Below, in pieces: positions 1-52,064 of a stretch of 52,064 bases of DNA (within the stretch, counting starts at the first letter, position 1; each line of letters starts with the position of its first letter). Source of the stretch: Oscillospiraceae bacterium (GTDB lineage: Bacteria > Bacillota > Clostridia > Oscillospirales > Ruminococcaceae); the NCBI GenBank assembly GCA_017533485.1, contig JAFXIC010000024.1, positions 1 through 52,064 on the forward strand. Direction: 5' to 3'. The notes under the pieces were generated by a model. It worked only from the letters and a program-made list of their open reading frames with translations. It made no database searches and was not told the origin of the DNA. The translations under genes and the position numbers were made by a program.

Positions 1-81
1 ATACACTATCGTTTCGATGTTGCCGTAACGACTGCCGTTGCTGACAGTATGAAGTACGACAAAAAGAGAAAGGCTGCGTAA
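1..81 (+). CDS. C-terminal end of an unidentified protein (partial)
   Basis: An open frame runs from the first base of the window to a TAA at 79-81. It encodes about 26 residues ending in a lysine/arginine-rich tail (KYDKKRKAA). The rest of the gene lies outside the window. I do not recognise the family from this fragment, and such a short open frame could be chance. A dyad that overlaps the stop codon fits the end of a transcription unit. Confidence 0.4.
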   Translation: MHYRFDVAVTTAVADSMKYDKKRKAA

Positions 82-97
82 CCGCACAGGTTACGCA
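75..97. terminator. Hairpin at the end of the partial gene
   Basis: A perfect 9-bp inverted repeat (TGCGTAACC / GGTTACGCA) with a 5-nt loop overlaps the stop codon of the partial gene. There is no clean T-run on the + side, only CTTATCTT, so the terminator call is tentative. On the reverse strand the stem is followed by a pyrimidine-rich stretch, so it could also stop transcription coming from the response regulator gene. Confidence 0.35.
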
Positions 98-207
98 ACC
101 TTATCTTCAAATCATAAAAACTTCTTTACGAGTACCCGTCTATTTCTTCACGGGGTATTCTTCTTTCTCACGATCTGCATGACAATGCAGGGCTTTTGGC
201 GGTATTC

Positions 208-915
208 TTATAATTTCAGGAATTTCGAGGGGCTGTCGGCACGCAGCACATATCCCTCATTCCGGATCGTATGCAGCAGCTTCAGCGAAAATCCATCGTC
301 GATTTTTCTGCGCAGATAATGGATATAGACGCTGATGACCGAATCATTGGAATTGATGCCCTGAGAAGAAACGTGTTTTTCGATACTCTCGCGTGTCAGC
401 GTCGTACCCTGATTATCAATCAGATATTCCAGAATCGCAAATTCTTTCGCAGAAAGCGGAATCCGCTTTCCGCCGCGCGTAGCAATCTGACGCTTCGTAT
501 CCACCGTTAAATCCGCAAGACACCGAATCCCATTATCATGCTGGGCGGAAGTCCGCTTATAGGTTCGTACCATCCGGCGGATGCGTGCCATCAGTTCGTC
601 GAGATGAAACGGCATCGCCAGAAAATCATCCGCGCCGCTGTCGAGTGCGTGTACACGGTCAGAAATCCTGTTTTCTGTGCTCAGCATCATCACCGGCGTA
701 TCAATCCCTCGGGTTCGTATTTCCCGCAGCACGCCGATTGCCGTAATATCAGGAAGCGCGGTATCCAGCAGAATCGTATCATATCTGGGTGCATCCAGAA
801 GCTGAAGCGCCTTCGTACCGGTCAGCGCAGTCGTAACCTGATAGCCATCCTCCGCAAGCCGTCCGAGAATGCTGTGACGCAGTAGATGATTGCTTTCGAT
901 CAATAATATTTCCAT
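208..915 (-). CDS. OmpR/PhoB-family response regulator with atypical receiver
   Basis: A 235-residue two-domain response regulator. Residues 1-115 form a CheY-like receiver and about 135-230 a winged-helix DNA-binding domain (LSAKEFAILEYL, then the wing ending IRNEGYVL). D51 in the LLDTALPD segment is the predicted phosphoacceptor and S79/T80 fills the hydroxyl position. Two usual receiver residues differ: the acidic pair near the N-terminus reads E-S, and the invariant lysine of the KPF motif is methionine (M101). The ATG at 915 is chosen because GGGGGAAG lies about 10 nt upstream; an earlier in-frame start at 945 has no ribosome binding site. No histidine kinase is adjacent, so it is an orphan here. 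Target genes are unknown. Confidence 0.85.
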   Translation of the reverse strand: MEILLIESNHLLRHSILGRLAEDGYQVTTALTGTKALQLLDAPRYDTILLDTALPDITAIGVLREIRTRGIDTPVMMLSTENRISDRVHALDSGADDFLAMPFHLDELMARIRRMVRTYKRTSAQHDNGIRCLADLTVDTKRQIATRGGKRIPLSAKEFAILEYLIDNQGTTLTRESIEKHVSSQGINSNDSVISVYIHYLRRKIDDGFSLKLLHTIRNEGYVLRADSPSKFLKL

Positions 916-997
916 GTAAAATACTTCCCCCTTTTTACCCGTCATCCGGCTTATACTCCGAATATATCACAGCAACATAAAATGAACCTTAAATACA

Positions 998-2272
998 CTA
1001 TAAAATTGCGCCGGATAATTCTGATTTTTCGCCGTCGCTCATCGAGAGCGTTGTACCGAGATGGTAGAGGGATATTCCTGAAAATGCCGGATTCCGAAGC
1101 ACGGTCTGCGCTTCCCGTGCCGGAATCCCAAGCTCTGTGACCCATTCATTTGCGCCGCCGCCTGCAAATGCATCCACTGCGCCGACCTTATAGGTTGCAA
1201 TCCCGACCATCAGTGCAACGCTGGATGACCGCGGCAGCATACACCACTCGGCAAGCACTTCCGTAAACGGCATCGTATCATTTTCAAAGCCATAATAAAT
1301 CTGTGGAATCATCCAGTCGCAATACCCTTTCTCTGCACACCAGAGTGCTACATCCGCATACGATTTGTTGTGGTTATCCTTGATGCTTGCCTGCGGGCTG
1401 ACCGAAAAAACCGCGTCGGGTGCGATATTATGCACCGTCGCATAAAGCTCCGACACAAGCTTCGAAATCAGTCCCCGCCGCCATTCCGAAAGATTCTTTT
1501 CTCCGGATACTTCAAATTCCTTTGCGTCAAAGGCTGTACTGATTGTCGGGTAGAAATAGTCATCAATATGGATTCCGTCAATCGGATAGCGGTTTAAGAG
1601 TTCTGCTGCGACACGACAGATATAATCCTGTACCGCATCGGATGCCGGATTCAGAAACCATCGCTTTTCCCATTGCAGCATATATTTTCCACGCAGCGAT
1701 TCGTCCTGATACCAGCGTGCGGAAAGCGCGTCATCCGCCGCCCAGTATTTCTCCATATGTACTGCGGTTTCCAGCCGCAGCGGATTGATCCACGCGTGCA
1801 GCGAAAGTCCGAGCCTTCGGCATTCGTCCGAAATCAGTGCGAACGGATCAAACCGACAGCCGATATCTGCGGCAGGCATCAGCCCGGAGGTATAGTAGGC
1901 TTCCCCGAATGCACAGGCATGGGCAAATATCGTATTGATCCCCAGCGCTTTCGCGGAAGACAGATAGGATCGGATGGTACTGCGGCAGGTCTCCTTATCC
2001 TGAGAACCGAACAGCGTATCATACAGCATATACGGCAGCCATGCGGCAATGATCGTAGAACCGGTATGCGGTCTTACGATATCCTTCTGTGCACTGAAGC
2101 ATTCCTTGAGATGAGAATAGGTCTGCTCCTGATAAATCACCGGCGCGTATTGTGATACAGCCGTATGGAAAATAGACTTGCGCGAAAACATCTGGCGCGG
2201 CATACATCCCGATAACAGCATCACAGCTACCAGAAGCGTCAGCAAACGATTTGTTCTTTTCGGATTCGACAT
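998..2272 (-). CDS. Lipoprotein with glycosyl hydrolase-like 10 (YngK/DUF187-type) domain
   Basis: 424 residues. The N-terminus is a lipoprotein signal with lipobox L-S-G-C (C23), so the mature protein should be anchored to the outer face of the membrane. The rest resembles the GHL10 TIM-barrel family, with AWINPLR, the strand-end segment DGIHIDDYFYP and a WMIPQIYYGF segment. Acidic residues in HIDDY are candidate catalytic residues. Family members are thought to act on cell-wall or extracellular glycans, but the substrate is not established. GGAGGG lies just upstream of the ATG. A TATACT preceded by TG (extended -10, 2308-2313 reverse) is a possible promoter, though its -35 is poor. About 80 bp separate it from the downstream response regulator. 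Confidence 0.8.
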   Translation of the reverse strand: MSNPKRTNRLLTLLVAVMLLSGCMPRQMFSRKSIFHTAVSQYAPVIYQEQTYSHLKECFSAQKDIVRPHTGSTIIAAWLPYMLYDTLFGSQDKETCRSTIRSYLSSAKALGINTIFAHACAFGEAYYTSGLMPAADIGCRFDPFALISDECRRLGLSLHAWINPLRLETAVHMEKYWAADDALSARWYQDESLRGKYMLQWEKRWFLNPASDAVQDYICRVAAELLNRYPIDGIHIDDYFYPTISTAFDAKEFEVSGEKNLSEWRRGLISKLVSELYATVHNIAPDAVFSVSPQASIKDNHNKSYADVALWCAEKGYCDWMIPQIYYGFENDTMPFTEVLAEWCMLPRSSSVALMVGIATYKVGAVDAFAGGGANEWVTELGIPAREAQTVLRNPAFSGISLYHLGTTLSMSDGEKSELSGAIL

Positions 2273-2401
2273 CCGCTTCCCTCCTTTTCCATCTTGGAAC
2301 TGTCCTCAGTATAGCAGAGTTCCGCCGCGAAGTTTGTCGAAATGCAGTCTCTTGCCGAAAATTTTCTGCGAGGGCTGACAGAATTTGTCAGTCCGCAAGA
2401 A

Positions 2402-2430
2402 TTGACTGGACAAAACCGGCAGTTTATGAT
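2402..2430 (+). promoter_or_regulatory. Sigma-A promoter for queA-pyk
   Basis: TTGACT at 2402-2407, a 17-nt spacer, then TATGAT at 2425-2430. It lies about 56 bp upstream of the queA start codon. Confidence 0.75.
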
Positions 2431-2485
2431 ATACTGTATGATGGAGATTTTTGGGAATTTTGTAAGATAGAAAGGACGCGAACAT

Positions 2486-3523
2486 ATGGCAATCGAATGG
2501 ACAAAACGCAGTACCTACGCATATGATCTGCCGCAGGCGCTGATTGCGCAGACGCCGGTCGAACCGCGAAGCGCATCCAGAATGCTCTGTCTGAACCGTG
2601 AAACAGGCGAAATCGCACATCACCATTTTTTTGAACTGGAGCAATTTCTGAAACCGGGCGATCTGTTGGTTATGAATGATTCGCGCGTACTTCCGGCACG
2701 CCTCTACGGCGTCAAAACTGAAAATCAGACCCCGATTGAATTTTTACTCCTGAAACCGCTCGGCGAAAAGGTCTGGGAAATTATCTGTAAGCCGGCAAAA
2801 AAGGCGAAAATCGGTACACGCTTCTCCTTCGGCGGAAAGCTCGAAGCGGAAGTCCTCGGCATGACTGAGGATGGCGGGCGTCAGGTTCGCTTCCACTGCG
2901 ACGGCAGTCTCTATGCCGTACTCGACGAAATCGGGCATATGCCCCTCCCCCCCTATATCACCGAAACGCTTCGGGATAAAGAACGCTACCAGACAGTCTA
3001 TTCGCGTGAACTCGGTTCGGCGGCGGCACCCACCGCTGGTCTCCATTTCACCCCCGAACTCCTGAATCAGCTGAAAGAAAATGGCGTAGATACAGCCTTT
3101 GTCACACTTCATGTCGGACTCGGTACCTTCCGCCCCGTCAAAGAAGATGATATCCGAAGCCATCATATGCATATTGAACATTACTCGATTCCGGAAGAAA
3201 CTGCCGAGAAAATCCGCCGGACAAAAGAAAACGGCGGCAGAGTCATTGCGGTCGGTACCACCTCCTGCCGCACGCTCGAAGGTGCATTCCGCGAACATGG
3301 AACAATCTGTGCCTGTGAGGGAGATACCGGCATCTTTATCTATCCGCCCTATGAATTCCAATGTATCGACGGGCTGATTACCAATTTCCACCTGCCGGAA
3401 TCCACACTCATCATGCTCGTTTCGGCATTCGCCGGCTATGAACATACCATGCACGCATATCAGACCGCTGTGCAGCAGCAGTATCGCTTCTTCAGCTTCG
3501 GCGATTCTATGCTGATTTTATAA
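2486..3523 (+). CDS. queA: S-adenosylmethionine:tRNA ribosyltransferase-isomerase QueA
   Basis: 345 residues, the usual length for QueA. The enzyme transfers and isomerises the ribosyl group of SAM onto 7-aminomethyl-deazaguanine at the wobble position of tRNA, giving epoxyqueuosine, the penultimate step of queuosine synthesis. Recognisable segments are YDLPQALIAQTPVEPR near the N-terminus, GDLLVMNDSRVLPARL, SAAAPTAGLHFTPELL and the C-terminal LITNFHLPESTLIMLVSAFAG. The ATG follows an AAAGGA box. It is followed after 31 bp by pyk in the same direction, so the two are probably co-transcribed. No other queuosine genes are in the window. Confidence 0.96.
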   Translation: MAIEWTKRSTYAYDLPQALIAQTPVEPRSASRMLCLNRETGEIAHHHFFELEQFLKPGDLLVMNDSRVLPARLYGVKTENQTPIEFLLLKPLGEKVWEIICKPAKKAKIGTRFSFGGKLEAEVLGMTEDGGRQVRFHCDGSLYAVLDEIGHMPLPPYITETLRDKERYQTVYSRELGSAAAPTAGLHFTPELLNQLKENGVDTAFVTLHVGLGTFRPVKEDDIRSHHMHIEHYSIPEETAEKIRRTKENGGRVIAVGTTSCRTLEGAFREHGTICACEGDTGIFIYPPYEFQCIDGLITNFHLPESTLIMLVSAFAGYEHTMHAYQTAVQQQYRFFSFGDSMLIL

Positions 3524-3554
3524 TCTCAATCTTTATGATACAGGAGAATTTTTT

Positions 3555-4982
3555 ATGAATCAGACACTTCGCAAAACAAAAATCGTCTGTACCGTCGGCC
3601 CCGCTACCGATGATGATGCAGTCATGCGCCAGATGATGCATGCCGGTATGAATGCCGCCCGCTTCAATTTTTCCCACGCAGACTATGAAATGGATCGGAA
3701 GCGTTTTCAGCAGGTTGTCCGGCTTCGTGAGGAGCTTGGGCTTCCCATCGCTACCATCCTTGACACCAAAGGCCCCGAAGTCCGCCTCCGTCAGTTCCCG
3801 AACGGACCTGTGGAATTACAGGACGGCGATACCTATACCCTGACCACAAGAGATGTGCCCTGTGACGAGAAAATCGCAAGCGTCACCTATGCACGCCTGA
3901 CCAATGACTTAAAACCCAACGATACCATCCTGATTGATGACGGACTGGTGGAGCTGCGCGTCGATCACGTTTCTTCGACCGATATCACCTGTACCGTTGT
4001 ACACGGCGGCATCGTCAAGAACAATAAATCCTGTAACTTCCCCGGCGTCAATCTTTCTATGCCGTATCTCAGTGACGCGGATATGAACGATCTGGAATTC
4101 GGCGCAAAGCTCGGCTTCGATTTTATTGCCGCAAGCTTCGCGCGTACCGGCGCGGATATCCGCTATCTCCGGAAATTTACACAGAGCCTTGGCTGGTATG
4201 GCGTCCGCATCATCGCAAAAATCGAAAACCGTGAGGGTGTCGATAATATCGAGGAAATCCTCGATGCCGCAGACGGTATCATGGTTGCACGCGGTGATAT
4301 GGGTGTTGAAATCCCCTTTGAACAGATTCCTGCCATCCAGAAAGAACTCATCCGCAAAGGCTATGAAGCCGGAAAACAGGTCATTACCGCTACACAAATG
4401 CTCGATTCGATGATCTCTCATGTCCGCCCCACGCGTGCGGAAATCACCGACGTTGCCAACGCTATCTATGACGGCACAAGCGCAATCATGCTTTCGGGAG
4501 AAACCGCCGCAGGTCAATTTCCTGTCGAAGCAGTCCGCACGATGAAACGGATTGCGGTCACCACCGAGAGCAATATCGACTATAAGGGAGAATTCCTCAA
4601 CCGTGTCGGCGCAAAAACCACCATCGCAGACGCCATCTCCCATGCAACTGTTACCACCGCACATGACCTCGACGCACAGGCAATCATTACCGTCACAAAA
4701 GGCGGTGAAACTGCACGCCTCATCTCCAAATACCGCCCGATGTTCCCGATTATCTCCTGCACCATGGAACCGATGGTACAGCGGCAGATGAATCTCTCCT
4801 GGGGCGTCCACCCCCTCGTCATTGCGGAAGAAACCAATACCGATGACCTCTTCCGCCATGCGGTCGATGCCGCCTGTCAGGCAGGCTACACCCATCCCAA
4901 TGATGTGGTTGTCATCACCGCAGGCGTTCCGCTCGGCGTCGAGGGTACCACCAATCTCCTCAAGGTCGAAAAAATCGAATGA
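3555..4982 (+). CDS. pyk: Pyruvate kinase
   Basis: 475 residues, the compact form without the extra C-terminal phosphotransfer-like domain found in bacilli. It converts phosphoenolpyruvate and ADP to pyruvate and ATP, the last step of glycolysis, in the cytoplasm. Seen in the sequence: the start KTKIVCTVGPA, the metal- and substrate-binding DTKGPEVRL, the MVARGDMGVEIPFEQIP segment, ITATQMLDSMI and the C-terminal domain. It ends at a strong rho-independent terminator, so it closes the queA-pyk unit. The start has an AGGAGAA ribosome binding site. Confidence 0.97.
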   Translation: MNQTLRKTKIVCTVGPATDDDAVMRQMMHAGMNAARFNFSHADYEMDRKRFQQVVRLREELGLPIATILDTKGPEVRLRQFPNGPVELQDGDTYTLTTRDVPCDEKIASVTYARLTNDLKPNDTILIDDGLVELRVDHVSSTDITCTVVHGGIVKNNKSCNFPGVNLSMPYLSDADMNDLEFGAKLGFDFIAASFARTGADIRYLRKFTQSLGWYGVRIIAKIENREGVDNIEEILDAADGIMVARGDMGVEIPFEQIPAIQKELIRKGYEAGKQVITATQMLDSMISHVRPTRAEITDVANAIYDGTSAIMLSGETAAGQFPVEAVRTMKRIAVTTESNIDYKGEFLNRVGAKTTIADAISHATVTTAHDLDAQAIITVTKGGETARLISKYRPMFPIISCTMEPMVQRQMNLSWGVHPLVIAEETNTDDLFRHAVDAACQAGYTHPNDVVVITAGVPLGVEGTTNLLKVEKIE

Positions 4983-4999
4983 ATCTCGCTTTCGTTCTT

Positions 5000-5040
5000 G
5001 GAAAACAACAGAGATTTTGCTGTTTTCCCATTGCTTTTTT
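5000..5040 (+). terminator. Rho-independent terminator after pyk
   Basis: An 8-bp stem (GGAAAACA at 5000-5007, TGTTTTCC at 5021-5028) is followed a few bases later by TTTTTT at 5035-5040. Confidence 0.75.
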
Positions 5041-5059
5041 CAAGCGGTTATGCTATAAT
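5031..5059 (+). promoter_or_regulatory. Promoter of the ATP synthase operon
   Basis: TTGCTT at 5031-5036, a 17-nt spacer, then TATAAT at 5054-5059 preceded by TGC (extended -10). The -35 overlaps the T-run of the pyk terminator, so the two units are packed end to end. Confidence 0.75.
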
Positions 5060-5091
5060 AAAAGAATGAATATCAACAAGGGGGTACGTAT

Positions 5092-5478
5092 GTGGAGAAA
5101 GCGGCATTCATTGCAGAACTGAAGATGCTCGGAATACGGGCAATGCTGCTGAATCTGGCTGCCTACCTCATCAGCACTTTCTTCTTTGGATTCACACTCC
5201 GGTTTGCACTGGGACTCATGCTCGGTACTGCCGTGATGGTTGTGAATCTCGTGATTCTTCAAAAGGGAATCAGCCGCGTCGCATATGACGCAAAACGCGA
5301 CGGAAAAGCCAATATCGCCCTCCATACGCGGTATTATCTCTATCGGCTCGGCGTCTTTGCCGCCGCATTTTCTTTTGCGCTGCTGCTTCCGGAATTCTGT
5401 TCCCCGATCGCCGCAGCCATCCCCGTTTTCTATCCCAAACTGATTTACACAATGCAGGGCTTTTTCTCAAGAACATAA
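5092..5478 (+). CDS. atpI: ATP synthase subunit I-like membrane protein
   Basis: 128 residues, hydrophobic, with about four predicted membrane helices, located directly before atpB. That size, topology and position are typical of AtpI, which in other bacteria assists c-ring assembly or ion supply. The AtpI family is poorly conserved, so the call rests largely on context. The start is GTG at 5092, with GGGGG seven bases upstream. An overlapping ATG at 5090 in another frame gives only a 10-codon peptide. Confidence 0.75.
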   Translation: MEKAAFIAELKMLGIRAMLLNLAAYLISTFFFGFTLRFALGLMLGTAVMVVNLVILQKGISRVAYDAKRDGKANIALHTRYYLYRLGVFAAAFSFALLLPEFCSPIAAAIPVFYPKLIYTMQGFFSRT

Positions 5479-5522
5479 GCTCTGTGCAATCCCACGGCAA
5501 TTGGAGGTGAGATGATAGTTTT

Positions 5523-6284
5523 ATGATGGCAATACCTAAATTTCTTACGGGTTCATCCGAATTGAATGTTTCCGGTCCGAAAATCATCGGCTCGTTCCAG
5601 ATCGGCAGCATCACAATCAATTTTACCGAAACCATTATCCTGGAATGGATTGTGATGGCGGTTATCCTGTTCGGCGCATGGTTTTTGACACGAGACCTGA
5701 AAGTAAAGGGAATCTCGAAACGACAGGCGATTGCGGAATGGGCAGTCGAAGCGATTACCAATCTCGTCCGCGATACCATGGGCGCACGATGGCTCAGCTT
5801 TACACCATATATCGCAACTGTATTCCTATTCTCGATTTGCGGAAGCCTGCTGAGCTTAACGGGACTCCGTGCGGTTACATCCGATTTCTCTGTCCTCGTT
5901 TCGTGGGCAGTCATTACATTCGTGATGATTACCGCAACAAAAATCCGCTTTGACGGACTCGGCGGCTACCTCAAAGGCTTTATGTCACCCGTACCCGTTA
6001 TGCTTCCGCTGAATATCCTCAGCGAAATCGCAACCCCCGCAGCACTTGCGCTCCGTCATTTCGGCAATATCGCCGGCGGCGGCGTCATTACTGCACTCAT
6101 CTACTACGGACTGACCGGCGCAAGCCGTGCGCTCGGCCTCGAAATACCGCTCCTTACGATCGGTATCCCCGCAGTCTTCTCCCTCTATTTCGATTTGTTC
6201 TCCGGCTTTATGCAGGCGTTTATCTTCTGTATGCTGACAATGGTATTTATCAGCAACGCTGCACCCTCGGAGGATGAAACATAA
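5523..6284 (+). CDS. atpB: F-type ATP synthase subunit a
   Basis: 253 residues with five or six membrane helices. Subunit a forms the two ion half-channels next to the c-ring. The essential arginine is visible in ALALRHFGNIAGG, following the conserved MLPLNILSEIATP segment. The start may be ATG 5523 or ATG 5526. GGAGGTGAG lies at 5503-5511, unusually close to a mini-ORF (ATG 5512, four codons, MIVL) whose stop overlaps the atpB start codon. It is the second gene of the operon. Confidence 0.95.
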   Translation: MMAIPKFLTGSSELNVSGPKIIGSFQIGSITINFTETIILEWIVMAVILFGAWFLTRDLKVKGISKRQAIAEWAVEAITNLVRDTMGARWLSFTPYIATVFLFSICGSLLSLTGLRAVTSDFSVLVSWAVITFVMITATKIRFDGLGGYLKGFMSPVPVMLPLNILSEIATPAALALRHFGNIAGGGVITALIYYGLTGASRALGLEIPLLTIGIPAVFSLYFDLFSGFMQAFIFCMLTMVFISNAAPSEDET

Positions 6285-6641
<357 letters not shown>

Positions 6642-6682
6642 AATACGGCAAGAAATTTCATCAGTAAAGGAAAGGCGAAGCT

Positions 6683-7180
6683 ATGCTGGATTTTCTATCC
6701 ATTGATATCGGCACTATATTGTTTTCATGGCTGAATTTGCTGATTTTGTTTTTCGGTCTCAAGCACTTCCTCTTCCGTCCGGTCCAGTCAATCCTTGAAC
6801 AAAGACAACAGGCTGTCGATCAGAGTATTACGGATGCGGAGGCTGCAAAATCTGAAGCGGAAGCAGCAAAAACCGAATATACCGAAAAACTTTCCGCCGC
6901 GAAAGAAGAATCTGCACAGATTCTCCGGAATGCAACCCAGAAAGCACAGCAGCGTTCGGATGAAATCGTTGCTGCGGCAAAAGAAGAAGCTTCCGGTATT
7001 ATGACGCGCAACGCTCAGCAGCTCGAAATCGAAAAGCGCAGAGCAGAAAATGAACTGCGCGGTTCCGTTTCCGAACTGGCTGTTCTGATGGCGGAAAAGG
7101 TTGTTGAACGCGAGGTAAAGCCGGAAGACCATATGCGCTTGATTGACGAATTTATTGATGCGGTGGGTGATGCAAAGTGA
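6683..7180 (+). CDS. atpF: F-type ATP synthase subunit b
   Basis: 165 residues. One N-terminal membrane helix (about residues 8-28) is followed by a long alanine-, glutamate- and lysine-rich coiled coil. This is the peripheral stalk that holds the catalytic head to subunit a. The AGGAAAGGCGAAG stretch upstream supplies the ribosome binding site. The stop codon overlaps the GTG start of atpH by 4 bp, implying translational coupling. Confidence 0.94.
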   Translation: MLDFLSIDIGTILFSWLNLLILFFGLKHFLFRPVQSILEQRQQAVDQSITDAEAAKSEAEAAKTEYTEKLSAAKEESAQILRNATQKAQQRSDEIVAAAKEEASGIMTRNAQQLEIEKRRAENELRGSVSELAVLMAEKVVEREVKPEDHMRLIDEFIDAVGDAK

Positions 7181-7713
7181 GTACGGAAATTGGTGCTGTA
7201 TACGCGAATGCGTTATTTTCACTCGCAAAGGATATGGGTGATTCCGTGATGCAGGAAACACGTGCCGACCTGCGGCAGTGCGCGGTACTGTTTTCACTCC
7301 ACCCCGATTTGACAAGACTGCTGTCCCTTCCGACGCTCCCCGTCTCAGAACGGACAGATATCGCCAAAAAGATTTTTGGCACCGAGGGTCTGGCCTGCAG
7401 ACTGCTGTTTCTCCTCATCGACCACGACAGAGTCTCTTTTCTCTCCGAGATTGCCGACGCTTTCGACGCACGGATGCTCGAATACCAGGATACGATTCAG
7501 GTGAAGGTCACAACGGCTGTGCCGATGACCGACACACAGGAAGCACGCCTCATTCAGGCACTCTCCCAAAAGCTCGGAAAAACTGTCTGGCTCACAAAGC
7601 AGATCGACCGTGAGCTGCTCGGCGGGATGACCGTCCAGTACGGCGATACCCGGCTCGATAACAGCCTCCGAACCCGCCTCAATACCCTCAAAACCGCTCT
7701 CGCTGTCAAGTGA
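7177..7713 (+). CDS. atpH: F-type ATP synthase subunit delta
   Basis: 178 residues, the usual length. OSCP/delta links the top of the F1 head to the b-subunit stalk. Family features are the N-terminal YANALFSLA segment and the C-terminal GGMTVQYGDTRLDNSLRTRL. The start is GTG at 7177, overlapping the TGA of atpF (GTGA). Confidence 0.94.
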   Translation: MSTEIGAVYANALFSLAKDMGDSVMQETRADLRQCAVLFSLHPDLTRLLSLPTLPVSERTDIAKKIFGTEGLACRLLFLLIDHDRVSFLSEIADAFDARMLEYQDTIQVKVTTAVPMTDTQEARLIQALSQKLGKTVWLTKQIDRELLGGMTVQYGDTRLDNSLRTRLNTLKTALAVK

Positions 7714-7753
7714 GTACGCGGAAGATTCAAGATTAGGAACTAGAAGGTGAAAT

Positions 7754-9259
7754 ATGAACTTACGACCTGACGAAATTACCGGTATCATTAAAGAACAGCT
7801 CAAGCACTATGAAGCAAAGCTGAATCTTGCCGATGTCGGTCATGTAATTACTGTCGGCGACGGCATCGCCAATGTGCATGGTCTGGAACAGTGTATGTCG
7901 GGTGAGCTGCTCGAATTCGAGGGCGGTATCTCCGGTATGGCACTCAACCTGGAACATGATTTTGTCGGCGCGGTGCTGCTCGGTTCCGATAAGGATATCA
8001 AGGAAGGCTCTGCTGTCCGAAGAACCGGAAGAATTGTATCAGTGCCTGTGGGCGATGAGCTGCTCGGACGCGTCGTCAATGCACTCGGCGAACCCATCGA
8101 CGGAAAAGGCCCACTGATGGCATCCAAAACGATGCCCATCGAGAAAATCGCGCCCGGTATTATCACAAGACAATCCGTTCATGAACCGATGCAGACCGGT
8201 ATCAAGGCGATCGACTCCATGATCCCGATCGGCAGAGGTCAGCGTGAGCTGATTATCGGCGACAGACAGACCGGAAAAACCTCGATCGCACTCGATACGA
8301 TCCTCAATCAGAAGGATAAAAATGTCATCTGTATCTATGTTGCTATCGGTCAGAAACGCTCGACCGTTGCAAATGTCGTCGAAACCCTTACCAAATCCGG
8401 TGCAATGAACTATACGATCGTTGTTTCCGCAACCGCTTCGGAACTGGCGCCGCTTCAGTATATCGCACCGTATTCGGGCTGCACGATGGGCGAGTATTTC
8501 GTCGATCAGGGCAAGGATGTTCTGGTTGTATACGATGATCTCTCGAAACATGCGGTTGCTTACCGTACCCTTTCGCTGCTGCTGAAACGTCCGCCGGGAC
8601 GTGAGGCATATCCGGGCGATGTCTTCTATCTCCATTCCAGACTGCTCGAACGTGCCTGCTGTCTCAACGAAAACTACGGCGGCGGCTCGCTGACGGCACT
8701 CCCCATCATCGAAACACAGGCCGGCGACGTATCTGCCTATATCCCGACCAATGTCATCTCGATTACCGACGGTCAGATCTTCCTCGAAACCGACCTCTTT
8801 AATGCCGGTGTACGCCCCGCCGTCAACCCCGGTATCTCCGTCTCGCGTGTCGGTTCCGCTGCCCAGATTCCTGCCATGAAAAAGGTTTCCGGCTCGCTGA
8901 AGCTGACCTACTCCCAGTATCGTGAATTACAGGCGTTCTCTCAGTTCGGATCGGATCTCGATAAGGATACAAAAGAACGTCTTGCAAAGGGCGAACGCGT
9001 GGTGGAGGTGCTGAAACAGGGTAAGAGCACACCGCTCTCCGCACCGCATCAGGTCTGTATCATCTACGCAGTCGTCAACAACCTCCTCAAGGATGTCCCC
9101 GTCAATCGGATCGCAGAATTTGAACAGGCACTCTTTGAAGAAATGGATGCCTGTCACAGCGAAATCCTCTCCGCAATCGCCGATACCGGAAAGCTGCTCC
9201 CCGAAACCGAGGAACAGCTCAAACAAGTCATCTCCGATTTTGTCCGGAACTTCGTCTGA
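7754..9259 (+). CDS. atpA: F-type ATP synthase subunit alpha
   Basis: 501 residues. The non-catalytic nucleotide-binding subunit of F1. The P-loop GDRQTGKT is at about residues 169-176, and the conserved [15 protein letters not shown] and [17 protein letters not shown] segments follow. It sits between atpH and atpG in the standard F1 order. A GAAGGTGA ribosome binding site precedes the ATG. Confidence 0.98.
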
Positions 9260-9278
9260 GAAACGGAGGCGATGATTC

Positions 9279-10145
9279 ATGGCAGGATCCAACATGAAAG
9301 CGATTAAACGACGCATCAAAAGCGTCGAAAGCACGATGCAGATCACAAAGGCTATGGAACTCGTTTCCTCCTCAAAGCTGCGTCATGCAAAGGAACGCGC
9401 CGAACAGACCGTTCCCTACTTTAATCTGCTGTACCAGACGATGAGCGAAATCGCATCGGAGGCTGCCGGATTCCATTCGGTCTATACCGAGCTGCGCGAA
9501 ACCGGTGCGGCACTCCTGATTGTGATGGCAGGCGACCGTGGACTCGCCGGCGGCTTTAACCTCAATGTCTTCCGGATGGCGGACGCTCGTATCCGCGAAC
9601 TCGAAGCCAAAGGGAGAGAAGTCATACTCATGACCATCGGCAAAAAAGCTGCCGAGCATTACGCCAAATTTCCCAACCGCGTCCTCGCGCATTTCGAAGG
9701 CATCGGTGACTCCGTTACAACCTATACTACCCTCAATATGGCGGAAAAAATCCTCCGCCTCTTTCAGGAGGGCCATCTCGCACTGGTTGAGATTTTCTTC
9801 ACAAACCTCGTATCGCCGCTCTTGCAGGAAGCACGCCGTATGACAGCGATTCCTGTCCCCAATATGGAAAATGCGGGCGGCGTCCGGAGTCTCACACACT
9901 ATGAACCGAGTCCCGAAGCTGTTTTTGATAACCTGATTCCGAAATATCTTTCGGGCATCCTGTTCTGTACCATCGTTGATACCTATGCTTCCGAACAGGC
10001 TGCACGCCGCATGGCAATGGAAAATGCCAGCGATAATGCACAGGAAATGATTGATGACCTGTCGCTTCGCTATAACCGTGCGCGTCAGGCTGCAATTACA
10101 CAGGAGCTGACCGAAATCGTCGGCGGCGCAAATGCACAGAACTGA
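9279..10145 (+). CDS. atpG: F-type ATP synthase subunit gamma
   Basis: 288 residues. The central rotor shaft: an N-terminal coiled-coil helix (IKRRIKSVESTMQITKAMELV), the GDRGLAGGFN segment, and a C-terminal helix ending ARQAAITQELTEIVGGANA. It follows atpA after 19 bp with GGAGGCGATG upstream. A 73-bp gap before atpD contains a small hairpin. Confidence 0.97.
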   Translation: MAGSNMKAIKRRIKSVESTMQITKAMELVSSSKLRHAKERAEQTVPYFNLLYQTMSEIASEAAGFHSVYTELRETGAALLIVMAGDRGLAGGFNLNVFRMADARIRELEAKGREVILMTIGKKAAEHYAKFPNRVLAHFEGIGDSVTTYTTLNMAEKILRLFQEGHLALVEIFFTNLVSPLLQEARRMTAIPVPNMENAGGVRSLTHYEPSPEAVFDNLIPKYLSGILFCTIVDTYASEQAARRMAMENASDNAQEMIDDLSLRYNRARQAAITQELTEIVGGANAQN

Positions 10146-10170
10146 TGTCAGGGCAAACAGCAAGCTGACA
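10146..10170 (+). other. Intercistronic hairpin between atpG and atpD
   Basis: TGTCAG at 10146-10151 pairs with CTGACA at 10165-10170 across a 13-nt loop. There is no T-run after it (C- and A-rich instead), so it is unlikely to be a terminator. It may set mRNA stability or relative expression. Function not known. Confidence 0.4.
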
Positions 10171-10209
10171 TCCCCCAAAAAAGTCAACAACTACTATTTA
10201 CGAAAGTGA

Positions 10210-12050
<1,841 letters not shown>

Positions 12051-12086
12051 TTCTCCCCCCGCTTGGGGCAACGAAAGGAAAGTATT

Positions 12087-12773
12087 ATGAAAAACGTACG
12101 TAATTTCTTCATCCTCGCAGTCGTATTTTTCTGTGTCGGAATCCCGTTTGCACTCGATATCCCGACCTATCTGAAAATGAAAAACGGCGATATCGTCAAT
12201 CTCGATGAGGTCGAAGCGTTTGCACTCGAACGCGGCGATGTTGTCGAAGGCAATGTAAACTATGTGCTGGGCTGCTGTGCAGAGGAATATACCACGAACT
12301 TCGGTATCCGTACCTCTGACAGAAGTGACAAGCTTTATTATGTGATCTGGCTCAACAACGATAACTTCATCGTCTACTGTACTTCCTCCAGCAGCGACTA
12401 CACCAAGCTCGACCAGATTACCGAGGAAACCTATGCTTATCTCGAATCACAGGCGACCTATGACGAAACAAGCGACTATGAAGATCTCCAGTTACCGGCG
12501 ACAGAGCTCAAAATTCAGGGTACTGTTTCCAAACTCCCGTCCAACATCGAAGGCTTTTTCCGCGAATGGTATCAGGAAGCAGTCGGTGAAGAATACGGCA
12601 GCTTTGACGAATGCTGTGAACCGCTGATGATTACTCACGCACGCCTCGGCAATCTCAAAACTACCATCATGATCGGTGCAATCTTTGCCGCAGCCGGTGT
12701 ACTGATGCTGATTCTCGGTATTATTTTTGCAATCCGCAACAAAATAGCAAGCCGCAATGCGATGAACTGGTAA
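12087..12773 (+). CDS. Conserved-looking membrane protein, function unknown
   Basis: 228 residues. There is one N-terminal membrane helix (about 5-25), an acidic central domain of about 160 residues with a CC pair in each half (LGCCAEEY, DECCEPL), and a second helix near the C-terminus (about 192-216). The topology suggests an exported loop held by two helices. I do not recognise the family. ATG 12087 is chosen for its AAAGGAAAG ribosome binding site. It lies 36 bp after atpC and 55 bp before the GH5 gene, all co-directional, so it may be transcribed from the atp promoter. Confidence 0.7.
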   Translation: MKNVRNFFILAVVFFCVGIPFALDIPTYLKMKNGDIVNLDEVEAFALERGDVVEGNVNYVLGCCAEEYTTNFGIRTSDRSDKLYYVIWLNNDNFIVYCTSSSSDYTKLDQITEETYAYLESQATYDETSDYEDLQLPATELKIQGTVSKLPSNIEGFFREWYQEAVGEEYGSFDECCEPLMITHARLGNLKTTIMIGAIFAAAGVLMLILGIIFAIRNKIASRNAMNW

Positions 12774-12828
12774 GTCCGGAACACTGACCGGAACTGATCC
12801 ATCAACTTGAAAAGAGGGGGCTTTTATT

Positions 12829-14904
12829 ATGAAAAAGCATATTCGGCTGACGGCGGTCCTGTTAAGCGGACTGATGATGTCCGCGACCGTCAGCTCTACA
12901 GCACTGCCGTTTTCTGCGGCAGCCGACAGCACATTGGTATATGACGACGAAAGCGGTGTCACCTATAATACACAGGATGACTGGCTTCATGTCGAAGGCG
13001 ACAAAAACGTTGACATGAACGGCAATGAAGTCTGGCTGACCGGATGCAACTGGTTCGGCTATAATGTCGGAAGTCAGGTCTTTGACGGTGTCTGGTCCCA
13101 GAATATGCACGAAATGCTCAACCAGATCGCGGACCATGGCTTCAATCTTCTGCGTGTTCCGGTCTCAACCGAACTGCTCCTCCAATGGCGTGACGGCGGA
13201 AAAGACCCGGCAACCCCGAAGGTCAATCAGTACTGTAATCCGGAACTGACGGTCGAGGGTGTTGCGGGCGGTACGATCTTAGACAGCTTTACCATCTGGG
13301 GAAAAGCTGTTCAGTGGTGCAGACAGAACGGTATCAAAATTATGATTGATATCCACAGCGCGGAAACGGATTCCGCCGGCCATCAGGTCAATCTCTGGTA
13401 TACCGACCGCTTCAGCACGCAGGACTGGTGTGACGCACTCTACTGGCTCGCGGACTACTATAAGAATGATGATACCATCATCGCCATCGACCTCAAGAAT
13501 GAACCCCACGGCAAGGCGGATACCCCCAACAATATGGCAAAATGGGACGATTCTACCGACCCCAATAACTGGAAGTATGCCGCAGAACTCGCCGCTTCCT
13601 ATGTCATGAAGGGCAATCCGAACCTGCTGGTCATGGTAGAGGGCAACGAAGTCTATCCGAAAGAAGGATATGACTGGAGCGCGCCTTCGATCGACTATAC
13701 CACAATGACCGAATTCTACCACGGCGCATGGTGGGGCGGCAACTTCCGCGGTGTCCGGAAAGACCCCATCAACCTCGGTGAGCACCAGAGTCAGCTCGTT
13801 TACTCTCCCCATGACTACGGCCCGCTCGTTTACAACCAGACATGGTTCGATAAGGACTTTACAACCCAGACGCTTCTGGATGACTACTGGTACGATACCT
13901 GGGCATACATCGCAGAAGAAAAAATTGCACCGCTGCTGATGGGCGAATGGGGCGGATTTATTGACGCCGAACACGATAAGGACGGTAAGAATACAAGATG
14001 GCTTACCCTCCTGCGCGATTACATGATCGAGCACCATATCCACCATACATTCTGGTGTTTCAACGAAAACTCCGGTGATACCGGCGGACTCGTTTACGAC
14101 AATTTCGGAAAATGGGATGAAGATAAGTATGCGTTCGTCGAAAAAGCCCTCTGGCAGGATAATAACGGCGTCTTTATCGGTCTTGACCATGAGGTTCCGC
14201 TCGGTCAGAACGGTCAGTCGCTGAACGAATTCTATGGCGGCGGCGGTACCTCTGACCCCGGCATCGTCGATAACCATAAATACGGCGATGTCAACGAGGA
14301 TGCGTCGATTGATATCTCCGATGTCATCCTGCTCAGCCGATATGCCGCAGAAGACTCGCAGGCAAAAATTTCTCAGGATGGTCTGATTAACGCGGATGTC
14401 AACGGCGACGGAAAACAGAATCTTGCGGACGCAACTATGATTCTCCGATGTGTCGCAAAGCTCATCTCCGAATCCGAACTCAACCCCAATCCGAATCAGC
14501 CGTCCGATCCCCCCGTCAAGGAGGAAAAACCCGATGATCCGTTCTATGTCAACATCATCGCTTCTGAAGATGTTTCGCCGGTACTGAATCTTGATATCGC
14601 CGGTAAACACTATAAACAGGATGTCACGGATTTCGCAAATGCTGAAACCGTCACGACCGAAACAGTCTATGATGTCCTTCCGAGCGGAAAGGGTGAAACG
14701 ATGATCCGGATTCCCGTTCCGTACAGCGTCGGAAATAAGGGTACCCTGAACCTCACACTCTATGGCAACACCGGCGAGGGAAGCGGCACAACCTTCGGTA
14801 TTATGCTGAATGCCAAGCTCACCTTCACCCTCTGTTCCAATGGAAAATATGCGTCCGAAGCAACCTTTGAATATGACGGCGAACAGTTTACGCCCGTAAG
14901 CTGA
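12829..14904 (+). CDS. Secreted GH5 cellulase with internal dockerin and unknown C-terminal module
   Basis: 691 residues. Order: signal peptide (about 1-32), GH5 catalytic domain (about 45-465), short Gly/Pro linker, type I-like dockerin (about 485-547), proline-rich linker, C-terminal beta-rich module (about 565-691). The predicted acid/base is E225 in the DLKNEPHG motif and the nucleophile E373 in MGEWGG. The dockerin has two calcium loops, D487-V-N-E-D and D523-V-N-G-D-G, each followed by an F-type helix. It should hydrolyse beta-1,4-glucan while docked to a cellulosome scaffold. The C-terminal module looks like a carbohydrate-binding beta-sandwich, but I cannot assign a CBM family. Dockerins usually sit at the end of the chain; here it is internal. 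The ribosome binding site is AAGAGGGGG. Confidence 0.92.
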   Translation: MKKHIRLTAVLLSGLMMSATVSSTALPFSAAADSTLVYDDESGVTYNTQDDWLHVEGDKNVDMNGNEVWLTGCNWFGYNVGSQVFDGVWSQNMHEMLNQIADHGFNLLRVPVSTELLLQWRDGGKDPATPKVNQYCNPELTVEGVAGGTILDSFTIWGKAVQWCRQNGIKIMIDIHSAETDSAGHQVNLWYTDRFSTQDWCDALYWLADYYKNDDTIIAIDLKNEPHGKADTPNNMAKWDDSTDPNNWKYAAELAASYVMKGNPNLLVMVEGNEVYPKEGYDWSAPSIDYTTMTEFYHGAWWGGNFRGVRKDPINLGEHQSQLVYSPHDYGPLVYNQTWFDKDFTTQTLLDDYWYDTWAYIAEEKIAPLLMGEWGGFIDAEHDKDGKNTRWLTLLRDYMIEHHIHHTFWCFNENSGDTGGLVYDNFGKWDEDKYAFVEKALWQDNNGVFIGLDHEVPLGQNGQSLNEFYGGGGTSDPGIVDNHKYGDVNEDASIDISDVILLSRYAAEDSQAKISQDGLINADVNGDGKQNLADATMILRCVAKLISESELNPNPNQPSDPPVKEEKPDDPFYVNIIASEDVSPVLNLDIAGKHYKQDVTDFANAETVTTETVYDVLPSGKGETMIRIPVPYSVGNKGTLNLTLYGNTGEGSGTTFGIMLNAKLTFTLCSNGKYASEATFEYDGEQFTPVS

Positions 14905-14922
14905 GCGAAAGGAGGATTTTCT

Positions 14923-15195
14923 ATGCAGAAATATGTCATTACCTATGTCAAGAAGCTCGATATCAATCTCTATTCGGATGAGATGCCGGTCGGGGAAATT
15001 GAAGCGGAACTCCTCGGTATGGCAAAACGGACTGCCAGCGAATACCTCAACCAATGGCTGATTGATAAGAAGCTGAAAATCCGCAGCAAAACAGAATGGG
15101 TCAAGGACATGAAACGCGGCGGTCAGGTTCGCGAATTCATGGTCTCGGAAAACGAAAAACCCGCAAAACTCCTCTTTATTCTTCGGGAAGCATAA
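14923..15195 (+). CDS. Small cytoplasmic protein, function unknown
   Basis: 90 residues, no signal peptide or membrane helix, rich in lysine and glutamate. The ATG has a strong AAAGGAGG ribosome binding site. It starts 18 bp after the GH5 stop codon and ends before a strong terminator, so it is probably the last gene of the GH5 unit. I do not recognise the family. Confidence 0.65.
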   Translation: MQKYVITYVKKLDINLYSDEMPVGEIEAELLGMAKRTASEYLNQWLIDKKLKIRSKTEWVKDMKRGGQVREFMVSENEKPAKLLFILREA

Positions 15196-15217
15196 GCGTT
15201 TCCTTTCAAAAAATTAT

Positions 15218-15254
15218 GCCGTCCGGTCTGGATTTCAGATCGGACGGCTTTTTT
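15218..15254 (+). terminator. Rho-independent terminator closing the GH5 unit
   Basis: A 13-bp stem built on GCCGTCCG (15218-15225) and CGGACGGC (15241-15248), with a 5-nt loop, is followed by TTTTTT at 15249-15254. Confidence 0.9.
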
Positions 15255-15319
15255 ATGTGAAAATATAACAGGTCAGACCTTCTCTTTTTGTTTTATATTA
15301 CAAAAATCTATTTTGCATA

Positions 15320-15348
15320 TTGACTTTAACATTATTTAGGTGTATACT
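15320..15348 (+). promoter_or_regulatory. Promoter for the DUF2089 gene pair
   Basis: TTGACT at 15320-15325, a 17-nt spacer, TATACT at 15343-15348. Confidence 0.8.
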
Positions 15349-15373
15349 AAACATTATTAAAGGAGGTGTGTGG

Positions 15374-15673
15374 ATGGGAATTGAAATCGTTCCGGAATGG
15401 ATGGTGCATCTCGATGACGAGGATATTACCTTCATCAAGCGTTTTTTGCTCGCATCCGGTTCTCTCAAGGAAATTGCACGGCAATATGATGTTTCCTATC
15501 CGACTGTGCGACTGCGGCTCGACCGGCTGATCCAGAAAATCCGTCTCAGCGAAACCGCAGAACAAGATCCGTTTGTCGCTACCGTCAAGCGGCTCGCGAT
15601 CAATGAAAAACTTGACTTCGAAACCGCCAAAATCCTGATTGGCGAATATCGGAAATACCAAGGAGGTACTTAA
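15374..15673 (+). CDS. DUF2089-family DNA-binding protein
   Basis: 99 residues. The segment DITFIKRFLLASGSLKEIAR followed by YDVSYPTVRLRLDRLIQKI matches DUF2089, a small helix-turn-helix family that resembles sigma factor region 4 and is often encoded beside a membrane protein. ATG 15374 follows AAAGGAGGTG, which excludes a longer open frame starting at 15320. It is followed after 3 bp by a membrane protein, so the two probably act together. The target is unknown; autoregulation would be typical. Confidence 0.8.
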   Translation: MGIEIVPEWMVHLDDEDITFIKRFLLASGSLKEIARQYDVSYPTVRLRLDRLIQKIRLSETAEQDPFVATVKRLAINEKLDFETAKILIGEYRKYQGGT

Positions 15674-15676
15674 ATT

Positions 15677-16117
15677 ATGGATGTATCCAATGCTGATGTC
15701 TATGAACTGTTGATCATGATATTCTTTCTTCTGCTCGCAGGCGGACTGATTGTGCTGCAATACTTTCTTTGTAAGCATAAAAAAGGACGGATATTCGGAA
15801 TGATTCTGCCAATTCTTTCATGCACTGTTTCCCTTATCCTCTCAGTTCTCGTCATGATATTGGCCGTAATAAAATCTTCCGGTCCGGTAACCATCACCGA
15901 AGATGAGAATGGTGTGGTTCACGAATATGTCGAGGAATCCTATGAATATGAAATGGAAGACGAATCTGAGACATGGGTTGCTTTTTTCGTGTCATTCCTT
16001 ATGATGAATATCCCGACGGCCGTCTTCACCGGAGAATATTTCATCGTCCGCGATATACGAAAGAAAAAAGAACAAGCTGCAGAGGAGCTGAACCGCACCA
16101 GAATCAACGACCTTTGA
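15677..16117 (+). CDS. Two-helix membrane protein paired with DUF2089 regulator
   Basis: 146 residues. Three hydrophobic stretches (about 8-30, 40-62 and 104-124) surround a strongly acidic segment rich in Glu, Asp and Tyr (about 70-97). The C-terminal tail is basic and cytoplasmic in prediction. The start lies 3 bp after the regulator's stop with AAGGAGG inside the end of that gene. I do not recognise a family. A membrane sensor or partner of the DUF2089 protein is an inference from gene order only. Confidence 0.7.
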   Translation: MDVSNADVYELLIMIFFLLLAGGLIVLQYFLCKHKKGRIFGMILPILSCTVSLILSVLVMILAVIKSSGPVTITEDENGVVHEYVEESYEYEMEDESETWVAFFVSFLMMNIPTAVFTGEYFIVRDIRKKKEQAAEELNRTRINDL

Positions 16118-16146
16118 AAAAAATATTTGAAATTTCGAAAAAATGC

Positions 16147-16175
16147 TTGACAAATAAAATATCCTGTGATATAAT
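16147..16175 (+). promoter_or_regulatory. Promoter of rplJL
   Basis: Consensus TTGACA at 16147-16152, a 17-nt spacer and consensus TATAAT at 16170-16175. It is one of the strongest promoters in the window, as expected for ribosomal proteins. Confidence 0.9.
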
Positions 16176-16189
16176 ATTCATGCTGTGAT

Positions 16190-16290
16190 TTGAATGTAAC
16201 AGTTCCCGTATTCCAAAGACAGTCGGCATTCGCTTTCAGAAAGCGTTGGAAGTCCGACCGAGGAGTGCCGATTGTTTTTCATATTCCGTT
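16190..16290 (+). ncRNA. Ribosomal protein L10 leader
   Basis: The 5' leader of rplJ contains the paired segments and the GACCGAGGAGTGCC motif typical of the L10 leader family. This leader binds L10 (or L10-L12) and represses the operon when the protein is in excess. Its position between a strong promoter and a terminator-like hairpin before rplJ supports the call. Boundaries are approximate. Confidence 0.75.
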
Positions 16291-16307
16291 TGATTATGAT
16301 ACACAAC

Positions 16308-16342
16308 CGCCTCTCCTGTCAATCCGGGAGAGGCGATTTTTT
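16308..16342 (+). terminator. Attenuator in the rplJ leader
   Basis: A 9-bp stem, CGCCTCTCC (16308-16316) with GGAGAGGCG (16327-16335), is followed by ATTTTTT. It lies about 90 bp before rplJ, so transcripts must read through it. This fits L10-dependent transcription attenuation. Confidence 0.8.
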
Positions 16343-16432
16343 GCACAAGATCTGCGCTTAGCACTTCCTCGCAATGGTTTGCCTCGCTGTTTTTTCAGCA
16401 TCGCAAGCTTATTTTAACGGAGGTGAAACATT

Positions 16433-16942
16433 ATGCCAAGTGAAAAGGTTCTCCAGAGCAAACAGGCGAAGGTTGAAAGTCTTACCGAACTTCTGAAGAA
16501 CGCTACCGCCTGCGTCCTCGTTGACTATAAGGGCATCAACGTTGCTGATGATACCAAGCTGCGTCGCGAGCTTCGTGAGGCTGGCGTAACCTACATGGTT
16601 CAGAAGAATACCCTCATCCGTTTTGCTATGCACAATATCGGCTTCGAACAGTTCGATGATGTTCTCCAGGGTACCACCGCAATCGCAATCTCCGATCAGG
16701 ATCAGACTGCTGCTGCTCGTATTCTCGGTGAATATGCCGATAAGTCCGACGGAAAGTTCTCCCTCAAGGGCGGCTTCGTCGATGGTGAGGTCTATGACGC
16801 TGATAAGGTCAAGGCACTCGCAAAAATCCCGTCCAAGGATATCCTGCTCGCACAGCTCGTCGGCTCCCTCCAGGGCCCGATGCAGAAGCTCGCTGCTACA
16901 CTCCAGGCTCTCGTGGACAAGAAGAACGAAGAGGCTGCATAA
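16433..16942 (+). CDS. rplJ: 50S ribosomal protein L10
   Basis: 169 residues. L10 anchors the L7/L12 stalk to 23S rRNA, and the stalk recruits translation factors. Visible are the N-terminal KQAKVESLTELLKNATACVLVDYKGI and the MVQKNTLIRFAM segment; the C-terminal helix binds L12 dimers. The start has GGAGGTG upstream. It is followed by rplL after 61 bp. Expression is controlled by the leader described above. Confidence 0.97.
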   Translation: MPSEKVLQSKQAKVESLTELLKNATACVLVDYKGINVADDTKLRRELREAGVTYMVQKNTLIRFAMHNIGFEQFDDVLQGTTAIAISDQDQTAAARILGEYADKSDGKFSLKGGFVDGEVYDADKVKALAKIPSKDILLAQLVGSLQGPMQKLAATLQALVDKKNEEAA

Positions 16943-17003
16943 TCATTCTGCACCTCTTATTCCAAATCAAAATTTAATTTTTATTATGTAAAGGAGAATT
17001 ATC

Positions 17004-17375
17004 ATGGCTTCCGAAAAGACTATGAAGTTTATCGAAGATATCAAGGCACTCTCCGTTCTCGAACTGGCTGAGCTGGTTGAGGCTATTCAGGAAGAGTTTG
17101 GTGTTACCGCTGTTGTTGCTGCTGCTGGTCCTGCTGCCGGCGGTGCTGCTGCTGAGGCAGAAAAGACCGAGTTTGACGTTGTTCTCACCTCCTTCGGTGA
17201 CGCTAAGATGGGCGTTATCAAGGCTGTTAAGGACGTTCTGGGTCTGGGCCTGAAGGAAGCAAAGGCTGCTGTTGAAGGTGCTCCCTGCACTCTGAAGGAA
17301 GCAGTTGCTAAGGCTGAGGCTGAAGAGCTGAAGGCAAAGCTGGAAGAAGCTGGCGCTACCATCGAGCTGAAGTAA
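17004..17375 (+). CDS. rplL: 50S ribosomal protein L7/L12
   Basis: 123 residues: an N-terminal dimerisation helix pair ([18 protein letters not shown]), an alanine- and glycine-rich hinge (about 32-50), and the C-terminal factor-binding domain ([27 protein letters not shown]). Present in several copies per ribosome. The gene uses GCT-type codons more than its neighbours, consistent with high expression. Confidence 0.98.
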
Positions 17376-17390
17376 TTTCTTCTCTCAAAA

Positions 17391-17425
17391 AACAAACGCT
17401 CTGTCATCACGACAGAGCGTTTGTT
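17391..17425. terminator. Bidirectional terminator between rplL and the GH25 gene
   Basis: A 15-bp perfect inverted repeat (17391-17405 and 17411-17425) with a 5-nt loop. A run of six A at the left edge gives the reverse strand a T-tract. The two genes converge here. Confidence 0.85.
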
Positions 17426-17439
17426 ATGTCTATCTCGTT

Positions 17440-18681
17440 TCAGTAGCCGTTGAGATGGTAATTTTTCATGATTCCCGGATAATCGCGGAACGCAAAATTA
17501 CAGTCTACCGGCCCGTTGATGCCATTTACCGTACCCTCTGCGGAGTACTGCCACATTCCGTATACTCCCCTGTAAATCGGCTCCGGAACATTATAATTCG
17601 CAACCCATACATCATAGCGCTTTTTCGCCGCTTCCGTGAGGTTGTCATTCAGCGGTGTCGCAGAACCATATACCATCGCATAGTAGCCTGCCGCCTCAAT
17701 CGTCGCACAGAATGTCGCAACAATCGCAGTAAATTTTTCAGGCGGGAGCTTAATCTGTGAGCGTTCCTCAATATCGAACGCGATCGGATATTCAAGCTGG
17801 CGGCCGCCTAAGACCTGTAAACAGGTTTTCGCCTCCTTGACTGCATCCGCCGGTGTCAGCGCATAGGAATACCAATATACGCCTACGGGAATGCCAGCCG
17901 CACGTGCGCCGTCATAGTTCTTTACAAAGCACGGATCGACCTGTTTCGTAAAGCGTCCGAAGCCCATACGAAGCATCGCAAACTCCACACCGCTTTCCTT
18001 GACCGCACGCCAGTCAATTTCTCCCTGCCAATGCGAAACATCAATTCCGCTGAGCTTCGTTTCTTCCGGCTCATATTCAGGAAGATTCACCTTGATTGTA
18101 CTGCGCTCGATCAGCTTTGAACTGATCGTATTTCTTTCCTTATCCACGAAATTGACATTCCGGAACGTCAGTCCATATTCACCGGCTCTGGAATTTTCCG
18201 AGATTTTGAATGTCAGTCCGAGAATCTTTCCGTCCCCTTCAAAGTCCAGCGGTCGGCTCGAATATACCAGAATCGAATTGGCGGCGGTAATATTCGATAC
18301 CGTCATCATCTCTTCTCCCAATGCCTCCGGAAGCGTATATTCCATCCAGCAGTCTTCCGAATAGATCGGATTCCATTCCGGCGGATAGTTGATGATATAG
18401 GTCATGCTGCGCAAGCCGGGGTTATTTTTGAGCGTGATATCCACATTGATCGTATCACCTGCTGTACATTCACCGCCTGTAATATCGAGCGTGAGCGGTT
18501 TGAGCTCGTCCACAATCTCCCGTTTTGCCAGCACAAGATCAAATACATCAATCACACCATCGCCATTGAGATCCGTCAGCGGCTTGGATTCGGCAGCATA
18601 CACAGTCGAAGAATACATGGAAAAACTCAGCAGTATCGAAAGCCCCGAAAGAAAAGCCCGATGCTGTTTATGAGGTTTCAT
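17440..18681 (-). CDS. Secreted GH25 lysozyme with one dockerin repeat and a cohesin-like module
   Basis: 413 residues. Order: signal peptide (about 1-30), a single dockerin calcium repeat (loop D37-L-N-G-D-G to D48, region 33-60), a cohesin-like beta-sandwich (about 61-200, with AGDTINVDITLKNNPGL and GKILGLTFKI), then a GH25 muramidase domain (about 210-413). GH25 residues are visible: GIDVSHWQG with D214, and AFDIEE with D303 and E305. GH25 enzymes cut the MurNAc-GlcNAc bond of peptidoglycan. Having both dockerin-like and cohesin-like parts on a lysozyme is unusual; it could tether the cellulosome to the wall or remodel the wall around it. ATG 18681 has GGAAAGGAA upstream. Confidence 0.88.
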   Translation of the reverse strand: MKPHKQHRAFLSGLSILLSFSMYSSTVYAAESKPLTDLNGDGVIDVFDLVLAKREIVDELKPLTLDITGGECTAGDTINVDITLKNNPGLRSMTYIINYPPEWNPIYSEDCWMEYTLPEALGEEMMTVSNITAANSILVYSSRPLDFEGDGKILGLTFKISENSRAGEYGLTFRNVNFVDKERNTISSKLIERSTIKVNLPEYEPEETKLSGIDVSHWQGEIDWRAVKESGVEFAMLRMGFGRFTKQVDPCFVKNYDGARAAGIPVGVYWYSYALTPADAVKEAKTCLQVLGGRQLEYPIAFDIEERSQIKLPPEKFTAIVATFCATIEAAGYYAMVYGSATPLNDNLTEAAKKRYDVWVANYNVPEPIYRGVYGMWQYSAEGTVNGINGPVDCNFAFRDYPGIMKNYHLNGY

Positions 18682-18730
18682 AAAACCGTTCCTTTCCAAA
18701 ATCATGATAGTTTTTTGCAATATATGATCT

Positions 18731-18759
18731 ATTTTACCATATTATATGGTTGAATTCAA
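18731..18759 (-). promoter_or_regulatory. Promoter of the GH25 gene
   Basis: On the reverse strand, TTGAAT (18754-18759), a 17-nt spacer and TAAAAT (18731-18736), about 50 bp before the start codon. Confidence 0.6.
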
Positions 18760-18869
18760 GGGAAACACCCCAAAAGCCATCTATCTCCAGACGATTTCAT
18801 CAGCTCAGACAATCACTATACGCGTTTTTTGTGCAAACCGTCGAAAAAACTTTTTTTATGCAAAAAGGC

Positions 18870-18898
18870 TTGACTTTTTTACCGCCTTGTAGTATAAT
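18870..18898 (+). promoter_or_regulatory. Promoter of tRNA-Thr
   Basis: TTGACT at 18870-18875, 17-nt spacer, TATAAT at 18893-18898, ending 32 bp before the tRNA. Confidence 0.85.
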
Positions 18899-18930
18899 TA
18901 TAAAGCAGTCAGGAAAGGCTGTGAAACAAT

Positions 18931-19006
18931 GCTGTTTTAGCTCAGTTGGTAGAGCACATCCTTGGTAAGGATGAGGTCGCTGGTTCAAATCCAGTAAACA
19001 GCTCCA
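18931..19006 (+). tRNA. tRNA-Thr (anticodon GGT)
   Basis: A full cloverleaf can be drawn. The acceptor stem is GCTGTTT/AAACAGC, the D-arm GCTC/GAGC, the anticodon stem CATCC/GGATG with loop TTGGTAA, and the T-arm has GGTTCAAATCC. The anticodon GGT is at 18964-18966 and reads ACC/ACU. The CCA end is encoded (19004-19006). Confidence 0.97.
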
Positions 19007-19007
19007 C

Positions 19008-19045
19008 AAACGGATATCGCTTCGGTGATATCCGTTTTTGTTTTT
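19008..19045 (+). terminator. Terminator after tRNA-Thr
   Basis: ACGGATATC (19010-19018) pairs with GATATCCGT (19027-19035) and is followed by T-rich sequence (TTTTGTTTTT). The next gene starts at 19071, so its expression depends on read-through or an unseen promoter. Confidence 0.85.
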
Positions 19046-19070
19046 CAAGCGCAGAAAGGAGATACACCCT

Positions 19071-19529
19071 ATGTTCGGCATGACCAGACAAGAACACCTT
19101 CTAAACCGAATGAAACAATCCAGTATTCCGGCAAACGGGATTGTGACCGCACATTGCATGAAACCACCCTATCCGGACGCTTATCAGGCGGAATGCACCG
19201 AGATTTTGGGTGCACGCGAGTCAGAATTCTCGGTCCAGATTACCTTCCCTACACAAGAACACACGACCGAAATCATCCATATACATGGCGTCGATCCATC
19301 CGCTTACCCTGTCGGAATGCCGGTCATTGTACGCTATCTCTACGAAAACGGAACCTGTTTCGCACTCCCCGAAATCTTTCTCAACGAACCTCCGATGCCC
19401 CTTCCCGCTCAGAAACAGCCCCGAACATTCCAAAGACTTCTGACAGTGCTCATCGCGATCGCCGTATTCGCAGTGTCGGCTGCGGTTACAATGCTGGTCA
19501 TCGGGACGCTGACGCTTCTTTCCCCTTAA
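19071..19529 (+). CDS. Tail-anchored small protein, function unknown
   Basis: 152 residues. A soluble N-terminal domain of about 115 residues is followed by a basic stretch and one membrane helix at about 125-147, ending just before the C-terminus. I do not recognise the family. The ATG at 19071 has GAAAGGAG upstream; a longer frame from 19038 would start inside the tRNA terminator. Confidence 0.65.
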   Translation: MFGMTRQEHLLNRMKQSSIPANGIVTAHCMKPPYPDAYQAECTEILGARESEFSVQITFPTQEHTTEIIHIHGVDPSAYPVGMPVIVRYLYENGTCFALPEIFLNEPPMPLPAQKQPRTFQRLLTVLIAIAVFAVSAAVTMLVIGTLTLLSP

Positions 19530-19559
19530 TCAAAAATTTCTGTACAGGAGATGATTTCC

Positions 19560-19985
19560 ATGAAGCTGGACGGATTCGGACTCTTCGTCAATGATATGCC
19601 CACAATGATTCGGTTTTATCGTGATGTACTCGGTTTTGAGATTGCCGAGGATGAGAATGCGATCAATGTATATCTCGTAAAAGACGGAACACTTTTTATG
19701 CTCTATGCGCGAAAGAACTTTGAGAAAATGACCGCCCGGAAATATGAATATATCAAGGGATTCAACGGTCATTTTGAAATCGCACTCTATGTCGATACAT
19801 TTGATGCAGTCGATCGGGCGTATCATGATGCCGTTTCCAAAGGTGCCGTTCCGGTACTGCCGCCCGAAGACGAACCTTGGGGCCAGCGCACCTGCTATAT
19901 CGCGGATCCCGAAGGCAATCTGATCGAAATCGGTTCATTTAACCGTCCCTTCGAATGCAAAACAGATTTTAACGGGGTACAATAA
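19560..19985 (+). CDS. VOC (glyoxalase/bleomycin-resistance fold) family protein
   Basis: 141 residues. A single VOC module: the N-terminal FVNDMPTMIRFYRDVLGFEIAED and the C-terminal YIADPEGNLIEIGSF are diagnostic of the family. VOC proteins bind a divalent metal between paired beta-alpha-beta units and act as lyases, isomerases, dioxygenases or drug binders; the substrate here cannot be told. ATG 19560 is preferred, since AGGAG is nine bases upstream, over ATG 19551. It lies 30 bp after the preceding gene, and a GNAT gene follows after 54 bp. Confidence 0.85.
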   Translation: MKLDGFGLFVNDMPTMIRFYRDVLGFEIAEDENAINVYLVKDGTLFMLYARKNFEKMTARKYEYIKGFNGHFEIALYVDTFDAVDRAYHDAVSKGAVPVLPPEDEPWGQRTCYIADPEGNLIEIGSFNRPFECKTDFNGVQ

Positions 19986-20039
19986 CCGCCGTTCACAAGC
20001 CATCAGCCACAGACCAGAATTCAGAAGGAGAAGATCAAC

Positions 20040-20513
20040 ATGAACTTCACAATCAGACCTGTTCTCATCGAAGATTATGACAGTATTTACGCACTTTGGA
20101 ATGCAACAGAACAGTCTAAGCGTGCGCTGAATCCGGTGGACGACACCAGAGAGGGCATCGAACGCTACTTAAAACGCAACCCGACCACCTGTTTTTTAGC
20201 ATACCGCAGCGATGTACAGCCCGATCAAGCACAGAATATCGTCGGCGTTATCCTGACAGGACATGACGGCAGACGCGCAATCGTCCATCATATGTGTGTA
20301 CATCCGGATTACCGCCGTCAGGGAATTGCGCATATGCTTGTGCAGAAAGCAGAAGAAGCACTCCGGAATGAGGGAATTACGAAAATATTCGGACTTGTAT
20401 TTAAGGACAATGATATCGCCAATGCATTCTGGGAGGCGGAGGGCTATACGCTCCGTACAAATCTCAATTACCGCAACAAAAGTTTGAATGAAAATGTTCC
20501 GCAGGGGGAATAG
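20040..20513 (+). CDS. GNAT-family N-acetyltransferase
   Basis: 157 residues with the GNAT fold. Motif A is clear (HHMCVHPDYRRQGIAHMLV, acetyl-CoA pyrophosphate loop RRQGIA). It is followed by a KIFGLVFKDNDIANAFWEAEGY motif B. Its substrate is unknown. AGAAGGAGAAG precedes the ATG. It is the last forward gene before a palindrome-rich gap and a terminator. Confidence 0.88.
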   Translation: MNFTIRPVLIEDYDSIYALWNATEQSKRALNPVDDTREGIERYLKRNPTTCFLAYRSDVQPDQAQNIVGVILTGHDGRRAIVHHMCVHPDYRRQGIAHMLVQKAEEALRNEGITKIFGLVFKDNDIANAFWEAEGYTLRTNLNYRNKSLNENVPQGE

Positions 20514-20519
20514 GGTGCT

Positions 20520-20700
20520 GCGGTATCGCGTCGCGATAATAGATTATGGGCTCCGCCCAAACCCGCCAAAGGGATACTATCCCTTTGGAATCCCACAATC
20601 AGCAGAAATATAGAAATTACGTATTAAAAACGGGATACATAAGGGACAGCTGTCCCTTATGCAGGGGCTTGGGGACGGAGTCCTCATTCTGAATCCGTCG
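20520..20700. repeat. Palindrome-rich intergenic element
   Basis: A gene-free stretch with four dyads in 140 bp. They are TATCGCG/CGCGATA (20524-20538), GGGC/GCCC (20548-20558), a 10-bp stem with a 3-nt loop (20566-20588), and a perfect 24-bp palindrome centred on CAGCTG (20638-20661). This resembles dispersed repetitive intergenic elements of Firmicutes. Copy number cannot be judged from one window. Confidence 0.5.
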
Positions 20701-20714
20701 GAGACACTTCTGTT

Positions 20715-20751
20715 CAAAACAGCCGCCTTTTGGGAAAAGGCGGCTGTTTTG
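20715..20751. terminator. Bidirectional terminator downstream of the anti-sigma gene
   Basis: A near-perfect 17-bp inverted repeat (20715-20731 and 20735-20751) with loop GGG. CAAAA and TTTTG ends give a T-tract on both strands, so it can stop transcription from both sides. Confidence 0.85.
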
Positions 20752-20809
20752 ATATTTCAGAGGATTCGTCTATGACCGTAACGATTGTGGATACACGCAG
20801 AGGTTCCTC

Positions 20810-22504
20810 TTATACAACAATGTCAGTCGATGGAAGTTCTTTTTGGGTATCCTGTACTGCCGTACCGTCGGGTCTGACGTAAAGATCACCGATCTTGATA
20901 TATGAGAGCTTATCGAACTGGATCTCAGGCGAAATCACCTTTTCTCCCTCATACATCTGGAAGAAGATATAGCCGTCGATCCATGTACCGTTTACTTCCA
21001 GCGGCGCGGAATACTCATTCATGAACAGAGCACGGCGAATGACCTGCGGCAAGACTGTCGGATCCTTCTCGCGATACTCCACTTCACCCATCGGTGTTCT
21101 TGAACGCTTGTCTATACCGACCGTCAGGAGATTCTCTTTGAGCCAAGGAAGGAGGCTGCTGTCATTCGTAAACGATACGCCTAAGCTCGAAATCATAACA
21201 TTCCCGTTATCACAGACAGCGAGACCTTTGTGTGTGATTTCGGAAACATCGAAGGTAAGCGGTGCATTGTTGTGATGGAGCTCGAGTTCGGACGTATCCG
21301 TCGGAATTCTTGTCGTAATCTCGATACAGTTCATGCCCTCTTGTCCGCTGGTGCCCCATGAATATTGCAGGGCGGTACCGTTGGCGAGGAGCGCCTGAAC
21401 CAGCAGTGTTTCATCTATCTCAGGATCCGCTTCCAGCTGCATTCTCAGGAATCCGTTCTCATCCCGTTGATAGGATACCATACGGAGCGTTTCGGCTTGT
21501 TCAGTTGATTGTTGTTCGCTCGAAATGGTACGTGCAGCATCAGCCAGCGAATAGATATCAGAACCGAATACAATGCGTTCTGCGGAAATATGAAGCAAAT
21601 AGTCGAAGAACGGCATTTTAACCTCATCTGAGGTTGCAAATCGTGCCTCTACATATGAATCTCCGGAAGCGCTGTTCCATATTGCACCACCAAAAGATAC
21701 AAGGTTGAGAGAATGATCCGAACCGTCAGCAGACTGAATCGCGATGTTGATGTTCGGTTCATTTGCACGTACAAGAGCTTCGAGATACTGAGCGGCAGCG
21801 GAATCCTTTTTCATGAGGAAGCCGTTGTTCGTCATCATCACGGAATGTTCACCCCAGACATAAATATCTTCTTCGTTCGGGATGAGATTTCCAAGATGAT
21901 ATTGTTCTGTGCCGCTTTCGGTCGGGATATTCATCGTCAGTGTACCGATTGTCGGGGGCACATGGAACTGCATCATGCAGGTTACAGTAAGATTATTGTC
22001 ATCCGTTACAGCTTTGAAGTTGAGAGAATTGCTATCGGGAATGTCAGATTCCTCGATTGCTGCAATTTCGGCTGCGGTAAACTCTGAACTGTCTTTTTTC
22101 GTAATCTTCAATTCTGCCGAGCCAAAGCCAAGGACATCGAGTTGATAGTTCACAAGTTCGATGTTGAAATCATATGCGGCAGCTGTCAGCATTTCCGATT
22201 TTGGACTTTCTTTGGAGGGTGCTTCCGGCGCACTTCCGACAGCCAACGGCGCAGTTGGCGTATTGCGGTAGAGCTGCCAGATTCCGTATCCGGCACCGCC
22301 CGTCACCCCCAGCACAATTGCTGCACAGGCGGCTGTCGCAAGTACCTTTCGTGCCGTCATACGAATCGGCGTTTGCGGCGCGGCGGTATGCTTTGTCTGT
22401 GACGCAAAGTCTTCAAAATACCGTTCCTGTTCGAAACGGCTCATTCGTTCACCGGATTCTGCCGGTGTTTCCATAAAATTCAGTTTCGAAAAAATTTCTT
22501 TCAT
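20810..22504 (-). CDS. Membrane-anchored anti-sigma/sensor protein with large extracellular domain
   Basis: 564 residues. A short cytoplasmic N-terminus (about 1-50, with FEQERYFEDFASQ) is followed by one membrane helix at about 53-77 and an extracellular part of nearly 490 residues, mostly predicted beta. It starts 40 bp after the ECF sigma gene, the usual arrangement for an anti-sigma factor that holds the sigma factor at the membrane. It lacks a HxxxCxxC zinc anti-sigma motif. The outer domain looks like two similar halves, but I cannot name it. It is not recognisably RsgI. ATG 22504 has GGAAGG upstream. Confidence 0.7.
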   Translation of the reverse strand: MKEIFSKLNFMETPAESGERMSRFEQERYFEDFASQTKHTAAPQTPIRMTARKVLATAACAAIVLGVTGGAGYGIWQLYRNTPTAPLAVGSAPEAPSKESPKSEMLTAAAYDFNIELVNYQLDVLGFGSAELKITKKDSSEFTAAEIAAIEESDIPDSNSLNFKAVTDDNNLTVTCMMQFHVPPTIGTLTMNIPTESGTEQYHLGNLIPNEEDIYVWGEHSVMMTNNGFLMKKDSAAAQYLEALVRANEPNINIAIQSADGSDHSLNLVSFGGAIWNSASGDSYVEARFATSDEVKMPFFDYLLHISAERIVFGSDIYSLADAARTISSEQQSTEQAETLRMVSYQRDENGFLRMQLEADPEIDETLLVQALLANGTALQYSWGTSGQEGMNCIEITTRIPTDTSELELHHNNAPLTFDVSEITHKGLAVCDNGNVMISSLGVSFTNDSSLLPWLKENLLTVGIDKRSRTPMGEVEYREKDPTVLPQVIRRALFMNEYSAPLEVNGTWIDGYIFFQMYEGEKVISPEIQFDKLSYIKIGDLYVRPDGTAVQDTQKELPSTDIVV

Positions 22505-22544
22505 AGCGTCCTTCCTTTCCTGCACAGCCTCTTTTCACTGTGCA

Positions 22545-23114
22545 TCATGTGCCGGATTGCTTATGGCTGACATCCGAAGACAGTTTTTCGGGGAATAGCT
22601 CCCGAAGCTTTCGTTTTGCACGTTCCGCACGCTTGTAAACACCCGAATGGCTCATCTCCATTTCTGCGGCAAGCCGGTCGAGTGCTTCACCGTCCGCATA
22701 AAGCGAAATCAGCAGACTGCGGTCTTTGGGGGTCAATGCCGAAAGAATCCGCTCCGTTTCATCCGAAAATGCAAAGATCGCTTCCTCTGCCGAATCGGAT
22801 CCACGCTGTTCCTTACAATCCTCCAGATAAAGCTCCTGCATTTCCCGCAGATACTTCCGGCGATAGTCGATTGCCTGATAGCGGCAGATGCCTGCGATCC
22901 AGTTTTTCAGCGTGCTTTTCTCGGAATTGAACTGCCCGATATTCTGCCAGATTTTTAACAGCACATCATTGATGCACTCCTCCCGGTATTGGCGGAGTGT
23001 TCCGAGGTATTGATAGACCACCGATTTGATGGTGCTGCCGTATTGTACCAGCAGTTCGCGCATGGCGGACTGGTTTCTCAGCAGTATTTCCTGCACCAGC
23101 TCTGCTTCCTGCAT
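22545..23114 (-). CDS. ECF-type RNA polymerase sigma factor
   Basis: 189 residues. Region 2 (about 20-90) includes EECINDVLLKIWQNIGQF and the WIAGICRYQAIDYRRK -10-recognition helix. Region 4 (about 125-175) has LTPKDRSLLISLYADGEALDRLAAEMEMSHSGVYKRAERAKRKL. Together these mark a small sigma-70 of the ECF group, which directs transcription of a stress or surface regulon. AGGAGGGAA precedes the ATG. The downstream gene probably encodes its anti-sigma factor. The regulon is unknown. Confidence 0.9.
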   Translation of the reverse strand: MQEAELVQEILLRNQSAMRELLVQYGSTIKSVVYQYLGTLRQYREECINDVLLKIWQNIGQFNSEKSTLKNWIAGICRYQAIDYRRKYLREMQELYLEDCKEQRGSDSAEEAIFAFSDETERILSALTPKDRSLLISLYADGEALDRLAAEMEMSHSGVYKRAERAKRKLRELFPEKLSSDVSHKQSGT

Positions 23115-23255
23115 AAGGGATTCCCTCCTTTCCGGCTATGCCGCAGCTTTTATAAGGCCCTTATACCTGATACTACGAATCACAGAACCGATTTTTAGAC
23201 AGCCATCTCTATTTTTTCGAAAAAATTCCTGTACAAGGCAAGTACAACCGGATGC

Positions 23256-23846
23256 TCAGAAGAATACGCCCGTTACAAAAATCTCAATGCCGATCAGAAT
23301 CAGAATGACTCCGCCAAATACAGAGGCTTTTCCGGCAAGCTTTGTACCGAACTTTCTCCCGATGAGGATACCTGCCATGCAAATGACAAATGTAACAGCC
23401 GCAATCAGCAGCGCACAGACGATTGCCATCCCTAAGTCATAATCAGCAATCGTAAAGCCGACCGAAAGTGCATCAATCGAGGTCGCAACGCCCTGTACCA
23501 GCAAGGCACCGATCCCTACGCCATGCTCTTTTTCTTCCTCCGCTTCTTCTCCCCGTATGCCTTCGATCAGCATCTTTCCGCCGATGAACAGCAGCAACAC
23601 CAGTGCAATCCACGGGATCCATCTTTCAAAAGAACGGAAATACTGTACGATCGTATGGACACAGATCCATCCCAGCATCGGCATCAACGCCTGAAACCCG
23701 GCGAACACCCCCGCAATCCCACACATCCTTCCGCGCTTCATCTCCGGTTCGTGCAAGCCATTGGCCAGCGACACCGAAAATGCATCCATCGCAAGTCCGG
23801 CACCAAGCAGAATACTCTCCGCAAAAAATCCGACACTCCATTTCAT
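23256..23846 (-). CDS. mntP: Putative manganese efflux pump MntP
   Basis: 196 residues with six predicted membrane helices in two repeats. GAGLAMDAFSVSLANGL in the first half and GVATSIDALSVGFTIADY in the second are the paired Asp motifs of MntP, which exports Mn2+. The manganese riboswitch directly upstream strongly supports a manganese role. ATG 23846 has CAGGAGG upstream; an in-frame start at 23864 would overlap that site. Confidence 0.93.
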   Translation of the reverse strand: MKWSVGFFAESILLGAGLAMDAFSVSLANGLHEPEMKRGRMCGIAGVFAGFQALMPMLGWICVHTIVQYFRSFERWIPWIALVLLLFIGGKMLIEGIRGEEAEEEKEHGVGIGALLVQGVATSIDALSVGFTIADYDLGMAIVCALLIAAVTFVICMAGILIGRKFGTKLAGKASVFGGVILILIGIEIFVTGVFF

Positions 23847-23869
23847 GTTGACATCCTCCTGCATTTATC

Positions 23870-23915
23870 ATCCAAAAATAAAACCCAAGTACAGCTGTTT
23901 TTGCTATACTTGGGT
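23870..23915 (-). terminator. Expression-platform terminator of the Mn riboswitch
   Basis: On the reverse strand, ACCCAAGTA and TACTTGGGT (23883-23915) form a 9-bp stem extended by inner pairs, followed by TTTTATTTTT. It lies between the aptamer and mntP, so metal binding presumably prevents it forming. Confidence 0.8.
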
Positions 23916-23961
23916 AATTCTTATAACATAAAGAGACCCCATGCATAGCTTTACAGTTATA

Positions 23962-24054
23962 CATGAGTCTCGCAAATGAAAGCAAGCCAGACCGTCCGTG
24001 CGGTCAGTATGTTGACTTGCTGCTTTCCGAAAAAAGCCTGCTACTCCCTCATCG
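23962..24054 (-). ncRNA. yybP-ykoY manganese riboswitch
   Basis: Reading the reverse strand, the aptamer starts with GATGAGGGAGTAGC, contains the GTCAACATACTGACC stem and loop, and ends with GCGAGACTCATG. The paired ends and the two conserved loops match the yybP-ykoY family, which senses Mn2+ and activates exporters. A sigma-A promoter lies just upstream, a terminator just downstream, and mntP follows. Confidence 0.88.
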
Positions 24055-24062
24055 GTTTTTTC

Positions 24063-24091
24063 ATTATACAACATTCATCGGAATCTGTCAA
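24063..24091 (-). promoter_or_regulatory. Promoter of the Mn riboswitch-mntP unit
   Basis: Reverse strand TTGACA (24086-24091), 17-nt spacer, TATAAT (24063-24068), both full consensus. Confidence 0.9.
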
Positions 24092-24108
24092 GCCTTTTTG
24101 CCGGATAG

Positions 24109-24137
24109 TTGACGATTTCGCCGAACTATGGTATACT
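24109..24137 (+). promoter_or_regulatory. Promoter of the mini-AGCS gene
   Basis: TTGACG (24109-24114), 17-nt spacer, TATACT (24132-24137). It diverges from the mntP promoter; the two -35 boxes are about 17 bp apart. Confidence 0.75.
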
Positions 24138-24172
24138 GGAGATATTATCACCCCGAAAAGGAGGATACTGCC

Positions 24173-24589
24173 ATGCTGAACGAACTGGTTTCCGCACTCA
24201 ATGACATTCTTTATAGTGATATCCTGATTATCCTGCTGGCAGCAAGCGGGATTTATTTCTGTATCCGCACCCGTTTTGCACCGTTTCGCCTCTTTCGAGA
24301 ACAGATCCGTGCTGTCCTCGATAAGCCCACCGAAAAAAATGGTGTTTCCTCGTTCCAGGCATCGCTCGTCATCCTCTTCGGTGCGGTACTGAGCGCAGAC
24401 CTCCTCTGGGGCATTGCCAATATCACCATGGGCTTTATGACCCTCATCAATATTCCCGTCATCTTCCTCCTCAGCAAATATGCTTTGCGTGCGCTCGATG
24501 ACTACGAAGCACAACGCAAAAAAGGTCAGGAACCGGTATTCCATGCAAAAGATATCGAGCTCCCGCATCCGGTGGATTATTGGGACTAA
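24173..24589 (+). CDS. Internally deleted alanine/glycine:cation symporter (AGCS)-like protein
   Basis: 138 residues. Residues 1-62 match the AGCS N-terminus (membrane helix, then TRFAPFRLFREQIRAVL and KNGVSSFQA). Residues about 66-138 match the extreme AGCS C-terminus (GAVLSADLLWGIANITMGFMTLINIP, and a tail ending HPVDYWD). A full AGCS transporter is about 450 residues, so roughly 300 central residues are missing, with the frame kept. The promoter, GGAGG site and reading frame are intact, so it may still be expressed, perhaps as a small regulatory membrane protein. It could also be a decaying deletion product. It cannot transport on its own, since the substrate and Na+ sites are gone. Confidence 0.7.
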   Translation: MLNELVSALNDILYSDILIILLAASGIYFCIRTRFAPFRLFREQIRAVLDKPTEKNGVSSFQASLVILFGAVLSADLLWGIANITMGFMTLINIPVIFLLSKYALRALDDYEAQRKKGQEPVFHAKDIELPHPVDYWD

Positions 24590-24624
24590 ATTCATATTTT
24601 CAGGCAAAGGAGAGGAATTGAAAC

Positions 24625-25041
24625 ATGAAAATAAGACTTATCATCCCCTCTCTCATTGCAATTTTAGGCATTACAGCATTCCTGACTATACTTCAGCTTC
24701 GACATGATTACATCCGACGGGATAAAATCAGCATGACAACACTCTCACAAATGGAAACACATCTCGTTCAGCTCATGGGAACTGCCTGCCATGTCGAAAA
24801 GCTGGATAAAATCGAATACGGCGGTCAGCTTTCGACGGATATATATTATGTATATCTTTCCTGCTCTGCTCCGCATACAGAACTCCCTGAAGATTCCGGC
24901 GGTCTGGGGCTGGGGTATTATGAAGAAAGACAATCGCTTGTCCTTCGTATCCCAGACAATGATTATTCCGCGCAGCAACTTGAACACGCAGCGGATCTAA
25001 GTGCAATTTTAGCGCTTATCAAGAATTGCTATGCATTCTGA
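24625..25041 (+). CDS. Small exported or membrane-anchored protein, function unknown
   Basis: 138 residues. An N-terminal hydrophobic segment (about 4-23) acts as signal or anchor; the remainder is soluble with two cysteines (CHVEK, SCSAP). I do not recognise the family. It lies 35 bp after the mini-AGCS gene with AAAGGAGAGG upstream, so the two are likely co-transcribed. Confidence 0.65.
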   Translation: MKIRLIIPSLIAILGITAFLTILQLRHDYIRRDKISMTTLSQMETHLVQLMGTACHVEKLDKIEYGGQLSTDIYYVYLSCSAPHTELPEDSGGLGLGYYEERQSLVLRIPDNDYSAQQLEHAADLSAILALIKNCYAF

Positions 25042-25112
25042 CACAAGTCTGCGGCTGCACGCCTGCTCCGGAGATCATACTCAGGCGCGTAGACATCTCA
25101 TTTTTTCAAAAG

Positions 25113-25152
25113 AAAAAGTCCGGCAAACCGTAATCGGTTACCGGACTTTTTT
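25113..25152. terminator. Bidirectional terminator
   Basis: AAAAAGTCCGG (25113-25123) pairs with CCGGACTTTTTT (25141-25152), extended by inner pairs. It lies between the forward small gene and the reverse tRNA-Ser and can terminate both. Confidence 0.9.
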
Positions 25153-25242
25153 GGCGGAGATGGTGGGATTCGAACCCACGGGACGTGTTACCGCCCAAAC
25201 GATTTCGAGTCGTTCTCGTTATGACCACTTCGATACATCTCC
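25152..25242 (-). tRNA. tRNA-Ser (anticodon CGA)
   Basis: A class II tRNA of 91 nt including the encoded CCA. The acceptor stem is GGAGATG/CATCTCC, the anticodon loop CTCGAAA (anticodon CGA, reading UCG), there is a long variable arm, and the T-loop TTCGAAT is present. Confidence 0.97.
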
Positions 25243-25260
25243 ATTGATATCACGACAAAT

Positions 25261-25289
25261 ATTATACCACACTTTCTTCAAAAGGTCAA
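25261..25289 (-). promoter_or_regulatory. Promoter of tRNA-Ser
   Basis: Reverse strand TTGACC (25284-25289), 17-nt spacer, TATAAT (25261-25266). Confidence 0.85.
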
Positions 25290-25377
25290 GTGGTTTTTCA
25301 AAATATTTTCGGTGCTTTTCAAAAGTTGCGATCCCCCTCCAAAAACTGCGGTTTCAGCATATTTTTCACGAAAACAC

Positions 25378-25406
25378 TTGTAATTTTCCGGAAAGTGTGC
25401 TATACT
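25378..25406 (+). promoter_or_regulatory. Promoter of the GH9 cellulase gene
   Basis: TTGTAA (25378-25383), 17-nt spacer, TATACT (25401-25406) preceded by TGC (extended -10). About 50 bp before the start codon. A CCCC/GGGG hairpin in the leader (25420-25434) is short. Confidence 0.75.
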
Positions 25407-25458
25407 GACTATATCAATGCCCCCTAGATGGGGCGTGAAAGAAAGAGGAGGGATTTTC

Positions 25459-28056
25459 ATGCGGTTTTTGAAAAACCGTACCGGTCGGATTCTCGCTGTC
25501 GCACTCTCTGCTATGACTGCTGCAAGCTCGATTCCGATGTTCACGACCTCGGCTCTGGTTACCGATGAGCCGGGAGATTACGACAACTTCGCAAAGGCTC
25601 TGCAATATTCGCTTCATTTCTATGACGCCAATATGTGCGGCCCCGAGGTGGAGGATAACAGCCGCTTCCAATGGCGTGCCAATTGTCACACCTATGACGC
25701 TGCTGTCCCGCTGATTGCCATGGACATGGGTACAGATCTCACCAAGCGTGTCGGCACAAACCTTTCCGATTCATTCATCCAGGCAAATTATGATATTCTC
25801 AATACCGGTACCGAGGACGGAACCGTGGACGTATCCGGCGGCTATCATGACGCCGGCGACCACGTAAAATTCGGTCTCCCCGAAGCATATTCCGGTACCA
25901 CCGTTTCCTGGGGCTACTATGAATTCCGTGAAGCTTACGAGGAATGTGAACAGGCGGAACACGTCGAAACCATTATCCGCTATTTCTGTGACTACTTTAT
26001 GCGTTGCACCTTCCGTGATGATAACGGTGATGTCGTCGCATTCTGCTATCAGGTCGGTGACGGTGACGTTGACCACGCCTACTGGCAGCTCCCCCAGAAT
26101 GATACTATGGTGCGTACCGCTTGGTTCGCAACACCCGATAACCCCACAACCTGTAATGTCACCAATACGGCTGCCTGTCTCGCCATCAACCACCTCATCT
26201 TCAAAGAGTCCGATCCTGCATATTCCGAGAAATGTCTCGATTACGCAATCGCGCTCTATGACTTCGCCAATAAAAACGATAAGGCAATTGCTGACACCGA
26301 ACAGGGCCCGAAACAATACTATGGCTCCTCCAAGTGGGAAGACGACTACTGTTTCGCAGCCTGCTGGCTCTACCTCATTACAGGCGATGACACCTATCTC
26401 CAGGATATGCTTCCGGTCTATGACTACTATGCACCCCCCGGGTATGTCTACTGCTGGAATGATATGTGGAATGGCGTCGGTCTGCTGATGGGACGCATCT
26501 CCGAAATCTATAAGTCCGGCAAAACCTATACCGAAGCCGAAAACCCGCTGGGTCAGTGTGACCTTGCCATCGAATACATGAAGGCTGCCGGAAAGAACCC
26601 TTACGAGGAAATTAACTTCTGGGCAATGTGTGCAAAGGCTTATAACGGCTATATGGCCGGCAGCCCCGGCACCATCACCCCCCAGGGCTACTTCTGGCTC
26701 AATACCTGGGGCTCCTGCCGCTATAATACCGCTGTACAGTTCTGTATGCTCGTCTACGATAAGTATACCGGCGGCAAGGACTACTATGACACCAGCCATA
26801 AGGACTATTTCTTCACCGAATGGGCAAAGGGTCAGATGGAATATATCCTCGGTAAGAATAATATCAAGGCACTCGAACCGGGCGGAAAAGATGGCCCGCG
26901 CAGCTTCCTTGTCGGCTTCGATTCCAATGCCGCAAAGAATCCCCATCACCGTGCTTCCTCCGGTCTGACCAAGTGTGAGGATACCGACCAGCAGCTCTAT
27001 GTGCTCTTCGGTGCACTCGCCGGCGGCCCGGATTCCTCCGACGGCCATAACGACCTCACAAGCGACTGGATCTACAATGAGGTTACCATCGACTATAATG
27101 CCGCTTGTCCGGGTGCTGCGGCAGGTCTCTACCTCGCCTATAAGGATCAGTATCCGCAGGCAATCACCCCTAATTTCCCGCCGGTCGATGACGGCGGCCG
27201 CGGTGCAGCACTCGGCGGAAATGACCCGGAGGGCGGCGGAAACGGTGTCTCCTGGGTTGAGGCTTGCGGTATCGACGATATCAATGCCAACGGCGCAGGC
27301 GTCACTAAGATCTCCCTGATGGTGAAATCCAGTGCCGCAAAAGCACCGGAAGATCTCAGAGTCCGTTACTATATCGACATTTCCGAAGTGTCCGATTTTT
27401 CCAAGATCAAGGCTACTATGCTCTATGACCAGGTTTCCGCGGAGGCTGCGCCCAGTAAGGCAAATATCGCGCAGCCGGTCAAATGGGATAAAGATCCGAA
27501 ATATGCCTATATCGAAATCGACTGGGGCGATTATAATTTCGCAAACTGCGGAAAGAAATATCAGTTCACGGTCGGCTTCTACTACGGCGATACCTGGGAC
27601 CCCACCAATGACCCCAGCTACAAGGACCTCAAAATCTATACCGAAGATGACGCATTCTTCGGCACCGGCAATGAAGTCCGTACCGATAATATCTGTATCT
27701 ATGACGGCGACACCCTCATCGGCGGTATCGAACCCGATGGTACCACCGCTTCGGATGTTGTAACAACCACCACTACGACCACCACTACGACTAAGACCAC
27801 CACCACTACAACTTCTACCTCCGAGCGTTCCGGTGACGCATATTACGGCGACGTCAACTGCGATAAGGAAATCGACATTTCCGATGTCATCCTCCTCAGC
27901 CGCATTGCAGCAGAGGATAAGACCGCTTCTGTTACAACACAGGGTAAGGTCAATGCAGACTGTAACCGTGACCAGAAAATTAACGCGAATGACGCAGCGC
28001 TGGTACTCAAGTTCATCGCAAAGCTGATTACAAAAGAAGATCTCGGAAATCAATAA
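25459..28056 (+). CDS. Secreted GH9 endoglucanase with CBM3c-like module and C-terminal dockerin
   Basis: 865 residues. Order: signal peptide (about 1-33), GH9 domain (about 40-575), CBM3c-like beta-sandwich (about 595-760), threonine-rich linker (about 769-789), dockerin (about 795-862). GH9 landmarks: HDAGD with D131 and D134, HHRASS with H496/H497, and NEVTIDYNAA with acid E541. GH9-CBM3c enzymes cut cellulose processively from internal sites. The dockerin loops are D798-V-N-C-D and D834-C-N-R-D; helix DISDVILLSR is shared with the GH5 enzyme, so both should bind the same cohesin class. ATG 25459 has GAGGAGGG upstream. It is followed by a terminator. Confidence 0.95.
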   Translation: MRFLKNRTGRILAVALSAMTAASSIPMFTTSALVTDEPGDYDNFAKALQYSLHFYDANMCGPEVEDNSRFQWRANCHTYDAAVPLIAMDMGTDLTKRVGTNLSDSFIQANYDILNTGTEDGTVDVSGGYHDAGDHVKFGLPEAYSGTTVSWGYYEFREAYEECEQAEHVETIIRYFCDYFMRCTFRDDNGDVVAFCYQVGDGDVDHAYWQLPQNDTMVRTAWFATPDNPTTCNVTNTAACLAINHLIFKESDPAYSEKCLDYAIALYDFANKNDKAIADTEQGPKQYYGSSKWEDDYCFAACWLYLITGDDTYLQDMLPVYDYYAPPGYVYCWNDMWNGVGLLMGRISEIYKSGKTYTEAENPLGQCDLAIEYMKAAGKNPYEEINFWAMCAKAYNGYMAGSPGTITPQGYFWLNTWGSCRYNTAVQFCMLVYDKYTGGKDYYDTSHKDYFFTEWAKGQMEYILGKNNIKALEPGGKDGPRSFLVGFDSNAAKNPHHRASSGLTKCEDTDQQLYVLFGALAGGPDSSDGHNDLTSDWIYNEVTIDYNAACPGAAAGLYLAYKDQYPQAITPNFPPVDDGGRGAALGGNDPEGGGNGVSWVEACGIDDINANGAGVTKISLMVKSSAAKAPEDLRVRYYIDISEVSDFSKIKATMLYDQVSAEAAPSKANIAQPVKWDKDPKYAYIEIDWGDYNFANCGKKYQFTVGFYYGDTWDPTNDPSYKDLKIYTEDDAFFGTGNEVRTDNICIYDGDTLIGGIEPDGTTASDVVTTTTTTTTTTKTTTTTTSTSERSGDAYYGDVNCDKEIDISDVILLSRIAAEDKTASVTTQGKVNADCNRDQKINANDAALVLKFIAKLITKEDLGNQ

Positions 28057-28070
28057 TTCGTCCCAATCTT

Positions 28071-28112
28071 TTCTGCCTGCCACACTTTTCTGCGTGAGGC
28101 AGGCAGAATTTT
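28071..28112 (+). terminator. Terminator after the GH9 gene
   Basis: An 11-bp stem (TTCTGCCTGCC, 28071-28081, with GGCAGGCAGAA, 28098-28108) is followed by TTTT. The next gene starts only 22 bp later and no promoter is obvious between them. Confidence 0.85.
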
Positions 28113-28134
28113 CAAAGAAAAAGGAGAGATGAGT

Positions 28135-29190
28135 ATGGAACAGATTCTTGAAAACCTGTGTGAAGAAGCCGGTCAGATCGGTGTGTTTCTTCCCCTTACA
28201 CCCGGCACGGACGCAATCAGCCAGCCGACTGTGCTGCATGATTATCAGCTGAAAAATTCTGCCGCTGTCATGATTTCGCCCTGCTATGACGCGGACGAAA
28301 ACGGTGCACCCACCGCTCAAACCATCGCGCGGTACTGTGACGCAGCCAGAAAGACCGAATGCGGAATGCTCTGGAGCGAACCCATCGCGGTTTCCCCCGA
28401 CGCCCGCACCGACACACATCAGCTCATGCTCACAGAGGAGAATGCCGAAGCTTTTAAAGCACTCTGTGCCGCTGTCAAAGAGGCTTCCGACGGGGCTGTC
28501 CTGATCGCACTCCTTGACCACGCCGGCAGAAAGGCAATCAAGGGCAAGGCCTTCGAAAATTCCACGCTGTTTTCCCGTTGTGAGATTCTCGACGACAGCG
28601 AGATCACTCCCATCGCGGCAAACTGTGCAATCGCGGCAAAAACTGCCGAGGCTGCCGGATTCGAGGGAATCGCACTCAATGTCTGTGAGAGAAATCTGTT
28701 CGCGGATAGTCTCGCTGCGTTCCACCGCAATGGAAAATTCGGCGGCGATTTTGATGACCGCACCCGTTTTGTACGTGACTGCTTTACCGCGATGAAGCTC
28801 ACCACTTCCAATGCGTTCCTCACCATCCGCCTTTGTCTGAGCGATGGTCTCCCCCAGCCCAATGGCTTTGGCATGGCATTCGAAGACGCTTCTGCGCCCG
28901 ATCTCTCCGAACCGGTACTCCTGCTCCAGATTCTTCAGGCACTGTATGGTCTCAAACTCGTTGCCTGTGAGGTCGGACTAAACGACCACAACTGGTGCTG
29001 CCGTGAAGAACCCGAATCCGAACTCATCCGCGTCAGCCGCCTTTGCACCTGTATCGGTATGCTCGACAGCGCAATGCAGCAGAATGTCCAGCTTCTCATC
29101 CCCGACCGCACGACCGAAATTCCCTTCGCGAATCTCGCCGCAGGCATGATTTCCGGCGAATTCGCTTCCTTCGCGGGATTCGTTCAATAA
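28135..29190 (+). CDS. Degenerate Old Yellow Enzyme-family (NADH:flavin oxidoreductase-like) protein
   Basis: 351 residues, one TIM barrel. The layout follows OYE proteins: NSAAVMISPCYDADENGAPT matches the first strands, then ARYCDAARKTECGMLWSEPIAVSPDART, and GKFGGDFDDRTRFVRDC matches the YGGSxxNRxRF motif. The HxxH pair that binds the ligand phenolate in OYE is absent (the position reads LNVCERNLF), and FMN-contacting residues look eroded. It may have lost catalysis or changed chemistry. ATG 28135 fits GGAGAG at 28123-28128 better than the ATG at 28129. Confidence 0.7.
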   Translation: MEQILENLCEEAGQIGVFLPLTPGTDAISQPTVLHDYQLKNSAAVMISPCYDADENGAPTAQTIARYCDAARKTECGMLWSEPIAVSPDARTDTHQLMLTEENAEAFKALCAAVKEASDGAVLIALLDHAGRKAIKGKAFENSTLFSRCEILDDSEITPIAANCAIAAKTAEAAGFEGIALNVCERNLFADSLAAFHRNGKFGGDFDDRTRFVRDCFTAMKLTTSNAFLTIRLCLSDGLPQPNGFGMAFEDASAPDLSEPVLLLQILQALYGLKLVACEVGLNDHNWCCREEPESELIRVSRLCTCIGMLDSAMQQNVQLLIPDRTTEIPFANLAAGMISGEFASFAGFVQ

Positions 29191-29198
29191 ACATCAGA

Positions 29199-29232
29199 AT
29201 GTCTGCACCACAGGAATCTGTGATGCAGACAT
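29199..29232 (+). other. Hairpin before rqcH
   Basis: ATGTCTGCA (29199-29207) pairs with TGCAGACAT (29224-29232). There is no T-run, so it is probably an mRNA structure between the OYE-like gene and rqcH rather than a full terminator. Confidence 0.45.
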
Positions 29233-29255
29233 ATTCTCATATATGGAGGAATTTT

Positions 29256-31013
29256 ATGGCATTAGACGGCGCTTTTTTATATTGCATCCGTTCCGAACTG
29301 CTCCCGCTTATCGGCAGCCGCATTGATAAAATCTATCAGCCGACACGCGACAGCCTTGTGCTCTCTTTTCGTGCAAAAGGCGGCGCAACACGCGTCCTCT
29401 TTTCTGCCGGTGCGGACGCCGCCCGCGTTCATATCACCAGAGCATCCGTCGAAAATCCCCCACAGCCCCCGATGTTCTGTATGCTCCTTCGGAAACATCT
29501 CAGCGGCGGTAAGCTGGAAGCCATTGAACAGGACGGGCTTGAACGTATCCTTCGCTTCCGTATCCGCTGTACCAATGAGCTCGGCGACAGCGTGCTTCTC
29601 TCGCTCGTCATCGAAATTATGGGACGCTGTTCCAATATTATTCTTGTGAATGAAACCGGTCGGATCCTTGACAGCATCCGGCGCGTAGACGAGGATATTT
29701 CACGCGTCAGACTCGTACTTCCGGGGATGGAATATCTCGCGCCGCCCAGAGAAGACAGAATCTGTCTTCTGGACGCAGAGGCGGAGGATATCCGGAAAAA
29801 GCTGACTGCCTATCAGGAGGGTACAATTTCTAAGGTGCTGATTCGCTGCTTCGAGGGCATCTCCCCCATTGTCGCAAGAGAATGGGAGTTCTATACCGGC
29901 CGCGGCGAAGCGCTCTCCTTCCCCCTCTCCGATACACATATGGAACGGCTGCTCTTTACGATCTCCCGTACCCGTGACATCCTCAAAGCAGGAAAAGCGG
30001 AATTTCAGACGCTTCGTACCAAGGAGGGACTGCTCAAGGATTTCTCCTTTTTGCATATCGCACAGTATGGCTCGCTGATGATTTCCGCTGAGTATCCGAC
30101 TGCTTCGGAATTACTCGACGCATTCTTCTCCCAGAGAGATAAATTTGCGCGCCTGAAACAGCGTGCAAACGACCTCTTCCGCTTTCTTGCCGCAACCTCC
30201 GAGCGTATTTCGAAACGGCTTGCCAACCAGAAAGAAGAACTCCTCGCCTGCGATACGATGGAGCTCGACCGCAGACGCGGCGATCTCCTCTCCGCCAATC
30301 TCTACCGTTTACAGCGCGGAGACAGCCTTGCACGCCTGGAGGATTTTTATGAGGAATCTATGCCCATCGTTGAAATCCCGCTGGATGTCCAGCTCACGCC
30401 CCCCCAGAATGCCCAATACTACTATAAGCGATATCAGAAAGCCTGTACCGCAAAGAAAATGCTCACCGCACGCATTGCGGACGGCGAACAGGAGCTTCTC
30501 TATATCGACAGCGTTTTTGATGCACTGACGCGTGCGGAATGCGAATCCGATATCGCACAGCTCCGACTCGAACTCACCGAACAGGGCTACCTCAAGGAAA
30601 ACCGCAAGGCTCCCAAACCTCCGAAAGCACTGCCGCCGATGGAATTCCGTTCATCCGATGGCTTCCGTATTCTTGTCGGCAGAAATAATCATCAGAATGA
30701 CCGTCTTACCCTCAAAACTGCCGAAAAATTCGATATCTGGATGCACACACAAAGCGTCCACGGCGCACATATCATCGTCTGCTGCGGCGGAGAAACACCG
30801 CCCGACCGCACGCTCGAAGAAGCTGCAATCCTCGCGGCATATTACAGCAAGGGACGCAATTCCGCACAGGTAGCAGTCGATTACTGTCTCAATAAGTTCG
30901 TGAAAAAGCCACAGGGCGCACGCCCGGGAATGGTCATCTATACCAATTACCAGACCGCTTTTGTAACGCCTGACGCCGCGCTCGTCGATCAGCTTCGTGT
31001 CCCCGAAACCTAA
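29256..31013 (+). CDS. rqcH: Ribosome quality-control protein RqcH (NFACT family)
   Basis: 585 residues. An NFACT-N domain (about 1-210) is followed by a helical coiled-coil region (about 260-440) and an NFACT-R domain (about 460-585). The motif DIWMHTQSVHGAHIIV and the end segment KKPQGARPGMVIYTNYQT are diagnostic. Bacterial RqcH binds obstructed 50S subunits with peptidyl-tRNA and directs C-terminal alanine tailing of stalled chains. Many annotations still call it a fibronectin-binding protein. ATG 29256 has GGAGGA upstream; a longer open frame from 29043 overlaps the preceding gene and is not used. Confidence 0.93.
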   Translation: MALDGAFLYCIRSELLPLIGSRIDKIYQPTRDSLVLSFRAKGGATRVLFSAGADAARVHITRASVENPPQPPMFCMLLRKHLSGGKLEAIEQDGLERILRFRIRCTNELGDSVLLSLVIEIMGRCSNIILVNETGRILDSIRRVDEDISRVRLVLPGMEYLAPPREDRICLLDAEAEDIRKKLTAYQEGTISKVLIRCFEGISPIVAREWEFYTGRGEALSFPLSDTHMERLLFTISRTRDILKAGKAEFQTLRTKEGLLKDFSFLHIAQYGSLMISAEYPTASELLDAFFSQRDKFARLKQRANDLFRFLAATSERISKRLANQKEELLACDTMELDRRRGDLLSANLYRLQRGDSLARLEDFYEESMPIVEIPLDVQLTPPQNAQYYYKRYQKACTAKKMLTARIADGEQELLYIDSVFDALTRAECESDIAQLRLELTEQGYLKENRKAPKPPKALPPMEFRSSDGFRILVGRNNHQNDRLTLKTAEKFDIWMHTQSVHGAHIIVCCGGETPPDRTLEEAAILAAYYSKGRNSAQVAVDYCLNKFVKKPQGARPGMVIYTNYQTAFVTPDAALVDQLRVPET

Positions 31014-31023
31014 TAACCAAACC

Positions 31024-31066
31024 AAACACCGCACAGTGCCATCAGATCGGCTGCTGTGCGGTGTCC
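31024..31066 (+). terminator. Terminator after rqcH
   Basis: ACCGCACAG pairs with CTGTGCGGT, followed by GTCCTTTTC. The loop is long (about 17 nt). It sits between converging genes. Confidence 0.6.
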
Positions 31067-31110
31067 TTTTCATATGCTCCGGATCTCTTATCACCAGACA
31101 ATCCGTATTT

Positions 31111-32280
31111 TTATTCCTCGACCGGCTTTATAATTTCCGGCTCCAGCATTCCCGGTACACGCAGGTCATATCCGTTGACCTCAATCATCGCGTCATCCAG
31201 ATCGATCACCATGACATGACGGCCGTCACGCGTTTCAAGATGTACCTTATCCTTCGCCTCGTTCTTGACATTGACAACAATTTCAGGCGTTTTAATCGTT
31301 GTTTTCGGAAGCACAAGCCGCTCAGGCTTCAGGGTTGTATTTCCGACACAGGATTCAAAAACAGTTTCTGTACGTTCGAGCTTTTCTTCGGGTACGCCTG
31401 CTTCGGAAAGCATCCGCTTTAAAATCCGACCGGTTAGCTCTGTCGGGGCTTCATCGGTTTTATTCTTCGCGACAATCTGATTCAGCTTTTCGTTGACTGT
31501 TGCAACCGCCTCATATGTCAGGTCATCGCCAAGCAAAGTATCGAGCACCTGCTTCATCCCCGTCTGTTCGGCAATCATCGTGGCTTCCGGTTCGCATTCC
31601 AGAAAATGCTCGATGAGATTGGTACAGGGCTCGTTCGGTGTTTTCGTATAGTAAAGTACATGATGGACATCATTCGCGCGGTCGGTAAATACAGGATAGA
31701 GAAAGCCCGTAAAAGGTGCCTTGCTGATGACCGCATTCTTATTTTCCTGGCGCAGAATCGCGTCATCGAAGGTATCATACACCAGTGAGCTTGTCACCTT
31801 AGCAATCGGACAGAGTGCGGTCAGAAGATAACGGAATACGGTATCGGAATCCCCGTCCTCCTCATCCATCTTATTTTTCCGCGGGGTATCATACTGACAA
31901 TACGCGGCGAGGATAGCGTAGGATTCATCCGAATCGACTGCTTTTGCGAGCTTGTCCAGATACGCTTGTGCAAGCTCCTCGTCACGGAATTCGGATGTCA
32001 GCACGCGCGCCAAAAAGGTCTGGACGCCATCTTCGCCATACGCATGGTTTTTAAATGCCATCTCGGTGCTTTGTTTGCCGAGATTACAGTTCAGCACCTT
32101 TTTCATGGTTTCAAAGACGATCTCGCTCTCCGGACCTGTCAGCTCGGTGTACTTGCGGATTTTGAACGCACGCACATTCCGTTCGCTGTCTACAAATGCT
32201 GTCAGCACGCGGTCCATCGTAAAATATCTTGCCTCCGCACCAAAATGGTTTCGGATTTCACTCAGTTCCTTTCGGTTCAT
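31111..32280 (-). CDS. DUF4317 family protein
   Basis: 389 residues, soluble, acidic. The start MNRKELSEIRNHFGAEARYFTMDR and the YCQYDTPRKNK and FTGFLYPVFTDRANDVHHVLYYTK segments match the DUF4317 family, which is common in Clostridia and has no known function. It has its own promoter, and the RBS (AAAGGAG) lies close to the ATG. The genes on either side run convergently and co-directionally, with terminators on both edges, so it is monocistronic. Confidence 0.85.
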   Translation of the reverse strand: MNRKELSEIRNHFGAEARYFTMDRVLTAFVDSERNVRAFKIRKYTELTGPESEIVFETMKKVLNCNLGKQSTEMAFKNHAYGEDGVQTFLARVLTSEFRDEELAQAYLDKLAKAVDSDESYAILAAYCQYDTPRKNKMDEEDGDSDTVFRYLLTALCPIAKVTSSLVYDTFDDAILRQENKNAVISKAPFTGFLYPVFTDRANDVHHVLYYTKTPNEPCTNLIEHFLECEPEATMIAEQTGMKQVLDTLLGDDLTYEAVATVNEKLNQIVAKNKTDEAPTELTGRILKRMLSEAGVPEEKLERTETVFESCVGNTTLKPERLVLPKTTIKTPEIVVNVKNEAKDKVHLETRDGRHVMVIDLDDAMIEVNGYDLRVPGMLEPEIIKPVEE

Positions 32281-32355
32281 CGCAATCGGCTCCTTTCTAT
32301 AAAAGCACGTATCTATGTCTTTTGCATATCCAAGTTCAGGAAATTCTGCTTTTCA

Positions 32356-32384
32356 ATTATACCACAGCGCACCGGAAATGTCAA
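32356..32384 (-). promoter_or_regulatory. Promoter of the DUF4317 gene
   Basis: Reverse strand TTGACA (32379-32384), 17-nt spacer, TATAAT (32356-32361). It overlaps the edge of the upstream gene's terminator. Confidence 0.88.
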
Positions 32385-32390
32385 GAAAGC

Positions 32391-32425
32391 AAAAAACCGC
32401 AGGCTTCGATTTCGCCTGCGGTTTT
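32391..32425 (-). terminator. Terminator after the DUF1858 gene
   Basis: AAAACCGCAGGC (32393-32404) pairs with GCCTGCGGTTTT (32414-32425). On the reverse strand it ends in TTTTTT, five bases past the stop codon. Confidence 0.85.
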
Positions 32426-32429
32426 CGGA

Positions 32430-32627
32430 TTATTTGTTGATATGCGCATTCAGCTTTGCGACCAATTCATCTGCATCGACGCCGTGAACCGCACAAGCAT
32501 CTGCGAGAGACTCGCTGCGGGCGGAAGGGCATCCCAGACAGTGCATACCCATTTCGAGGAAATAGGGAGCGGTCGTGCTGTCGGCATCAAGAATATCGCC
32601 GATCATCATATCCTTTGTGATTTCCAT
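32430..32627 (-). CDS. DUF1858-domain protein
   Basis: 65 residues, one domain. The segments MIGDILDADSTTAPYFLEMGMHCLGCP and DACAVHGVDADELVAKLNAHI match DUF1858. This small helical family carries a CxxC motif (here CLGC) and often sits beside or inside redox and metal proteins. The function is unknown. ATG 32627 is preferred since GAGGAAG lies 6 nt upstream; an ATG at 32633 is too close to that site. Confidence 0.85.
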   Translation of the reverse strand: MEITKDMMIGDILDADSTTAPYFLEMGMHCLGCPSARSESLADACAVHGVDADELVAKLNAHINK

Positions 32628-32730
32628 ATTCATCTTCCTCTCTATCATAGGATTATGCCCCGAAAAAAACGGAACATACAAATGGAAAGGTGCAGTCCCG
32701 AAAAAAGACTGCACCTGCATTTTCAAAGAA

Positions 32731-33009
32731 TTACTGCTCGTTCTTCATCTGAGCGTAGCACTCGCTGCAGAAAACGTCGCGGTCTTCCTTCGGACGGAAC
32801 GGAACCTTAGCCTCGCCTCCGCATCTAGCGCAGGTAGCGGTAAACATTTCACGATCGGTCTTGCCGGCGTTCTTGCGAGCATCACGGCAAGCCTTGCACT
32901 TTTTCGGCTCATTCTGGAAGCCTTTTTCTGCGTAGAATTCCTGCTCACCAGCGGTGAATACGAACTCCTGTCCGCACTCATTGCAAACTAAAGTTTTGTC
33001 TTCGTACAT
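32731..33009 (-). CDS. Zinc-ribbon domain protein (zf-trcl-like)
   Basis: 92 residues with four CxxC knuckles: CNEC, CKAC, CARC and CSEC. The first two frame a QEFVFTAGEQEFYAEKGFQNEPKKCK segment typical of a probable zinc-ribbon family found in many bacteria. Two zinc ribbons are therefore likely. The role is unknown; nucleic-acid or protein binding is possible. ATG 33009 has GTGAGGA upstream; the open frame before it runs into a structured region. Confidence 0.85.
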   Translation of the reverse strand: MYEDKTLVCNECGQEFVFTAGEQEFYAEKGFQNEPKKCKACRDARKNAGKTDREMFTATCARCGGEAKVPFRPKEDRDVFCSECYAQMKNEQ

Positions 33010-33071
33010 AATGATTTTCCTCACTTTTTGAAATTGGATCTCGGACGGATTTGCACCATCACTCTTGCTGT

Positions 33072-33222
33072 TCAACGCTGCGGGCAGTCACCCTGTAAGC
33101 GAAATCGGTATGCAGGTGAAAAGGAATCGCGCTGGAAGAAATGCTCCCGGGTCATGTAATAGGTTTGCCGAAAAGGCCCCACCCCTTGGGAACAGCCAAC
33201 CGGACTGCTGCGGGTGCGTTGT
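33072..33222. ncRNA. Structured RNA candidate, 6S-like (strand uncertain)
   Basis: A 239-bp gap between the sigma factor and zinc-ribbon genes holds nested long-range dyads. AACGC pairs with GCGTT at the outer ends, then CAGTC with GACTG, with near-symmetric GC-rich internal loops, then GGTT..AACC and AAGG..CCTT inside. A long rod with an open centre is the shape of 6S RNA, and GGGCAGTCACCCTG and GGGAACAGCC resemble 6S segments on the + strand. The symmetry makes the strand ambiguous. On the reverse strand it would instead be a leader of the zinc-ribbon gene. No convincing promoter was found on either strand. Confidence 0.35.
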
Positions 33223-33248
33223 GAGGTTCTGCTCACGCGGCTGCCATT

Positions 33249-33848
33249 TTATTCCGACTCAGCGGAACGGCTCCAAACGGCACGAAGCTTCCGTTTCCCG
33301 CGCAGGATTGCGTTGTCCACGGATTTTTCGGAGATTCCTCTGCGTTTTGCAATCTCCGCATACGAATAGCCGCTGAGGTAGAGGCTGAAAATCTCCTGTT
33401 CCAGCTCGCTCAGCACAGCTCGCATACGCTCATAGAGCTCCGAGATTCGTTCTTTCTGCAAGTAAAGCAGTTCCGGTGACGCCTGATCGGAGATCAGGCT
33501 TTCTTCCGATGCTTCATCCAGAGACACAGGCTGAACGCCATCCGTCCTGCATTTTTTCGCATACGCGGAACGAATTCGATTTTGAATGCAAACAGTTGCA
33601 AAGGTTTTGAAGCTGATATTTTTTTCGGGCGAAAAAGAAGTCGCTGCGCCGACGAGTCCCCATAGTCCTTCTTCCGCGAAATCCTCCGCATCGGCAGAAT
33701 TCTGCGCGAGCGAATTCGCAACAGCATGCACTGTATTCTGATATCGACGGATCAGGATATGGAGCGCATATGGCTGCGCGGCGGCTTCACAAGCAAGCTC
33801 CTCGTCAGACATAAAATCCAGAGCATCCCTGTTCATGCAATCATTCAC
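33249..33848 (-). CDS. SigH-like sigma-70 family RNA polymerase sigma factor
   Basis: About 199 residues. Region 2 is EDFAEEGLWGLVGAATSFSPEKNISFKTFATVCIQNRIRSA, close to the SigH (sporulation/transition-state) group. Region 4 is LSELEQEIFSLYLSGYSYAEIAKRRGISEKSVDNAILRGKRKL. The start is uncertain: GTG 33848 has AAGGATGGGG upstream; GTG 33887 and ATG 33836 are alternatives. It has a consensus promoter and no adjacent anti-sigma gene. The regulon cannot be told from the window. Confidence 0.85.
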   Translation of the reverse strand: MNDCMNRDALDFMSDEELACEAAAQPYALHILIRRYQNTVHAVANSLAQNSADAEDFAEEGLWGLVGAATSFSPEKNISFKTFATVCIQNRIRSAYAKKCRTDGVQPVSLDEASEESLISDQASPELLYLQKERISELYERMRAVLSELEQEIFSLYLSGYSYAEIAKRRGISEKSVDNAILRGKRKLRAVWSRSAESE

Positions 33849-33952
33849 AGAAATCCCCCATCCTTCGAAAGCATCTTGTTCGACCACATATCAGCTATAT
33901 GACCGCCGGATTGTGCCGTCAGAACACAGCCCAGATTCCAGCGATTATATTT

Positions 33953-33981
33953 ATTATATTAGAAAACCGTATAAATGTCAA
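33953..33981 (-). promoter_or_regulatory. Promoter of the SigH-like gene
   Basis: Reverse strand TTGACA (33976-33981), 17-nt spacer, TATAAT (33953-33958), about 105 bp before GTG 33848. Confidence 0.88.
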
Positions 33982-34054
33982 GCATTTTTTAGCAAAAGTT
34001 GTCAAATTGGCAGTTTCGCTAATTTTGCCGTGTGCTTTTCGGCACATATCACAG

Positions 34055-34618
34055 TCAGATTTCGTTTCCGTATGCCGCGCGTCCTTCTTCAAAGAGATTT
34101 CCGCCATGGTTATCAATCGCAACCAAGAGTGGGAAGTCTTCGAATGTCAGCTTTTTCACAGATTCACAGCCCAGATCGTCATATGCAATGACTTCACAGG
34201 CGGTGATATGTGCGGCAGCGAGTGCGCCGGCACCGCCGACTGCACAGAAATAGACTGCTTTATTGCGAATAATTGCATCACATACTTCGGCAGAGCGTTC
34301 GCCCTTTCCGACCATTGCCAGAAGCCCTTCATCCAGAAGGAGCGGAGAAAACGGATCCATCCGGCTGGAGGTTGTCGGACCGCAGGCACCAATCGGCTTT
34401 CCCGGAGGTGCAGCAGTCGGACCGGCAAAATAGATGACGGCATCCTTGATCGGATAAGGCAGCTCTTTGCCCGTATGCATCGCTTCTACAATACGTTTAT
34501 GTGCGGCATCGCGCGAGGTATAAACGGTTCCCGAAAGCATCACCCGATCGCCCGCGTGCAGCAGCTGCTGTACGCGAACAATCTCAGGCAGCTCCGAGAC
34601 ATTCAGTCGGTAATTCAC
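34055..34618 (-). CDS. Fe-S fumarate hydratase / L-tartrate dehydratase beta subunit, without alpha
   Basis: 187 residues, full length for the beta chain of class I two-subunit fumarases and tartrate dehydratases. SGTVYTSRDAAHKR, IYFAGPTAAPPGKPIGACGPTTSSRMDPF and FCAVGGAGALAA are the diagnostic segments. The alpha subunit carries the Fe-S cluster and usually lies directly upstream; here the upstream gene is the DivIVA-like coiled-coil gene. The start is GTG 34618, overlapping that gene's TGA (GTGA), so translation is coupled. Either alpha is encoded elsewhere or the protein has another role. Confidence 0.88.
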   Translation of the reverse strand: MNYRLNVSELPEIVRVQQLLHAGDRVMLSGTVYTSRDAAHKRIVEAMHTGKELPYPIKDAVIYFAGPTAAPPGKPIGACGPTTSSRMDPFSPLLLDEGLLAMVGKGERSAEVCDAIIRNKAVYFCAVGGAGALAAAHITACEVIAYDDLGCESVKKLTFEDFPLLVAIDNHGGNLFEEGRAAYGNEI

Positions 34619-36054
34619 AGGCTCCAACCATCATTGCTGTCAGCGTTCTTTGCCAGCTCATCGAAATTGAATTCGAAGCCGGCAGTCTTTGCGCCGGAAT
34701 CACCGGAGCTGACCTTGCTGAAGCTCTTGGACGCAACCTCATCAAAGCTCTCAAAGCTCGGTACATTGTCCTCTTCGCCAACAGTTGCGCGTGCGTCGCC
34801 GATCACATTCTTTGCTTCGCCCAGACGGACGCCTGCCTGCTCGGTCAGATTTTCGAGTACGAGAGAAATCTCGTTGAATTTCTTCGCAACACCGTCGATT
34901 TCGCTGCGCAGCAATGCACGGACAGTACGAGCGGTATCGGTTGTGGTCTTGGTGCGGCGTTCTGCATCCGCGAGGGAAGCGCGAACGGATTCTTCTGCAT
35001 CCGCGACAGTTTTAATTGCCTTTGCATCCGCGTCGTTGAGCTTGCGCTCTGCTTCTGCGTTGGCATTTTTAATCGTTTCATCCGCCTGTGCATTTGCGGA
35101 ATCAATGGTCTGTTTTGCCTGTTCTTCGGCAGCAGTCACAGTCTGTTCTGCCTTAGCGGTTGCCTCAGCGATAATTGTTTCAGCCTGTTCATTTGCCTCG
35201 CTGATACGCTTATCGGCCTTCTGTCTTGCTTCGACAGCAACCTTCTTCGCGGTCATCTGTGCCTCCATAAAGAGTGCACCCATATCCATACCGCCGTCAT
35301 CGCCATTTTCCTTGAGCTCTGCAATCTGCTGGTTGAGGTCTTCGATTTCACGCGTCTTTTCTGCCAGTGCGGCATTCTGTTCCGCGACCACAGCTTCAAA
35401 TTCGGCGATCTTCTGGAGATCCGCTTCACTGGAGCTTCCGGACTGCTCATCAATCATCAGATTTTTCGCATCCAGTTCTGCTTTCAAAGAAACGATTTCC
35501 AGTTCATATTCGTCGATCTTTGCCTGAAGCTCAGCAGAATTTCCGCCGTCAATTGCGAGTGCGGAAGCTTCGTTGAGATCATTGCGAAGCGAGTCATTAT
35601 CATTCTTGAGCGCATCGAGCTGAGCGGTCAGAGAAGCAACTTCTTCCTGACTGAGGGAGAGTTCTGCTTTGACGGATTCGAGATCAGCGGTTGCGTCAAT
35701 CAACTTAGCGTTCATTTCATCGACCTGTGCCTGTGCCCGCTCCAATTCCGCAGCAGAAACAGCACCGTCGCCGTTTGCGTCGATAACAGGTCTGTTCTTC
35801 AATTCTTCCTGTGCAGCACGGAGCTGGTTTTTGGTTGTACCGAGTTCACCGCGAAGACGGCTGAGCTCATCCTCAAATTCCTTCTGCTGAGCAGCAGTCA
35901 ATCCGCCGCCGGATTCCGCTTTTTTCGTGAGGTCATCGCGTTCTTCTTCGAGGGCATAGATTTTGGATTGCAGTTCATCGAGGTATGCAAGTACGTCCTC
36001 TTTCACAAATCCGCCCATTCTGGCTGTTCTCAATACAGTTGGCTGATCACCCAT
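34615..36054 (-). CDS. DivIVA-like coiled-coil protein with EF-hand loop
   Basis: 479 residues. Residues 1-45 form a conserved N-terminal domain (VLRTARMGGFVKEDVLAYLD then a short helix) that resembles the DivIVA membrane-binding hairpin in layout. Most of the rest is long coiled coil rich in Ala, Glu and Lys. A canonical EF-hand calcium loop (D92, N94, D96, S100, E103) interrupts it. No signal peptide or membrane helix. ATG 36054 has GGAG six bases upstream. It shares its N-terminal domain with the 62-residue protein at 36428-36616 and lies in the ftsZ neighbourhood, so a role in division or polar organisation is inferred, not shown. Confidence 0.75.
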   Translation of the reverse strand: MGDQPTVLRTARMGGFVKEDVLAYLDELQSKIYALEEERDDLTKKAESGGGLTAAQQKEFEDELSRLRGELGTTKNQLRAAQEELKNRPVIDANGDGAVSAAELERAQAQVDEMNAKLIDATADLESVKAELSLSQEEVASLTAQLDALKNDNDSLRNDLNEASALAIDGGNSAELQAKIDEYELEIVSLKAELDAKNLMIDEQSGSSSEADLQKIAEFEAVVAEQNAALAEKTREIEDLNQQIAELKENGDDGGMDMGALFMEAQMTAKKVAVEARQKADKRISEANEQAETIIAEATAKAEQTVTAAEEQAKQTIDSANAQADETIKNANAEAERKLNDADAKAIKTVADAEESVRASLADAERRTKTTTDTARTVRALLRSEIDGVAKKFNEISLVLENLTEQAGVRLGEAKNVIGDARATVGEEDNVPSFESFDEVASKSFSKVSSGDSGAKTAGFEFNFDELAKNADSNDGWSL

Positions 36055-36192
36055 AATACGCTCCATTTCTCCGCAAACAAAGAGTTGAAATTTTGATATC
36101 CATGTCCGGACAGACCTCATATCAGCTGCGGGATTTGATATGGCGGTACGGTATGTACGCACAGGGATATCGACACTTTATGTAACTCTAAC

Positions 36193-36221
36193 ATAATACC
36201 ATATTTTCGATCCTTTTTCAA
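36193..36221 (-). promoter_or_regulatory. Promoter of the DivIVA-like/fumarase-beta unit
   Basis: Reverse strand TTGAAA (36216-36221), 17-nt spacer, TATTAT (36193-36198). The remaining gap up to 36374 is AT-rich and shows nothing else I can name. Confidence 0.65.
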
Positions 36222-36373
36222 TATACATATCATACAAGAATTCATTTCATTTTTGGGCAGTTTCACAAATCTAAACGTATTTACGTTATTTTTCGGTCGT
36301 ATCATTCTAATCCAACCTGAAAACTTTTGTAAAATCCTCTCCGGATATTCCATATTGGATAGATTCTGTCCAT

Positions 36374-36406
36374 AAAAAAACAGCCCGCAGACTGCGGACT
36401 GTTCCT
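36374..36406 (-). terminator. Terminator after the small DivIVA-like gene
   Basis: Reverse strand stem CAGTCCGCA/TGCGGGCTG (one G-U pair) followed by seven T. Confidence 0.85.
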
Positions 36407-36427
36407 GATGAAAATACAATATCCTGT

Positions 36428-36616
36428 TTAGCCGAAGATAGAACCACCGTTCTGTGCAGCAGCAAGCTGACGCTTCGCCTCGTCCAGTTCTTTCTGTAAC
36501 CGCTTATTTTCTTCCTCAAGATTATACAGCATCATATTCTGCTGATCAATATACGCGAGCACATCTTCCTTGACATATCCGCCCATGAAGGCAGTACGTA
36601 AAACTTCGTTTGCCAT
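36428..36616 (-). CDS. Small DivIVA-like protein (stand-alone N-terminal domain)
   Basis: 62 residues. The N-terminal half (EVLRTAFMGGYVKEDVLAYID) is nearly the same as the N-terminus of the 479-residue coiled-coil protein, and is followed by one short heptad-like helix (LEEENKRLQKELDEAKRQL) ending in a glycine-rich tail. It is probably a membrane- or septum-targeting domain with a short dimerisation helix. ATG 36616 has AGGAAG seven bases upstream. It lies between ftsZ and the larger paralogue, both on the same strand. Confidence 0.75.
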   Translation of the reverse strand: MANEVLRTAFMGGYVKEDVLAYIDQQNMMLYNLEEENKRLQKELDEAKRQLAAAQNGGSIFG

Positions 36617-36699
36617 GTTCAAACTTCCTATCCTTTCAAATATCTGTGATTCAAAGCCAATCGGCTGTCATACCGATCAGACGGTTTATATTTTATATA

Positions 36700-36732
36700 A
36701 AGAACAGTCCGCGCACTAACGGACTGTTCCTC
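36700..36732 (-). terminator. Hairpin after ftsZ
   Basis: Reverse strand GAACAGTCCG pairs with CGGACTGTTC, followed by TTTATATAAAATATAA. The T-run is imperfect, so some read-through into the small DivIVA-like gene is likely. Confidence 0.65.
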
Positions 36733-36738
36733 ATCATC

Positions 36739-37899
36739 TTATTTTTTATCCAGAATCTTGAAGATCTCGGAGAGATCGTCATCATCGTCATTCAGTCTCG
36801 GAATTGCGGTCATCGGTGCAGCAGAAACGCTCGGCGCTGCAGCTACAACAGGCTTACGCGGATCGACTGCGACAAAACCATCGACCAGCGGATTGTTGAT
36901 TGCGATGACATCATTCTGTGCAGCCTGTGCCGCCGCAGCAGGATCATCATATCCGGCAGCGATGACGGTAATTACCATCTCGTCGTTCATTTCTTCCTTG
37001 AATGCAGTACCGAAGATGAACTCGACGCCCGGCGCTGCGGTTTCGGTAATCATCTTGGTTGCGGTATCGACTTCGGTCGAGAGAACATCCTCGCTCATTG
37101 CGATATTGATAAGGAGGCGCTTTGCACCGGTAATCGAGGTTTCGAGCAGCGGGCTGGAGATCACTGCGGATGCAGCTTCCTCTGCCTTGTTCTTGCCCTG
37201 ACCTTGTCCGATTGCCATATGTGCATAGCCTGCACCCTTCATGATGGTCGAAACGTCGGCGAAATCGAGGTTGATATAGCCATCCTCAACGATGAGGTCG
37301 GAGATAGACTTCACACCGGTACGGAGAATATCGTCTGCCATTGCGAAGCTTTCGCGCATGGTCAGAGGTCTGTCCACGCCGACGAGCAGACGCTCGTTCG
37401 GAATTACAATCAGAGAATCCACGTGCTTTTTCAGCGCTTCGATACCGCGCTCAGCCTGAAGCATTTTCTGCTCACGCTCAAAAGCGAACGGCTTTGTGAC
37501 AACAGCAACAGTCAGGATACCGAGTTCCTGTGCGATCTGTGCGACAACGGGAGCCGCACCGGTACCGGTACCGCCGCCCATACCTGCGGTAATGAAAATC
37601 ATATCTGCACCCTTGAGTGCATTGCTGATTTCGTCACGGTTTTCTTCGGCAGACTGAGAACCGACCTCCGGCTTATTGCCAGCGCCGCGGCCCTTGGTCA
37701 GCTTTGCGCCGATCTGGATACGGGTCGGAGCCTTGGAGTTCAGCAGTGCCTTTGCATCCGTATTGATTGCAATATATTCGATGTTTTTGACGTCAGCCGA
37801 CACCATGCAGTCGAGGGCGTTTCCGCCGCCGCCGCCGACACCGACAACTTTAATATTTACCTGCGGGTCAAAAGAATCCTCATATACAAAATCAGTCAT
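36739..37899 (-). CDS. ftsZ: Cell division protein FtsZ
   Basis: 386 residues. The tubulin-like GTPase that forms the division ring. The GTP-binding signature GGGTGTG is at about 108-114, with [12 protein letters not shown] at the N-terminus and the [10 protein letters not shown] loop at 71-80. An alanine/proline-rich linker leads to an acidic tail ([17 protein letters not shown]) that lacks the usual IPxFLR binding peptide. ATG 37899 has GGAGGAA upstream. It has its own promoter and is separated from ftsQ by 142 bp. No ftsA precedes it. Confidence 0.98.
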
Positions 37900-37961
37900 C
37901 AAAGTTCCTCCATTCGACAGCCTGCATCATTATAGGCTTTGCCGTCTAGTTATATAGCTAT

Positions 37962-37990
37962 ATTCTACCACACATTTGCAGCGATTGCAA
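37962..37990 (-). promoter_or_regulatory. Promoter of ftsZ
   Basis: Reverse strand TTGCAA (37985-37990), 17-nt spacer, TAGAAT (37962-37967), about 65 bp before the start codon. Confidence 0.7.
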
Positions 37991-38041
37991 GACTATTTTT
38001 AACTTTTTCGGGATTTCCAAAGAATTACACAAATTTCAAAT

Positions 38042-38884
38042 TCATTCCCCTGAATTTGTTGTGGTTTCTGCCGTTTGATTTGCGGGAAGGGTATGAAGAA
38101 CCTGGGCGGAATCATCGGAGATTTCGGAAATCTGGTTATTTCCGACCATCTTGAGATGGTAGCCTTTATCCGGATTCAGCGTCTGGATGACACTGGATGC
38201 GAATTTCAGCTTATAAGCCGCCTCGTTCGAATTGCCCATCTCAAACTTTACCTTATCGCCGAACTGCACCTGAATCTCATAGATATCCGACATATCGAGC
38301 GAATACACGCCTGCGTCCGGATTCTTTGCGACCGCCGCCGACAGCGTATTGAACACAGCATTCTTCTCCGGTACATTCGATTCCAGTATCTGTCCCGGCG
38401 TATCCGTTGCCGGATCATAGCCCTTGATAATCAGCAGACCCTCCTGCGGCTTTTCAACCGTTTCAAGAATCTTGCCCGAGCTGCTGACCAGCAGATATCC
38501 GAAGCTGTATGTAATATTCGCGATCGGCTCGGATTTTGTAACGACAATCTCAACGGTAGACGGGAATTTCTTATTCACCGATACTTCCTCGGCATACACC
38601 AGCGACTCACGGATATTCTTCGCGGAAAATCCCGTATCGAGCCGTACCAGATTCTCGCCGCCCTTGATTCCGCTCAGCTCTACAACCCGGTTGTCATCAT
38701 AATGGGTGGCGTTATTCACCTCAATCCGGGTGACATTGAAGAAAAACGTCATCGACAGCGACACCCCGACGCCGATGACCAGCAGCGCAACAATCAGAAT
38801 ATTGATCGCCTGATGTCGGGTACGGCGATGCTTCCGCTTACTGCTCTGCTGTCGTTTGACATTCGTTTTTACCACATCTCGCAT
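38042..38884 (-). CDS. ftsQ: Cell division protein FtsQ/DivIB
   Basis: 280 residues. A basic cytoplasmic N-terminus (about 1-25) and one membrane helix (about 27-50) are followed by a POTRA domain (FNVTRIEVNNATHYDDNRVVELSGI) and a beta domain. FtsQ/DivIB links early and late divisome proteins through FtsB/FtsL. The C-terminal tail is Thr/Asn/Ser-rich. It lies 225 bp after murA, and the gap holds a repeat array. The RBS is GAGGAG about 10 nt from the ATG. Confidence 0.88.
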   Translation of the reverse strand: MRDVVKTNVKRQQSSKRKHRRTRHQAINILIVALLVIGVGVSLSMTFFFNVTRIEVNNATHYDDNRVVELSGIKGGENLVRLDTGFSAKNIRESLVYAEEVSVNKKFPSTVEIVVTKSEPIANITYSFGYLLVSSSGKILETVEKPQEGLLIIKGYDPATDTPGQILESNVPEKNAVFNTLSAAVAKNPDAGVYSLDMSDIYEIQVQFGDKVKFEMGNSNEAAYKLKFASSVIQTLNPDKGYHLKMVGNNQISEISDDSAQVLHTLPANQTAETTTNSGE

Positions 38885-38924
38885 TTACATTTGACTCCTC
38901 TCCGAATCTGATTTATGGCAATTT

Positions 38925-39085
38925 CCTCCTGTGGAAAACTGCGCCGGTTTCATTCCGGTTTCCCACAGTTTCCACAGAGTTTTCCACATCTTTTTTGCAC
39001 GTTCAGGCGGTTTTCGACCCCTTCTGCGAATCGTTTTCAACATTTCGGCGGCATTTCAACATGGTTTTCAACATTCTCGGTGGAA
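38925..39085 (-). repeat. Array of short TGTKGAAA-type repeats between murA and ftsQ
   Basis: Reverse strand, 5' to 3': ATGTTGAAA occurs three times (39041-39079), then TGTGGAAA twice, TGTGGGAAA once, and an inverted copy (TTTTCCACA) near 38930. Seven copies lie in about 150 bp with irregular spacing. Some units resemble DnaA boxes with one mismatch. The 225-bp gap has no gene. Confidence 0.5.
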
Positions 39086-39109
39086 TAATCCTCCATTTTC
39101 CAGCATAAG

Positions 39110-40375
39110 CTATGAAAAAGACACTCTTTTGGCATCTGCGCCGAGGCTGTGGAAAGCTTCCGCAAAATTCTCATAACCGCGGTCAAGATGCTGAAGCCCG
39201 CGAATTGTTGTCGTGCCCTCCGACTGGAGTGCCGCAACAGCGAGTGCCGCACCGCCGCGCAGATCCATTGCTTCTACCTCGCTGCTATAGAGCGGTGTTC
39301 CGCCGTATATCACGGCAGTTTTTCCGGATACGCGGATTTCCGCGCCCATCCGAAGCAGCTCTCCGACGTGTTTATAGCGGCTTTCGAAAATCGTTTCTTC
39401 GAGCAGACTCGTTCCTTTCGCGCGACAGAGCACCGCCATCAGGATTGCCTGTGCATCGGTCGGAAACGCAGGATACGGAAGCGTCCGCAGGTATCGGATC
39501 GGTTTCAGCACTGCACCTGCATCCAGAAAAATCCGCTCACTGCATCGCCCGATGCGGCAGCCCGTCATTTCGAGTGCCGCCAGACAAGCTTCCAGCTCAC
39601 TCGGTCTTGCGTCATGCACACAGATCGTTCCGCCTGCCGATGCGCCGGCACAAAGCCATGTCATCGCGGCAATCCGATCCGGCATCACACGATAATGACA
39701 GCCGTGCAGGGTTTTGACGCCCTGAATCCGTATCACGCTCTCGCCCGCGCCCTGTATTTTCGCACCGCAGCAATTTAAAAAGGCTGCGAGGTCAACGATT
39801 TCGGGTTCTCTTGCCGCACCCGTCAGAATCGTTTCCCCTTTCGCGCATACCGCCGCCATCAGCACATTTTCCGTCACGCCAACCGACGGATACGAAAGCG
39901 GAATATGTGCGCCCGAGAGCACGGACGCCCGACAGACGATCCTTCCGTTTTCTTCGGAAATCTGCGTCCCCATCCGCCGCATAGCGTCGAGATGGAGATC
40001 AATCGGCCGCGGCCCCAGTTCGCATCCGCCCGGCATGGTCAGCGTACAAGCGCCCATCCGTCCGAGCAATGGTCCGAGAAACATAATCGAAGACCGCATT
40101 TTCCGCATATCCGAATCCGGAATCTCTGCTGAATGCACATCGCTTCCGTCTGCTGTGACCGTATGTTCATGAAGCTTTGCAGTGCATCCCACCCGATTCA
40201 GGATCCGACACGCCGCACAGACATCTGTCAGCCGCGGTACATTTTCGAGTGTTGTCACACCGTCGCATAAAATCGTGGCCGCCATCAGGGGAAGCGCACT
40301 ATTCTTCGCGCCCTGTACCGTGACTTCTCCGTGCAGCGGTTTTCCGCCTGTGATATGTAATACCTCTTCCGCCAT
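39110..40375 (-). CDS. murA: UDP-N-acetylglucosamine 1-carboxyvinyltransferase
   Basis: 421 residues. It transfers enolpyruvate from PEP to UDP-GlcNAc, the first committed step of peptidoglycan synthesis, in the cytoplasm. The catalytic cysteine is present in PGGCELGPRPIDLHL, so fosfomycin sensitivity would be expected. GGKPLHGEVTVQGAKNSALPLMAA is the conserved N-terminus. ATG 40375 follows GGAGGTG at ideal spacing. It sits 75 bp after murG in the dcw block. Confidence 0.96.
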   Translation of the reverse strand: MAEEVLHITGGKPLHGEVTVQGAKNSALPLMAATILCDGVTTLENVPRLTDVCAACRILNRVGCTAKLHEHTVTADGSDVHSAEIPDSDMRKMRSSIMFLGPLLGRMGACTLTMPGGCELGPRPIDLHLDAMRRMGTQISEENGRIVCRASVLSGAHIPLSYPSVGVTENVLMAAVCAKGETILTGAAREPEIVDLAAFLNCCGAKIQGAGESVIRIQGVKTLHGCHYRVMPDRIAAMTWLCAGASAGGTICVHDARPSELEACLAALEMTGCRIGRCSERIFLDAGAVLKPIRYLRTLPYPAFPTDAQAILMAVLCRAKGTSLLEETIFESRYKHVGELLRMGAEIRVSGKTAVIYGGTPLYSSEVEAMDLRGGAALAVAALQSEGTTTIRGLQHLDRGYENFAEAFHSLGADAKRVSFS

Positions 40376-40450
40376 CTGCGTCACCTCCGGCTTATTCGGC
40401 AATTCTTCGCCGTTCAGCCTTATGATATGCAAGAGGCGGATTTTTGTGAT

Positions 40451-41581
40451 TTAGGAAGATTTCTTTCCGATCAGCGATTGGATGACATTCCAGATCCGCT
40501 CGTCTACATCCGTCAATGCCAATCCGCCGGCACGCTGACCCATCAGCATCCGCTTTTCCGATTCCTGATAGAGATGTCCGACGGTTTCTTTCAGCCGTTC
40601 GAGCGTCAGATCCTTCTGTTCAATCACAATCGCCGCGCCTGCTTTTCCGAGCACCATCGCATTATGATACTGATGGTTTTCAGCAGCGGTCGGATATGGA
40701 ATCAGAACCGATGCGCGTCCGACTGCCTGAAGCTCACTCAGCGTGGAAGCACCGGCACGGCAAATCACGAGATCTGCCGCCGCAAGACAGACATCCATAT
40801 CATGAATATATTCCGAGACACGAAGCCGCTCGTCTTCCAAACTGACGCCCTTCTCGGCAAGCATTGCGCCGAAGGAGTCTTTTCCGTTTTTACCGTATGC
40901 ATGAATCTGGTTGATCTGCATATCCGATGAAAGATGCCACGCCATCAGTTCCGGCATCAGGTCATTCAGACATTTTGCACCCTGACTTCCGCCGAACGAG
41001 AGGATGGTCATTCCCTCGGGAAAGCCCAGCATCTGTCTTGCCTGTTCACGGCTTCTCTTTTTGAGTGCCGAACGGACGGGAAGTCCGGTAACGACAACAT
41101 TCGGATGATCGGGAAAATACTGCTTTGCCGCCTCGAAATTCACCATCACAGCATCCGCTTTTTTGGCAAGCAGCTTATTCGTGACGCCGGCAAATGCATT
41201 CTGTTCATGGAGTGCGGTCGGGATACCGAGCTGCTGTGCGGCACGTATCACCGGCCCTGCGGCATAGCCGCCGGTACCGATCGCAAGATCAGGTTTAAAA
41301 TTCCGCACAATTTCCTTTGCACGCGAACCCGATGTCATCAGATAGCCGACTGCCTTGACATTGCGTTTGATGCTGTCGAACGAAAGGTCGCGCTGGAAGC
41401 CGGCAACCTTCACCGTTTCGATGCGGTATCCTGCCGCGGGGACAAGCTCTGCTTCCATTCCGTCGGGCGTTCCCGCAAACAGAAATTCCGTATCCGGCAT
41501 ATGTGCCGCGATAATTCCTGCAATCGCAAGTCCGGGATTGATATGGCCGCCCGTTCCGCCGCAAGCAATCAATACTCTCAT
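40451..41581 (-). CDS. murG: Lipid II synthase MurG
   Basis: 376 residues. It adds GlcNAc from UDP-GlcNAc to lipid I at the inner face of the membrane. The N-terminal GGTGGHINPGLAIA loop, the GTGGYAAGPVIRAA segment, LHEQNAFAGVTNK, and the donor-site CRAGASTLSELQAVGRASVLIPYP are all present. ATG 41581 has GGTGGAA upstream. Spacing to ftsW is 34 bp. Confidence 0.96.
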   Translation of the reverse strand: MRVLIACGGTGGHINPGLAIAGIIAAHMPDTEFLFAGTPDGMEAELVPAAGYRIETVKVAGFQRDLSFDSIKRNVKAVGYLMTSGSRAKEIVRNFKPDLAIGTGGYAAGPVIRAAQQLGIPTALHEQNAFAGVTNKLLAKKADAVMVNFEAAKQYFPDHPNVVVTGLPVRSALKKRSREQARQMLGFPEGMTILSFGGSQGAKCLNDLMPELMAWHLSSDMQINQIHAYGKNGKDSFGAMLAEKGVSLEDERLRVSEYIHDMDVCLAAADLVICRAGASTLSELQAVGRASVLIPYPTAAENHQYHNAMVLGKAGAAIVIEQKDLTLERLKETVGHLYQESEKRMLMGQRAGGLALTDVDERIWNVIQSLIGKKSS

Positions 41582-41615
41582 GGTTCCACCATTTCCTTTA
41601 TCTTTTCTGATTTCT

Positions 41616-42818
41616 TTAGTCAAGCTTTGCGCGTCTGGAGATATTCAGCAGAATTCCCATCTCACAAAGCTGCATGACGAGTGCGGTACCGCCGTAGGAG
41701 AAAAACGGAAGCGAAATACCGGTATTCGGAATCGCATTGCTCACAACGGCGATATTCAGAAGCGCCTGTAATCCGATATGCATCGTCAGTCCGATTGCAA
41801 CGAGCATTCCATATTTATCCTTGGCTTTTGCCGCAATATAGAATCCGCGGAAGATCAGCAGACAAAACAGCAGAATGACGGTTGCCGCGCCGACAAAGCC
41901 GAATTCTTCACAAAGAATTGCGAATACAAAGTCATTTTGTGCTTCAGGAAGATACTGATACTTCTGGCGGGATGCGCCGAGCCCAAGCCCGAACATTCCG
42001 CCCGATCCGATTGCAATCAATGACTGGCAGGTCTGCCATGTCTCATCTTTCATATAGAGTTCATTGAACGGATCGCGCCATGACAGGATTCGCACCTCGA
42101 AATAGCCCATGCCCTTAATCTTGATCATGAACATAACAACCGCGAACAGTACGACTGCCGCCGCACCGCAGACGATTGCAAAATGTGTCGGCTTTGCGCC
42201 GCCGACAAACAGAAGCGTGAGAGCCAGCACGGTAATAATAATCGTACCGGAGATATGCGGTTCGAGCACCATCAGTGCGTCTACCACACCCAGCATAATC
42301 ATAAACGGCAGAATTCCGAACTTGAATTTATGCATCCGATCCGAGTTCCGGTCAATCAGCATTGCGAAGAACAATACAATCGCTACCTTCATCAGCTCCG
42401 ATGGCTGGAACTGGATACCGCTGTTTTCCGGCCCGATCACAAGCCATCTCTGGGCGCCGTTTACCGTCTTTCCGACCAGCAGCACCAGCACCAGAAGCAC
42501 CAATGCAATCAAAAACGCCGAACCCGATACAATCAGCTTCTGGAAAATATGATAATCCACGAAAAAGCTGATAAAGAGCATCGCTATAATTCCGATTCCG
42601 GCAAAGATCAGCTGACGCGAGGCATAATATGTGCCGTCCAGTCCGTCCGCAACCGCGGCCGGATAGGAAGCCGAAAACATCATCGTGATTCCGATAACCA
42701 GCAGCGCGATAACGATCGCAAACAGCGCACCGTCCATATCTCCTTTTACAAACCGGAAGCCGCGTCCGATTTTGCCGCTTCGCGTCTTCGAATTCAGCGG
42801 CCTGACTCGTTCTGTCAT
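41616..42818 (-). CDS. ftsW: FtsW/SEDS peptidoglycan glycosyltransferase
   Basis: 400 residues, about ten membrane helices. SEDS features include MMFSASYPAA, the KTVNGAQRWLVIGP loop, FQPSELMKVA, and NDFVFAILCEEFGF and NTGISLPFFSYGGTALV near the end. SEDS proteins polymerise glycan strands together with a class B PBP, here encoded three genes upstream. Its position between mraY and murG favours FtsW over RodA. AAAGGAGG precedes the ATG. Confidence 0.93.
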   Translation of the reverse strand: MTERVRPLNSKTRSGKIGRGFRFVKGDMDGALFAIVIALLVIGITMMFSASYPAAVADGLDGTYYASRQLIFAGIGIIAMLFISFFVDYHIFQKLIVSGSAFLIALVLLVLVLLVGKTVNGAQRWLVIGPENSGIQFQPSELMKVAIVLFFAMLIDRNSDRMHKFKFGILPFMIMLGVVDALMVLEPHISGTIIITVLALTLLFVGGAKPTHFAIVCGAAAVVLFAVVMFMIKIKGMGYFEVRILSWRDPFNELYMKDETWQTCQSLIAIGSGGMFGLGLGASRQKYQYLPEAQNDFVFAILCEEFGFVGAATVILLFCLLIFRGFYIAAKAKDKYGMLVAIGLTMHIGLQALLNIAVVSNAIPNTGISLPFFSYGGTALVMQLCEMGILLNISRRAKLD

Positions 42819-42903
42819 ATCGCTGCCTCCTTTTCGTAAAAATAGTTTCGATCGTGGGAAGCCCCGTCTGAAAAAAGACAGGAAATATACGGGGAAACCG
42901 GCG

Positions 42904-43950
42904 TCAGTTTGCGCCGTATGTCAAAAAGGCGGAGACTGCGGCAAGTACCGCACATCCCAATCCGAACAATGCAAAGACGGTCACGATTTTATATTCGCTC
43001 CACTTGCAAAGCTCGAAATGATGGTGAATCGGGGACATCTTGAAGATTCTTCTGCCTTCGCCATATCGTTTCTTCGTGTACTTAAAATATCCGACCTGAA
43101 GCACGACGCTGAACGCATCCAGCACATACACCAGCCCGATCAGCACCGTCAGCAGATGCATATGCAGTGCGATACCGATGGCCGCGAATGCGCCGCCGAG
43201 ATACATCGAACCGGTATCTCCCATGAAGCATTTCGCCGGATGGAGATTCCAGAACAGAAATCCGATACAGCCGCCTGCAATCGCGATCGCATAGAGCGAC
43301 AGCTCATACTGGCGGAGTACGCCGGCAACAATCGTCAGTGCCAGCATTGCAATCGTTGAGACAGTACCGCAGAGTCCGTCTACACCGTCCGTCAGGTTTA
43401 CTGCGTTCGAAATATAATACATCATTGCCATCACAATCGGATAGTAGAAGATGTGGAAGTCAATCCGGAAGAATACGAAGTCAAATTCCGTGGAAGTATC
43501 TCCCAGCAGGTACAGTATGCCCAGAAACAGTCCGCATAATACAAGCTGTGCGGCAGTTTTTTGCGTTGCCGTCAGTCCGAGATTCTGCTTCTTGACCGCC
43601 TTGATATAATCATCCGCAAATCCGATACAGGCATATAACAGCGAGAAGATGACCGTCGCCAGAAGCTTCCAGCCGTTCATCGCCGTCGTGTCCGCGGAAA
43701 TATCAATATTCTCTCCGCGCGTCATCCGCCATACCGCATAAAACAGCACCGTGGATACGATACTTCCGACCATAAACAGAAAGCCGCCCATAATCGGTGT
43801 GCCCTGTTTGGATTTATGCCATGCAGGACCTTCCTCCAGAATGGTCTGACCGAAATGAATCTTCCGAAGGTACGGTATCAATGCAATTCCGCCGACGCCC
43901 GCGATCACAACCGACAGCAGTGCGGCGCACAGGGTAATCCAAATCTTCAT
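42904..43950 (-). CDS. mraY: Phospho-N-acetylmuramoyl-pentapeptide transferase
   Basis: 348 residues, about ten membrane helices. It makes lipid I from UDP-MurNAc-pentapeptide and undecaprenyl phosphate. FADDYIKAVKKQNLGLTATQK carries the catalytic Asp-Asp; NAVNLTDGVDGL and the HHHFELCKWSEYKIV loop complete the active site. ATG 43950 has GGAGGAA upstream. It follows murE directly; no murF lies between them. Confidence 0.96.
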   Translation of the reverse strand: MKIWITLCAALLSVVIAGVGGIALIPYLRKIHFGQTILEEGPAWHKSKQGTPIMGGFLFMVGSIVSTVLFYAVWRMTRGENIDISADTTAMNGWKLLATVIFSLLYACIGFADDYIKAVKKQNLGLTATQKTAAQLVLCGLFLGILYLLGDTSTEFDFVFFRIDFHIFYYPIVMAMMYYISNAVNLTDGVDGLCGTVSTIAMLALTIVAGVLRQYELSLYAIAIAGGCIGFLFWNLHPAKCFMGDTGSMYLGGAFAAIGIALHMHLLTVLIGLVYVLDAFSVVLQVGYFKYTKKRYGEGRRIFKMSPIHHHFELCKWSEYKIVTVFALFGLGCAVLAAVSAFLTYGAN

Positions 43951-43973
43951 AGTTTCCTCCAAATATCCGGCTT

Positions 43974-45413
43974 TTACAGCCGTTTTAAGCCCTCCGCAAC
44001 CAGCTCCCGTTCATCCATATGGAGCTTCACGCCGCCTTCAATGATCTGATAATCCTCGTGGCCCTTTCCCGCAAGCAGGATCATATCACCTTTTTCTGCC
44101 TGCTGCATCGCAAGAAAGATTGCCTCTGCACGATCCGGCTCGGCAATATACGGAACGCCGGTCTCCGTCAGCCCGCCGATAATATCCGCCATGATTTGCA
44201 GCGGATTCTCGTCCCGCGGATTGTCGGATGTCACAACAATCAGGTCAGCATATTTTGCTGCCGCTTTTCCCATCTTCGGCCGCTTTTCCGCATCTCTGTT
44301 TCCGCCGCATCCGAATACGGCGATGACCTTTCCTTTCGCACATTCACGCAGTGTGGAAAGTGTTTTTTCGAGTGCGTCCGGCGTATGCGCATAGTCACAG
44401 ATCACCGTAAAATCACGATTTGTCGGGATCACCTCGCATCGTCCGCGCACGCCGCCGTAATCTTTCATCAGCGACTGCATTGTGTCAATCGGAATTCCGA
44501 ATCGTTTTCCGGCGAGCACTGCCGCCATCACATTATAGACATTGAACATTCCGATCATCTGCATCCGCACACGGATGGTTTCGTCCGAAAGCAGCATGGA
44601 GAATTCCGTGCCCCAGTCGCCAAGCGCGAGATCTGCGGCAGCCGCATCGGGCGTCATATCCTCCGTCCGGAGTCCGTAGCCGCATTTCTCACAGCCGATT
44701 TCCGTATACAGCCGTTTTCCGTATGCGTCCATCACATGAACGATCGCATAGTCACAGCGCAGGAACAAGCGTTTTTTCGCCTGATAATAGCATTCCATTG
44801 TGCCGTGTACATCGAGATGATCCTGTGTCAGATTCGTAAAGACTGCTGTATCAAAATGTGTGGGGCCGATGCGGTGCTGTTCGAGTCCGAACGACGACAC
44901 CTCCATCACGACCACATCACATCCTGCCTCCGCCATTTTTGTGAGCAGCGAGAAGTAGGTATCCGTCAGCGGCGTTGTATTCGGGGACGGCAGTATTTCA
45001 TCTCCGATTTCATACTGTACCGTACCGATCAGACCGACCTTATGGCCGGCGCGCTTCAGCATCTCCCGAAGCAGTGTCACGATCGTTGTTTTTCCGTTCG
45101 TACCCGTCACACCGATGAATTTCATCTTCCGTTCGGGGTGTCCGTACCATGCGGCACAGAGATCTCCGTATGCGGCATGCGTATCCGGAACAAGAATCTG
45201 TTTCCCGCCAAGTGCGAGATCCCGTTCTGCAACAACACAGACAGCGCCCTTTTCCAGCATTTCCTCCGCCGCGGTATGCCCATCGAAACGGCTTCCCTTG
45301 ATGCAGACAAAGACCATTCCTTCTGCAATCCGCGTTGTATTATCCGTAACGCCTGTGATCTCACAGTCCGGCAATGCTGTTGTCAAGCCCTCTAATATGT
45401 CGTATAATCTCAT
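43974..45413 (-). CDS. murE: UDP-MurNAc-L-Ala-D-Glu:meso-diaminopimelate ligase
   Basis: 479 residues. Cytoplasmic Mur ligase adding the third residue of the stem peptide. The ATP loop GVTGTNGKTTI is clear, as are the TPLTDTYFSLL and SSFGLEQHR segments. The substrate-specificity motif reads DNPRDENP, which indicates meso-diaminopimelate rather than lysine. ATG 45413 has GGAGAGAAA upstream. The gap to the PBP gene is 20 bp. Confidence 0.96.
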   Translation of the reverse strand: MRLYDILEGLTTALPDCEITGVTDNTTRIAEGMVFVCIKGSRFDGHTAAEEMLEKGAVCVVAERDLALGGKQILVPDTHAAYGDLCAAWYGHPERKMKFIGVTGTNGKTTIVTLLREMLKRAGHKVGLIGTVQYEIGDEILPSPNTTPLTDTYFSLLTKMAEAGCDVVVMEVSSFGLEQHRIGPTHFDTAVFTNLTQDHLDVHGTMECYYQAKKRLFLRCDYAIVHVMDAYGKRLYTEIGCEKCGYGLRTEDMTPDAAAADLALGDWGTEFSMLLSDETIRVRMQMIGMFNVYNVMAAVLAGKRFGIPIDTMQSLMKDYGGVRGRCEVIPTNRDFTVICDYAHTPDALEKTLSTLRECAKGKVIAVFGCGGNRDAEKRPKMGKAAAKYADLIVVTSDNPRDENPLQIMADIIGGLTETGVPYIAEPDRAEAIFLAMQQAEKGDMILLAGKGHEDYQIIEGGVKLHMDERELVAEGLKRL

Positions 45414-45433
45414 ATTTCTCTCCAATTCGTGTA

Positions 45434-47854
45434 TCAGCCCGACTGGTCGGTGGAACCGAAGTCCAGCTCGATGACAGACCATTTCGATACCTGTGTACCG
45501 CCCGGAATACTCTGGAGCAGTACCTTTACATCCTTACGGTCTGTGGACGCACCTTTCGCGATATAGTTCAGACCGATTTCCGTCAGCTTCGCATTGGCTT
45601 CTTCTGCTGTCATTCCGGTCACAAGCGGTACGGTTACGGTTTCTTCGACAATTCCGGTACCGGTATAGAGAAGAACCGTACTGCCCTTCGAAACCTTGGA
45701 GCCGGTAATCGGAGTCTGCATATTCACGATATCGCCTTCACCGACGATTTCAAATTTCAGTCCAAGCTCTGTCAGCTGATTCCCGGCGGTTTCAATCGTT
45801 TCGTCAATCAGCATCGGAATCTTGATATCCTGTTTCTCGGCATTCTCGCCCGAATCATCCGCATAATAGCCCAGATACGGCAGTGCTTTTTCCATAACCG
45901 CTCTCGCATACGGAACGGCAACAGTCGAACCATAATACCGCTCGTCAAATCCATACGGCTCATCCGCGACAATCAGCAGTACAATCTCCGGATCGTCTGC
46001 CGGTGCGAAACAACAGTAGGACGCGATGAATTTCATATCTTCAGCAGTATATCCGCCCATAAGTTTTTGTGCGGTACCGGATTTTCCGCCGATTTTATAG
46101 CCTTTGATGTATGCATTCGAGCCGCCGTTATTTTCAACGACTGCCTGGAGTGCTTTCCGCATCTCTGCAGAGGTTTCTTCGGAAATGACCTGACGGCGCA
46201 CGCTCTTTTCGTTGCTCAGCACAACATTTCCGTCACCGTCCACAATTTTGCTGACGACATAGGGCTTTAAAAGCTGACCGCCGTTGACGACTGCGGCATA
46301 ACCCGTAATCATCTCAATCGGAGAAAGCGAGTTGGTCTGACCGAAGGAGCTCGACGCGAGCTCTACCTCTCCCATTCGGGACAGCGGACAATAGACCGAG
46401 CTCGTTTCGCCCGGAAGGTCAATTCCGGTGCGCTCGGTCAGCCCGAACGCCTCGAAATACTGACAGAACAATTCCTTTCCAAGCGCCTGACCGATGCTGA
46501 TGAATGCCGGGTTGCAGGAATTCGTCAGAATCTGTTCAAAGCTCTGGGAGCCATGTCCGGGTTTCTTCTTCCAGCAGTTGATGGTCGTATCCGCAACCTC
46601 AACCGATCCGGTACAGTGAAATGTATTTTCGTAGGTAATGGCATTTTCCTCCAGACCGGCGGATGCCGTATAAACCTTAAAGACCGAACCGGGGATATAT
46701 GTCTCGGATACACATTTATTCTTCCACTGTGTTTCGCGCTGTTCCGCGAGCGCATTCGCACGCTCCTCCTCGTCCTCGATGGCACGGATCTTTTCCAGCG
46801 CTTTCTCATCATATATCTCGTAGGGAGCATTGAGATCGAAGCCGCCGACCGATGCCATCGCAAGCACCGCGCCCGTCTTGGCATTCAGCATAATGCCGCA
46901 GCCGCGGTTTTCCACGGAGAAGGTTTCTACCATTTCCGTCAGCGCATTCTCAACATAGGTCTGGAGCGTCATATCAATCGTCAGATAGACATCATCGCCG
47001 TCCTGTGCGTCATAGGTTTTCGAATAGCGGTACGGCATCTCATTGCCGCTCGCGTCTTTCGCGGTGATCGTCTTTCCGTCAATACCCGAAAGATAGTCAT
47101 TGTAGTAAGCTTCGATGCCGTAAACGCCGTCACCATCGGAATTATTAAAACCGATGACCGCCGCGGCAAGTTCGTTCTGGGGATAATAGCGTTTCGTATC
47201 GGATTCTCTTGTAATCGACGCAAACGACGGCTTCCGCTCGCTGTTTACAATCGGAACGGAATTGACATATTCGAGAATCCGGTCGGCAGTATTCTTTTCG
47301 ACCTGTTTTTTCAGCACAACATAATTACTTTTCGCCTCGAAAGCTTCCTGAACCTTCTGAAGGCTGATATCGAGCTGTTCCGCAAGAAATACAGCGAGCT
47401 GTTGTTTCAGCGCATTCGTATCAATAATATCCGCGCTTACCGGCGTACCCTGATCGGATTTTTTCTCTGCACTTTCCAGCAGCTTCTTATTTTTCTCCTC
47501 GATGGATGCCAGCTCGTTCCGGAACAGACCCGGATCGACATAGATTCGGTACACGGTTGCGCTCTGTGCCAGAATCGTGCCGTTTGCATCATAGATGGAT
47601 CCGCGCTTTGCAGGAATTGCAATTGTGCCGAACTGGCGGGAATTTGCCCAGTCGCTGTAATAATCATGATCGAGGACGCTGATCTTGAAGATATTGAGAA
47701 TCAGCAGTGCCGCCATCACGAGCGTTACGGTCAGAATCAAGCCGTTCGCACGTATTTTCATGCTCTGAGACGGACGTTCCGCCTGTTTTTTCGTGGCTGT
47801 CCGCCATCTTCTTGTTTTCTTATAATTTTTGCTTTCGGATGCCGGATCCTGCAT
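45434..47854 (-). CDS. Class B penicillin-binding protein with PASTA domains (FtsI/SpoVD type)
   Basis: 806 residues. A cytoplasmic basic N-terminus and one membrane helix (about 38-58) are followed by the PBP dimerisation domain, a transpeptidase domain and two PASTA repeats (about 690-800). The active-site motifs are S390-V-F-K, S446-C-N and K-S-G. It cross-links septal peptidoglycan with its SEDS partner FtsW. PASTA modules bind muropeptides or the nascent wall. ATG 47854 has GAAAGGAG upstream. The gene lies between the ftsL-like gene and murE, the usual place for the divisome PBP. Confidence 0.94.
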   Translation of the reverse strand: MQDPASESKNYKKTRRWRTATKKQAERPSQSMKIRANGLILTVTLVMAALLILNIFKISVLDHDYYSDWANSRQFGTIAIPAKRGSIYDANGTILAQSATVYRIYVDPGLFRNELASIEEKNKKLLESAEKKSDQGTPVSADIIDTNALKQQLAVFLAEQLDISLQKVQEAFEAKSNYVVLKKQVEKNTADRILEYVNSVPIVNSERKPSFASITRESDTKRYYPQNELAAAVIGFNNSDGDGVYGIEAYYNDYLSGIDGKTITAKDASGNEMPYRYSKTYDAQDGDDVYLTIDMTLQTYVENALTEMVETFSVENRGCGIMLNAKTGAVLAMASVGGFDLNAPYEIYDEKALEKIRAIEDEEERANALAEQRETQWKNKCVSETYIPGSVFKVYTASAGLEENAITYENTFHCTGSVEVADTTINCWKKKPGHGSQSFEQILTNSCNPAFISIGQALGKELFCQYFEAFGLTERTGIDLPGETSSVYCPLSRMGEVELASSSFGQTNSLSPIEMITGYAAVVNGGQLLKPYVVSKIVDGDGNVVLSNEKSVRRQVISEETSAEMRKALQAVVENNGGSNAYIKGYKIGGKSGTAQKLMGGYTAEDMKFIASYCCFAPADDPEIVLLIVADEPYGFDERYYGSTVAVPYARAVMEKALPYLGYYADDSGENAEKQDIKIPMLIDETIETAGNQLTELGLKFEIVGEGDIVNMQTPITGSKVSKGSTVLLYTGTGIVEETVTVPLVTGMTAEEANAKLTEIGLNYIAKGASTDRKDVKVLLQSIPGGTQVSKWSVIELDFGSTDQSG

Positions 47855-48071
47855 AGGCTTCTCCTTTCGCTGAAATACACGGCTATGAAAAGAAAAAAGG
47901 GCGGTGATACCTTGTTCCCCGCCCGTCCGAAGTGATACCGCTCCGAACCGCCATGGTTTATTTGTTTGACAGTCCAAGCTTTTTCATTTCTTCTGTTTTT
48001 TCTTTTCTTCTACACACTAGATTTGAATGGTTGTTTGTCATCAGCGGGCACAGATTCTTGTTCATTCTATG

Positions 48072-48869
48072 TTACTCGCCCTTAATAAATTCCCAGAATT
48101 CTACCAGCTTTTTATGGAGCACCACAAAAATGTTGGACTCCTCCTCCGCAATCGTCACCTCATCTTCGGTCTGAAGCTGGATATAACGAATCTGCGTCTG
48201 GTCAAGCTGTTTTAATCCGAGCACATTTTCTGCGTACTCCGCGACATTTTTGATTGTCATCTTGCCTTCCATTTCGGAATGCATACTGACATTTTTCGCA
48301 AGCGTATCATCATAAATCGCCTGTGCTTTCGCAATCTCCGAATACAGCTCATTGGTCTGGACACGGCCATAGATTACCGTTCCGACCAGCCCCATTGCAC
48401 AAAGTCCCAGCACAACTGCCTTCACAGACGATGCGCGTCTGCGCGTCACGCGCGGATTCATCATATTCCTGAAACGCTTTCCCTGTACACGCTGGGGAAT
48501 CGTTTTCTTCTTCGGTGTCTGAATCTGCATCGTCGGTGATTTTCGCGTTACCGTATAGACCTGAAGCGGTTTTTCCTTTTGCGGTTCCGGCGGTATTGCG
48601 GATGCCGCCGCGGTTCCCACAGCAGCCGAACCGGCAGGCGGATTCTTCGGTCTTGCGGCTTTTGCACGATTTTCTGCACTTTTTGCCTGACGTTCCCGTC
48701 TGGCACGCTTTGCATCCTCTGTCGGATTGGGGGTGGCTTTCGGTTTTTTCGGAGCTTGCCGTTTTTTGACATGACCGGATTTTTCTCGGTTTTCCCGTGA
48801 AAGCTTCATACGCTGTTCCTGGGTCAGATTCGAATGCTTGGAAGTTTTCTGTTCCGGTTTTTCCGACAA
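48072..48869 (-). CDS. FtsL-like divisome protein with long basic N-terminal tail
   Basis: 265 residues. A very long, lysine/arginine- and proline-rich cytoplasmic region (about 1-145) is followed by one membrane helix (about 150-172) and an extracellular coiled coil (about 173-235). The small size of the outer part and the location between rsmH and the PBP gene fit FtsL, but FtsL is normally about 100-120 residues and lacks such a tail. The start is TTG 48869, with GGAGG seven bases upstream, the best ribosome binding site in this frame. The 180-bp gap before it (48870-49048) is A-rich with no gene. Confidence 0.8.
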   Translation of the reverse strand: MSEKPEQKTSKHSNLTQEQRMKLSRENREKSGHVKKRQAPKKPKATPNPTEDAKRARRERQAKSAENRAKAARPKNPPAGSAAVGTAAASAIPPEPQKEKPLQVYTVTRKSPTMQIQTPKKKTIPQRVQGKRFRNMMNPRVTRRRASSVKAVVLGLCAMGLVGTVIYGRVQTNELYSEIAKAQAIYDDTLAKNVSMHSEMEGKMTIKNVAEYAENVLGLKQLDQTQIRYIQLQTEDEVTIAEEESNIFVVLHKKLVEFWEFIKGE

Positions 48870-49048
48870 GACAAAGCCTCCTTTCCGATGCGGACTTTGC
48901 GTGCTGTACATGAAAATGGCGACGTAAAATCCGATAGAGATGGCTCAGGGGTTTCCGATATTTCACCGTACTTGGTGTGTCATACACCCGTCTTGGGCGA
49001 TTTGTCTCTTTGTTCTTTTGTTGTTCTTTTGTTTTATCTGTTTCTCGT

Positions 49049-49978
49049 TTATATTTTTTTGATGGCACGCAGCTTCGCACTATGGCTTCTGGAATTGATT
49101 TCCAGCTCCTCCTGCGAAGCAGCGATGGGTTTTCTGTGAACCAATCGGGCTTTCGGCTTATTCCCACAGACGCACACCGGAAATTCTGATGGACAGGTAC
49201 AGCCTGTACACCAGCCGGCAAAGGTCTGTTTCACAATCCGATCCTCCAGACTATGGAATGTCAGAATCACAAGCCGACCGCCCGGTTTCAGTGCAGAAAA
49301 AGCCTGTTCCAGCGCAATCGACAAGCAGTTCAGCTCATCATTCACAGCAATCCGGATCGCCTGAAATGTTTTCTTACAGGGATTCTTGTCACGCCGGGCT
49401 TTTGCGGGAACGCCTTTTTTTATCAGCTCCGCCAGCTCCAGTGTGGTTTCAATCGGTTTTTCTTCGCGTGCCGCGAGAATCTGCGACACAATCCCACGGG
49501 CATATTTTTCTTCGCCGTAGGTAAAAAGGATATGCGTCAGCTCTTCCGCCGAAAGGGTATTCACCAAGTCTGCGGCTGAACGTCCGCTCTGGGACATCCG
49601 CATATCAAGCGGTGCATCCCGATGATAAGAAAAGCCTCTTGCCGCATCATCCAGCTCATGGCTCGAAACACCCAGATCCAGCAGGACTCCATCCGCCTGT
49701 AAGCCGCGCTCGCGCAGCACATCACCAAGCGTCGTGAAATTTGCGTGCACCAGTGTCACAGGAAGCCCGGAGAGGCGTTTTGAGGCCTGTGCAATTGCAT
49801 CGGGGTCCTGGTCCATGGAAAAGAGATGACCGCCGTCTGAGAGCCTGGAGGCGATTGCATGGGAATGCCCGCCGCCGCCTGCTGTGCCATCCAGATAGAT
49901 ACCGTTTGGTTTGACGTCCAAATCCGCCAGCACCTCATCCAGCATGACAGGTCGGTGGTAATCGTAAGGGCTTTCCAT
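49049..49978 (-). CDS. rsmH: 16S rRNA (cytosine1402-N4)-methyltransferase RsmH
   Basis: 309 residues. It uses SAM to methylate C1402 of 16S rRNA in the P site. YHRPVMLDEVL, the SAM loop DGTAGGGGHS and DLGVSSHELDDAARGFSY are diagnostic. GGAGG lies upstream of the ATG. It abuts mraZ (1-bp gap) in the usual mraZ-rsmH order. Confidence 0.96.
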   Translation of the reverse strand: MESPYDYHRPVMLDEVLADLDVKPNGIYLDGTAGGGGHSHAIASRLSDGGHLFSMDQDPDAIAQASKRLSGLPVTLVHANFTTLGDVLRERGLQADGVLLDLGVSSHELDDAARGFSYHRDAPLDMRMSQSGRSAADLVNTLSAEELTHILFTYGEEKYARGIVSQILAAREEKPIETTLELAELIKKGVPAKARRDKNPCKKTFQAIRIAVNDELNCLSIALEQAFSALKPGGRLVILTFHSLEDRIVKQTFAGWCTGCTCPSEFPVCVCGNKPKARLVHRKPIAASQEELEINSRSHSAKLRAIKKI

Positions 49979-49979
49979 C

Positions 49980-50411
49980 TTATATAACCTCCGCCATCAG
50001 TTCATTGGTTGATTCCGCTTTTTCTTCGTCATCCTTGAGGAAGCGTTCCTCGTCCCAGATTTCGGCATAATCACCGATACCGATAATCGCTACCTTACCC
50101 GAAAGCTTTGCGTGTTTACAGAGATCTTCGGGAATTGTGATTCTGCCGAGCTTGTCCGGTTCCAGAGAGACTGTCGCAGAACAGCAGTGACGGAGAATCT
50201 GACGCAGACGATTGCCCTGAAATTTTGTATTCAGGTCGTCTAAAAATGCGTCATAGCCGTCTTCCGAGTTCACGATCAGATATCCCAGTCCTTCGGTATC
50301 AGGAGTCAGATAAAGGGTTCCGCCGAGCTTTGCAAGAAACTGTGCGGGAAAGCTCATACGTCCGCGCGCATCCATCATTGCATTCTTTTTGCCTGAGAGT
50401 CGGGCTGCCAC
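49980..50411 (-). CDS. mraZ: Transcriptional regulator MraZ
   Basis: 143 residues with two SpoVT/AbrB-like halves: DARGRMSFPAQFLAKL in the first and PDKLGRITIPEDLCKHAKL in the second. MraZ binds repeats upstream of its own operon and regulates the dcw cluster. The start is GTG 50411 with AGGGGG seven bases upstream; a longer frame starting 50429 would overlap that site. It is the first gene of the cluster. Confidence 0.93.
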   Translation of the reverse strand: MAARLSGKKNAMMDARGRMSFPAQFLAKLGGTLYLTPDTEGLGYLIVNSEDGYDAFLDDLNTKFQGNRLRQILRHCCSATVSLEPDKLGRITIPEDLCKHAKLSGKVAIIGIGDYAEIWDEERFLKDDEEKAESTNELMAEVI

Positions 50412-50468
50412 GCGGAGTCCCCCTTTCACTCCCGCTGCCGATGTTCCGGGACAATCCTGCTACGGCAT

Positions 50469-50513
50469 CGGAGCCTGCGGAGCACGAAAACACAGAGTTC
50501 CGCAGGCAATCCG
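50469..50513 (-). other. Stem-loop in the mraZ leader
   Basis: GCCTGCGGA (50473-50481) pairs with TCCGCAGGC (50499-50507), with an outer CGGA/TCCG pair across a bulge. It sits in the long 5' leader (about 240 nt) of the mraZ transcript. There is no T-run, so it is not a terminator. Confidence 0.55.
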
Positions 50514-50660
50514 AGCCGCAGCACGAATGACCCAATATCGCCGGAGCGAGTCTTTTGTTCTTTCACACATTTGAAGGGAAGTGATTTTTATTTTTGTTTT
50601 GTAATGGAAAGCTTGCCAACGGATGCCAATTCTTTCCTTTACTTCCCCATCACAACATTC

Positions 50661-50689
50661 ATTATACTACCGTGTGTTGAATTTGTCAA
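50661..50689 (-). promoter_or_regulatory. Promoter of the mraZ-ftsQ cluster
   Basis: Reverse strand TTGACA (50684-50689), 17-nt spacer, TATAAT (50661-50666). Just downstream, G/A-rich units (GGGGAAG, AGGAAAG) may be MraZ-binding repeats, but they are imperfect. Confidence 0.88.
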
Positions 50690-51040
50690 TCATTTTCCTA
50701 CGAGGAATTCGTAGAATTGTTGTTTTGATTTTTAGTGACTCTGCACAAAAGAACGTTCGTTCGCCGACTTTCGACATCTTTCGTCAGATGTGATACAAAG
50801 CACTGTCGTCACGTATCTGCGTTATTTTCGATCACATTCGAAATGATTGACAAATTTTATCAAAACAAACAAACACTTTTCGCAACACAATATTTAGTAT
50901 CCAAAAAAATAATGCTACAATATTCCAAAAAGATTAATATTTCTCTCGCTCACGATTTTCTGCCAGAAAATTTGCCTCCCCTTCCCCCGCAGCCTGATTT
51001 CCGCATTCAATTTGCCAATTCATCCCCAAACCGCTGAAAA
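50690..51040. other. AT-rich intergenic region without a gene
   Basis: About 350 bp between the mraZ promoter and the tuf terminators. A 100-codon forward open frame (50735-51037) has no ribosome binding site or sensible composition and is not called. A LexA/DinR-like dyad (reverse CGAACGAACGTTCT, 50750-50763) is the only other signal I see. Confidence 0.5.
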
Positions 51041-51044
51041 AGAA

Positions 51045-51075
51045 AAAGCCCCGATGATATCATCAGAGCTTTGGA
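51045..51075 (-). terminator. Second (distal) terminator after tuf
   Basis: Reverse strand AAAGCTCTGATGAT pairs with ATCATCGGGGCTTT around a GATGATATCATC palindrome and ends in TTTTTCTTTTT. Confidence 0.75.
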
Positions 51076-51076
51076 A

Positions 51077-51113
51077 CAAAAAGATGCTGTACCCGAAACG
51101 GATACAGCATCTT
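51077..51113 (-). terminator. First terminator after tuf
   Basis: Reverse strand AAGATGCTGTA (51103-51113) pairs with TACAGCATCTT (51081-51091), followed by TTTTTG. It begins about 15 bp after the tuf stop codon. Confidence 0.9.
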
Positions 51114-51127
51114 GCCAACGTATGAAA

Positions 51128-52064
51128 TTACTCAGCGAGGTCAACAACAACGCCGGAGCCAACAGTTCTGCCGCCTTCACGGATAGCGAAACGGAGACCC
51201 TTCTCGATAGCGATCGGAGTGATCAGCTCAACAGAGATCTCGATGTTGTCGCCAGGGTTGCACATCTGAACGCCTTCCGGCAGAGTGATGATACCGGTAA
51301 CGTCAGTTGTACGGAAATAGAACTGCGGTCTGTAGTTGGTGAAGAACGGCTTATGACGGCCACCCTCTTCCTTCTTCAGAACGTAAACCTGACCAACGAA
51401 CTTGGTGAGGGGCTGAATGGAGCCCGGCTTACAGAGAACCTGTCCTCTTTCGATGTCCTTACGAGCAACACCACGGAGCAGTGCGCCGACGTTATCGCCA
51501 GCCTCTGCATAATCCAGAGTCTTGCGGAACATTTCCAGACCGGTAACAACAGTAGAGCCCTTCTCTTCCTTCAGACCTACGATTTCAACAGTCTCGCCAA
51601 CCTTAATCTGACCACGCTCAACACGGCCGGTTGCAACGGTACCACGACCGGAAATGGTCATAGTATCCTCAACAGGCATGAGGAACGGCTGGTCTGCCTT
51701 ACGGTCAGGAGTCGGAATGTAGGAGTCAACAGCGTCCATCAGTTCCTGGATGCAAGCGTAAACAGGATCGTTTACGTCGGTGGAGCTGGAATCGAGAGCC
51801 TGGAATGCAGAACCCTTAACGATCGGAATGTCATCGCCAGGGAACTCATACTTGCTCAGAGTATCGCGGATATCCATCTCGACGAGGTCGATGAGCTCTT
51901 CGTCATCAACGAGGTCAGTCTTGTTCATGAATACAACGATTGCCGGAACGCCTACCTGACGAGCAAGCAGGATGTGCTCCTTGGTCTGAGCCATCGGGCC
52001 GTCGGAAGCAGCAACTACGAGGATTGCGCCGTCCATCTGAGCAGCACCGGTGATCATGTTCTTG
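51128..52064 (-). CDS. tuf: Translation elongation factor Tu (partial, N-terminus outside the window)
   Basis: About 312 residues are seen. EF-Tu carries aminoacyl-tRNA to the ribosome as a GTP complex. The window holds the [17 protein letters not shown] guanine-recognition segment (NKxD) and the GSAFQALD loop, then beta-barrel domains 2 and 3 to the stop at 51128. The first approximately 85-90 residues (P-loop, switch I) lie past 52064. Reading continues in frame to the window edge. Confidence 0.98.

Follow-up and report, generated by a model that had tools for sequence, protein, structure and literature searches.

Genes and features of the region

The window, i.e., the whole stretch of 52,064 nucleotides that was analysed, carries a division and cell-wall cluster on its minus strand, composed of mraZ, rsmH, the gene of a SpoVD/FtsI-type penicillin-binding protein, murE, mraY, the gene of an FtsW/SpoVE-type protein, murG, murA, ftsQ and ftsZ. 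After ftsZ, a gene of 62 residues (short gene), a gene of 479 residues (long gene), the gene of fumarase subunit B (fumB) and that of a SigH-like sigma factor follow in this order, with these features:

36739..37902, minus strand: ftsZ (TIGR00065, 382.6 bits against a cut-off of 295.2)
36692..36730, minus strand: terminator-like inverted repeat 3' of ftsZ with a weak T-run, seen by eye and absent from the list of the terminator scan
36428..36616, minus strand: short gene, 62 aa, a DivIVA-like N-terminal segment plus a short helix (PF05103, 21.9 bits, cut-off 28)
36371..36402, minus strand: intrinsic terminator-like site 3' of the short gene (36395-36380 with T-run in the scan, longer stem by eye)
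36193..36221, minus strand: promoter-like site 5' of the long gene, TTGAAA-17-TATTAT (scan, 10/12)
34615..36054, minus strand: long gene, 479 aa, a DivIVA-like N-terminal segment, a long predicted coiled coil and a conserved acidic/aromatic C-terminal tail
35914..36054, minus strand: DivIVA-like N-terminal segment of the long protein, aa 1-47, LRTARMGGFVKEDVLAYLDEL
35746..35781, minus strand: EF-hand-like loop D92-E103 in a variable glycine-rich hinge
34615..34761, minus strand: C-terminal tail of the long protein, aa 432-479, conserved, a candidate partner-binding motif
34055..34618, minus strand: fumB (fumarase/hydro-lyase beta subunit; PF05683, 181 bits)
33249..33887, minus strand: sigma-70 family factor, SigH-like, a neighbour in 42/55 loci

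The long gene is separated from ftsZ by terminator-like repeats and a promoter-like site, so that fumB, and not ftsZ, is probably its partner in one transcription unit. As read from the sequence, fumB could begin at a GTG that overlaps the long gene's stop by 4 bases. The scans gave 11 promoter-like sites (6.3 expected) and 12 terminator-like sites (5.5 expected), so single sites carry little weight. Similar promoter-like letters were seen by eye 5' of the orthologue in L135, the locus of the closest relative. The fumarase alpha subunit is encoded elsewhere in this genome.

Two open frames on the plus strand, 34501-36096 (531 codons) and 33899-35527 (542 codons), run antisense through the long gene. 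They are probably a by-product of its repetitive composition and not genes. Rfam at the gathering threshold returned two tRNAs, and the matches to PHROGs were all weak, none with a division function.

Conservation and gene neighbours

With the long protein as query, a match was found in 27 of 41 genomes, including 24 of the 25 of the genus (own genome counted). In a scan of named genomes, 55 loci came up, and the titles of their records all name MAGs of Oscillospiraceae, Ruminococcus, Clostridia or Clostridiales. This set was chosen by similarity to the long protein, and the linkage counts hold for it: ftsZ is a same-strand neighbour in 49/55 loci, fumB in 47/55 and both in 42/55, which bears out the linkage to ftsZ claimed in the original prediction. 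Three of the six loci without ftsZ (L151, L155, L186) start less than 700 bases upstream of the long gene, and the other three (L183, L185, L189) have about 3 kb upstream and still no ftsZ. At L188, an extra gene lies between ftsZ and the long gene. Since the proteins of a more distant group are only 24–37% identical to that of the window, the gene order has been kept across real divergence.

Across the genus and in related MAGs of the Ruminococcus type, the long gene is conserved and linked to ftsZ and fumB. The best conserved parts of the protein, in 23 sequences, include the N-terminal segment, the stretch LRGELGTTKNQLRAAQxELKNRPVI and the acidic aromatic tail, in which P432, F434, S436, F437, D438, F445, F464 and W477 are invariant.

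A search with the N-terminal profile across the order matched 49 of 197 genomes. Besides the own locus, 29 loci were fetched with 1.5 kb flanks, with fumB present in nine and ftsZ in none; 22 of them lie outside the family, and seven of these have fumB. Ten other order-level loci (L123-L132), with flanks up to about 7 kb, showed fumB in three and ftsZ in none; they were picked from weak matches, and L130 among them has the appearance of a canonical DivIVA with sepF-type genes next to it. For genus g18, which belongs to the family, longer stretches revealed ftsZ upstream in two of three loci. The fumB link is wider than the ftsZ link, which belongs to part of the family. The expected association of the shared domain with ftsZ held in part of the family, but outside it fumB was found and no ftsZ was seen, so the ftsZ adjacency may be partly inherited gene order.

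The loci at which fumB adjoins a DivIVA-like gene come from several families: the window (34055-34618), L126, L128, L132, L203 and L207, and further L210, L213, L216, L217 and L219.

The absence of ftsA, also pointed out in the original prediction, was confirmed insofar as TIGR01174 did not reach its cut-off of 175.85 bits here, in a genome that is 88.3% complete, nor anywhere among the 41 genomes searched, of which 25 belong to the genus and 16 to other families of the order. Weaker matches in 37/41 genomes, of at most 67.4 bits and covering part of the model only, presumably come from other actin-like or Hsp70-type proteins. A special link between the lack of FtsA and this locus was rejected, since all 41 genomes are alike in this respect, including the 16 from other families.

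A canonical DivIVA (78.7 bits) is encoded on another contig of this genome, immediately after SepF, and both identities were confirmed; still further upstream are genes that, by the look of their proteins, may be miaA, hfq and ylmE. The idea that the locus holds the missing DivIVA of the genome was therefore discarded, and the window proteins are regarded as extra paralogues. Contig C25 of the same genome encodes a further DivIVA-like coiled-coil protein of 355 aa (L220:6465-7532), and the gene next downstream is that of an Fe-hydrogenase-like protein with 4Fe-4S domains; metabolic genes thus recur beside the DivIVA-like group.

The reading preferred for the long protein, and held to be fairly likely, is that of a second, divergent DivIVA-superfamily scaffold. 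It might instead be a cytoskeleton-like coiled-coil filament with a FilP/Scy-like role, whose ftsZ adjacency is inherited and whose true partner is metabolic or lies elsewhere. The DivIVA-like relatives beside fumB without ftsZ, both among the ten order-level loci and outside the family, agree with such a filament, as does the paralogue adjoining the Fe-hydrogenase-like protein, but the ftsZ adjacency is kept in the family at identities down to 24%, and this alternative is considered rather unlikely.

Relation of the N-terminal segment to DivIVA

A nearly common start of the two proteins, similar in layout to DivIVA, had been proposed. The shared segment is real: residues 6-56 of the long protein are 55% identical to the short protein, with an E value of 3.9e-8 in a search of the own genome. 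The DivIVA-like layout was supported by PF05103, which matches both proteins below its gathering cut-off of 28. For the short protein, it is the best Pfam match (aa 7-55, E 1.8e-4, 21.9 bits), and for the long protein it is the third (aa 12-64, E 6.1e-5, 23.4 bits), outranked by two coiled-coil families that match further down the chain.

Comparison of the profile with the canonical DivIVA of the same order aligned 34 columns from the G-[FY]-x-x-x-[DE]-V motif, with a probability of 79.7 and a P value of 1.5e-5, and the controls (reversed profile and 20 column shuffles) scored at most 14.6. One of 14 coil slices, taken from the long protein itself, reached 78.9 against the 79.7 of DivIVA, indicating that the coiled coil makes up much of the score of this uncut comparison. 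After cutting away the coil, the DivIVA match was found in register in three trims (P 6e-4 to 1.2e-3, probability 19 to 29.5). None of the 141 overlapping coil slices scored as high, and of the 150 column shuffles a single one, among the 50 of one trim, scored higher. The likeness of the downstream AQ-type coil to DivIVA was dropped as evidence, since it scored 92.2 against 94.7 for reversed DivIVA.

The relaxed motif G[YF]xxx[QED]V is present in 35/35 long proteins and in 13/13 canonical DivIVAs. The strict published pattern GY[DN]xx[QE]V[DN] (PMC9858780) fits none of the 35 long proteins and one of the 13 canonical DivIVAs of the order, so a survey of DivIVA-like proteins that relies on it would miss the group. 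When the N-terminal profile was run against PDB sequences, the 60 listed of 102 rows contained GCN4 and other coiled coils but no DivIVA or GpsB.

In the 2023 survey, a DivIVA-like domain consists of a motif and, behind it, a dimeric coiled coil (PMC9858780), and lipid binding and dimerisation are attributed to the N-terminal region of DivIVA (PMC8872289). Like DivIVA of Firmicutes (PF05103), the window proteins have a G-[FY]-x-x-x-[DE]-V motif at the N-terminus, ahead of a predicted coiled coil, and division genes nearby. They differ in the motif, which is GGFVKEDVL here and RGYDxxEVD in DivIVA, and in length, since the long protein has 479 aa and the genome's canonical DivIVA 267 aa.

An unrelated coiled-coil protein, with short motifs ahead of the coil that became DivIVA-like by convergence, would account for the Pfam score below threshold, for the lack of DivIVA among those PDB rows and for the coil slice scoring nearly as high as DivIVA. 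Nevertheless, the motif-only match stays in register above all coil slices tested, and the motif stands at the N-terminus ahead of the coil, as in DivIVA; convergence is judged unlikely. The homology to DivIVA is thus supported but modest, and the window proteins are probably divergent members of the DivIVA superfamily, not to be filed as DivIVA.

Short gene, hinge loop and proposed role

The short protein as query matched in 28 of 30 genomes of the genus (none in G006 and G008), and its N-terminal segment also finds the long protein. A free-standing short form occurs in two of the 30, namely this genome and G016. Both short forms scored best with long forms (137 and 139), against 116 with each other. 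The short form of this genome scored 117 with its own long protein, and the long protein of G016 is not among the six best matches of the G016 short form. In the GGF loop, each short form agrees with the long protein of its own genome in having or lacking an extra residue. Each short gene is flanked by ftsZ on one side and by the long gene on the other, and a terminator-like repeat comes after it (seen by eye in G016). The N-terminal segment offers too few columns for its trees to settle most of the forks. We read the short protein as a partial copy of the long protein's N-terminal segment that is specific to its lineage, and the two short forms perhaps come from two separate partial duplications.

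With a short form in 2/30 genomes, its proposed role as a regular cap or modulator found no support, and a conserved partner was likewise rejected. The GpsB model NF010725 gave 15.7 bits on the short protein, with a cut-off of 91. The short protein resembles GpsB in being laid out as a DivIVA-type N-terminal segment and little else, but it has 62 aa, its gene adjoins ftsZ and it is found in those two genomes. GpsB has a DivIVA fold and is described as binding FtsZ in Staphylococcus aureus (PMC11062636), and the survey places GpsB genes near RecU, DnaD and PBP1A (PMC9858780). It also mentions two uncharacterised Firmicute protein clusters near GpsB (PMC9858780), among which relatives of the window proteins could be found.

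The EF-hand-like loop D92-E103, DANGDGAVSAAE, is present directly after the conserved RPVI. Close relatives were taken as the 27 loci L135-L161, 55–85% identical to the window protein, with the genus judged by similarity. The loop is kept in one of them, L135, whose copy is 86% identical overall, and in the window and in L135 all six key positions of the loop agree with the EF-hand consensus. The window loop, a single one, scored 17.4 bits with Pfam EF-hand_5 (PF13202), under the cut-off of 25.9. The remaining 26 loci have a glycine-rich hinge at this site, e.g., EGGEGGIPVADF, DGAGGGISEDVL or DGSGEGGASAEE, which fits at most four of the six key positions and already resembles part of an EF loop. 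For L157, the automatic row of key positions was a wrong-frame match, and the locus was read separately.

Since the hinge varies among relatives, the calcium reading was rejected, and the idea of a calcium-responsive protein family was not sustained. The loop is likely a flexible hinge that came to meet the EF consensus by few changes in one small lineage, and the putative calcium site is probably not the point of the long protein. A calcium-responsive division scaffold capped by the short form, as first proposed, is therefore very improbable: the complete set of key positions in the window and its closest relative argues for it, but the hinges of the 26 other close relatives, the single sub-threshold loop and the rarity of the short gene argue against it.

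For the long protein as a second, divergent DivIVA-type scaffold, we infer membrane binding, a septal or polar location, oligomerisation and partner recruitment. The N-terminal segment (LRTxxxGGF-KEDVLxYxDEL) would dimerise and would touch negatively curved membrane at the septum and poles via the basic/hydrophobic tip R12-M13-G-G-F. The long coiled coil with its hinges, one of them EF-hand-like in two species, would oligomerise and serve as a spacer, and the conserved acidic, aromatic C-terminal tail may recruit a partner. Should the short protein be produced, one would first suppose that it forms mixed dimers with the long one. As a division scaffold, the long protein would be a candidate for septum organisation in gut Oscillospirales-type bacteria without recognisable FtsA.

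A much broader proposal is that Clostridia lacking a recognisable FtsA have a second DivIVA-like family, so far undescribed, that spans the order. Its Ruminococcus-lineage form beside ftsZ would have been lengthened by coiled coil as a membrane-to-divisome tether, sharing with SepF the work of FtsA, and GpsB-like short forms would have been born repeatedly by partial duplication. This proposal is highly doubtful as a whole. The repeated birth of short forms, if true, would be a small natural experiment in the origin of GpsB-like modulators.

Our searches of open-licence PMC literature gave no paper on the family of the long protein, on DivIVA with ftsZ and fumarate hydratase, or joining DivIVA, ftsZ and Ruminococcus-type bacteria. 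For DivIVA together with fumarase, with EF-hand calcium binding or with the dcw cluster, they gave a paper on Spo0M, a review of Streptomyces germination and a paper on Mycoplasma genitalium, respectively. The long protein is a conserved, probably DivIVA-like coiled-coil protein linked to ftsZ and fumB. FilP, Scy and SepIVA are comparable as extra DivIVA-like coiled-coil proteins of variable length beside a true DivIVA, but they are described as actinobacterial, with other gene neighbours for FilP and Scy (PMC9858780, PMC11571769).

PolyDIV proteins, which carry multiple copies of the domain, are given by the survey for actinobacteria only (PMC9858780), and the window proteins differ from them in having one copy each. 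At L189:2572-3423, in the MAG of uncultured Ruminococcus sp. RUG11149, a related frame of 283 residues has an apparent zinc-ribbon start and four tandem DivIVA-like segments, as judged by eye, which is an apparent PolyDIV-like layout outside actinobacteria.
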